Assembly: GCF_035474595.1 (NCBI RefSeq)
Contig: NZ_DATIND010000138.1
Location: forward strand, 1 to 38,328
DNA length: 38,328 bases
Reading direction: 5' to 3'
Source of the DNA: Longimicrobium sp.
GTDB taxonomy: Bacteria; Gemmatimonadota; Gemmatimonadetes; Longimicrobiales; Longimicrobiaceae
Shown: positions 1 through 38,328 of the stretch, piece after piece
How the letters are laid out: every line of letters starts with the position of its first letter
Position numbering within the stretch: position 1 is the first letter of the stretch
The notes under the pieces: generated by a model
The model's database searches: none
What the model was told of the DNA's origin: nothing
What the model saw: only the letters and a program-made list of their open reading frames with translations
Made by a program: the position numbers and the translations under genes

Positions 1-235
1 CGAGCCGGTCGAGCCGACCAACAACGCGGCCGAACGCGCGCTGCGGAAAGCCGTGTTGTGGAGGAAGAACAGCTTCGGCAGCCAGAGCGAAGCCGGGCTT
101 CGCTACGCCGAGCGCATCCTCTCGATCAGCGCGACCTGCCAACAACAAGGGATTCATCCGCTCGACTTCGTCGCTCGCTCCATCGCAGCCCTGCGCGCCG
201 GCACCCCCGCGCCCAATATCCTGCCGACCAACTGA
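1..235 (+). CDS. IS66 family transposase, C-terminal fragment
   Basis: The reading frame is open from base 2 and ends at TGA 233-235, so the 5' part lies outside the window. The visible 77 residues start EPVEPTNNAAERALRKAVLW and continue with a RKNSFGSQSEAG segment and an ERILS..ATCQQQG..PLDF segment. This is the end of the IS66 DDE transposase domain and the short C-terminal tail typical of IS66 TnpC proteins. In that family the NNxAERxLR motif supplies the last acidic residue of the DDE triad, here the E of AAER. I see no terminal inverted repeat directly after the stop; the DNA that follows is a dispersed palindromic repeat. It could be a live IS66 element or a remnant, and the sequence to the left would decide. 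Confidence 0.9.
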   Translation, partial: EPVEPTNNAAERALRKAVLWRKNSFGSQSEAGLRYAERILSISATCQQQGIHPLDFVARSIAALRAGTPAPNILPTN

Positions 236-242
236 ACGGTTA

Positions 243-355
243 CGGTCGCAGCAACAACTACGGGAAGCCTCGCAAACTGCGCGAGGCTGTTCCGCTCACT
301 CCGCGGCATCGGCGCTCACGACCGATCCCCCTTTCATCCTCCCTGGTTGCCAGGT
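243..355 (-). repeat. Dispersed repeat family A, inverted copy
   Basis: Bases 243-355 match, in reverse complement, the intergenic elements at 12753-12892 and 38190-38328. The conserved core is a hairpin, GCCTCGCAAACTGCGCGAGGC, whose arms GCCTCGC and GCGAGGC surround AAACTGC. It is flanked by GCAGCAACAACTACGGGAA on one side and CCGCGGCATCGGCGCTCACGA on the other. It lies between the IS66 end and the YD-repeat gene. It contains no coding sequence, and its function is unknown. Confidence 0.8.
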
Positions 356-387
356 CCGGTACGACCGGCTTCCCGCCGGGAAAGAGC

Positions 388-421
388 GGAGGCCGCGGAC
401 GGCGATTCGTCCGCGGCCTCC
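388..421 (-). terminator. Intrinsic terminator of the YD-repeat gene
   Basis: A perfect 14 bp stem, GGAGGCCGCGGACG (388-401) with its complement at 408-421, encloses a 6-base loop. Read on the minus strand it starts about 22 nt past the stop codon at 443 and is followed by a short pyrimidine run (CGCTCTTTCCC). Confidence 0.75.
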
Positions 422-442
422 CTCGCATCCGGTGCGCGCGGC

Positions 443-1638
443 TCACCAGTAGGTGATCTCGCGCACCTGCTCCCACAGCGGGCGCGGAGTGCCGCCGTCG
501 TCGGGAACCACCCTATACCCGCGGCGCGTCCAGTTGCCGTGCGCGTCGACCTCCTCGGTCCAGCGCATCCGGCCGGCAAGCACCCGGGCACGGCCGAGCA
601 CGGGGTCGAAAACCTGCTGCGCCGCCCTCGTCCCGTCCCGGTTGAACTCCTCCCACTCCACCCGTTTCCCGCCGGCGTCGAACCGCTCCACCCTGCGCTC
701 CGAGGCCGCTCCGCCGGCATCGTAGCGGATCATCTCCTCCGTGTGGCCGCCGTCGGGCTGGTACGTGTACACCACCTTTCCCGGTACGGGTCTGGGCGGC
801 AGCGCGAGAAGGCGGGGATGGGCGTCGTGCGTCTCCTTCTCGCGCAGCCGCCCCTGGTCGTCGTAGCGGTACTCGACGCGCCAGCGCGGCTCGGCGTGGT
901 CGTAGATCTCTTCCTCCAGCCTGTGCCCGGCGGCGTCGTAGCGGATGACCTGGCGCGCCTCCAGCCCCCCGTCGAAATCGTGGCTTCCAACAGCACCAGA
1001 TTGCCGCGCTCGTCGTAGTCGTAGACGGTGCGGCTCTCCCTTCCGCCGTAGAAGAACCGCTGGGCGCGCACCCTGCCGGCGGCGTCGTACTCCTGCGCGG
1101 TCCGCGAGCTCTGTTCGCCGCGCGAGTCGAACTGCGTCATCAGGCGCGTCCGGCCGGCGGAGTCGTAGGCGAACTCCATGTGGGAGAGGAGTGTTCCGTT
1201 GGGGAGGATCTCGCGCTCCTCCATGCGCCGCCCCGCCTCGTCCAGCACGTACACGCGCCGCTGCGGCACGGTGGGCAGAGGCGTCCCGGGCGGGGACTCG
1301 TGGTAGGCGGTGTGGGGCCCTCCGCCGCGCGGGACCTCGTAGAACTCCCAGCCGGTGTTGCGGCCCCGCTCGTCGTAGGTGTAAACCAGCCGCGACCGCA
1401 GATCGTCAGCCCGGTACGTCAGCAGCTCCGCCCGGCGGCCGCCGCGGTCGTACGTGGTCACGATGACGACGTCGCTGCCGCCCACCGCCCCGGTGAAGGT
1501 CAGCCGGACGGAGCGCACCGGCCCTCGCAGGCTGTCCTGGACAGCCGTGGGCTCCTCGTGCGTCATGCCCGTAATCACGTTCTGGGCAGACGCAGGAGCG
1601 GAGAGAAGCACGGCGAGGATGGCGGCAAGACGGCGCAT
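443..1638 (-). pseudogene. Secreted YD-repeat (RHS-like) protein, frameshifted
   Basis: Translation from ATG at 1638 gives a signal peptide (MRRLAAILAVLLSAPASAQ). It is followed by tandem YD-type repeats such as LVYTYDERGRNTGWEF, MEFAYDSAGRTRLM, AQEYDAAGRVRAQRF and TVYDYDERGNLVLLE. Near 985-995 the frame is lost. Moving one frame (one base missing) restores repeats, DFDGGLEARQVIRYDAAGH and then VVYTYQPDGGHTEEMIRYD, down to TGA 443-445. With the shift repaired the product is about 398 residues. YD repeats of this kind form beta-strand-rich shells in RHS proteins, but this protein is much shorter than a toxin-carrying RHS and shows no toxin domain. It is a true frameshift or a sequencing error; reads would decide. 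No recognisable partner gene is adjacent. Confidence 0.7.
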
Positions 1639-1760
1639 GGCCCTGGCGGAGTTACGCGGATGGTGAACGGGCCCGGACTCTCGTGGTACCGATAAGGCCG
1701 CGGTGCCGGCCGCGCCAGATTGCCGGCCGCCGCCGGCGTGGCGAGGTGGATGCCGGAAGC

Positions 1761-2774
1761 CTACTTGCCGCTGGCGTCCCACTGCTCCTTCGCGCACTGG
1801 AAGCCGTACTCCAGGTTCGCTTTCATGTCGTCGGGGCTGAACTTCAGCGTCTCGCCCCGCAGCGGCTTCTGCGGGCGGATGATGCGCAGCGACACCGCGC
1901 GCTTCCCCGCGAAGGGGTTCTTCACCCCGGCGTTCTGGAACGCGGGGACGATCACGTCGTCCTTCACTCCCGCCGCGCGCAGCTTTCCGACCACCGCGTT
2001 GATCCAGACGTTGGCGCTGGTGTAGAGCTGCGAGAGCTTCACGTCGCTGGCGCCCACCTCCTCGCTCAGCAGGTCGATGCTGCGCTGCAGGACGTCCACC
2101 ACGTTGGGCTTGGGCTTCTCGAAGGTGGCCCGCTTCTCCAGCTGTGGCGCCAGGATGATGCAGCAGATCTCGTCCGCGCCCGCGTCGATGGCGATCTCGA
2201 TCGGCACGTACTCGCGCACGCCGCCGTCCACGTAGGGGTCGGCGGGCGCACCCGGGCGCGAGTTGGGCACCGGCGGCATGTACACGGGAATGCTGGCCGA
2301 CGCGTGGATGGCGTTCACCAGCTGCTCCAGCGTCTGCACCTGCACCACCACGTCGTCGCTGGGGATGGGCGTCGGCCCGGTCTGGTAGTACACCAGCTTC
2401 CCGTCGTGCAGGTCCACCGACGTCACCGCCATCCGCTTCTTCGACGCCCGCAGCGCGTCGAACACCTGCTGGGTGACGTGCGCCTCGATCCGCTTGCGCA
2501 GCGGCTTGCTGCCGTGGAACGACGGCTTCCCCTCGAGCACGCGGATGGCCAGCTCGCCGTCCAGGATGTCCTTGGTGGTGACGGTGGTGTACTCCGTCTC
2601 CAGCGCGGCGAGCGCCGCCTTCCCCTGCGCGGCGATCATCGGGGCGATCAGCGCGCCGGTGCTGGTGCCGGCCAGGATGTCGAAGTCCAGCCCCTTCTCC
2701 AGCATCAGGTACTTCAGCGCGCCCACGGCGAACGCCCCTTTCGACCCGCCGCCGCTGATCACGAGAGCTCGCAT
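1761..2774 (-). CDS. Patatin-like phospholipase
   Basis: This 337-residue protein has all the hallmarks of a patatin-fold lipid acyl hydrolase. It has the glycine-rich oxyanion loop GGGSKG (residues 8-13), the nucleophile elbow GTSTG with Ser38, and the catalytic Asp of the DGG motif at Asp183. Patatins use this Ser-Asp dyad to cleave acyl chains from phospholipids or other esters. No signal peptide or membrane helix is visible, so it probably acts in the cytoplasm or on the inner membrane face. The ATG at 2774 is chosen because AGGAGG lies about 5 nt upstream; an in-frame ATG 18 codons upstream adds a low-complexity, Pro/Ala-rich stretch. It is not flanked by CD-NTase genes, so a CBASS effector role is not supported. 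Confidence 0.9.
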   Translation of the reverse strand: MRALVISGGGSKGAFAVGALKYLMLEKGLDFDILAGTSTGALIAPMIAAQGKAALAALETEYTTVTTKDILDGELAIRVLEGKPSFHGSKPLRKRIEAHVTQQVFDALRASKKRMAVTSVDLHDGKLVYYQTGPTPIPSDDVVVQVQTLEQLVNAIHASASIPVYMPPVPNSRPGAPADPYVDGGVREYVPIEIAIDAGADEICCIILAPQLEKRATFEKPKPNVVDVLQRSIDLLSEEVGASDVKLSQLYTSANVWINAVVGKLRAAGVKDDVIVPAFQNAGVKNPFAGKRAVSLRIIRPQKPLRGETLKFSPDDMKANLEYGFQCAKEQWDASGK

Positions 2775-2920
2775 GACGTCCTCCTGGTGAAAGGGTGCCG
2801 CGGGAGGCGCGGCCGGGCAGGGAACCACGGGGGATGTTCAATTGCGGCACCTGCGGAGCAGAGCACAATGATTCCGTCGCGCTCTCCGCGTGGTTTGATG
2901 GCCTCGTCCGGAGCGTTTCG

Positions 2921-3403
2921 TCAGATCGGCGGCGGATCGGGCGGAGCGGGCTCGACGAGGTAGATGCCGGCCGCGGTGAGGGTGACGGTGTAGAGCGCGT
3001 CGAAGCCCTCGCTCCAGCGCGGCTCCTCCAGGCGCTTGTACGTGCCCAGCAGCCCGGGGATGGGGATGCTGGGCTTGTCGCTGCGCGCCTTGTTGCGGGC
3101 GATGGCCTCGCGCGGGGTGGCGCGGAAGAAGTAGCCGCTCACGCGGAACCCAGCCGCGCGCGCCGGCCCGATGTACCGCGCCCGGTCCGCCGCCAGCACG
3201 TTGGTGTTGTCGGCCACGAACGGCTGCCTGCCGAGGAGGCACGCCTCCAGCAGCAGCGTCTCGCGGCGGCGCGTCTTCAGCATGTCCATGTTGATGCGGA
3301 CGTGCGTCTCGAAGAAGCGCTCGCGGTAGAAGGTGCTCTTTCCCGCCGCCTGCACTCCGCAGAACACCACTGCCTCCGGCCGCCACTCCTTCCGCTCCGC
3401 CAT
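2921..3403 (-). CDS. Small P-loop kinase (AAA_33 / zeta-toxin-like fold)
   Basis: The product is 160 residues. An N-terminal Walker A motif GVQAAGKST (residues 16-24) follows a short hydrophobic strand (AVVFC). Next come a conserved INMD segment, a FVADNTN strand resembling the Walker B region of polynucleotide-kinase-like ATPases, and an arginine-rich lid (RATPREAIARNKAR). This matches the predicted-kinase family that includes T4 PNK 5'-kinase-like and zeta-toxin-like proteins; the substrate cannot be read from sequence. ATG 3403 is preceded by a purine-rich GGGGAGGG. A longer in-frame start at 3547 would run into the repeat element and is rejected. There is no epsilon-type antitoxin next door, so a toxin role is not supported. 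Confidence 0.8.
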   Translation of the reverse strand: MAERKEWRPEAVVFCGVQAAGKSTFYRERFFETHVRINMDMLKTRRRETLLLEACLLGRQPFVADNTNVLAADRARYIGPARAAGFRVSGYFFRATPREAIARNKARSDKPSIPIPGLLGTYKRLEEPRWSEGFDALYTVTLTAAGIYLVEPAPPDPPPI

Positions 3404-3506
3404 CTCCCTCCCCTCACGACTTCCACGCGCATCGCCCTCGCCCATCACCGCCCCTCGCAAGGATCGCAGCGATGGGAATCTCATTGCATCCGCGCCGCAC
3501 CCAATC

Positions 3507-3748
3507 GACGTCATCCTGAGGCCGGCCACTCCGCAACTTCCGTCCACGCATAACGTTGCCGGCCGAAGGATCCATACTCGCCAGGCACGTGATTTTGAGT
3601 TTCGCGCCCGATTACGCCTTCATCGCTCCACGGGAAGAATGGGAAGGCGGCGATCCCGGTCTGACGTGCTGGACGGGCGATAGATCCTTCGGCCTGCAAG
3701 CCCTTGCGCCGGTTCTGGTTCCGGCGTGGCCGGCCTCAGGATGACGTC
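3507..3748. mobile_element. Possible MITE with 23 bp terminal inverted repeats
   Basis: The element begins GACGTCATCCTGAGGCC at 3507-3529 and ends with the exact 23 bp reverse complement at 3726-3748. Inside, a second pair of inverted segments, GCCGGCCGAAGGATC and GATCCTTCGGCCTGC, continues the symmetry. No coding sequence is inside. Half of the element recurs at about 27820-27897, ending in the same 23 bp. Its ends also resemble the start of repeat family A (GACGTCATCCTGAG). It could be a non-autonomous transposon or a large REP/BIME-like palindrome; no target-site duplication is obvious. Confidence 0.6.
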
Positions 3749-3788
3749 TACGGAATTACCGACGACATCACGCCGGAGGGATTCGGTC

Positions 3789-4379
3789 TCATCCCCTTCC
3801 GAAGACTTTCCGGGCGAGGAGCCATGCGCCGGCGATCAGGACGACGGCGGTGGAGGCGAAGATCAGCAGCCACTTCCCGCGCGTGAAGACGGCGAGCGGG
3901 CCGGCCGCCGCGTTCATCCGCGGATAGAAGCCGAGCAGGAGCGCGATGCAGAGGTTCTCCAGGTAGTCGAACACCACGGCGGCGAGGGGGATGAAGCGCA
4001 GCGCCCGGAGCGGCGCCGGCGCGTTCAGCCGCGCGAGCAGATACCCGGAGCTGAACGCCAGCGCCGCCCCGTACACCAGCGGAAAGAGCGTGTCGAGCAC
4101 CAGCGTGACGATCACCGTCCCGCGCCGCCCGTCCGTCCCCAATCGCTTCGCGATGTCCACCAGCTCGCCCGGGCTCGCCAAGGGCCACGGGGCGCCGATC
4201 GACGGCGCCCCCTTCAGGCCCAGCAGCCGCCGCGCGGCGATGAACAGCCCCACGAAAACGAGCACCAGCGCCAGCGCGATCAGCGCGTTCCTCCCCGTCG
4301 CCCAGCGGTCGAGCGCGACCGTCCCGCCCGGAACGCCGCCGCCCGCCGGCATCGCCTGCTGTGCCGCCATGATCCCCAT
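3789..4379 (-). CDS. Four-helix integral membrane protein, unknown function
   Basis: This 196-residue protein has four predicted membrane segments, at roughly residues 32-53, 88-115, 125-150 and 170-189. Between helices 1 and 2 lies a soluble loop of about 35 residues (GAPWPLASPGELVDIAKRLG). Helix 3 carries charged residues (VVFDYLENL) that may be functional. I do not recognise the family. Two ATGs compete: 4379, which has AGGGAG only 2 nt upstream, and 4370, which is 11 nt from that same motif. It is divergent from the HAD phosphatase gene, sharing a gap of about 180 bp. No terminator is obvious; the MITE-like element lies just beyond its 3' end. Confidence 0.7.
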   Translation of the reverse strand: MGIMAAQQAMPAGGGVPGGTVALDRWATGRNALIALALVLVFVGLFIAARRLLGLKGAPSIGAPWPLASPGELVDIAKRLGTDGRRGTVIVTLVLDTLFPLVYGAALAFSSGYLLARLNAPAPLRALRFIPLAAVVFDYLENLCIALLLGFYPRMNAAAGPLAVFTRGKWLLIFASTAVVLIAGAWLLARKVFGRG

Positions 4380-4560
4380 CTCCCTGAACGGTGTGACATG
4401 ATTGGCAGATCCGCGTCAAACTCCCGTGGAGAAGATCGGGAAGAGGGGAGACGGAGCACAACGATTTCGTCGTGCGGGTGACAGACGGGCGGCGAGGTGC
4501 TATACGAAGATGCGGAGCGCGCCCCGCTCCGCCGTTACGAGCCACGAGTTCTGGAGACGT

Positions 4561-5253
4561 ATGCGCCGGCTGGTCCTGTTCGACATCGACGGCACCCTGC
4601 TTTCCGCCGGCGGCGCGGGGAAGCGGGCCGTCCATCGCGCGCTGATGGAGGTGTTCGGCACCGTCGGGCACATCCCCGGCTACTCGTTCGCGGGGCGCAC
4701 CGACCCCGAGATCGTGCGCGACCTGCTGCGCTCCGCCGACATCCCCGACCGGGAGATCGACGCCGCGCTCCCGGCGCTCTGGTTCCGCTACGTGGAGAAC
4801 CTGCACCGCGAGATCCACGACGCCCGCGTGGACCCGCTCCCGGGCGTGGCGGCGCTGCTGGAGCGCATCGAGCACCATCACCCGGAGATGGTGCTGGGCG
4901 TGCTGACCGGCAACATCCGCGAGGGCGCGCGCATCAAGGTGGACGCGGCGCGGCTGGGGTTCCGGCGCTTCCGCGTGGGCGCGTTCGGGAGCGACCACGC
5001 GCTCCGCCGCGAGCTCCCCGCCATCGCGGTGGAGCGGGCGCGGGTGCTGAACGGCGTGGGCTATTCGGGGAAGGAGATCGTGATCATCGGCGACACGCCC
5101 AGGGACGTGGAGTGCGGCGAGCACCTGGGCGTGCGCACCATCGCCGTAGCCACCGGCCACCACCCGCTCGACGAGCTGGCCGGGACCGGCGCCGACCACG
5201 TGTTCGCGGACCTGGGCGACGTGGAGAAGGTGTGGGAGGCGATCACGGGGTGA
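4561..5253 (+). CDS. HAD-family phosphatase (phosphoglycolate phosphatase-like)
   Basis: The product is 230 residues. HAD motif I is FDIDGT, with nucleophile Asp8 and acid/base Asp10. A four-helix cap insertion follows, then motif II (GVLTGN), the motif III Lys (RIKVDAARLGF) and motif IV (IIGDTPRDVECGEHLG). The order and cap position are those of subclass I HAD phosphatases such as Gph. The substrate is probably a small phosphorylated metabolite, but its identity is not determined. ATG 4561 is chosen because GGAG lies about 5 nt upstream and MRRLVLFDIDGT is the usual family start. The gene stands alone, followed by a partial repeat. Confidence 0.88.
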   Translation: MRRLVLFDIDGTLLSAGGAGKRAVHRALMEVFGTVGHIPGYSFAGRTDPEIVRDLLRSADIPDREIDAALPALWFRYVENLHREIHDARVDPLPGVAALLERIEHHHPEMVLGVLTGNIREGARIKVDAARLGFRRFRVGAFGSDHALRRELPAIAVERARVLNGVGYSGKEIVIIGDTPRDVECGEHLGVRTIAVATGHHPLDELAGTGADHVFADLGDVEKVWEAITG

Positions 5254-5309
5254 GGGTGCGGCGCGGATCACACGCCAATGGTGAGATCGCACCGGAAATC
5301 CCGCACGCG

Positions 5310-5375
5310 CGAAGGGCGGCTGAAGCCGCAGCTACAACAACGGAAAGCCTCGCAAACTGCGCGAGGCTTCAACCG
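5310..5375 (-). repeat. Dispersed repeat family A, partial copy
   Basis: GGCTGAAGCCGCAGCTACAAC followed by GCCTCGCAAACTGCGCGAGGC matches only the hairpin half of the element at 243-355, in the same orientation. It fills most of the 148 bp gap between the HAD and GNAT genes and may act as their boundary. Confidence 0.7.
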
Positions 5376-5401
5376 CACACCGCGCCCTGTTTTCCTGATC
5401 G

Positions 5402-5890
5402 ATGAACGACGCTGACACGATCACCATCCGCCGCGCCTCGGTCGATGACGCGGTGGTGCTGGCGCGGCACCGGGCGGAGATGTTCCGCGACATGGGCGAT
5501 CTTCCGGACGAGCTGTACCCCCAGTTGGTGGAGGCGACGCGGGCGTGGATGGAGCGCGGCATTCCGGCGGGCGAGTACGTGGCGTGGCTGGCGTCGCCCG
5601 CGGGCTCGGACGAGGTAGTGGCGGGCGCGGGGGTGCATCTGCGCACCATCATCCCCCGGCCGCGGGACAGGCGCGAGATCGAGACGGGGCCGCAGGGGCT
5701 GATCGTGAACGTCTTCACCGAGCGCGCGTGGCGCCGCCGCGGCGTCGCCGAGCGGCTGATGCGCGAGCTGCTGGCGTGGACGCGCGAGAACGGCATCCCC
5801 CGCCCGATCCTCCACGCCTCGCGCGAGGGCCGGCCGCTGTACGAGCGACTCGGGTTCGAAGCGTCGAACGAGATGAAGTTCAGAGGATAG
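5402..5890 (+). CDS. GNAT-family N-acetyltransferase
   Basis: This 162-residue protein starts TITIRRASVDDAVVLARHRAEMF, the usual first strand and helix of the GNAT fold. The acetyl-CoA pyrophosphate loop is seen as RRRGVAERLMRELLAW (about residues 111-126), and the last strand region is PLYERLGFEASNEMKF. The family transfers an acetyl group from acetyl-CoA to an amine; the acceptor here is unknown. The start is the first ATG of the open frame, and the ribosome site upstream is weak. The gene ends directly against an octanucleotide repeat and a strong bidirectional terminator. Confidence 0.88.
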   Translation: MNDADTITIRRASVDDAVVLARHRAEMFRDMGDLPDELYPQLVEATRAWMERGIPAGEYVAWLASPAGSDEVVAGAGVHLRTIIPRPRDRREIETGPQGLIVNVFTERAWRRRGVAERLMRELLAWTRENGIPRPILHASREGRPLYERLGFEASNEMKFRG

Positions 5891-5922
5891 TACGAAAGTA
5901 CGAGGAGTACGGAAGTACGAAA
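5890..5922. repeat. Octanucleotide repeat AGTACGAA, left arm
   Basis: Four near-perfect copies of AGTACGNN follow the GNAT stop codon. The reverse complement recurs at 5981-6012, so the two arrays form an inverted pair around the terminator at 5927-5960. Confidence 0.75.
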
Positions 5923-5926
5923 AAGA

Positions 5927-5960
5927 CGAAGCCCCGCGCCGGGAGTGGCGTGGGGCTTCG
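5927..5960. terminator. Bidirectional terminator between the GNAT and pyrE genes
   Basis: CGAAGCCCCGCGCC (5927-5940) pairs with GGCGTGGGGCTTCG (5947-5960) around GGGAGT, giving a 14 bp stem with one G-U pair. It lies between convergent genes and can serve both. Confidence 0.75.
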
Positions 5961-5980
5961 CGGTTGATGCCATTGCAGTT

Positions 5981-6012
5981 GCGTACTCTCGTACTTCCGT
6001 ACTTTCGTACTT
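5981..6012. repeat. Octanucleotide repeat, right (inverted) arm
   Basis: GTACTCTC, GTACTTCC, GTACTTTC and GTACTTCT are copies of the 5890-5922 array in reverse complement. They stop 8 bases before the pyrE stop codon. Confidence 0.75.
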
Positions 6013-6019
6013 CTTTTCC

Positions 6020-6580
6020 TCACTCCATCGCGGAAAGAAGCTCCGAGACGCGGACCAGCGTCAGCACCCGGTATCCCGCCTGCTCGATCGCCTCGCGGCC
6101 GCCTTCCTCGCGGTCGACCAGCGCGAGCACGGCGAGGACGGTGCCGCCCTCGGACTCGACGGCCTGGATGGCCTTCAGCGCGCTGCCGCCGGTGGTGACG
6201 GTGTCCTCGATCACCACCACCTCGTCGCCCGCGGCGAAGCAGCCTTCCACGCGCTTGCCGGTGCCGTGCGTCTTCGGCTCCTTGCGCACGGTGAAGGCGT
6301 TCACGGGGTCGCCCGCGATCCACGACGCGTGGGCGATGGCGTAGGCGACCGGGTCCGCGCCCAGCGTCAGCCCGCCCACCGTGGCGGGGCGCAGCCCGGC
6401 GTCGCGGATGGCGGCGAGGCCCAGGCGCCCGACCACGGCCTGGCCTTCGGCGTGGGTGGTGGTGGTGCGCGCGTCCACGTAGTAGCGGCTGCGCGCGCCG
6501 GACGAGAGCACGAAGTCGCCCACGCGGAAGGAGCGCTCCAGCAGCAGGGCGATCAGCCGCTCGCGGTCGGTGGCGCTCAC
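6020..6580 (-). CDS. pyrE: Orotate phosphoribosyltransferase
   Basis: This 186-residue enzyme joins orotate to PRPP to give orotidine 5'-phosphate, step five of pyrimidine synthesis. The PRPP-binding motif VVVIEDTVTTGGSALKAI is clear. The N-terminal part has the family's FVLSSGARSRYYVDAR substrate strand and a KEPKTHGTG flexible-loop segment. Length and order fit the short bacterial PyrE type. GTG 6580 is chosen because GGGAGG lies 4-5 nt upstream and it overlaps the stop of the upstream gene by 4 nt (GTGA), which implies translational coupling. No other pyr gene is nearby. Confidence 0.92.
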   Translation of the reverse strand: MSATDRERLIALLLERSFRVGDFVLSSGARSRYYVDARTTTTHAEGQAVVGRLGLAAIRDAGLRPATVGGLTLGADPVAYAIAHASWIAGDPVNAFTVRKEPKTHGTGKRVEGCFAAGDEVVVIEDTVTTGGSALKAIQAVESEGGTVLAVLALVDREEGGREAIEQAGYRVLTLVRVSELLSAME

Positions 6581-6903
6581 GGGGCCTCCCGGTTGGGCGC
6601 GGCGATCTCCACCCACTCCTCCAGCGTGTTGGGCGCGGGGTAGGGCAGGTTGAACTCCGCGTGCAGGTTGCGGATGGCGTCCAGGACGCCCGGGTCGTCG
6701 CGGATGTCGCTCTCCGGGCCGAACTCCAGGAACTCAAGGAACACGCCGGGCGTATCGCCGCTCACGAAGTGCCAGGCGTGCGCGCCCCGCAGCGTGGCGG
6801 CGGCGTGCAGCTCGGCCCACGCCTGCGCGTACTCCCCGCGCCGGTGCTGGGGAACGAAGCGCCGGATGCTCACGAGGCGGCGTTCGCCGGTTTTTATATC
6901 CAT
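6577..6903 (-). CDS. Small protein of unknown function, coupled to pyrE
   Basis: The product has 108 residues and no signal or membrane segment. It starts MDIKTGERRLVSIRRFVPQHRRGEYAQAW, and its middle HAWHFVSGDTPGVFLEFLEFGPE resembles one half of a dimeric alpha/beta barrel of the NIPSNAP or monooxygenase type. That fold assignment is a guess from strand and helix order, not from a catalytic motif. Its TGA overlaps the pyrE GTG by 4 nt, so the two are co-translated. Upstream lies a heptanucleotide hairpin repeat. Confidence 0.72.
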   Translation of the reverse strand: MDIKTGERRLVSIRRFVPQHRRGEYAQAWAELHAAATLRGAHAWHFVSGDTPGVFLEFLEFGPESDIRDDPGVLDAIRNLHAEFNLPYPAPNTLEEWVEIAAPNREAP

Positions 6904-6913
6904 CGAAAGATAT

Positions 6914-7066
6914 TCCTAAGTCCTAAGTCCTGAGTCCCAAGTCCTAAGTGAACAAGTGCTGAGTGCTGAGTGCTGAGTGCTGAGTGCTGAGTGCTGAGTG
7001 CTGAGTGCTGAGTGCTGAGTGCCGACGTAATCCACTTAGCACTTAGGACTCAGGACTTAGGACTTC
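6914..7066. repeat. Heptanucleotide array inside a long inverted repeat
   Basis: The centre (6955-7021) is about 9.5 uninterrupted copies of AGTGCTG. The left flank (6914-6950) is built from AAGTCCT/GAGTCCC heptamers. The right flank (7033-7066) is their reverse complement (CACTTAGCACTTAGGACTC). The whole could fold as a stem of about 33 bp with the pure array as loop. It separates two minus-strand genes and encodes no plausible protein. Confidence 0.85.
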
Positions 7067-7070
7067 TTTT

Positions 7071-7763
7071 CTACGGAATCTTCGGCCCCTTCGACCGGCG
7101 GCGGAGCAGCTGGCCGACCACCGCGGCCCCGACTCGCCCGAGCCCCGACGGGCGCAAGCGCCTTGCGATTCGCTGCGGCGCGCGGATCAGCGGCTCGGCC
7201 TCGGCGGCGGAGAGCCTGCGGTGCTCCACCGCCAGCACCAGCCGGTCCAGGTCGTCGCGCAGCATGGTGCGCGCGTCGGTGCGGCGCGCGGCGATCATGC
7301 GCTCGCCGGCGTCGCGGGCGGCGCGGGCCAGCTCGCGGGCGCGGATGCAGGCGCGCGGGTCCGCCTCGCCGCCGCCGGTGCGCACCGCGCGGGGATACTC
7401 GTACGCCAGCTCGTCCAGCATCCCGTCGAGCACCACGGCCCAGGTGCTGGCATCGTCCAGGTCGCGCGGCTCCATCGCCCGGTCGATGAGCTTGTCCACC
7501 GCGCGCTTGAAGCGGACGGCGGCCTCCACCACGCCCTCGTCGTCTTCCGGCAGCTCGGCCAGGAAGTCCACCAGCGCGTCGTAGATGCGCGCCGCCGCCA
7601 CCTCGTCCAGCCGGTCGATCTCGTCCAGCAGGTCGCTGACGCGCGCCACCAGCGCCTCGCGGTAGCGGTCCATCGAGGCCGGATGGTGCTGCAGCCAGTA
7701 GCCCACCTCCGCGTCGATCAGCGTCTCGAGGGTGACCAGCTTGGCGAAGGTGTCGGCCCTCAT
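7071..7763 (-). CDS. Helical protein of unknown function
   Basis: The 230-residue product is rich in Ala, Arg, Asp and Glu and is predicted almost entirely helical. Acidic segments (residues about 40-75: DLLDEIDRLDEVAAARIYDA) give way to a basic C-terminus (RLRPSGLGRVGAAVVGQLLRRRSKG). It has no signal peptide, membrane helix or recognisable motif. The ATG at 7763 is the first in frame, and no strong ribosome site is visible. It lies between the heptamer repeat and an octamer repeat that separates it from lon. Codon use is like its neighbours, so it is probably real. Confidence 0.65.
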   Translation of the reverse strand: MRADTFAKLVTLETLIDAEVGYWLQHHPASMDRYREALVARVSDLLDEIDRLDEVAAARIYDALVDFLAELPEDDEGVVEAAVRFKRAVDKLIDRAMEPRDLDDASTWAVVLDGMLDELAYEYPRAVRTGGGEADPRACIRARELARAARDAGERMIAARRTDARTMLRDDLDRLVLAVEHRRLSAAEAEPLIRAPQRIARRLRPSGLGRVGAAVVGQLLRRRSKGPKIP

Positions 7764-7844
7764 GCGTTTTGACGCGGGTGCGGCGCTCGTGTCCGGCGGA
7801 CGGGGGAGGAAAGGTCTCGGCGCGGCGAACGGCCGTCAAGGCGG

Positions 7845-7913
7845 GTGCGAAAGTGCGAGGGTGCGAAAGTACGAAAGTGCGTGAGTGCGGAAGTGCGGAA
7901 GTGCGTGAGTGCG
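7845..7913. repeat. Octanucleotide array AGTGCGNN
   Basis: There are eight tandem copies of an 8-base unit, AGTGCG plus two variable bases (GA, AA, TG). It lies between lon and the 7071-7763 gene and is the same class as the repeats at 5890, 5981 and 11070. Confidence 0.8.
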
Positions 7914-7986
7914 CCTCCCGCTGGCGCCCGGCCCGCGCGAAGTCCGATTCACTCGCCGTTCCATCCGGCGATTGCGGCCGATCTCC

Positions 7987-10443
7987 CTACTTTTCGCTCG
8001 CCGCCTGGCGGTCCTGCTCGGCGGGGCGGGGGATGTCGACGCCTTCGCTGGCCGGCGGCGGGGGCGCGGGGCCGTCGCGCACCACGCGCGGCTCGCCCAT
8101 CAGCGCGAGCTGGAAGATCTGGTCCATCCGCTCCACGTAGTCGAAGGTCATCCCCTCGCGCACGTCCTCGGGCACGTCGCGCAGGTCGCGCTTGTTCCCC
8201 GAGGGCAGGATCACGTGGGTGATGTTGGCGCGGTAGGCGGCCAGCACCTTCTCCTTCACCCCGCCGATCTCCAGGATCTTCCCGCGCAGCGTGACCTCGC
8301 CCGTCATGGCGATGTCGTGCCGCACCGGCCGCTCCGACAGCGAGCTGGCGATGGCCAGCGTGACCGCCGCGCCGGCCGACGGGCCGTCCTTGGGCGTGGC
8401 GCCCACGGGGAAGTGCACGTGGATGTCGTAGTCGGCGAAGGCGTCGCGGGGGATGCCGAGCTCGGCCGCGCGCGAGCGCACGTAGCTGAACGCGGCGTTC
8501 ACCGACTCGCGCATCACGTCGCCCAGCAGCCCGGTGATGATCAGGCGGCCGGTCCCCGGCATCTTCAGCGCCTCGATGAACATCAGCTCACCGCCCGACG
8601 CGGTCCACGCCAGCCCCGTCACCACGCCCACCTCGGGCGCCACCTCGGCCGGCGTGGGGTTGTAGCGCGGGTAGCCGAGAACTTCCTCGATCGTCTCCCG
8701 CGTCACCGCCCACTGCTCGCCCTTGCCGGCCGCCTTGTCCGCGGCCAGGTAGCGCATCACCGCGGCGAGCGAGCGGCGCAGGTTCCCCACGCCGGCGTCG
8801 CGCGCGTAGCCGCGGGAGAGGAAGAGCAGCGTCTCGTCGTCGATCGTCACCTTCGCCGGGTCCAGCCCGTGCTCGGCCACGATGCGCGGGAACAGCCACT
8901 CGCGCGCGATCTCGATCTTCTCCTCGGGCGTGTACCCGGCGATGCGGATCTCGATGAAGTAGTTGCGCAGGTCGCGCGGGATCCGCCCGAAGTCCGCCGC
9001 CGAGGCCACGAAGAAGACGTCGGAGAGGTCGAAGGGCACGTCCAGCCAGCGGTCGGTGAAGGTGTCGCGGTTCTCGGGGTCGAGCGTTTCCTCCATCGCC
9101 TCGACCGGGTCGCCGTCCACGTTCCCCAGCCCGATCTCGTCCAGCTCCTCCAGCAGGAACACGGGGTCGCGCACGCCCGCGTCGCGGATCAGCTGCATCA
9201 GCTTGCCCATCTGCGCGCCGCTGCGGCCGCGCTTGCTGCCCACCAGCTGCGCCTCGCTGCGCCCGCCCAGCTCCAGCCGGACGACGGGGCGGTTGAGTCC
9301 CTTGGCGATGGCCTGCGCCAGCGTGCGCTTGCCCACCCCCGGCGGCCCCACCAGGCAGGGGATGGGCCCGCGCAGGTCGCCGCGCAGCTCCGCCACGGCG
9401 ATCACCTCCAGGAGGCGCCGCTTGGGCTCTTCCAGCCCGAGGTGCTCGTTCTCGATGGCGGTGCGCACCGCCTCCAGGTCGAACTTCCCGCCGTCGGCCC
9501 GGCGCTGCCAGGGGAGCGCCACCAGCGCGTCGATGTAGGCGCGGATCTCCTGCGCCTCGGTGGCCGTGGTGGAGTTGGAGCGCAGCCGCTCGGCCTCGCG
9601 GCGGGCCACGGCGGCCACGCGCGGCGGGAGCTGCGAGCGCTCCACCAGGCGCAGCGCCTCGTTGGCCTCGCGCTCCACGGGGTCGACTTCTCCCAGCTCG
9701 GCCTGCAGCGCCTGGATGCGGCGGCGGATCTCGTCGCGCCGCTCGCGCCCGCCGGCGGGGAGCGGGCCGGTGCCCGCCTCCTCGGCGCCGGTGGCGTGCT
9801 CCACCTCGCGCAGGTGCTCCCACTCGCCCTCCAGCGAGTGGAGCACGAACTTCAGCCGGGCCAGCACGTCCAGCTCCTGCAGCACCGCGTCGCGGTCGGG
9901 AAGCTTCAGGTTGCAGAGCGTGGCGGCCAGGTCGGCGAAGCGCCCGGCGTCGCCCAGGTTCATGCGCAGGATGCGCGGCACCTCGTCGGGGACGCGCTCC
10001 ACCGCGTTGGCCACGGCGCTGACGGTCGCGACGATCTTCTCGATCAGCGGGTCGGCCTCTTCCGCGGGGGCGGGCACCTCATCCACCTCGTGCGGGGTGG
10101 CGGAGTAGTAGCCGTCCTCCAGCCGCACCTGGGTGAGGCGGATGCGGCGCAGCCCCTGGAGCGTGGTCTGGATCGTCCCGCCGGGAAGGTTCAGCCGGTC
10201 CAGCACGCGCACGGCGGTGGCGATCTTCTCCAGCTCGCGCGGGTCCAGCGGAAAACCGTCGTCCATGGTGGAGACCATGGCGACGATCAGGTCGTTCTCG
10301 GGGTGCTTGCTGAGCGCCTCGACATTGGGGGCAAAGCCGATCTGCAGCGCCGTGGCCCCGCCGGGGAACACGATGGTGCTGCGGATGGGGAGGACCGGGA
10401 TGCGGTCCGGAAGACTCTGCCGGGACGCTTTCGACGACGCCAT
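7987..10443 (-). CDS. lon: Lon-type protease with degenerate AAA+ module
   Basis: This 818-residue protein has full Lon layout: LON substrate-binding domain (about 14-210), helical region, AAA+ module (about 335-570) and S16 protease domain. The proteolytic dyad is intact, with Ser689 in PKDGPSAG and Lys732 in GGVKEK. The ATPase is not canonical. Walker A reads GPPGVGKRT, so Arg373 replaces the Mg-binding Thr. Walker B is FLLEELDE instead of FLLDEIDK. The sensor-1 Asn is Ala483, the usual arginine-finger position is Tyr495, the sensor-2 Arg of GVRNLER is Gly553, and the pore-loop aromatic is lost (RGRSGAQMG). It may bind but not hydrolyse ATP, or it may be a specialised second Lon. ATG 10443 directly follows the TAG of the DUF1499 gene. 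Confidence 0.92.
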   Translation of the reverse strand: MASSKASRQSLPDRIPVLPIRSTIVFPGGATALQIGFAPNVEALSKHPENDLIVAMVSTMDDGFPLDPRELEKIATAVRVLDRLNLPGGTIQTTLQGLRRIRLTQVRLEDGYYSATPHEVDEVPAPAEEADPLIEKIVATVSAVANAVERVPDEVPRILRMNLGDAGRFADLAATLCNLKLPDRDAVLQELDVLARLKFVLHSLEGEWEHLREVEHATGAEEAGTGPLPAGGRERRDEIRRRIQALQAELGEVDPVEREANEALRLVERSQLPPRVAAVARREAERLRSNSTTATEAQEIRAYIDALVALPWQRRADGGKFDLEAVRTAIENEHLGLEEPKRRLLEVIAVAELRGDLRGPIPCLVGPPGVGKRTLAQAIAKGLNRPVVRLELGGRSEAQLVGSKRGRSGAQMGKLMQLIRDAGVRDPVFLLEELDEIGLGNVDGDPVEAMEETLDPENRDTFTDRWLDVPFDLSDVFFVASAADFGRIPRDLRNYFIEIRIAGYTPEEKIEIAREWLFPRIVAEHGLDPAKVTIDDETLLFLSRGYARDAGVGNLRRSLAAVMRYLAADKAAGKGEQWAVTRETIEEVLGYPRYNPTPAEVAPEVGVVTGLAWTASGGELMFIEALKMPGTGRLIITGLLGDVMRESVNAAFSYVRSRAAELGIPRDAFADYDIHVHFPVGATPKDGPSAGAAVTLAIASSLSERPVRHDIAMTGEVTLRGKILEIGGVKEKVLAAYRANITHVILPSGNKRDLRDVPEDVREGMTFDYVERMDQIFQLALMGEPRVVRDGPAPPPPASEGVDIPRPAEQDRQAASEK

Positions 10444-10857
10444 CTACTTGCCGCTGCTTGTTTTACGTGATTCGCCGCGCCCCGCGGGGCGGCGCAGGTG
10501 GCGGTCGAGCGCGTGCAAGAAGCGGGCAATCCGCCGCGCGTTCACGCCGAAGTCGGCGCTCCCGACCCGCGACTGTGACACGACGTCCACGCGCGTCATC
10601 CCGTCACCGTCCAGCGACAGGCGGATGATGATATCGTCGGTGAAGCGCCAGAGCGCGGTGCGCGCCTCGGCCACGATCTCGCCCCGCCTGGGGTTGGCCT
10701 CGGTGACGGTCCACCGCGAGCGCTTCCGCGCCGTCTCGACCGCCGCCTCCCACACCGCGCTGAACGGCACGGCGTACTCGCGCCCCCGCAGCCGCCGGTC
10801 GGGCGACTCGGGATCGGTCCAGGCCCGGTTGCTGGAAAGCGCGCGGATCAGCCCCAT
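10444..10857 (-). CDS. DUF1499 family protein
   Basis: The product has 137 residues and no signal peptide from the chosen start. The body matches DUF1499: a VWEAAVETA helix, WTVTEANPRRGEIVAEARTALWRFTDDIIIRL strands, and the conserved C-terminal VDVVSQSRVGSADFGVNARRIARFL. The family's biochemical role is unknown, and members often sit beside stress or envelope genes. ATG 10857 gives the usual family start. A longer frame to 11031 would add Cys- and Pro-rich residues unlike the family. Its TAG stop is immediately followed by the lon ATG, so the two are probably one transcript. Confidence 0.85.
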   Translation of the reverse strand: MGLIRALSSNRAWTDPESPDRRLRGREYAVPFSAVWEAAVETARKRSRWTVTEANPRRGEIVAEARTALWRFTDDIIIRLSLDGDGMTRVDVVSQSRVGSADFGVNARRIARFLHALDRHLRRPAGRGESRKTSSGK

Positions 10858-11213
10858 GCTCGGCGGGTGCGGGTGCGGTGCGGCGTGGAAGGGCGCCAAT
10901 CTATCCGCCGCCCCGCCCCCGCGCGAGCACCGCCTCCCCCGCGTCCCCGCCGCGAGGCGTGGAGGTGAGACGGATGGGTTTCTCACACAGAGACACGGAG
11001 ACGCGGAGGCCCGGAGATCCCGGCGCAACAAGCGCAGGTGTTCGCATCTCCATTCCGATCACGATCCCGACGCACTCCCGCACTCCGCACTTTCGCACTT
11101 TCGCACTTTCCCACCCGTCCACATCTTCCCGCCGCCGCTCCCCGGCCGGTACGGAACCTGCCCGGTCCCCGGCGTCCGCATCATCCATCGTCCCATCGCA
11201 TCCGGAGCCCCAC
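10858..11213. other. Intergenic region with two short repeats
   Basis: This gap between the divergent DUF1499 and nucleotidyltransferase genes must hold both promoters, though none is clear. It contains ACACAGAGACACGGAGACGCGGAGG (given here as 10983-11007), a unit shared with the hairpins at 16494 and 27690. It also contains an octamer array at 11070-11112 (CACTTTCG units). I see no gene in it. Confidence 0.6.
11070..11112. repeat. Octanucleotide array CACTTTCG
   Basis: Five imperfect copies of an 8-base unit (CACTCCCG, CACTCCG, CACTTTCG, CACTTTCG, CACTTTCC) form the reverse complement class of the array at 7845-7913. It ends about 100 bases before the nucleotidyltransferase start. Confidence 0.7.
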
Positions 11214-12206
11214 GTGATCGTCGTGATGCCGGTGGCGGGGAAGGGCACGCGCCTTCGCCCGCACACGCACGTTACGCCCAAGCCGCTGCTGAAGGTGGGC
11301 GACAAGCCCGTCCTTTCCTACATCCTGGACGACCTCCGCCAGCTGGGGGTGCACGAGGCGGTGCTCATCACCGGGCACCTGAAGGAGAAGGTCGAAGAGT
11401 ATATGGGCGCCGAGTACCCCGACTTCCACGCCGAGTACGTGGAGCAGGTGGAGCAGAAGGGCACCGCCGACGCCATTCGCCTGGCCGAGCCGTTCGTGCA
11501 CGAGGACCTGCTCATCATCTTCGTCGACACTTTGTTCGACGCGGACCTGACGGTGGTGAACCGGCTGCCCGACGACGTGGCGGGGGTGATCTGGGCCAAG
11601 GAGGTGGAGGACTACCAGCGCTTCGGCGTGATCCAGACCGACGAGCGCGGCTGCATGCAGCGGATCTTCGAGAAGCCGAAGGAGCCCGTCTCGAAGCTGG
11701 CCAACATCGGCCTGTACTACATCCGCGACTGGAAGCTGCTGTTCGAGGGGATCCGCCACACCATGCAGCAGCCCACCGGCCCCGGCGGCGAGTACTTCCT
11801 GACCGACGCCTTCCAGTACATGGTGGACCACGGCGGCAGGCTGCAGGTGGAAGAGGTGAAGGGGTGGTACGACGCGGGGAAGCCGGAAACGCTGCTGGAA
11901 ACCAACCTGCACGTGCTTTCCACCACGCGCGGCAAGAGCCCCCCGGCGAAGGAGGGCGTGACGGTGCACGAGCCCGTGCACGTGGCCGACGGTGTGACGC
12001 TGGAGGATTGCGAGATCGGCCCGAACGTCACCATCAGCTCGGGGAGCACGGTGCGGCGCTCGAAGCTGCGCGACTGCATCGTCGGCGCGAACGCCGAGAT
12101 CGACGGCTGCGACCTGCACGACTCGCTGATCGGCAACGACGTGAAGGTGCGCGGCGTATCCGGACAGGTAGACCTGGGCGACCACTCCGTCGTCGCGCCG
12201 GAGTAG
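11214..12206 (+). CDS. Sugar-phosphate nucleotidyltransferase
   Basis: The 330-residue enzyme transfers a nucleotide from NTP to a sugar 1-phosphate. The N-terminal signature is VAGKGTRLRPHTHVTPKPLL (residues 7-26), with the G-x-G-x-R loop and the Pro-Lys that contact the nucleotide. FVDTLFDAD carries the metal-binding Asp region, and FEKPKEPVSKLANIGLYY is the sugar-binding segment. After residue 250 the sequence turns into hexapeptide-type strands (VTLEDCEIGPNVTISSGST), a short left-handed beta helix as in long RmlA/GlmU-like enzymes. It probably makes dTDP- or UDP-glucose. GTG 11214 is chosen from GGAG 6 nt upstream. A strong terminator follows. Confidence 0.9.
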   Translation: MIVVMPVAGKGTRLRPHTHVTPKPLLKVGDKPVLSYILDDLRQLGVHEAVLITGHLKEKVEEYMGAEYPDFHAEYVEQVEQKGTADAIRLAEPFVHEDLLIIFVDTLFDADLTVVNRLPDDVAGVIWAKEVEDYQRFGVIQTDERGCMQRIFEKPKEPVSKLANIGLYYIRDWKLLFEGIRHTMQQPTGPGGEYFLTDAFQYMVDHGGRLQVEEVKGWYDAGKPETLLETNLHVLSTTRGKSPPAKEGVTVHEPVHVADGVTLEDCEIGPNVTISSGSTVRRSKLRDCIVGANAEIDGCDLHDSLIGNDVKVRGVSGQVDLGDHSVVAPE

Positions 12207-12228
12207 CCGGTGTAGGCGGGAAGGCAAT

Positions 12229-12261
12229 CGGGCCCCTCCGCCTGGGTGGCGGAGGGGCCCG
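12229..12261. terminator. Bidirectional terminator
   Basis: CGGGCCCCTCCGCC (12229-12242) pairs perfectly with GGCGGAGGGGCCCG (12248-12261) around TGGGT. It lies between the plus-strand nucleotidyltransferase and the minus-strand Cys-rich gene and can end both. Confidence 0.8.
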
Positions 12262-12285
12262 GTTCGCGTGGCCGGACGGCGGAGC

Positions 12286-12588
12286 TCAGCGGCAGGCGAA
12301 CTTGCAGGAGTTCACCTCGCCGGCCGTGGGGTAGCACGGGTTCACCGTCAGCGAGCAGGTGTTGATGCACGAGTAGTTCCAGCACGAGCCGTCGGTGACG
12401 CAGTAGTACGTGCCGCACACGCCGTCGCAGCTGTCCCAGCAGGTCTGCTGCCCGTTGCAGGTGCCGCCCTCGCAGGTGTTCCACTCCGTCGCCACGTGGC
12501 CGCGCACGGTCCCGCGCTCCTTCTCCTCCACGTGGGTCTCGAACGACGTCACCCGCAGGTCGTCCACGTCGAGCTTCATCTTGCGCAT
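12286..12588 (-). CDS. Pinensin-like lanthipeptide precursor (Cys-rich RiPP candidate)
   Basis: This 100-residue protein has a leader-like start, MRKMKLDVDDLRVTSFET, then RGTVRGH near residues 26-31. Both are features I associate with pinensin-type lanthipeptide precursors of Bacteroidota and Gemmatimonadota. The remainder holds 12 Cys, of which eight directly follow Ser or Thr (T38-C39, T43-C44, T49-C50, S53-C54, S68-C69, S73-C74, T77-C78, S94-C95). Dehydration of Ser/Thr and addition of Cys would give (methyl)lanthionine rings; disulfides are the alternative. ATG 12588 has GGGAGA about 6 nt upstream. No lanthionine synthetase, transporter or leader peptidase lies in the window, so the precursor is orphan here. 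Confidence 0.75.
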   Translation of the reverse strand: MRKMKLDVDDLRVTSFETHVEEKERGTVRGHVATEWNTCEGGTCNGQQTCWDSCDGVCGTYYCVTDGSCWNYSCINTCSLTVNPCYPTAGEVNSCKFACR

Positions 12589-12752
12589 CGTGGTTCTCCC
12601 GGTCCGCACGTTCAGCCGCGCCGGTGTGGCGCGGCCGGGCGCGTTCCCGCGCCAAAGTGGAACGCGGAGGGACGATGGATGCTGGCGGAGATGGGACCGG
12701 CGGTGCCGTGCGCGTGTGGAACGCGGCGGGGGAGGGACGGGACGGAACCGGG

Positions 12753-12892
12753 GATGTCGATCCTGAGTCGTCCCCGCGCTGCGCGCGTCCAGGGAGGAGG
12801 AAAGGAAGAGCGCCGATGCCGCGGAGCGAGCGGATCAGCCTCGCGCGGTTTGCGAGGCTTCCCGTAGTTGTTGCTGCGACTTCAGTCGCCGG
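12753..12892 (+). repeat. Dispersed repeat family A, full copy
   Basis: It starts GATGTCGATCCTGAGTCG and passes through a GGAGGAGGAAAGG segment and GCGCCGATGCCGCGGAGCG. It ends with the hairpin GCCTCGCGCGGTTTGCGAGGC and CCGTAGTTGTTGCTGCGAC. The same order is found at 38190-38328 and, inverted, at 243-355. It has no coding capacity. Confidence 0.8.
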
Positions 12893-12920
12893 TGATCGGG
12901 CTGCGCGGAACCTTCTTTTC

Positions 12921-13058
12921 AGCGCCGGTAGACGACCACCGCCGCCCATCACAGCAGAAAGTCGAGGATGGGAGCAGGACTTTCTTAGGAGCGCCTGTAG
13001 ACGACCACCGCCGCCCATCACAGCAGAAAGTCGAGGACGGGAGCAGGACTTTCTCAGG
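12921..13058. repeat. 69 bp direct tandem duplication
   Basis: Copies 12921-12989 and 12990-13058 differ at only three positions. Each runs from AGCGCC(G/T)GTAGACG to GGACTTTCT(T/C)AGG. It lies just downstream of the M20 peptidase stop and is probably non-coding. With two adjacent copies and no spacer it is not a CRISPR. Confidence 0.85.
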
Positions 13059-13084
13059 AGATCGCGGAGCCGCGGATTGCGCCT

Positions 13085-14296
13085 CTACGCCTCCACGCCC
13101 GCGGCGGCCAGGATGATGAGCAGCGCGCGCTCCACGCCCAGCGCGCCGTTCTCGTTGCTGTACCACTCGTCGGTGGTGTGGATGCCGCCCGAGTCGCCGC
13201 CCACGCCGATGGCGATGGAGGGGATGCCCAGCGCCATGGGTACGTTGGCGTCGGTCGACGAGCCCACCAGCTCCGGCTTCTGTCCCAGGCCGTAGGTGAT
13301 GGCCGACGCGGCCTGCACCAGCGGCTCGCGCGGCTGTGTCTGCCCGCTGGGGCGGTCGCCGATGACGGCGACGGCGGAGGTGAGCGGCTCGGTGTTCTTG
13401 TGCCGCCCCGCGTTCTCGCGCTCCACCACGCGGGCCAGCACCGCGCGCACGCTCTCCTCCAGCCGCGGGAGCACGCCGGGCGCCTCGCTGCGCATGTCCA
13501 GCTCCATCCATGCGCCGCCGGGGATGGCGTTGATGCTGGTGCCGCCGCCGATCCGCGCCACGGTGAGCGCCGTGCGCGTGGGCTCCGGCAGCGCCAGCGC
13601 CGCGATCTCCGCCGCCGCCGCACCCAGGGCGACGATGGGGTTCGCCGCGCCGCGGTCCGCCCACGAGTGCCCGCCCGGGCCGGCCACCTCCACGCGCAGC
13701 CGCCGCGAGCCGATGGCGCGGTGCACGATGCGGCGCAGCCCCGACCCGTCCAGCGCGATGAAGCCGGCCGCCTGGCGCAGCTCGCCGCCCTCGCCGAACA
13801 GGTGCTTCACCCCGCGCAGGTCGCCGGCGCCCTCCTCGCCCACGGTGCCGACGAACACCACCGGGCGCTTCGGCCGCACCCCGGCGCGCGCCAGCACCCG
13901 GGCCACGGCCAGCATTCCCGCCAGCCCGCGCGCGTTGTCGGTGATGCCGGGAACGTAGATGCGCCCGTTCTCGCGCCGCGGCGTGAGGTCCGTGCCCGCC
14001 GCGAACACGGTGTCCAGATGCGCCGCGACGACGATGGGGCGCGGATCGCCGTTGGCGCCGGGGATGGAGCCGATGACGTTTCCCTCGCCGTCGCGCCGCA
14101 CCCCGGCCAGGCCGATCTCGCGGAAGCGCTCCGCCAGCCGGGCGCCGCGCGTCTCCTCGCCGAACGGCGGCGAGGGGATGACGACCAGCTCCAGCTGGTC
14201 GTTCAGCGTGTCGGCGTCGGTCTGGTGGGCGAGCGCGCGGACGGGCCTGAGGCGAGCGTCGGAAAGCAGGGGCGGGACCGCCGGCGTCGAAGGCAT
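13085..14296 (-). CDS. M20-family zinc peptidase (PepT-like)
   Basis: The 403-residue enzyme carries the co-catalytic metal ligands of the M20 family. It has AAHLDT (His93, with Asp95 assisting), TDNARG (Asp120, bridging), VGEEGAGD (catalytic Glu154 and ligand Glu155) and a C-terminal GGIHTTDEW histidine. Between them lies the dimerisation lid domain (VAGPGGHSWADRG onward). Such enzymes release amino acids from di- or tripeptides or hydrolyse acylated amino acids. No signal peptide is seen, so it is probably cytoplasmic. Start 14296 is uncertain: the ribosome site is weak, and an in-frame ATG 25 codons upstream exists. It could help recycle peptides; no link to the nearby lanthipeptide precursor is shown. 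Confidence 0.88.
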   Translation of the reverse strand: MPSTPAVPPLLSDARLRPVRALAHQTDADTLNDQLELVVIPSPPFGEETRGARLAERFREIGLAGVRRDGEGNVIGSIPGANGDPRPIVVAAHLDTVFAAGTDLTPRRENGRIYVPGITDNARGLAGMLAVARVLARAGVRPKRPVVFVGTVGEEGAGDLRGVKHLFGEGGELRQAAGFIALDGSGLRRIVHRAIGSRRLRVEVAGPGGHSWADRGAANPIVALGAAAAEIAALALPEPTRTALTVARIGGGTSINAIPGGAWMELDMRSEAPGVLPRLEESVRAVLARVVERENAGRHKNTEPLTSAVAVIGDRPSGQTQPREPLVQAASAITYGLGQKPELVGSSTDANVPMALGIPSIAIGVGGDSGGIHTTDEWYSNENGALGVERALLIILAAAGVEA

Positions 14297-14304
14297 CGGG
14301 ATCA

Positions 14305-14607
14305 ATGGAGGAGAATGGACGGCCGGAAGATGCCGAGCGGCGGAGATGGTGTCAACGCGGTCTCGACCCATTCGCCGGGCCGGGAGGATACCTCGATCAA
14401 TCCGGAACAGGAGGATCTCTCCGGCCAGTTCGGAAAGAGTTCGAGCAGAACATCCTCAAGATCATCGACGACATCGAGGAGCGCCGTTGCCATTACTTAC
14501 ATTACGAAGAGAAATCCCCTTCAATTCACAGGATTCTGCATCAAACTCCTGCCGCATGGCCGCACGACGGCTGCGGCGAGGTAAGTTATATGTTCACAAG
14601 TACTTGA
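14305..14607 (+). CDS. Doubtful small protein
   Basis: An open frame of 100 residues begins just upstream of, and divergent from, the M20 gene. Its middle (VRKEFEQNILKIIDDIEERR) looks like a genuine amphipathic helix with GC-ending codons, but the start is Arg- and Gly-rich and the tail (HQTPAAWPHDGCGEV) is nondescript. No family is recognised and no clear ribosome site is seen. Base composition falls to about 55% GC towards its end. It may be a remnant or chance frame. Confidence 0.25.
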   Translation: MEENGRPEDAERRRWCQRGLDPFAGPGGYLDQSGTGGSLRPVRKEFEQNILKIIDDIEERRCHYLHYEEKSPSIHRILHQTPAAWPHDGCGEVSYMFTST

Positions 14608-14793
14608 AGATCATCGCTGCCGGTTGCGTCCTTGAGAGTCGATGGTAACACCGACAGTCTCCTCTCGTTATGATTCTCGTAAGCCGCACGGTGCGGCGCC
14701 GTCCCCGGGTATCGGGTGCGGGGTATCAATACGAGCGCGCGGATTCGCCGCGCTGCCCCGCCTCGACACGCGTCACCTCGAACCGCCATTCCG

Positions 14794-15186
14794 ATGCCGG
14801 ATTCCGCCCGCGAGAATCCCCAACCGTGCCCGGAACTCGAGATCGGCCCCCGGAGCCTGCGCCTGCGTGGCAGGGCGACCCGGCTTCACGTTGCGATCGC
14901 GAGCGCCATCGTGTCCGTCACCATGCTCCCCGTGATCCTGGACAGGTTCGCCGGGCACGCGGCGGTCCAGCTGCTCGTGCTGATGACCGTCGTCGGCTTC
15001 AATGGCTTCGTCGTGCACCGCTGCATCCCCAGCCCCCCAAGGCCCAATCCGCGCGGCACGTTTCGTTCAGTCGAACGTTCTGCTAAGATTCCGCCAGTGA
15101 ACAGTGAGCCGCGCTCGACCGCGCGCCGCGCTTCTGTCGCCCACCGCGCCACGCCCGCAGAGGACCGATGCAGGAAAGCGAGCTGA
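14794..15186 (+). CDS. Possible two-helix membrane protein
   Basis: This 130-residue frame has two hydrophobic stretches, VAIASAIVSVTMLPVILDRF (about residues 33-52) and AVQLLVLMTVVGFNGFVVHR (about 58-77). It then has a Pro/Arg-rich tail that overlaps the next gene by 19 nt. The helices argue for a real small membrane protein, but the tail may be translated only by chance and the start is not supported by a ribosome site. The family is unknown. Confidence 0.4.
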   Translation: MPDSARENPQPCPELEIGPRSLRLRGRATRLHVAIASAIVSVTMLPVILDRFAGHAAVQLLVLMTVVGFNGFVVHRCIPSPPRPNPRGTFRSVERSAKIPPVNSEPRSTARRASVAHRATPAEDRCRKAS

Positions 15187-16433
15187 TCCACGACTGGAAC
15201 TGCGTTGAAGGCTGCTTCGACTACTCCACCCGCCGCGGCGTGCAGCTGAACGACGAAACGCTGCGCGACGGGCTGCAGTCCCCGTCGGTGACCGATCCCA
15301 CGATCGACGAGAAGATCCGGCTGCTACACCTGATGAGCGAGCTCGGCATCGCCTCGGCCGACATCGGCCTTCCGGGCGCCGGCCCGCGCGCCGTGCGCGA
15401 CGTGGAGGCGCTCGCGCGCGAGATCGCCGACCACCGCCTTCCCATCGCGCCCAACTGCGCCGCGCGGACGGTGCGCGCCGACATACAGCCCATCATCGAC
15501 ATCTCCCAGCGGGTGGGGATGGCCATCGAGGCGGCGACCTTCATCGGCAGCTCGCCCATCCGCCAGTACGCCGAGGACTGGACGCTGGAGCGGATGCTGC
15601 GCGCCACCGACGACGCCGTCTGCTTCGCGGTGCAGAACGGGCTGCCGGTGATGTACGTGACCGAGGACACCACGCGCGCCCGCCCCGAGGTGCTGAAGAA
15701 GCTGTACCAGACCGCCATCGAGTGCGGCGCGCGGCGCATCTGCCTGGCCGACACGGTGGGGCACGCCACGCCGCACGGCGTGCGGCAGCTGGTGCGCTTC
15801 GTCCGCCAGGAGGTGGTGGAGCCCAGCGGCGAGGACGTGAAGATCGACTGGCACGGCCACCGCGACCGCGGCCTGGCCATCCCCAACTGCCTGGCCGCCA
15901 TCGAGGAGGGCGCGCACCGCATCCACGGCACCGCGCTGGGGATCGGCGAGCGCTGCGGCAACGCGGAGATGGATCTTCTCCTCGTCAATCTGAAGCTCCT
16001 CGGGCTGCACGACTGGGACCTGTCGAAGCTGAGCGAGTACGTGCAGCTGGCGGCCGACGCCTGCCGCGTTCCGGTGGCGTACAACTGGCCCGTCTTCGGC
16101 GAGGATGCGTTCCGAACGGGGACGGGCGTGCACGCGGCGGCGATCGTGAAGGCCGAGGCGAAGGGCGATGCGTGGCTGGCGGACCGCATCTACTCCGGCG
16201 TGCCGGCCGGCTGGTTCGGGCTCAGCCAGAAGATCGAGATCTCGCCGATGAGCGGCATCTCCAACGTGCGCTACTGGCTGAACGCGCACGGGATGGACGG
16301 CGCGGACGAGGGCCTTGCGAACCACGTGTTCGACGCGGCCAAGAAGTGCGACCACACCTTCACCGACGCCGAGGTGCTGGCGCTCTGCTCGCAGTACCAC
16401 GCGGTGAGCCAGCCCGCCGCCGCGGTGGCGTAG
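15168..16433 (+). CDS. LeuA-like DRE-TIM metallolyase (acyltransferase)
   Basis: The 421-residue enzyme belongs to the HMGL-like/DRE-TIM barrel superfamily. DETLRDG is at residues 29-35. The metal-binding HGH pair is at His229 and His231, within DWHGHRDRGLAIPN. A GERCGNAEMD motif near residues 262-271 parallels the GERAGNA motif of 2-isopropylmalate synthase. It condenses acetyl-CoA with a 2-oxoacid in related enzymes. It lacks the C-terminal leucine-binding regulatory domain of standard LeuA, so homocitrate, citramalate or another 2-alkylmalate product is equally possible. ATG 15168 has AGAGG 4 nt upstream. It stands alone, without leuBCD. A hairpin repeat separates it from glgX. Confidence 0.88.
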   Translation: MQESELIHDWNCVEGCFDYSTRRGVQLNDETLRDGLQSPSVTDPTIDEKIRLLHLMSELGIASADIGLPGAGPRAVRDVEALAREIADHRLPIAPNCAARTVRADIQPIIDISQRVGMAIEAATFIGSSPIRQYAEDWTLERMLRATDDAVCFAVQNGLPVMYVTEDTTRARPEVLKKLYQTAIECGARRICLADTVGHATPHGVRQLVRFVRQEVVEPSGEDVKIDWHGHRDRGLAIPNCLAAIEEGAHRIHGTALGIGERCGNAEMDLLLVNLKLLGLHDWDLSKLSEYVQLAADACRVPVAYNWPVFGEDAFRTGTGVHAAAIVKAEAKGDAWLADRIYSGVPAGWFGLSQKIEISPMSGISNVRYWLNAHGMDGADEGLANHVFDAAKKCDHTFTDAEVLALCSQYHAVSQPAAAVA

Positions 16434-16493
16434 CGGCCGTCCATCTGGATCGGGAGCGTGGAGTCGCGACTCTGCGTCTCCTCCATATCGCTG

Positions 16494-16559
16494 GATCTCA
16501 CGCGGAGACGCGGAGACGCGGAGGTGCATGTCGAGCCACCTCCGCGTCTCCGCGTGAGA

Positions 16560-16561
<2 letters not shown>
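16494..16561. terminator. Long hairpin of GCGGAGAC repeats
   Basis: The left arm GATCTCACGCGGAGACGC and the right arm GCGTCTCCGCGTGAGATC pair around a short centre (GTGCATGTCGAGCCAC). The left arm carries an extra copy of the 8-base unit GCGGAGAC. It lies between convergent genes, overlaps the glgX stop and may end both transcripts. Related segments lie at 10983 and 27690. Confidence 0.65.
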
Positions 16562-18701
<2,140 letters not shown>

Positions 18702-18931
18702 CTCCACGATGTTCTCTTCTGGTTGGGGCGGGTGAGTCCTGTCCGGGCCGCGCCCCAAGCAATCACCGGGCCGGTGAACCAGCACAAGCGAACCGGCATC
18801 GCCGCCGTCCACGCGTCTCTGGCGAAGATGGCTCCGGTGGATTCCGCCACTCGTGCGGCCACCCTCCCCGACGCTAAAATGAACGCGCCGCACCGGACGG
18901 TGCGGCGCGAACCGCAACTGGGACTTCTCCG

Positions 18932-19294
18932 ATGACCACCGGCGTGAATGTCGATGTCTACTGGCTGCCGTACTGCACCACCTGCCAGAAGGCGGCCGCG
19001 TACCTGGAGCAGAAGGGCGTCTCCATCCGCGGCTACCGCAACCTGAAGGAAGAGCCGCTATCGGAAGACGAGGTGCGCGCGCTGGCCGCGAAGGTCGGCG
19101 GCGTGGAGAAGCTGTTCTCGAAGCGCGCGATGAAGTACCGCCAGATGGGACTGCACGAGCGCGAGGTCGCGGAGGACGAGATGGTGCGGCTGATGGCGCA
19201 GGAGTACACCTTCGTCACCCGCCCCGTCATCGCCCGCGGCGGTCGCGCGACGGCGGGGTTCTCGGCGAAGCGGCTGGACGAGTTGGTGGGGTGA
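18932..19294 (+). CDS. ArsC/Spx-family thioredoxin-fold protein, intact copy
   Basis: This 120-residue protein begins [25 protein letters not shown], with a CTTC active-site-like motif (Cys15 and Cys18). It has the [25 protein letters not shown]-terminus typical of ArsC/Spx/MgsR proteins. Members reduce arsenate, or act as Spx-type redox regulators; the CxxC form is closer to Spx/YffB. No ars genes are nearby, so an arsenate role is not supported. A second, 5'-truncated copy lies 4 kb downstream on the far side of the low-GC island (23294-23617), about 86% identical over 106 residues. Confidence 0.88.
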
Positions 19295-19699
19295 AGCACC
19301 GGGTGTATTCGGGAACCCGTGAATCGTTGGCGTTGACGACGACAGGAGATACGATCCAAGTCGGGTTCATCCCAATTTCGCCGAGCTCCATTCCGGTTGA
19401 GCGGTTCAGAACAGTTTCGAGTCATCGAGTCACACAGAGGAATAGAGGATCGGATCGAAGGCGCGATGACGTTCTCCATGTCTCCGGTTCTCTGTGTGCC
19501 GATCAAAGCCGTTGTGGATCGAGTTCTGACCGGAATCCATTCACCGTACTTGACAATGTTTGTGCGCAACGACTTCCTTGCCAGGAAGCGCTGGTGAGGT
19601 TGCTCGGTGAGCACCCGCAGTGGAGCACATCAAATTGAACGTGCCTAAATTCCGCTTCTCAAGCGCCGGAACTTCCCACCGATCCCCCATCCGACAGAA
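19295..19699. other. Low-GC leader of the island, no convincing gene
   Basis: These 400 bases fall to about 53% GC, against about 70% in the flanks. A short inverted repeat (CACACAGAG at 19431-19439, CTCTGTGTG at 19490-19498) is present. A TTGACA at 19550-19555 could be a -35 element, but no good -10 follows at the proper spacing. The region presumably holds the promoter of the large NACHT-type gene. A frame of 66 residues (19397-19597) is not convincing. Confidence 0.55.
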
Positions 19700-22600
19700 A
19701 TGAGCAGCAATCATTCCGTCGTGTTCCGCTCCGAAATCCGCCGATCAGGATCACTCCTGGCCAGATATGGATTATTGCTGACGTTGAGCGCTTGCGGCTG
19801 GAGCAGCGCCGATCCACTCATTCTCACCCTGCAGCGATCACCTGATGGGGGTAGAATCTGGAGTGTCGCGGAGACCGAAGCGGGCTGGGTGGCCATCGGT
19901 CCGAGTGGGACGTTCAACAGTTTGGATCACGGGCTCACGTGGAAGCGAGTCGGTCCGTCTCCCCCTAAGGGAATTCAACTCTTCACTACACCTACGCGAT
20001 TGTATGCCGCGGGTGCAGGCTGGTCCCGTTCTCTGGACGGAGGTCGAACATGGTCAGCCAGTTCACCCGTGGACATTACCGACATGGTGGTCAAAGGTGA
20101 AACTCTCGTCGCGACTTCGGACGCCGGTATCATTCGCAGCATCGATGGGGGCGATACCTGGTCCAACACGGGTGGCGACATCTGGTCCGACAGTAGCGGC
20201 AGTGTCCGGTCCGACAGCGGGAACCTCCTGTCCGGCATCTTCCGCTCTCTGGGATTGATGCGCAATCGATGGCACATCGAATCAACGACGCGGGGGATCT
20301 ACGCGACGGATGCACAAAGGGCAGGCTATTCAGAGGATGGCGTTCAATGGGAGTTCCTGCCGGGACCGGTGCGTGCGGTTGGTGCACGACGCGGCGCCTT
20401 GCTTCGATTGCTGTCTTCCGGCGACACCCTTTACGCACAGGTGGACAGCACAATCTTGGAATCGCGCGATCATGGCCGCACTTGGCAGACGGCAGTAGAA
20501 AACCTCCCCGGCGAGATGCGCCTCGTTGGGGTTCGTAGCAGTACGTTTTACAGTGAAGATCCCAGTGACTGCTCACCGCCTTTGCGGTTGCCACGAGAAC
20601 TTGCGATCCGGTGCGCTCCTGCCATGGCAAACGACGTTCGCTCGATTTCAGGCTGGGTCGTGGCAAGTACAGAAAAAGGAGTATACCGGAGCGCCCACGA
20701 CAGTTCGAACTGGGAGCCGGCTAGCCAAGGCATTCCGGCCCAAGTCGAAAAAATGGTGAGTTCCGGGAACCAGACGGTAGCGTTTTCGTCGAATGGTGCT
20801 TTCATCCGATTAACCGGGACCTCGAAATGGTCGCGTTTGCCGAGCGATTATGATACGCTCAGGGATGCCGTAGGTCATGAGGGAGAACTGTCCGCGACAA
20901 CGCTTTTCCGTGTGGTTCATTGCGACTCGTTCTCCACTGGGTGTGTGTACACGGCATTAACTCGTGTACATGGCACGTCAACCCAGGACTATTCCACGCA
21001 GTGGATCATGCTTCGTTCCTTTGCACGCGAGGATAGCAATCTGGTATTGATGACTAATGATTCGACTCAGGCTGTCTCTCTTCTCGTGTCGCACGATTTA
21101 GGGCAAGGCTGGGATGTTGCGAGTCCAATGCCGGAAATTGATTCAGGCATCCGCCTCGCCGGGATAAACTATCCGGCCGTGTATCTCCGCGATTCGATAC
21201 TCTACCTCAGAGGCACGTCTTACCTACCCACTGAGACGTCATTCTGGGCAAGCACGGACTGGGGGAAACGATGGATCCCGATTCGAGGGTTCGGAGAGAA
21301 TAATGATGTCGAGGTCCTCGCATTTGCAGGTAATACCGCGTATATTGGAACGATTAGTGGTAAATTGGCAAGACTAGAGTGGCGGCGCGGTATTCCCGAA
21401 ATACGTAACTTGGCGGCAGACGGTGTGACGGGGGCAATCAAACACCTCTGGGTAGACCCAGAATACCCCAAGGTGGTAATCGCCGGCGGAGATTCCAAGC
21501 TTTTCTGGAGCGATAATGGGGGGACCAATTTTCAGGAGGTTTCTCTCGGTGAACGAGCAGATACAGTGGAGTTGAAAGGTCTGTTTGACATCGGCGGTCA
21601 GCGGTTCCTGACAACCACTCGTGGTATCTACTTGCTGCAAGACAACATTCCGCGTGCAGGGCCGCTCGGCCGCGGTGTATCCGCCATTGTGGAATGGCAC
21701 AAACGCCATCATGACGCGCTCTGGTACAAACCGCTCTTAGCTGTGGGAGTTAGTGTCGGCACGTATGCGGCGGGGCTGCTCGCGCTTCTCCTTATGGCGT
21801 GGAGGCGTGGGAGCGCCGCCTTGAGACGGACGCGGCTACGGCGTGTTATGCGCCGGGTGCTGCTGGAAGCTCCGGGACTATCCCGCTGGGCTCTCTTCCT
21901 GGGATACAGGAGGCGCCTCGGCGAGGACCGGATCATCAGCCAAGCTGGAACCGGCTTCTTCGGCCTACCGGCTGAGGACGTCACAGGGGTTCCCATCCAC
22001 GTAGAGGAGCAGGGGAGGACCCTGGTCACTCGCATTGCCGAAGCGGTGGAGGCGCAGCGGACCTTGCTGTTGCTCGGAAGTGGCGGGGCAGGGAAGACCA
22101 CTGTTCTGGGACGGCTCGCATGGCTGGCACTGCAGAACAATCTCCCGCAGTCACTGCGTGGCTATCGTCCCATCCTAGTTCCTGCCTCGTACTACCGGGG
22201 AGACTTAACCGAGGCGATTGCCGACGTGCTGCGCGAGCAGTACGGGGTGGACGTCTCCGCAGAGACGCTGGTCCCACAGCTTGAGACCGGTGCCTTCCTC
22301 ATACTGTTTGACGGGGCCAGCGAGATCGAGAGCGCCGAAAAGGAATCGGCGCTCGACGCCTTAATCCGCCAAGCGAAGAACGTCGACTTCATCCGTTGCC
22401 GCTTTGTGATTGCCAGCAGGCCGGTGGTGGGTTATGTGCCCGAGGTACCGACCATTCGCCTTCTTCCCCTGTCGCCGGATGTCGTGTCACTGCTCCTTCC
22501 GCGATACCATCTCGGTCCCGTCGGGGAAGCGCGCGTACGCCGGCAACTCGAGAAGTTCGGGAACCTCCCCATTGCACCCCTGTTGTTCACGCTCGCCGTA

Positions 22601-23266
22601 GTCGACAGGGATGCCGCCTCTGACGACTGGACACGGGCGGGGTTGTATCAACGCTACTTCCGACGTCTGTTGGGCGTCGACGGGGACGGTGGGCGGCTAC
22701 AATGGGCGGGGTGGCGGATGGTGCTAGGTCGAGTCGCGGGCTGGTCGTTGCTGGACACGGGACTACGGGGGGTAGGAGTGCTGCACGAGGATCTCGTCGC
22801 CCGGTTGCAGCACCCCGATCCGGCCATCGATAACCTTAGCCTCTCGCAGCGCCTCACGGAGTTCTTCGGCGTGAAACTACCGGAGCGGAGCGGAGCGCTG
22901 CACCTGGTCAAGAGCTTGGCTGCGGCTGGTATTCTCAATGGTGGTCCGCCGAAGCGCTGGCGGTTCGCCCACGATACGTTTGAGGAGTTCTTCGCAGCCG
23001 CTCACTTAGTGGACACGCTGGAGACGACCGGCGCGTGGCCCAACGTGGAGAAGTGGCGAGCGAGTCCTGAGCGTATCGCCGAGTTTCGCGAGGTACTTTC
23101 GTTTGCCTTAGAGATGCAGGGACAACATCTCTTTGGGGGTGATGTGGCCGATTATCCACAGGAATGGCGAGGGATGGAGACCCTCAAGCCGCTGGACGGG
23201 AACGTTGTCTCAGGGGCGCCTATGACGACTCAAGCCCAGGCTGGGTTTTCTGCCAATGCGACATAA
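19700..23266 (+). CDS. Transmembrane NACHT-type NTPase with BNR propeller sensor
   Basis: The 1188-residue protein starts with a signal-like helix and lipobox LSAC (Cys32). A long extracytoplasmic part (about 45-660) carries S-x-D-x-G-x-T-W (BNR/Ycf48-type) repeats at about 74-81, 110-118, 146-154, 209-217 and 254-262, and later ASTDWGKRW and WSDNGGTNF. A single membrane helix spans 678-700, followed by an Arg-rich stretch (RRGSAALRRTRLRRVMRR) that places the rest in the cytoplasm. There follows a NACHT-type ATPase with Walker A GSGGAGKTT (793-801) and Walker B FLILFDGASEIE (Asp871). The distal FAHDTFEEFFAAAH (1089-1102) matches the helical end seen in NACHT/STAND proteins. Base composition is lower than in the neighbours, so it was probably acquired. 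Defence or signalling is inferred; no effector domain is visible. Confidence 0.85.
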   Translation: MSSNHSVVFRSEIRRSGSLLARYGLLLTLSACGWSSADPLILTLQRSPDGGRIWSVAETEAGWVAIGPSGTFNSLDHGLTWKRVGPSPPKGIQLFTTPTRLYAAGAGWSRSLDGGRTWSASSPVDITDMVVKGETLVATSDAGIIRSIDGGDTWSNTGGDIWSDSSGSVRSDSGNLLSGIFRSLGLMRNRWHIESTTRGIYATDAQRAGYSEDGVQWEFLPGPVRAVGARRGALLRLLSSGDTLYAQVDSTILESRDHGRTWQTAVENLPGEMRLVGVRSSTFYSEDPSDCSPPLRLPRELAIRCAPAMANDVRSISGWVVASTEKGVYRSAHDSSNWEPASQGIPAQVEKMVSSGNQTVAFSSNGAFIRLTGTSKWSRLPSDYDTLRDAVGHEGELSATTLFRVVHCDSFSTGCVYTALTRVHGTSTQDYSTQWIMLRSFAREDSNLVLMTNDSTQAVSLLVSHDLGQGWDVASPMPEIDSGIRLAGINYPAVYLRDSILYLRGTSYLPTETSFWASTDWGKRWIPIRGFGENNDVEVLAFAGNTAYIGTISGKLARLEWRRGIPEIRNLAADGVTGAIKHLWVDPEYPKVVIAGGDSKLFWSDNGGTNFQEVSLGERADTVELKGLFDIGGQRFLTTTRGIYLLQDNIPRAGPLGRGVSAIVEWHKRHHDALWYKPLLAVGVSVGTYAAGLLALLLMAWRRGSAALRRTRLRRVMRRVLLEAPGLSRWALFLGYRRRLGEDRIISQAGTGFFGLPAEDVTGVPIHVEEQGRTLVTRIAEAVEAQRTLLLLGSGGAGKTTVLGRLAWLALQNNLPQSLRGYRPILVPASYYRGDLTEAIADVLREQYGVDVSAETLVPQLETGAFLILFDGASEIESAEKESALDALIRQAKNVDFIRCRFVIASRPVVGYVPEVPTIRLLPLSPDVVSLLLPRYHLGPVGEARVRRQLEKFGNLPIAPLLFTLAVVDRDAASDDWTRAGLYQRYFRRLLGVDGDGGRLQWAGWRMVLGRVAGWSLLDTGLRGVGVLHEDLVARLQHPDPAIDNLSLSQRLTEFFGVKLPERSGALHLVKSLAAAGILNGGPPKRWRFAHDTFEEFFAAAHLVDTLETTGAWPNVEKWRASPERIAEFREVLSFALEMQGQHLFGGDVADYPQEWRGMETLKPLDGNVVSGAPMTTQAQAGFSANAT

Positions 23267-23293
23267 ATCATTCCGTGGTTACGCGGAAATGCA

Positions 23294-23617
23294 GAGTGCA
23301 CCACCTGCCAGAAGGCGGCCGCGTACCTGGAGCAGAAGGGCGTCTCCATCCGCAGCTACCGCAACCTGAAGGAAGAGCCGCTTTCGGAAGACGAGGTGCG
23401 CGCGCTGGCCGCGAAGGTCGGCGGCGTGGAGAAGCTGTTCTCGAAGCGCGCGATGAAGTACCGCCAGCTGGGCCTGCACGAGCAGCAGCTCTCGGACGAC
23501 GACCTGGTGCGGCTGATGGCCGAGGAGTACACCTTCGTCACCCGCCCCGTCGTCGTCCGCGGCGGTCGCGCGACTGCGGGCTTCTCGGCCAAGCGCGTGG
23601 ACGAACTGATCGCTTGA
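23294..23617 (+). pseudogene. ArsC/Spx-like gene, 5'-truncated copy
   Basis: Identity with the 18932-19294 gene begins abruptly at the CTTC motif and runs to TGA 23615-23617. The first 14 codons and the start are missing. The frame directly follows the TAA of the NACHT gene, separated by ten sense codons, with no ATG or GTG before residue 34 of the parent protein. Identity is patchy at DNA level: near-complete over the first 170 bases and low in the middle (HEQQLSDDDLV versus [11 protein letters not shown]). The copies are therefore older paralogues, not a fresh target duplication. Confidence 0.8.
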
Positions 23618-23660
23618 GATAGCTCCGGACACGACGCACCGGGCGGGCGAAGTGGAAACG

Positions 23661-23696
23661 CGAAGAGGGCCGGAGATCGCTCGCCGGCCCTCTTCG
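23661..23696. terminator. Bidirectional terminator
   Basis: CGAAGAGGGCCGG (23661-23673) pairs perfectly with CCGGCCCTCTTCG (23684-23696) around a 10-base loop. It lies between the truncated ArsC-like copy and the convergent Cys-rich gene. Confidence 0.75.
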
Positions 23697-23749
23697 TTGG
23701 TCATCCCGTCACCCTGCGCCCACGTCCCAGGGTTTCCGGGCTGCCCCGC

Positions 23750-24925
23750 TCAGTCCTGGCAGAGCTTGAAGGTGAAGCACTGCTCGTCCTGGTACGGGTG
23801 GCACACCGTGAAGCAGATGCCCCCGAACGAGAGCCGGTATGCTTTGCCCACGGCGCCGCGCGTGTACAGCACCACCTCGCGGGAGACGCAGGTGGGCCGG
23901 TCGCGCTCCACGCAGGGCCCGACATCACCGAAGCAGACGGGGCCGGAGGGAACGACCTGCACCGAGGGCGTGCCGTCCGGCAGGGTGGGCACGGGGTTGC
24001 CCGCGAGGTCCGTCACCTGGATCCGGCCGATGACGAGGTCGTGGAAGGCCACGTTCGAGTAACAGTTGCACACGGTGATGCACAGCACCTCCACGTCGTC
24101 GGTCTCCATGCAGTCGCACGGCGAGTCGCCCCACGCCACGGTAATGCACGGCTTGATGGCGGGGAACTCCACCGGCCTGCACTGGCAGCGGCAGTCGCAG
24201 CCGCCCTCGCCGTGCGTCACCTCCGCCGAGTTCTGCACCAGCAAACCAACCGGATCTTCCGCCGACTCTACGTGCACCACGATCGTGTTTCCGCACGGCT
24301 GCCAGTGGTTGTCCAGGCGGATCCGCACCTGCCCGCCGTCCTTGTACTGCGATGGGGAGACGCCCGGAAGCTTGCCGGCCCCGTTGGGCTGCGTGCTCTG
24401 CGGTGTGTTGTTGACCCAGATCTCCATCACGCGGTTGTCGGCGGAGAAGTCCATCGCCAGCACGAACGCCGCCGGGTCGACGGTCGAGCCCAGGTTGAAG
24501 CGGATGCGGAAGTACAGGTCGTTGCCCGTGACGCCCTTGGTGGAGATCCAGCCAGCGTTGCTGAACGGGCTCTTGACCCACGCTGGGTTGGGCGAGCTCA
24601 CGACCTGCGCGGGACCCCACGCGGACACGGTGCCCGGCCCGCCGGTGGGCTTGCCCGATCCCACTTCCCAGTAGCTGTCCGCGCCGCTGGTCAGCGCGCC
24701 GCCCTTTCCGTCGTACGCCGTGTTGAGGAGCGCCGCGTCCGCCTGCGAGAGGAGGACGGGCAGGCGGTCGTCGGGGCAGAGGCTGCACCGGCACGACAGC
24801 AGGTTGCGCCTGCCCGAGCACCTGCGCCGAAGCTGCTCGTTGGTGGCCCGCAGCACGTCGGCGCAGGTCTGCTTGTGGGGGATCTCGATTGGATCCGTTT
24901 CGTGTGGCGGATGAAGATCGCTCAT
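23750..24925 (-). CDS. Cys-rich protein of unknown function
   Basis: This 391-residue protein has about 23 Cys, many in pairs or short-spaced runs (LLSCRCSLC at 43-51, CDCRCQC near 245, DSPCDCME, ITVCNCYS). The middle (residues about 85-240: SYWEVGSG, NAGWISTKG, LYFRIRFNLG, FVLAMDFSADNRVMEIWVNN) looks like a beta-sandwich of carbohydrate-binding type. No signal peptide is seen at this start. It could be a metal-binding, disulfide-rich or covalently assembled surface protein. I do not recognise the family. The ATG at 24925 has GAGG about 12 nt upstream, so the start is moderately sure. Confidence 0.75.
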   Translation of the reverse strand: MSDLHPPHETDPIEIPHKQTCADVLRATNEQLRRRCSGRRNLLSCRCSLCPDDRLPVLLSQADAALLNTAYDGKGGALTSGADSYWEVGSGKPTGGPGTVSAWGPAQVVSSPNPAWVKSPFSNAGWISTKGVTGNDLYFRIRFNLGSTVDPAAFVLAMDFSADNRVMEIWVNNTPQSTQPNGAGKLPGVSPSQYKDGGQVRIRLDNHWQPCGNTIVVHVESAEDPVGLLVQNSAEVTHGEGGCDCRCQCRPVEFPAIKPCITVAWGDSPCDCMETDDVEVLCITVCNCYSNVAFHDLVIGRIQVTDLAGNPVPTLPDGTPSVQVVPSGPVCFGDVGPCVERDRPTCVSREVVLYTRGAVGKAYRLSFGGICFTVCHPYQDEQCFTFKLCQD

Positions 24926-25445
24926 GATGGAATCGGCCTCATCCCTCCGGGAATCCGGCGGTCAGGCGCGGGGGAGGGATGGCCCGCCGCGTGACACCCC
25001 ATTGATGTGTGGCATGGAACCGCCGCGCAGGAGCGCGGGAGAAGCATGAAAGGAGGGAAGCGAGACGACAGCAGGGAGGGCGATGGAGCCCGTGCCTTCG
25101 GAGAGATGGTGCGCTGGAGCCGGAGAGGCGCCGGGGGATGACCGGGGGCGGTGCGTGGCCTGTCAGTCGCTGCATGAAGAGAAGGATCACCTGCTGCCCC
25201 CGGTATTGGCATATGCCGCGCCAGGAACGCATGGTTTTCGCGGATGGGCACAAACCCGCAGCCCGCCTCCGGTTGGGGGAAGGCGGCACCCGCTGGAGGC
25301 CGGCGCGAGGCGTTCGCCTCGGGACATCGGCGGGATAGGGCGGAGCCAACGGTGTCGCACTGCCGGAGAGCCCGCTTTCGGCGCTCCGCGAAGCGGGTGG
25401 TCGAGCTGGTGGGTGAGCTGAGACGCATCGGCCGAAGACAGAGGA
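24926..25445. other. Intergenic region without visible gene
   Basis: I see no convincing coding frame. Open frames here are Arg/Pro-rich chance readings of GC-rich DNA. The region should hold the promoter of the minus-strand Cys-rich gene, but no clear consensus is seen. Confidence 0.55.
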
Positions 25446-25475
25446 GCGGGCGGGATCTCCATCGATCCCGCCCGC
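25446..25475 (-). terminator. Terminator of rmuC
   Basis: GCGGGCGGGATC (25446-25457) pairs with GATCCCGCCCGC (25464-25475) around TCCATC. On the minus strand it starts about 32 nt past the rmuC stop. Confidence 0.7.
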
Positions 25476-25507
25476 TTCCGTCATCTACCTGTAATCGCGA
25501 TCTCGTC

Positions 25508-27028
25508 CTACGCTGCAGCCTCCGCCGGCTCGATCTCGTCCTCCCCCGCGTCGCTCACGACCAGGCCGTCGAGGGCGATGAGGCGCTCGGCCTCGGCGGG
25601 GGGGAGCTCCTGCACCTCGCGGAGCTTGCGCTCGATGGCGCGGGTGCGGACGCCGGCCTGGTCCATCTCGCGCGTCGCCGCGTGCAGCTTCTTCTGCACC
25701 TTCTCCAGCACCCCGCCGAAGCGCGCGAACTCGGTCTTCACCGCGCCCAGCACCCCCCACACCTCGCTGGAGCGCTGCTGGATGGCCAGCGTGCGGAAGC
25801 CCATCTGCAGGCTGTTGAGGATGGCCCACAGGGTGATGGGGCCCGCCACGATCACCCGGCTGTCGCGCTGCAGCGCGTCCAGCAGCCCCACGCGGCGCAC
25901 GACCTCGCCGTACAGCCCCTCGGTGGGGAGGAAGAGGATGGCGAAGTCGGTGGTCTGCGGCGGGTTCAGGTACTTCATGGAGATGTCACGCGCGCAGAGG
26001 CGCACCCGCTGCTCCAGTGCCTTCGACGCGGCGTCCATCCCCTCCAGGTCGCCGGCGTCGTGCGCGTCCAGCAGGCGCTGGTAGTCCTCGAGCGGGAACT
26101 TGGCGTCGATGGGGAGCCAGACCGGGCCCAGGTCGTGCCCGGGAAGGCGGATGGCGAACTCCACGCGCGCGCCGTTGAACTCGTTGGTGGCCACGTTGGC
26201 GGCGTACTGCTCGGGCGTGAGAACCTGCTCGAGGAGCTTGCCCAGCTGCACCTCGCCCCAGGTGCCGCGCACCTTCACGTTCTGCAGCACGCGCTTCAGG
26301 TCGCCCACGCCGCTGGCCAGCGTCTGCATCTCGCCCAGCCCGCGGTGCACCTGCTCCAGCCGCTCGCTGACCGCGCGGAAGCTCTCGCCCAGCCGCTGCT
26401 CCAGCACGCCCTGCAGCTTCTCGTCCACCGTCTGGCGCACCTGCTCCAGCTTGGCGGTGTTGTCGTCGCGGATCTGGTCCAGCCGCCCCTCCACCGTCAG
26501 GCGCAGGCGGTCCATCTGCTCGCCGCTGCTGGCGGTGAGGGTGCCGATCTGCGTGGCGAAGCCGTCCAGCTGCATCTTCTGCGCGGCCGACATCTCGCCC
26601 ATCGTGCGCACCACCGAGTCGCTGACGCCCTTCAGCGTGGCGCCCACCTCCTCGCGCAGGCGGCGGGCGCCGTCCTGGCCGGTTTCCGTCATCTCTCGCA
26701 GCGCGCCCAGCACCTGCGCCAGCTGCTCGTCGTTGCGCGCGGAGAGCACGCCCAGGTTCTGGAACACCTGGTCGCCGATGCGCGACAGGCCGGCGGTGAC
26801 CTCGCCGCGGAGGAGGTGGCCGTCGCGGCCGGCTTCCTCGCGCGAGCGGGCGATCTCCTCGCGCACGGCACGCTCCGTCCGCTCCTGCCCCGCGCCCACG
26901 GCGGAGAGCCGGGCGTCCAGCAGCGGCGCCGCATCCGTGCGCGCGCCACGCCGCAGCAGCAGGGCCAGCATCACCGCGCAGAGGAGCAGCAGGGCGATGG
27001 TGATGTAGAGGAGGATCTGGATCGGCAT
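25508..27028 (-). CDS. rmuC: DNA recombination protein RmuC
   Basis: The 506-residue protein has one N-terminal membrane helix (ILLYITIALLLLCAVMLALLL, residues about 5-25), then a long coiled coil (about 50-260). The RmuC domain follows: LKRVLQNVKVRGTWGEVQLGKLLEQVLTPEQY, WLPIDAKFPLEDYQRL, DFAILFLPTEGLYGEV and GPITLWAILNSLQMGFRTL. The PIDAKFP core resembles a PD-(D/E)XK-like nuclease fold and is conserved in the family. RmuC is proposed to limit inversions at short repeats, and some RmuC proteins act in phage defence. The start at 27028 begins at the membrane helix; an upstream ATG adds a non-family tail. It stands alone, followed by a terminator. Confidence 0.93.
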   Translation of the reverse strand: MPIQILLYITIALLLLCAVMLALLLRRGARTDAAPLLDARLSAVGAGQERTERAVREEIARSREEAGRDGHLLRGEVTAGLSRIGDQVFQNLGVLSARNDEQLAQVLGALREMTETGQDGARRLREEVGATLKGVSDSVVRTMGEMSAAQKMQLDGFATQIGTLTASSGEQMDRLRLTVEGRLDQIRDDNTAKLEQVRQTVDEKLQGVLEQRLGESFRAVSERLEQVHRGLGEMQTLASGVGDLKRVLQNVKVRGTWGEVQLGKLLEQVLTPEQYAANVATNEFNGARVEFAIRLPGHDLGPVWLPIDAKFPLEDYQRLLDAHDAGDLEGMDAASKALEQRVRLCARDISMKYLNPPQTTDFAILFLPTEGLYGEVVRRVGLLDALQRDSRVIVAGPITLWAILNSLQMGFRTLAIQQRSSEVWGVLGAVKTEFARFGGVLEKVQKKLHAATREMDQAGVRTRAIERKLREVQELPPAEAERLIALDGLVVSDAGEDEIEPAEAAA

Positions 27029-27426
27029 GTTTCGCGGGACCTGGAAGGGGGATGGCTCGCCGGGAAGCTTACGACGCCCCCGCGAAATCACCAAGTGTTT
27101 CGTCGGGGATGCGTCCGAAGCCGTTGGACCGGCACCATCTCCAGAATTCCCGCATCTCCCGTGGCGGCGGCGGTGCCGGGCGCACCGGAAGCCGCGCGTG
27201 CCGTTCGCCCGCCCGTCGTGGCCGCCCGAATACTCCGCCGGGCCGCTCGTCCATGGCTCGTAGCGCCGAATGTTTCGCGCTGTTATCTATGTGCGCACGC
27301 TTCCATCGCGATCCTACCCACGGCAAGCTGTTGTGGAGCAACGGCTTCGCGCGGCGTGCGGAGTCATTCCGCCCGGCCCTTGCCCACTCCGGCGGACCCA
27401 TCTCATCACCCACTCCAGAGCGCATC
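27029..27426. other. Gap before the Gly-rich gene
   Basis: These 398 bases separate the divergent rmuC and Gly-rich genes. An open frame continues upstream of 27427 to about 27052, but its Arg/Pro/Ser-rich content (RRGRPNTPPGRSSMARS) is unlike protein. I see no gene and no clear promoter. Confidence 0.5.
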
Positions 27427-27663
27427 ATGTACTACCAGACCGCGGATCCCTATAACGATGACGGCGGCGGCTACGGCGGCGGTGGCGGCTACGGCGGCGG
27501 CGGTGGCGGCAGCGGCACGGGCGAGGATACCGGGATCACCGGCGGCACCGATCCCGGCACCACGCCGACGCTGAATCCGGGGCCCAACGGCTGGTGGGAG
27601 TTCTTCAACGGGGCGTGGCACTGGATGACGGACCCCATCCCCAAGACCATGCTCGCACCCTGA
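27427..27663 (+). CDS. Small Gly-rich protein
   Basis: The 78-residue protein is MYYQTADPYNDD followed by a run of Gly with Tyr (GGGYGGGGGYGGGGGG), a Thr/Gly/Pro linker (TGITGGTDPGTTPTLNPG) and an aromatic C-terminus NGWWEFFNGAWHWMTDPIP. The aromatic end with four Trp and two Phe is too structured for chance reading. The Gly/Tyr run recalls flexible or structural linkers. ATG 27427 is the last before the distinctive part; AGAG precedes it by about 6 nt. No signal peptide, and I recognise no family. It could be a small structural protein or a peptide precursor. Confidence 0.5.
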   Translation: MYYQTADPYNDDGGGYGGGGGYGGGGGGSGTGEDTGITGGTDPGTTPTLNPGPNGWWEFFNGAWHWMTDPIPKTMLAP

Positions 27664-27689
27664 GCGGCGGCGCGATCGTGCACGACACT

Positions 27690-27757
27690 GGAGACGCGGA
27701 GATGCGGGGAGGCATCCTCCGCGTCTCCGCGTCTCCGCGTCTCCGCGTGAGATCCCT
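27690..27757. repeat. GCGTCTCC repeat hairpin
   Basis: GGAGACGCGGAGATGCGGGG faces a run of four GCGTCTCC/GCGTCTCCGC units ending GCGTGAGATC. The right arm is the same as at 16536-16561. It lies just after the Gly-rich gene and may end its transcript. Confidence 0.6.
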
Positions 27758-27819
27758 GCGACGACCGTCTTGCACGGAATCCGGTGGACGATCCCGGTGC
27801 GCATCACCGAGTGACGTGC

Positions 27820-27897
27820 GTGACGGGCGATAGATCTTTCGGCCTGCAAATGTCTGCGCGGACGTGGTTGCGGCGTGGCCGGCCTCAGGATGACGTC
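27820..27897 (+). repeat. Half copy of the MITE-like element
   Basis: GACGGGCGATAGATC(T/C)TTCGGCCTGCAA and the right terminal 23 bp of the element (27875-27897) match the right side of 3507-3748. The left end is missing. It lies directly downstream of the LytTR regulator stop. Confidence 0.7.
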
Positions 27898-27926
27898 TCG
27901 GTTGATATCGCGTCTATCTTCCCGGC

Positions 27927-28706
27927 TCACCCGGTGAAGTAGACGCGCTCCTGGAGGCGGGGGCGGTAGCGGCGGCTGCAGACCAGGCGGGTGCCGTCCT
28001 TCAGCGCCACCGACAGCTCGCGGTGGAAGAGCGGCTCCACGCTGGCGATGCGCGACAGGTTCACGATGGTGGAGCGGTGGATGCGCACGAACTTCGATGG
28101 ATCGAGGAGATGCTCCTCCATCTCCTGCAGCGACTTGTGCACCAGCCGCTCCTGCTTGCCGATGTGCAGGCGGATGTAGTTGCCGTCGGCCTCGATCCAG
28201 TCGATGTCGGCCACCTCCACGAACTTGTACTGGTCGCCGCCCTTGATGGCCATCAGCTGCGGATACTCGGGCCGCGCGGGCGCCTGGAGGAAGCGCACCA
28301 GCGCGTCCAGCCGCGGGTCCTGCACGCTGCGGCGCGAGCGCGCGGCCTCGCGGGCGCGGGCCAGCGTGCGCCCGAAGCGCTCCTCGTCGAACGGCTTCAG
28401 CAGGTAGTCCAGCGCGTACGCCTCGAAGGCGCGCAGCGCGAACTCCACGTACGCCGAGGCGAACACCGTCACCGGCATGCGCTCGGCGCCGATGGCCTCG
28501 ACCACGCCGAAGCCGTCCACGCCGGGCATCTGCACGTCCAGGAAGACCAGGTCCGGGCGCTCGGCGCGGATGCGGGGGATGGCCTCGGCGCCGTCCACGC
28601 ACTCGCCCACGACCTCGATGTCGTCCTCGCGTTCCAGGAAGGCGCGGATGCGCTGGCGCGAAAGGGCGTCGTCATCCACCACCAGCGTGCGGATCAGCTC
28701 CGTCAT
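27927..28706 (-). CDS. LytTR-family response regulator
   Basis: This 259-residue regulator has an N-terminal receiver domain with acidic pocket D11-D12-D13 and phospho-acceptor Asp57 (FLDVQMPGVDG). The switch Tyr/Lys lies near residue 100 (DYLLKPFDEERF). A LytTR DNA-binding domain follows (about 150-255: IKGGDQYKFVEVADIDWIEADGNYIRLH, then FVRIHRSTIVNLSRI). It binds direct repeats through its beta-sheet domain. Its ATG overlaps the kinase stop as ATGA, so the two are translated together and form a LytS/LytR-type pair. The genes it controls are not clear from the window. Confidence 0.93.
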   Translation of the reverse strand: MTELIRTLVVDDDALSRQRIRAFLEREDDIEVVGECVDGAEAIPRIRAERPDLVFLDVQMPGVDGFGVVEAIGAERMPVTVFASAYVEFALRAFEAYALDYLLKPFDEERFGRTLARAREAARSRRSVQDPRLDALVRFLQAPARPEYPQLMAIKGGDQYKFVEVADIDWIEADGNYIRLHIGKQERLVHKSLQEMEEHLLDPSKFVRIHRSTIVNLSRIASVEPLFHRELSVALKDGTRLVCSRRYRPRLQERVYFTG

Positions 28707-31003
28707 CGCGGCACCGCCTCCGTCCGCGCCGCCGTCGTCGCAGGCCACGGCTCCTCGTGCCAGGGAAGGCGGATGACGATGCCGTCGCCCCGCACGACCT
28801 CCACCTCGTCCCCGCCGTAGAACTGGGAGAGACGGTCGCGGATCTCCCCCGCCGCGTCGCCGCCGGATGGATCCGTGGACGGATCGCCGCCGCGCACCCC
28901 GATCTCCAGCATCTCCCCGCATCTCCGCGCGGACAGGGTGACGCGCGCCTCGCCCTCTCCCGCGGCGGCGACCGCATCCGCAACCAGCGGCTGCAGGAGG
29001 GTGGGGGGGATGAGGGCGTCGAGCGCATCGTCCTCCATCTCCCACTCCACCCGCAGCCGGCCGCGGAGGCGGATGCGCTCGACCTCGAGGAAGGGCTCCA
29101 GCGCGCGCATCTCCTCCTCCAGCGGCACCTCGCGCTCGCCGCGGGCGGCCATGGCGCGGCGCAGCAGGTCGGCCAGGCGCACCACCATGCGCTCGGCGTC
29201 GGCCGGGGCGTGGTGCACGCGCGAGGCCACGGCATCCAGCGCGGTGAAGAGGAAGGCGGGGTTCACCCGCATCTGCAGCCCGCGCAGCTCGGCCGAGGTG
29301 CGCTGCAGCTCGGCGCGCGCGAGCGAGGCCTGCAGGCGCAGCCCGGCCGCCTCGCCCGCGCGGGAGCGGCGCGCGTACTCCAGCGCGTGCGAGACCAGCG
29401 AGACCGCCGCGTACGCGCCCGCCCACGCGGCGGCCTCGGTCGCCATCGCGCGCAGCACGGCGGGGGAGGCGAGCACGGCGGCGGGCGATCCCCACGCCAC
29501 CAGGCAGAGGTTGCGCTCCAGCGCCACGGCCGCGCTCAGCCCGAGCGCCGCGCGTACGTGCCGCCACACCCCGCGCCGCCCCGCCGCCGGGGCGCGCCGG
29601 GCCGACACGGCGGCGGAGAAGAGGAGAAGCGCGAGCAGCGCCGCGTTCAGCATCCCGCACACCGCCGCCTCCGCCGCGCCCACGATGCGGTGGGGGCGGA
29701 CGGCGAGGCCGAGCATCCCCGCGTACGCGCTGCGCCAGAGGACCAGGAAGAGCACCGCCGCCGCGATCCGCTTCACCCGGAACCGGCGGTCGTCGCGCGC
29801 GTCCAGGGTCTCCGCGGGCGCAGCCTCGAGCGCCGGGGCGGGCATCGGCGCCTCGTGCCACGGCAGGCGCAGCGACACGCGCGTTCCGCCGCCCGCCGCG
29901 GGGGCGATCTCCAGCGCCTGCGCGTCGCCATACAACTGGGCGAGGCGGGCGCGGGTGTTGGCGGTGCCGATCCCCGCGCCCGGCGCGCGGTGATCCGCGG
30001 CGGCTTCCAATCCCACGCCGTCGTCGCTGACGGCCAGCTCCAGCCAGCCGCCGGCGCGGCGCGCGGAGACGCGGACGCAGCCGCCGTCCGGGCGCCCGGC
30101 CAGGCCGTGCTTCACCGCGTTCTCGGCCAGCGGCTGCAGCACCATGTGCGGGACCCAGGCGCGGCGCGCGTCGCCCTCGATCTCCCACTCCACCCGCAGC
30201 CGGCCGCCCAGGCGGATCTCCTCCACCTCCAGGAACGCCGCCAGCGTGCGGACCTCCTCGTCCAGCGGCACCTCCCAGGTGCCCGCGCGGCCGGCGGCGT
30301 GGCGCAGCAGGTCGGCCAGGCGCGCCACCATCCGCCCGGCGTCGTCCGGCGCGTGGAGCACCAGCGCGGAGGCGGCGTGCAGGGAGTTGAACAGGAAGTG
30401 CGGGGTGAGCTGCAGCTTCAGCACGCGCAGCTCGGCGGAGGCACGCTCCAGCTCGGCGCGCGCGAGCGATGCCTGCAGGCGCAGCGCGGCCAGGCGCCGC
30501 TCGCGGTAGCGCCGCGCGTACTCCACCGCGTGCGCGGCCACGGCCAGCGCCGCGTACAGCATCACCACCGCGGCCAGCTCGCCCGCGTCGCGCGCGGCGG
30601 CGAAGCCGGGGCCGGGGTCGGCCAGCAGCAGCCGCTCGGCCTTGCGCACGCCCACGTCGAGCGCCGCGAAGCCCAGCGCCGCGCTGGCGTGCAGGGCCAG
30701 CGAACGGGCCAGCCCGCGCCGGGCAACGGGGTGCAGCCGCGTCAGCCGGAACGCCGCCCATCCCGCCGCCGCCAGCACCAGCGACGACGGCACCGCCAGC
30801 AGCAGGGCGAGCGCCGGCGTGGCGTGCCGCCCGCCGCGCAGCACCGCGCCCCCGAAGTCGGGCGCCAGCATCGCCAGGTTCACGGCGAACCACGCGCCCA
30901 GCGCGGCCGCCGCCGTCCACGCGGAATTGCGGGCGGGGGATGGTGCTTCCGGTGGCGAAATCGGCTCGGTGCTGGCGGCGGATGCTGCGGCGCGCGGGTT
31001 CAT
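28703..31003 (-). CDS. LytS-type sensor kinase with two tandem kinase modules
   Basis: The 766-residue protein contains two copies of a membrane block plus His_kinase/HATPase module. Copy 1 has several helices (about 25-165), then TPHFLFNSLH with phospho-acceptor His202, PLAENAVKHG (N box) and DDGVGLEAAADHRAPGAGIG (G box). Copy 2 repeats the layout: membrane helices, a coiled region (GLRLQASLARAELQRTSAELRGLQ) nearly identical to copy 1 (ALRLQASLARAELERASAELRVLK), then NPAFLFTALD with Ala583 in place of His, PLVADAVAAAGEG without the N-box Asn/Lys, and RGGDPST in place of DDGVG. Copy 2 is thus a pseudokinase. Start 31003 is one of three in-frame ATGs, and none has a good ribosome site. Confidence 0.9.
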   Translation of the reverse strand: MNPRAAASAASTEPISPPEAPSPARNSAWTAAAALGAWFAVNLAMLAPDFGGAVLRGGRHATPALALLLAVPSSLVLAAAGWAAFRLTRLHPVARRGLARSLALHASAALGFAALDVGVRKAERLLLADPGPGFAAARDAGELAAVVMLYAALAVAAHAVEYARRYRERRLAALRLQASLARAELERASAELRVLKLQLTPHFLFNSLHAASALVLHAPDDAGRMVARLADLLRHAAGRAGTWEVPLDEEVRTLAAFLEVEEIRLGGRLRVEWEIEGDARRAWVPHMVLQPLAENAVKHGLAGRPDGGCVRVSARRAGGWLELAVSDDGVGLEAAADHRAPGAGIGTANTRARLAQLYGDAQALEIAPAAGGGTRVSLRLPWHEAPMPAPALEAAPAETLDARDDRRFRVKRIAAAVLFLVLWRSAYAGMLGLAVRPHRIVGAAEAAVCGMLNAALLALLLFSAAVSARRAPAAGRRGVWRHVRAALGLSAAVALERNLCLVAWGSPAAVLASPAVLRAMATEAAAWAGAYAAVSLVSHALEYARRSRAGEAAGLRLQASLARAELQRTSAELRGLQMRVNPAFLFTALDAVASRVHHAPADAERMVVRLADLLRRAMAARGEREVPLEEEMRALEPFLEVERIRLRGRLRVEWEMEDDALDALIPPTLLQPLVADAVAAAGEGEARVTLSARRCGEMLEIGVRGGDPSTDPSGGDAAGEIRDRLSQFYGGDEVEVVRGDGIVIRLPWHEEPWPATTAARTEAVPR

Positions 31004-31277
31004 GCTACGGCCGGGGGACGGCGCGGCTGTATGTGCGGCGAGGGCGAGCGGGCGGGGCGCAGAGGGCATTCTGCCGGGGTCCGGAAGTGGCGGGTGAAGC
31101 CGCAAAGATGCGCGTCGTCCGGGGCGGATTCAAGGTGCGTTCTCCTCCACGCCTCGCCGGTCCGACGGCGGTGGGAGCGGCGGAAGATGGGCCGCCGCGC
31201 GCCACATCCGCGGCGCCGCCCGATCCGTACGCAGCGAGAGAACGTTTAGATGCAGACGGATCGGGACGGCAAGAAAA
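31004..31277. other. Gap upstream of the kinase gene
   Basis: It must hold the promoter of the kinase-regulator pair. Two more in-frame ATGs (31069, 31105) could start the kinase. I see no other gene and no clear operator direct repeats. Confidence 0.5.
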
Positions 31278-31354
31278 GACGGGTTCCACGCAGGGAAGCA
31301 GAGTAGCAGAGAGATCCCTCCTCTGCTTCTCTGCCCCTCTGCGTGGAACCCGTC
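31278..31354. terminator. Long hairpin after the lipoprotein gene
   Basis: GACGGGTTCCACGCAG (31278-31293) pairs perfectly with CTGCGTGGAACCCGTC (31339-31354). The inner segments AGCAGAGTAGCAGAG and CTCTGCTTCTCTGC add a second imperfect stem. Read on the minus strand it follows the stop at 31396 by about 40 nt. Confidence 0.7.
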
Positions 31355-31395
31355 GTTCAGCGATCGATTCGAGCGGGAGCGCGTGCCGGAATCGT

Positions 31396-32622
31396 TCAGC
31401 CCCCGTGCGTGACCCAGCGGACGGTGCCGTCCGTGCCGCGCCAGAGGGCGATCACCCGGCCGTGGCGCGCGTCGGGGACGAGCTGCGCGTCGCCGCCACC
31501 GAGCTGGCCGGGTGCCGCGAGCGTCGCCAGCGGGGACGGCGCATCGCCCTCCATCGTGAACGCGTAGAGGCCGTCGCCCTTACCGGGGTCGCGGGTGTGG
31601 CGGAGGACGACGTGGATGCGGCCGCCCGCGCCCCGGACGACGGCCGCGCGGTAGAACACGCCGCCGCGCAGCGCCGCCGGCGTGACGTCTTCCGCATCCC
31701 CCCAATTGCGCCCGTCGCGCGAGACGGCGTGGAAGAGCGCCTCGGGGAAGACGTCGCCGTCGGTGTCCTCCAGCCAGAACAGGTGCCATCCCCCGTCTCC
31801 GTCTTCCACCATCTGCGGAAAATGCGAGTAGCGGCGCGCCACGGAGTGCACCTCCACGTCGGGCCAGGCCAGCCGCGAGCGGAGCGGGCGCACGAACACG
31901 TCGTTCTCCGCGCTCGGCCGCAGCGGCGACACGGCCTCGCCGATGTAGGCGAGCTGGAGCGGGCGCCCGGCCGGGGCCGACGCGAACGCCGTCATCCGCC
32001 CGTCGTGGTCCAGGAACTCCGGCGCGGAGGCGGATCGGCCGCGCAGCGTAAGGTGGCCGATGCCGCGCCCCTGCGCCTGGAACAGTACCTCGACCGCGCC
32101 GTCCGGCCCGGTGGCGGCGGAGAGCGACAGGTCGGGGATCCCCGCGGGAAGGGGCTCGCGGTACAGCACCCGGGGCTCCGACCAGCGCCCGCCGTCCAGC
32201 GCGCGGTGCATCAGCTCGGTGGGGATGCCGGGCGGCGACGCGGTGCCCGTGTGCGCGTACCAGAGCAGGTGCAGCGTCCCGTCTCCCCCGATCGCCAGCT
32301 GCGGCGCCTCGGCCAGCGGGCCGCCGCCGGCCAGCGGCACCGGGGCGGACCAGCCGGCGGAGTCCAGGCGGGCGTACTGGAGCAGGTCGGCCCAGCCGTC
32401 GTGGTCCGTGTCGGCGGCGAACACGGCGTGCAGCGTTCCCGCGCCGTCCACCACCGCCGCCGCGGGCGACGCGCCGCGGTTCAGCGCGTGGGAGAGCGCC
32501 GGCGCCGCCCGCGCCGCCGACCAGGCAGCGGCGGGAGCCGCCTGCGCCTCGCGCGGGGCGGGGTCGCAGGCGGCCAGCAGGCAGAGCGGGGCGATGGGGA
32601 GGGCCAGACGGCGGAGCATCAT
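31396..32622 (-). CDS. Lipoprotein with beta-propeller-like repeats
   Basis: This 408-residue protein has a lipoprotein signal (LALPIAPLCLLAACDPA, lipobox LAAC). It then has several repeated strand blocks of the form GDGTLHLLWYAHTG, DGAVEVLFQAQGRG, GDGGWHLFWLEDTDGDVF and GGRIHVVLRHTRDPG. These suggest a six- or seven-bladed propeller of the BNR/sialidase-like type. No catalytic Asp box or sialidase arginine triad is visible, so a binding role is more likely than an enzyme. DTDHDGWAD and DTDGDVFPEA may bind calcium. Two adjacent ATGs (32622, 32619) serve equally. The family is unknown. Confidence 0.82.
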   Translation of the reverse strand: MMLRRLALPIAPLCLLAACDPAPREAQAAPAAAWSAARAAPALSHALNRGASPAAAVVDGAGTLHAVFAADTDHDGWADLLQYARLDSAGWSAPVPLAGGGPLAEAPQLAIGGDGTLHLLWYAHTGTASPPGIPTELMHRALDGGRWSEPRVLYREPLPAGIPDLSLSAATGPDGAVEVLFQAQGRGIGHLTLRGRSASAPEFLDHDGRMTAFASAPAGRPLQLAYIGEAVSPLRPSAENDVFVRPLRSRLAWPDVEVHSVARRYSHFPQMVEDGDGGWHLFWLEDTDGDVFPEALFHAVSRDGRNWGDAEDVTPAALRGGVFYRAAVVRGAGGRIHVVLRHTRDPGKGDGLYAFTMEGDAPSPLATLAAPGQLGGGDAQLVPDARHGRVIALWRGTDGTVRWVTHGG

Positions 32623-32704
32623 GCGCGCGGCGATGAAGGTGAGGGTGCGCGGAAAGCGCGGGAGGACGCGGTCCCTGGTGCGGACCGCGCCCTCCCGGAT
32701 CGGA

Positions 32705-33346
32705 TCACCAGCAGGTCGTGTTCGACGAGCCGAAGGTGTGGCTCCGGTTGGTGCCGTCGACCGTGTAGCCGTAGTTGGCCGTGAAGGTGTGCTGCACGGA
32801 GATGCGCCAGACGAAGGCGGCGCTGGACGGGTAGGAGGCCGTGCGCGAGGCGTCCAGCTCCTGCGGGCTGCCGAACGCCACCATGTAGTCGCTGTCGAAC
32901 TGCGAGGGGGTGGCGCCGCATCCCTTCCAGTCCTGCGCGCCCACGGTCTGGTAGCTCACCCGCAGCACCATCGACTCCATGTTCGTGTGCGCCTGCGAGT
33001 ACGTCCACATCTGCGACGTCTTGGTCACGCCGTTGTTGGTGTGGGTGTTCGAGGTGAAGTAGTCGAGCGAGGCGCGCGGCGGCGTGTACGTGCCGCCGGG
33101 GTCGCTGCCGCCGCACGAGGTCGGGTCGTCCGGGTAGCACGGCCCGTCGATCACCATCCGCGGGCCGTCGCTGTTGTGCACGGTGGGGTCGGCGATGCCG
33201 TGCGCGGCGTACTCGGCGGGCTTGTAGACCTTGACGATCGACAGGTCCGGCTGCGTGCCCTTCGCGGACTGAAGGGTGGTGGGCGAGTCCTGGCAGGCGG
33301 CCAGCACGGCGACGGCGGCGAACGCGGCGATGTGGGTCAGGCGCAT
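32705..33346 (-). CDS. Lipoprotein of unknown function
   Basis: The 213-residue protein starts MRLTHIAAFAAVAVLAACQD, with lipobox LAAC. AGGAGA lies 6 nt upstream of the ATG. The mature part is rich in Ser, Thr, Asn and aromatic residues. It has four later Cys (GPCYPDDPTSCGG, WKGCGATP and a C-terminal TTCW) that could form two disulfides. Beta-strand patterns dominate (VLRVSYQTVG, VWRISVQHTF, YGYTVDG). No family recognised. It lies 83 nt downstream of nothing coding and precedes the propeller lipoprotein on the same strand, so the two may be co-transcribed. Confidence 0.82.
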   Translation of the reverse strand: MRLTHIAAFAAVAVLAACQDSPTTLQSAKGTQPDLSIVKVYKPAEYAAHGIADPTVHNSDGPRMVIDGPCYPDDPTSCGGSDPGGTYTPPRASLDYFTSNTHTNNGVTKTSQMWTYSQAHTNMESMVLRVSYQTVGAQDWKGCGATPSQFDSDYMVAFGSPQELDASRTASYPSSAAFVWRISVQHTFTANYGYTVDGTNRSHTFGSSNTTCW

Positions 33347-33847
33347 GGAGCTTCTCCTGGAGCGACTGCGTGGGTGGTGTGGGGCTGCCGTCCGGCACCC
33401 CCGTGTGTTCCGGGCACGACCCGGGTCGGATCGCACCCTTGCTGCTGCCTGGCGGCTTCCGGAAACCTCTCCGCGAATGGGGATGGGAGTGAGACGGGAC
33501 GCCCCGCCTGCGCGGCCCTCACCGCGCCGCCGATGGGCGCGCGGGACCGGTGCGAGGCGCAGGATACGCGCATCGGCGAGCGGCGGATAAGGAGTGTGGG
33601 CGAGCGGGCGGGGCAGTGATGCGGGCGGGCCGGAAGGGCGGGTGAGCGGCCGGGGGATCGTGGCGTGTGGGGTGCGGCGTGGCGGGAGAGTCCAACGCTG
33701 CTACAGCGGGAAGAACGCGACGGCCCCCTTGTGTGGCCGAGGTCGAAACGTTACCCCTTCGTTCCCTTTCTTCATCGGCGTCATTCACGGTGATGATGGA
33801 ACTGGAGGCGATTCGATGATGCGCGTGATTTCCGCTCACGGACGGCG
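33347..33847. other. Intergenic region without visible gene
   Basis: About 500 bases lie between the divergent lipoprotein and DUF4160 genes. GC drops near 33690-33830, where the DUF4160/DUF2442 promoter is likely. I find no convincing frame, hairpin or repeat. Confidence 0.5.
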
Positions 33848-34132
33848 GTGCCGACGGTTCTGACCGTCGGCCCTTACAAATTCCGCTTCTTCAGCACGGA
33901 CCGTCTGGAACCCCGCCACATTCACGCCACCCGCGGCACGCTCGTAGCGAAGTTCTGGTTGGATCCCGTCAGCCTCGCGAAGAACAGAGGCTTTCCCGAT
34001 CAGGAGTTGAACTCGCTGGCACGACTGGTGATAGAACACCAGGAGAAGCTCAGGAGCGCTTGGGATGACTACATTTGGTACTGGAGACTGAACCGGCCGC
34101 CGCGAGCGTGGAAGTCTCCGAAGACCGCCTGA
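33848..34132 (+). CDS. DUF4160 domain protein
   Basis: The 94-residue protein reads MPTVLTVGPYKFRFFSTDRLEPRHIHATRGTLVAKFWLDPVSLAKNRGF. This matches the DUF4160 pattern of a FxF strand, the ExxHxHxxxG-like segment and a KFWLDPVxLAxxRGF helix. The start is GTG 33848, since the family begins at this MPTVL; the upstream ribosome site is poor. It overlaps the DUF2442 gene by 58 nt if that starts at TTG 34075, or by 25 nt if at GTG 34108. Such pairs are often described as candidate toxin-antitoxin modules, but activity is not proven. Confidence 0.85.
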   Translation: MPTVLTVGPYKFRFFSTDRLEPRHIHATRGTLVAKFWLDPVSLAKNRGFPDQELNSLARLVIEHQEKLRSAWDDYIWYWRLNRPPRAWKSPKTA

Positions 34133-34386
34133 CGGTGCATCTGACCGACGACCGGACGATCAGCGTGCCGCTGTCGTGGTTTCCGCGGCTGGTGCACGGC
34201 ACCCCCGCGGAGCGCGAGAACTGGCAGCTGCTCGGCGGCGGCTACGCGATCGAATGGCCCGACCTCGACGAGCACGTCGGCATCGAGGGGCTGCTGGCGG
34301 GGCGGGGAAGCGGCGAGAGCGATGCGAGCTTCGGCCGCTGGCTTCGCTCTCGACGGGCGGACGCACGGAACGACGCGCCAGTCTAG
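34075..34386 (+). CDS. DUF2442 domain protein
   Basis: The 103-residue protein matches DUF2442: VSEDRLTVHLTDDRTISVPLSWFPRLVHGTPAERENWQLLGGGYAIEWPDLDEHVGIEGLLAG. Its C-terminus (SDASFGRWLRSRRADARNDAPV) is basic. It follows DUF4160 in the usual order, and the family is a common partner. TTG 34075 has GGGATGA 6 nt upstream; GTG 34108 is the alternative. DUF2442 proteins are mostly thought to act as the antitoxin or DNA-binding half, but this is inference. Confidence 0.85.
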   Translation: MVLETEPAAASVEVSEDRLTVHLTDDRTISVPLSWFPRLVHGTPAERENWQLLGGGYAIEWPDLDEHVGIEGLLAGRGSGESDASFGRWLRSRRADARNDAPV

Positions 34387-34487
34387 CGGCGATCTTTGGG
34401 GCCGCGTCTGTCACGCGAACGGGTAGGCGCGGCCGGCAGCCCCTGCGAATTTCCTCACGATCGATCGCAGGCGGGTGCGCAAATGCG

Positions 34488-34517
34488 AGCGGCCGGGGCA
34501 GAGATGCTCCGGCCGCT
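34488..34517 (+). terminator. Hairpin after the DUF2442 gene
   Basis: AGCGGCCGG pairs with CCGGCCGCT around GGCAGAGATGCT, about 100 nt past the DUF2442 stop. It lacks a clear T run, so its role is only probable. Confidence 0.5.
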
Positions 34518-34541
34518 TGATCGTGGGAGACGCCTCGTGTG

Positions 34542-34569
34542 GCGAAAGGCGGCTTCAGCCGCCTTTCGC
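34542..34569 (-). terminator. Hairpin terminator of the norD-like gene
   Basis: GCGAAAGGCGGCT (34542-34554) pairs perfectly with AGCCGCCTTTCGC (34557-34569) around a very short loop. On the minus strand it starts about 35 nt after the stop of the VWA gene. Confidence 0.65.
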
Positions 34570-34604
34570 GTCGCGAGACCGGGCTCCGTCGCGGGTGGTC
34601 CGCA

Positions 34605-36500
34605 TCACCCCCGCAGCAGGCCGCGGACGACGTTCAGCAGCGCGAGCGGCAGGTGCTCGGGGTGGTGCAGGATCATGTGGCCGGCGCGGCCGAAGATGCG
34701 GGGGAGGTAGTCGGCCGCCTTTACGTCCACCGTCAGGCAGAACGGGAAGATGCCGGCCGCGCGCGCCTCGGCCACGGCCTGGCGCGTGTCTTCCACGGCA
34801 AAGCGGCCGCGGTAGTGGTCGTCGTCGTTCGGCTTGCCGTCGGAGAGGATGAGGAGCAGCCGGTGCTTCGCGCCCTGCCGCGCCAGCACCGCCGACGCGT
34901 GGCGGATGGCCGCGCCCATCCGTGTGAACCCCTCGGGCTGCAGCGCCGCCACCCGCCCGCGCACCTCCGCGCCGTTGCGCTCGCCGAAGTCCTTCACCAC
35001 GCGCATCCGCACGTTGCTGGCGTTCTTCCCGGAGAAGGTCATCACCGCGTACCGGTCGCCCAGCGCGTCGAATGCCTCGCTGGCCAGGAGCAGCGCCTCG
35101 CGCTCCACGTCGATGATGCGCCCGCCGGTGGCCATCGGCTCGCTGGTCGATCCGCTGATGTCCACCAGCAGCAGGATGGCCAGCTCGCGCCGTGCCGGGC
35201 GCACCGCGGCGTACAGGCGGTCGCTCACGGTGTGGCCGGTGCGCAGGTCCACCAGCGCGCGCACGCAGGCGGCCAGGTCCAGCTCCTCGCCGTCGCGCTG
35301 CCGGTTCAGGCGCTGGCGGCGGGCGCGCAGCCGCTCGAACTGCTCGCGCAGGCGGCGCACCGTCGGCGCGTGCGCCTGCAGCACCAGCCGCCCCCACTCG
35401 CCGCCGTCGCCGGGAACGGTGGGGGCGATGCGGACCCACGCGCCGCGCCGGCGGTAGCCGTTGGCCTCGTGGTCCCACTCGGGGTAGACGATCCCCGGGC
35501 CCGCGTGCTCGCCCTGCGACGACGTTCCGCCCTCGGCGGCGGGGGACGACGGGTTGGTTGCGGCGGAATGGACCGGCCGGTCCACCCCGCCGCCGGCCGA
35601 ACCGCTGGTGGCCGGCGCGTCCAGCGGCTCGTCGGAGGGCTCGTCCAGCATCGCCACGGGCCCGGTGGGCTTCGGCGTGTCGGCCCCGCCGCCCAGGCCG
35701 CCGCGCTTGCTGTCGTTCCCCCAGAAGCCGCGCTCCGCCAGCATCGCGTCGGGGCGCGGCGGCTGCGCCGCGGCGAGGGCGGCGGCGGTCGCGCGGAGCA
35801 CCGTTCCCCACCCGGTTACGGGGGAGATGCCACGGTAGCGCGATCCGGACGCCTTCAGCCGCGCCGCCGTCGCCCGCGCCCACGCCAGCGACTCGGCGGG
35901 AGCGGGGGATGCGGGGAGATCCGCCGTCCCCGCGCCCGGCGCGGCGGAGAGGACGCCGCGCACCAGCCGCTCCACCTCGCGCTCGGTGCCGGTGAGCGCG
36001 TCGGCATCCGGGCGCCGCGCGAGGGCGGCCGCGCGCTCCGCCGCCTGCGCTCCGGCCAGCCCGGGCGCGGTGCGGGCGATCGCATCGTCCACCGCGGCGC
36101 TCTCGGCCAGGAGATACAGGTCGCGGACGAGCGGCGGCTCGTCTCCCGAAAGCGCGGTGACGGTGCCGCGCGCCAGCCGCTCGGCCTGCTGCACCGCCAT
36201 CAGCCGGTAGCGCGCGATCGCGTCGCCGTCCGCCGCGAGCTGCGGGGGGAGGAGGACGCGCTCGCCGTCGCTGGCGGGGAGCGCGTCGGTGGACTGGAGA
36301 TGCGCGGGGGTGCGGCCGAAGAGGCGGCGCATCACCCCCGGCGGGCGCGGCGCCTCCGCCGCGGCGACGGGGATCGGGCGGCCATAGACGGCGGCCAGGA
36401 GCAGCTCCAGCCGCCGCCGCACGTCCTCGAGCGCGACGGGCGGCGGCGCATCGTCCCGAGACTCACGTCCCGAGCCGCGCAGCCGGGCGAAGAAACCCAT
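34605..36500 (-). CDS. NorD/CobT-like VWA-domain protein
   Basis: The 631-residue protein has a variable N-terminal helical part and a low-complexity middle. It then has the YPEWDHEANGYRRRGAWVR segment shared by NorD, CbbO and CobT-type proteins, and a C-terminal VWA domain. The MIDAS residues are Asp447-x-Ser449-x-Ser451 (VDISGSTSE), the Thr region (QPEGFTRMGAAIRH) and the Asp of ILSDGKPND. With its MoxR-type partner it forms a chaperone that inserts or remodels a metal cofactor in a target enzyme. Known targets are NO reductase (NorQD) or Rubisco (CbbQO), but neither is here. The second of two nearby ATGs (36500) is chosen, with AGGGAG 6 nt upstream. Confidence 0.85.
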   Translation of the reverse strand: MGFFARLRGSGRESRDDAPPPVALEDVRRRLELLLAAVYGRPIPVAAAEAPRPPGVMRRLFGRTPAHLQSTDALPASDGERVLLPPQLAADGDAIARYRLMAVQQAERLARGTVTALSGDEPPLVRDLYLLAESAAVDDAIARTAPGLAGAQAAERAAALARRPDADALTGTEREVERLVRGVLSAAPGAGTADLPASPAPAESLAWARATAARLKASGSRYRGISPVTGWGTVLRATAAALAAAQPPRPDAMLAERGFWGNDSKRGGLGGGADTPKPTGPVAMLDEPSDEPLDAPATSGSAGGGVDRPVHSAATNPSSPAAEGGTSSQGEHAGPGIVYPEWDHEANGYRRRGAWVRIAPTVPGDGGEWGRLVLQAHAPTVRRLREQFERLRARRQRLNRQRDGEELDLAACVRALVDLRTGHTVSDRLYAAVRPARRELAILLLVDISGSTSEPMATGGRIIDVEREALLLASEAFDALGDRYAVMTFSGKNASNVRMRVVKDFGERNGAEVRGRVAALQPEGFTRMGAAIRHASAVLARQGAKHRLLLILSDGKPNDDDHYRGRFAVEDTRQAVAEARAAGIFPFCLTVDVKAADYLPRIFGRAGHMILHHPEHLPLALLNVVRGLLRG

Positions 36501-36510
36501 CCCCATCTCC

Positions 36511-37359
36511 CTACAACGTCGCGGTGATGAGGTCGGAGATGGCGCCCAGGAGGTCGGGGTCGTCGGTGAGCGGGGCCACCAGGCCGGCGCGGCACGCCTC
36601 CGCCGCGGGGATGCCGCCCGCGATCAATCGCGCGGTGGAGACCAGGAGGCGCGTGCTGGGCGCCTCGGCCAGCCCCTGGTCGCGCAGGTTGCGGACGCGC
36701 GCGGCCAGGCGCACCAGCCGCGCCGCCGTCGCCTCGTCCACGCCGCTCTCGTGCGCGACGATGGCCGACTCGGCCTCGGGCGGAGGAAAGTCGAACTCCA
36801 GCGAGACGAAGCGCTGGCGGGTGCTGGGCTTCAGGTCCTTCAGCGCGTGCTGGTAGCCGGGGTTGTAGGAGATGACGAGCTGGAACCCCGGCGCGGCCTC
36901 GATCAGCTCGCCGGTCTTGTCGATGGGAAGGAGCCGGCGATCGTCGGTGAGCGGGTGGATGACGACCACCGTGTCCTGCCGCGCCTCGACCACCTCGTCC
37001 AGGTAGCAGATGGCGCCCAGCCGCACGGCGGTGGTCAGCGGGCCGTCGGTCCACACCGTCTCGCCGCCGCGGATCAGGTAGCGCCCGGTGAGGTCGCTGG
37101 CCGACAGGTCGTCGTGGCAGGCGATGGTCACCAGCGGCCGCTTCAGCCGCCACGCCATGTGCTCCACGAAGCGCGTCTTTCCGCACCCCGTGGGGCCCTT
37201 CAGCATCACCGGCAGGCCGCGCTCGGCGCAGGCGGCGAACACCTCCACCTCGCGCCCGGCGCTCACGTAGTACGGCTCCGCGCCGCCGGGCTGCCGCACC
37301 CCGTCGGCGTGCGAGCCGGCGCTCGCGCGCCCGCGGGTGATGTCGATCGGCTGGGTCAT
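36511..37359 (-). CDS. MoxR-type AAA+ ATPase, NorQ/CbbQ family
   Basis: This 282-residue ATPase has Walker A GPTGCGKT (residues 55-62), Walker B YLDEVVEA (Asp121-Glu122), and the ISYNPGYQ sensor 1 with [19 protein letters not shown], the arginine-finger region typical of CbbQ/NorQ. A CbbQ_C-type end follows ([44 protein letters not shown]). It supplies ATP-driven force for the VWA partner, whose gene starts 10 nt downstream. The start ATG 37359 is the first in frame, and the ribosome site is weak. The substrate enzyme is not encoded in the window. Confidence 0.92.
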
Positions 37360-37498
37360 GGTCGCGCTTTCGTGGAGATGGCTCGTCTCCCGCGTCCGAG
37401 TCGCCCGGGAGAGCTCGCCCGGAAGGTGGGGCAGGGAAGATGCCGCGGAAACGGGCGCTGCCCGTTTCTTACGAAAGATTTACATCTCCCGACAGCAA

Positions 37499-37524
37499 AA
37501 CGGCCGGGACACGTGCCCCGGCCG
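37499..37524 (-). terminator. Intrinsic terminator of the DUF2314 gene
   Basis: CGGCCGGG (37501-37508) pairs with CCCGGCCG (37517-37524) around ACACGTGC. On the minus strand the stem is followed by TTTTGC, a clear T run. It starts about 25 nt after the stop codon at 37549. Confidence 0.75.
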
Positions 37525-37548
37525 CTCGTCGTCGTGTGATGACGGAAG

Positions 37549-38025
37549 TCACTGCTGTTCCAGCCCCTGCAGGAAGCGGCCGACGAAGTTGCCTTCCATG
37601 CCGCCGTCCTCGCGCATGACCAGCCAGTCGACCAGGTCGGCCTCGGCGAAGTCGTGCTGCTGGCCGTAGGTGAAGCCGTCCACCAGCTCGATCTGGCTGT
37701 AGATGCGGCCGTGCACGCGCCCGTCCGCGATGCGCTCGACGCCGATGAACACCTGCTCCTCGTGCCCGGCCATGTCGTGCAGGCGCGTGACCGCGAAGAG
37801 CTGCTGCTTCGGTCCCATCCCCGCCTGGAAGCGCTGGCGCACGGCGGGCCAGGTCGCGCGCGCGGAATCCACGTACGGCTGCATCATCCGGCGCAGCTCC
37901 TCGCGGTCCTGGTGGGAGTCGACGCGGACGCCGCGGTCCTCGTGCGTGTGGGTCTGCGCGCGTGCGGCGGCGGGCGCGGCGCACAGGGCCGCGCCAAGCG
38001 CGAAGAGCCATGCGACCTGCTTCAT
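37549..38025 (-). CDS. Secreted DUF2314-like protein
   Basis: The 158-residue protein begins with a signal peptide (MKQVAWLFALGAALCAAPAAARAQ). The C-terminal part, YGQQHDFAEADLVDWLVMREDGGMEGNFVGRFL, matches the DUF2314 pattern of a W-x-hydrophobic segment followed by G-x-x-x-G-N-F-x-G-R. The mid part has EEQVFIGVERIADGRVHGRIYSQIELV strands. DUF2314 members lack an assigned biochemical role. The ATG at 38025 has a weak AGCGAGCT upstream. It is single and followed by its own terminator. Confidence 0.82.
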   Translation of the reverse strand: MKQVAWLFALGAALCAAPAAARAQTHTHEDRGVRVDSHQDREELRRMMQPYVDSARATWPAVRQRFQAGMGPKQQLFAVTRLHDMAGHEEQVFIGVERIADGRVHGRIYSQIELVDGFTYGQQHDFAEADLVDWLVMREDGGMEGNFVGRFLQGLEQQ

Positions 38026-38189
38026 GGGAGCTCGCTTAAAAGTAGACGGAGATTGGGGATAGGGATTGCCGGAGCGCTCGAAAAGTCGCCGCGAATGCCG
38101 GATTCGGTCAACCCCTGGACTGGGGATGATGCGTATCGGGCCCGATCGAGAAAAGCAAAGTGACCGTCCGATCGAAACGCGAGAAACGA

Positions 38190-38328
38190 GACGTCATCCT
38201 GAGTCGAACACCGCGCTGCGCGCGACCACGGAGGATGAAAGGACAGTGGTCGTGAGCGCTGATGCCACAGAATGAGCGGATCAGCCTCGCGCAGTTTGCG
38301 AGGCTTCCCGTAGTTGTTGCTGCGACTT
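38190..38328 (+). repeat. Dispersed repeat family A, copy running off the window
   Basis: It begins GACGTCATCCTGAGTCG, like the ends of the MITE-like element, and continues as at 12753-12892. It passes through GAGCGGATCAGCCTCGC, the hairpin core and CCGTAGTTGTTGCTGCGAC to the window edge. No gene lies between it and the DUF2314 start. Confidence 0.8.

Follow-up and report, generated by a model that had tools for sequence, protein, structure and literature searches.

A small Cys-rich peptide gene on the window (the whole 38,328-nucleotide stretch of Longimicrobium sp. DNA analysed here, contig C138 of the 6.57-Mb draft genome G000, which comprises 163 contigs) was identified as probably encoding one of the substrates of a class I lanthipeptide system that spans the genome, in which scattered precursors sharing one leader would be processed in trans by clustered enzymes, in the manner of the prochlorosins. 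The evidence for this consists of the leader itself, the number of precursors that carry it, its co-occurrence with a lanthipeptide dehydratase domain, the placement of Ser and Thr around Cys in the cores and the content of a gene cluster on contig C23.

Precursor gene and its surroundings

The earlier note on this DNA had proposed a pinensin-like lanthipeptide precursor with 12 Cys, and an ORF for such a peptide is present (Table 1). The peptide was found to match the NCBIfam model leader_pinensin (NF038180) at residues 5-30 with 25.6 bits, the curated cut-off being 24, and the leader and GTVRGH stretches on which the proposal had been founded are both there. NF038180 was the only match in NCBIfam, while the Pfam search returned no match at E<=10; a Nif11-type leader was absent from the peptide in both searches. 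The ATG at 12588 was also the start chosen by a codon-usage gene caller. All 12 Cys were found to lie in the core, the C-terminal two thirds of the peptide, with Ser or Thr directly before eight of them, as had been noted, compared to 2.9 expected (p=0.00035, Cys fixed and other residues shuffled). In the PDB, only theromacin, a Cys-rich antimicrobial peptide, was matched, and weakly so (E=0.14). A phage origin of the precursor was considered and rejected, with PHROGs giving no match at E<=1.

Table 1. Features of the precursor gene and its two syntenic neighbours in the window
Feature	Position	Strand	Remarks
Precursor peptide gene	12286..12588	-	100 aa; ATG at 12588, stop at 12286-12288; orthologues at the same site in two other species
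Leader, residues 1-31, MRKMKLDVDDLRVTSFETHVEEKERGTVRGH	12496..12588	-	NF038180, 25.6 bits
Leader match	12496-12579		HMM of 60 own-genome leaders, E=1.5e-13
Cys-rich core, residues 32-100	12289..12495	-	12 Cys, 14 Ser/Thr
Conserved block TCWDSCDGVCGTYYC, residues 49-63	12400..12444	-	Alignment with G003 and G006 copies
Nucleotidyltransferase with hexapeptide repeats, syntenic left neighbour	11214..12206	+	PF00483; outside the precursor system
M20-family peptidase, syntenic right neighbour	13085..14296	-	PF01546; unlikely to belong to the precursor system

The precursor gene does not adjoin a synthetase on contig C138, unlike the arrangement of a classical lanthipeptide gene cluster. The statement that the window encodes no partner enzyme holds for LanC, the LanB N-domain, the LanB C-domain and C39 peptidase, RiPP enzymes to which no match was found on this contig; it needs correcting as regards proteases, since general ones are encoded there, namely the M20-family peptidase (13085-14296) and a Lon-like protein of 818 aa (7987-10443, named by eye only).

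Two further elements were seen by eye in the flanking sequence. A sequence of ~65 bp is present in two near-identical head-to-tail copies (~12930-13060) between the precursor and M20 peptidase genes, and a long GC-rich inverted repeat (~12229-12262) lies where the nucleotidyltransferase gene and the precursor gene converge, possibly serving both as a shared terminator.

Size and scatter of the precursor family

A search for more precursors with the same leader, as the earlier note had advised, identified at least 150 in the genome of the window. With the window peptide as query, 133 matches at E<=1 were obtained from this genome, and the NF038180 model gave 99 matches at E<=1, of which 19 were above its cut-off. 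A leader HMM (A1), built from 60 leaders of the own genome, matched 150 of 150 scored candidates at E<=0.01, a number which is a lower bound since 150 were scored of 387 first-look candidates. Among other genomes, the same HMM identified at least 150 precursors in G003 (150/150), at least 149 in G006 (149/150), 85 in G009, 71 in G010 and 50 in G016, with lower copy numbers in G001 (22), G007 (11), G013 (6) and G005 (1).

Own-genome sequence amounting to 1.01 Mb (87 regions and the window) was also scanned by leader pattern, resulting in 163 short ORFs in 80 sources, compared to four in the same 1.01 Mb reversed. When a GTV motif and at least two Cys were required in addition, 143 ORFs were retained compared to none in the reversed sequence. 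The codon-usage caller independently called 156 of the 163 as genes. These leader-type ORFs have a median length of 70 aa, with cores that are 15.5% Cys and contain up to 19 Cys each, and at 2-kb linkage they fall into 95 groups, 68 of which are single genes, the largest regional sets having nine members. The own genome was thereby found to combine a conserved leader, variable cores and scattered genes, as is the case for prochlorosin-like systems.

Two candidates for a local element accompanying the precursors were rejected. An all-vs-all comparison of the non-precursor genes of 88 sources, performed for a recurrent neighbour that could be a local partner, returned only general families at the top, the commonest (named by eye) being sensor-kinase-like proteins in nine regions and ABC ATPases in seven, and nothing specific to the precursors. 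The motif CACCTGC was enriched upstream of the precursors, but this is an artefact and not a shared regulatory motif, because most occurrences are Thr-Cys codons of the preceding tandem precursor.

Co-occurrence of the leader with a dehydratase domain

The lanthipeptide dehydratase domain PF14028, the elimination domain of a split LanB, was identified in 10 of the 21 genomes of the bacterial family, which is probably Longimicrobiaceae (G000, G001, G003, G005, G006, G007, G009, G010, G013 and G016), and the leader HMM matched exactly these ten and none of the other 11. By hand calculation (21 choose 10), a split this perfect has a chance of 1 in 352,716 if the genomes are independent, a value that overstates the significance because the 21 genomes are related. 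LANC_like matches are distributed more widely (13/21), with G002, G004 and G008 having one and neither the leader nor PF14028. Across the phylum, a leader match was found in 14 of 395 genomes.

Named records found by an alignment search with PF14028 include two of the family, JAHWJJ010000021 and JAQBQD010000155 (L212), both labelled Gemmatimonadetes bacterium. Of 32 loci listed, the best 12 (L211-L222) were scanned for precursors. A leader-type Cys-rich ORF was found in six, namely L212, another Gemmatimonadetes locus, one of Ignavibacteriales, one of Thermoanaerobaculia and two of Acidobacteriota, and in none of the other six. Among the more distant loci L213-L222, five of ten have one such precursor.

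Placement of Ser and Thr around Cys

Positions around Cys were compared over 162 own-genome cores with at least two Cys (one core being dropped), with Cys fixed and the other residues shuffled. Ser or Thr was found directly before Cys (-1) in 44.5% of cases compared to 23.8% after shuffling (z 17) and five residues before it (-5) in 43.7% compared to 23.6% (z 16), with depletion at -2 and -3. A Cys-Cys spacing of 4 was also enriched, and where a Cys is followed by a second one at +4, the first has Ser/Thr at -1 in 80% of cases. Positions at -5 still showed the excess when those with Cys at -4 were set aside (27.1% vs 20.1%, z 5.6). Ser/Thr at -1 was likewise raised where no Cys follows at +4 (34% vs 23%), which indicates that other ring sizes, or other reasons for this placement, exist.

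The many small rings that the earlier note had considered possible from adjacent Ser/Thr-Cys are probably not formed, the partner of such Ser/Thr more likely being another Cys some five residues further on. At the last Cys of a core, no clear excess of preceding Ser/Thr was found (19% compared to 21.5% expected in the own genome; 26% vs 20%, z 1.6, in other genomes), and adjacent residues as mutual ring partners were set aside for this reason, although G016 taken alone (35% vs 18%, z 2.1) speaks against doing so. Judged from these positions, lanthionine rings that run N-to-C and enclose four residues fit the Ser/Thr pattern better than an isolated Ser/Thr-Cys dipeptide would.

Greedy matching of Ser/Thr to the 1072 Cys of these cores gave 973 upstream matches (702 expected) and 724 downstream matches (638 expected), corresponding to 91% vs 66% and 68% vs 60%, respectively. 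A private upstream Ser/Thr at a distance of 3-8 residues was available for every Cys in 103 of the 162 cores, compared to 15.7 after shuffling, and an excess of such full matching was seen in each of five other genomes. In 114 non-redundant cores of G003, G006, G009, G010 and G016, which represent part of the precursors of these genomes and mostly the best-scoring ones, Ser/Thr occupied -5 in 46% of cases vs 24%, with 93% of Cys matched upstream vs 65%. For the window peptide, all 12 Cys have their own upstream Ser/Thr at 3-8 residues (p=0.004). In the numbering of a 97-aa form (all positions are three higher in the 100-aa form), the assignment is T31-C36, T35-C41, T40-C47, T46-C51, S50-C55 and T57-C60 in the first half, and T62-C66, S65-C71, S70-C75, one of T74/S76/T78 with C82, T85-C92 and S91-C96 in the second.

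These peptides could instead be secreted, defensin-like and disulfide-bonded, with the shared leader serving for export only and Cys paired together, an explanation that we regard as unlikely. The even number of Cys in the window peptide, the retention of Cys at 94% of aligned positions (see below) and the weak theromacin match are what this would lead one to expect. However, an even number of Cys is not preferred in the family (90/162 own-genome cores, p=0.18; 62/114 elsewhere), the placement of Ser/Thr around Cys is far above chance and more strongly so upstream than downstream, and the leader tracks the lanthipeptide dehydratase domain (10/10 and 0/11). Of the two alternatives in the earlier note, disulfides or a partner acting in trans, the latter is the better supported, a split LanB/LanC system being encoded elsewhere in the genome.

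Candidate modification enzymes encoded elsewhere in the genome

A search of the own genome for lanthionine synthetases, also advised in the earlier note, identified four LANC_like matches, on contigs C136, C87, C25 and C23, the last as part of the split LanB/LanC system; the genome is therefore not without a synthetase, the outcome that would have told against a lanthipeptide. The C136 match is a LanM-like protein, next to which lie two small ORFs whose leader is unrelated. That on C87 is a kinase-type synthetase (by eye), likewise accompanied by small ORFs with a leader of a different type. The LanM-like protein of C25 was found ~4.6 kb from one member of the pinensin-type precursor family.

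The cluster on C23 (L065) was found to consist of a LanB fragment at the contig end, a PF14028 protein of 346 aa, a LanC of 683 aa and six leader-type precursors, followed by an ABC transporter of 603 aa, an HlyD-type protein and an S8 protease (subtilase). G003, G009 and G016 show this gene order in full, G016 having its protease, adaptor and transporter beyond the precursors, and parts of it can be seen in G001, G006, G007 and G010. PF04738 fragments of LanB were identified in the own genome on C4 and C23 only, both of them cut by contig ends; their overlap is 86% identical and they represent different copies. A complete LanB copy of 1075 aa is present in G003. By gene content the system can be categorized as class I, with PF04738 on C4 and C23 and with PF14028 and PF05147 on C23. 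The C23 LanC is close to LanM-type cyclase domains.

That the real partner is of class II, namely the LanM of C25 or C136, is a less probable explanation than disulfides. The family member near the C25 enzyme would suit it, as would the processing of prochlorosins by a LanM (according to the accessible part of PMC10027976). Set against this are the unrelated leader of the small ORFs near the C136 LanM, the LANC_like matches of G002, G004 and G008, which occur without the leader, and the lone leader-type precursor of G005, which sits in a split-LanB cluster. The C25 enzyme may nevertheless act on some of the precursors.

The G005 precursor (L204, 14000-14242, - strand) was observed to repeat the three-residue unit [ST]-[SG]-C. 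The LanC of this genome is 405 aa long with a CCG motif and without a C-terminal extension. Perhaps a different cyclase sets a different ring spacing in G005.

Extension of the C23-type LanC

C23-type LanCs are 673-704 aa in length, with the LANC_like match spanning residues 65-440 in the own-genome copy, and two Cys-His-Gly (CHG) motifs, rather than CCG, were found in all eight of them; such motifs are zinc-ligand sites of LanC. The C-terminal extension was modelled with an alignment (A4) of four rows only (L211, L212, L218 and L220), the own-genome copy being 53% identical to L211, and the predicted model has a mean pLDDT of 79.9. Foldseek placed TglHI at the top for this model (E 7.6e-7), and VIA-align gave Z values of 12.5 (8hci) and 12.3 for TglHI and 11.2 for 3dee. 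The matched chain is presumably TglI, judging from its length. RRE-type rows followed at lower values (lasso RREs 5v1v, 6.7, and 6jx3, 6.2; TbtB, 6.0; PqqD, 5.8; MibB, 5.7), among unrelated rows of similar Z. On the strength of the predicted fold, we take the extension as a putative leader-recognition (RRE-like) domain.

The resemblance to a chain of the TglHI complex also bears on a different chemistry, by which a DUF692 (MbnB-TglH type) enzyme would modify the Ser/Thr-Cys dipeptides. One such enzyme is encoded in the own genome (C58, L305), but PF05114 was found in only five of the 21 family genomes, all five with at least 50 pinensin-type precursors. Five genomes that do have the leader lack it: G001, G005, G007, G013 and also G006, which is 98% complete and has at least 149 precursors. 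Moreover, it is LanC that carries the TglI-like domain, and the last Cys of a core is not preceded by Ser/Thr above chance. We therefore give this chemistry marginally less credence even than a LanM partner.

Synteny and conservation

The nucleotidyltransferase and M20 peptidase that flank the window gene were also found at loci of two relatives (L197 and L198), where they enclose three tandem precursors in G003 and one in G006. G006 and two of the three G003 copies retain the block TCWDSCDGVCGTYYC almost intact, whereas the remaining G003 copy has an altered version. Orthologue-like reciprocal pairs were selected at >=50% identity, resulting in 41 distinct pairs (44 rows, three pairs occurring twice). 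Pooled over these, leaders had a dN/dS of 0.53 and cores one of ~0.56, and aligned core positions were kept for Cys in 288/306 cases (94%), Thr in 195/249 (78%), Ser in 83/126 (66%) and unlisted residues in 250/573 (44%). That Cys is conserved above Thr or Ser counts against the lanthionine reading to the extent that disulfides would require it too. Ser/Thr that only precede a Cys (89%) and those that only have a Cys at +5 (86%) were conserved to a degree by which this position test does not separate them.

That the clustered precursors alone are used and the scattered ones are decayed relics, as in-frame stops within the matched stretch of several paralogues and the predominance of single genes (68/95 groups) might suggest, is the least probable explanation of all, given that three species share the window gene in this location, along with a conserved block of its core, and given the pooled core dN/dS and the retention of Cys over the orthologue-like pairs.

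Proposed system and its relation to known systems

In the class I system that we favour, the leader (L-x-L-D-x-D-x-L-x-V-x-S-F ... G-T-V-x-G/A) would be bound by the RRE-like domain fused to the C-terminus of LanC, and probably by LanB too. The split LanB, with separate glutamylation and elimination proteins, would dehydrate Ser/Thr of the core, and LanC would join each Cys to a dehydro residue upstream of it, in most cases with four residues intervening, so that overlapping rings form a ladder (as many as 12 rings in the window peptide). The clustered ABC/HlyD system may then export the product and the clustered subtilase cut off the leader. Dehydration, ring topology, export, cleavage and the expression of the window gene itself are all inferred. 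The products might act against competitors or fungi, or in signalling. Class I lanthipeptide enzymes are tRNA-Glu dependent.

A more far-reaching reading, put forward tentatively and with slightly more doubt than belief, is that of a class I factory with more than 150 substrates, in which the domain fused to the cyclase reads the leader and a ring code (Ser/Thr to Cys at +5, every four residues) yields ladders of 12 or more thioether rings from almost any core that obeys it.

The leader type itself is already known, in that an NCBI model names such leaders. Pinensins were reportedly described by Mohr et al. in 2015. In the accessible part of PMC7268733, pinensin is reported to have a split LanB with a separate elimination protein, and pinensin-associated LanCs are described as LanM-like. 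The present system shares with pinensin the NF038180 leader, the split LanB with a separate elimination protein and a LanC close to LanM-type cyclase domains. It differs in having a precursor apart from the enzymes, at least 150 precursors and long cores with up to 19 Cys; the putative RRE-like domain fused to LanC may be a further difference.

Systems with one enzyme and many substrates are, in the accessible parts of PMC10027976, PMC12328550, PMC9872173 and PMC10783134, class II. Twenty-nine substrates are given there for ProcM (PMC10027976) and 79 for SyncM (PMC12328550); the former source also describes clusters of the prochlorosin-like type as 'the only example' of a LanM with such high promiscuity and links the CCG motif to the promiscuity of ProcM. 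The present family resembles prochlorosins and SyncA in its single conserved leader, variable cores, scattered or tandem precursors and shared enzyme in trans, the trans partnership being inferred here. It is unlike ProcM and SyncM in the class I split LanB and LanC, in CHG in place of CCG, in a leader that is not of the Nif11 type and in roughly twice as many precursors. The similarity to TglHI lies in the fold predicted for the LanC extension (8hci, Z 12.5), but this domain belongs to a lanthionine cyclase and a TglH-type enzyme is not consistently present. The gene call is ordinary, a known leader model having fired, while the system is unusual: it would combine pinensin-type machinery with prochlorosin-like logic in class I, with a larger repertoire, an apparent fused recognition domain and a chemistry deduced from sequence.

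Lanthipeptide clusters without known relatives have been predicted by antiSMASH in Longimicrobium terrae (PMC7291104; also the accessible part of PMC11271474). 'Gemmatimonad' does not occur in the main text of PMC7268733, and the accessible parts of PMC8692599, PMC4662063, PMC11251773 and PMC11651109 describe no such precursor family; nor was a scattered precursor family in this phylum found described in the open-access PubMed Central literature, as far as its text was accessible. If the proposed system is correct, no natural set of lanthipeptide substrates served by a single set of enzymes would be larger in the literature searched, where the published maximum found was 79, and it would be a class I one-to-many system, of which that literature describes none. 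At least 150 natural substrates with clear ring statistics would allow the choice of ring topology by one cyclase across unrelated cores to be tested, and a cyclase with its own leader-binding domain, if that is what it is, would be a practical tool for libraries of polycyclic peptides.

Other features of the window

A small Gly/Tyr-rich ORF of 78 aa (27427-27663, + strand), ending in the aromatic stretch WWEFFNGAWHWM and without a Pfam match, was also observed and could be another secreted or modified peptide. Within 18932-23617, ~309 bp of an ArsC-like gene (18932-19294) was found to be repeated near 23297-23604 with 94% identity, the two ArsC-like copies flanking an ORF of 1188 aa with a C-terminal NACHT-like NTPase (below cut-off). 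A similar duplication in G003 (91% over 314 bp) surrounds a different gene, with PKD domains, and as the duplication there flanks another gene, the site looks like an insertion hotspot.
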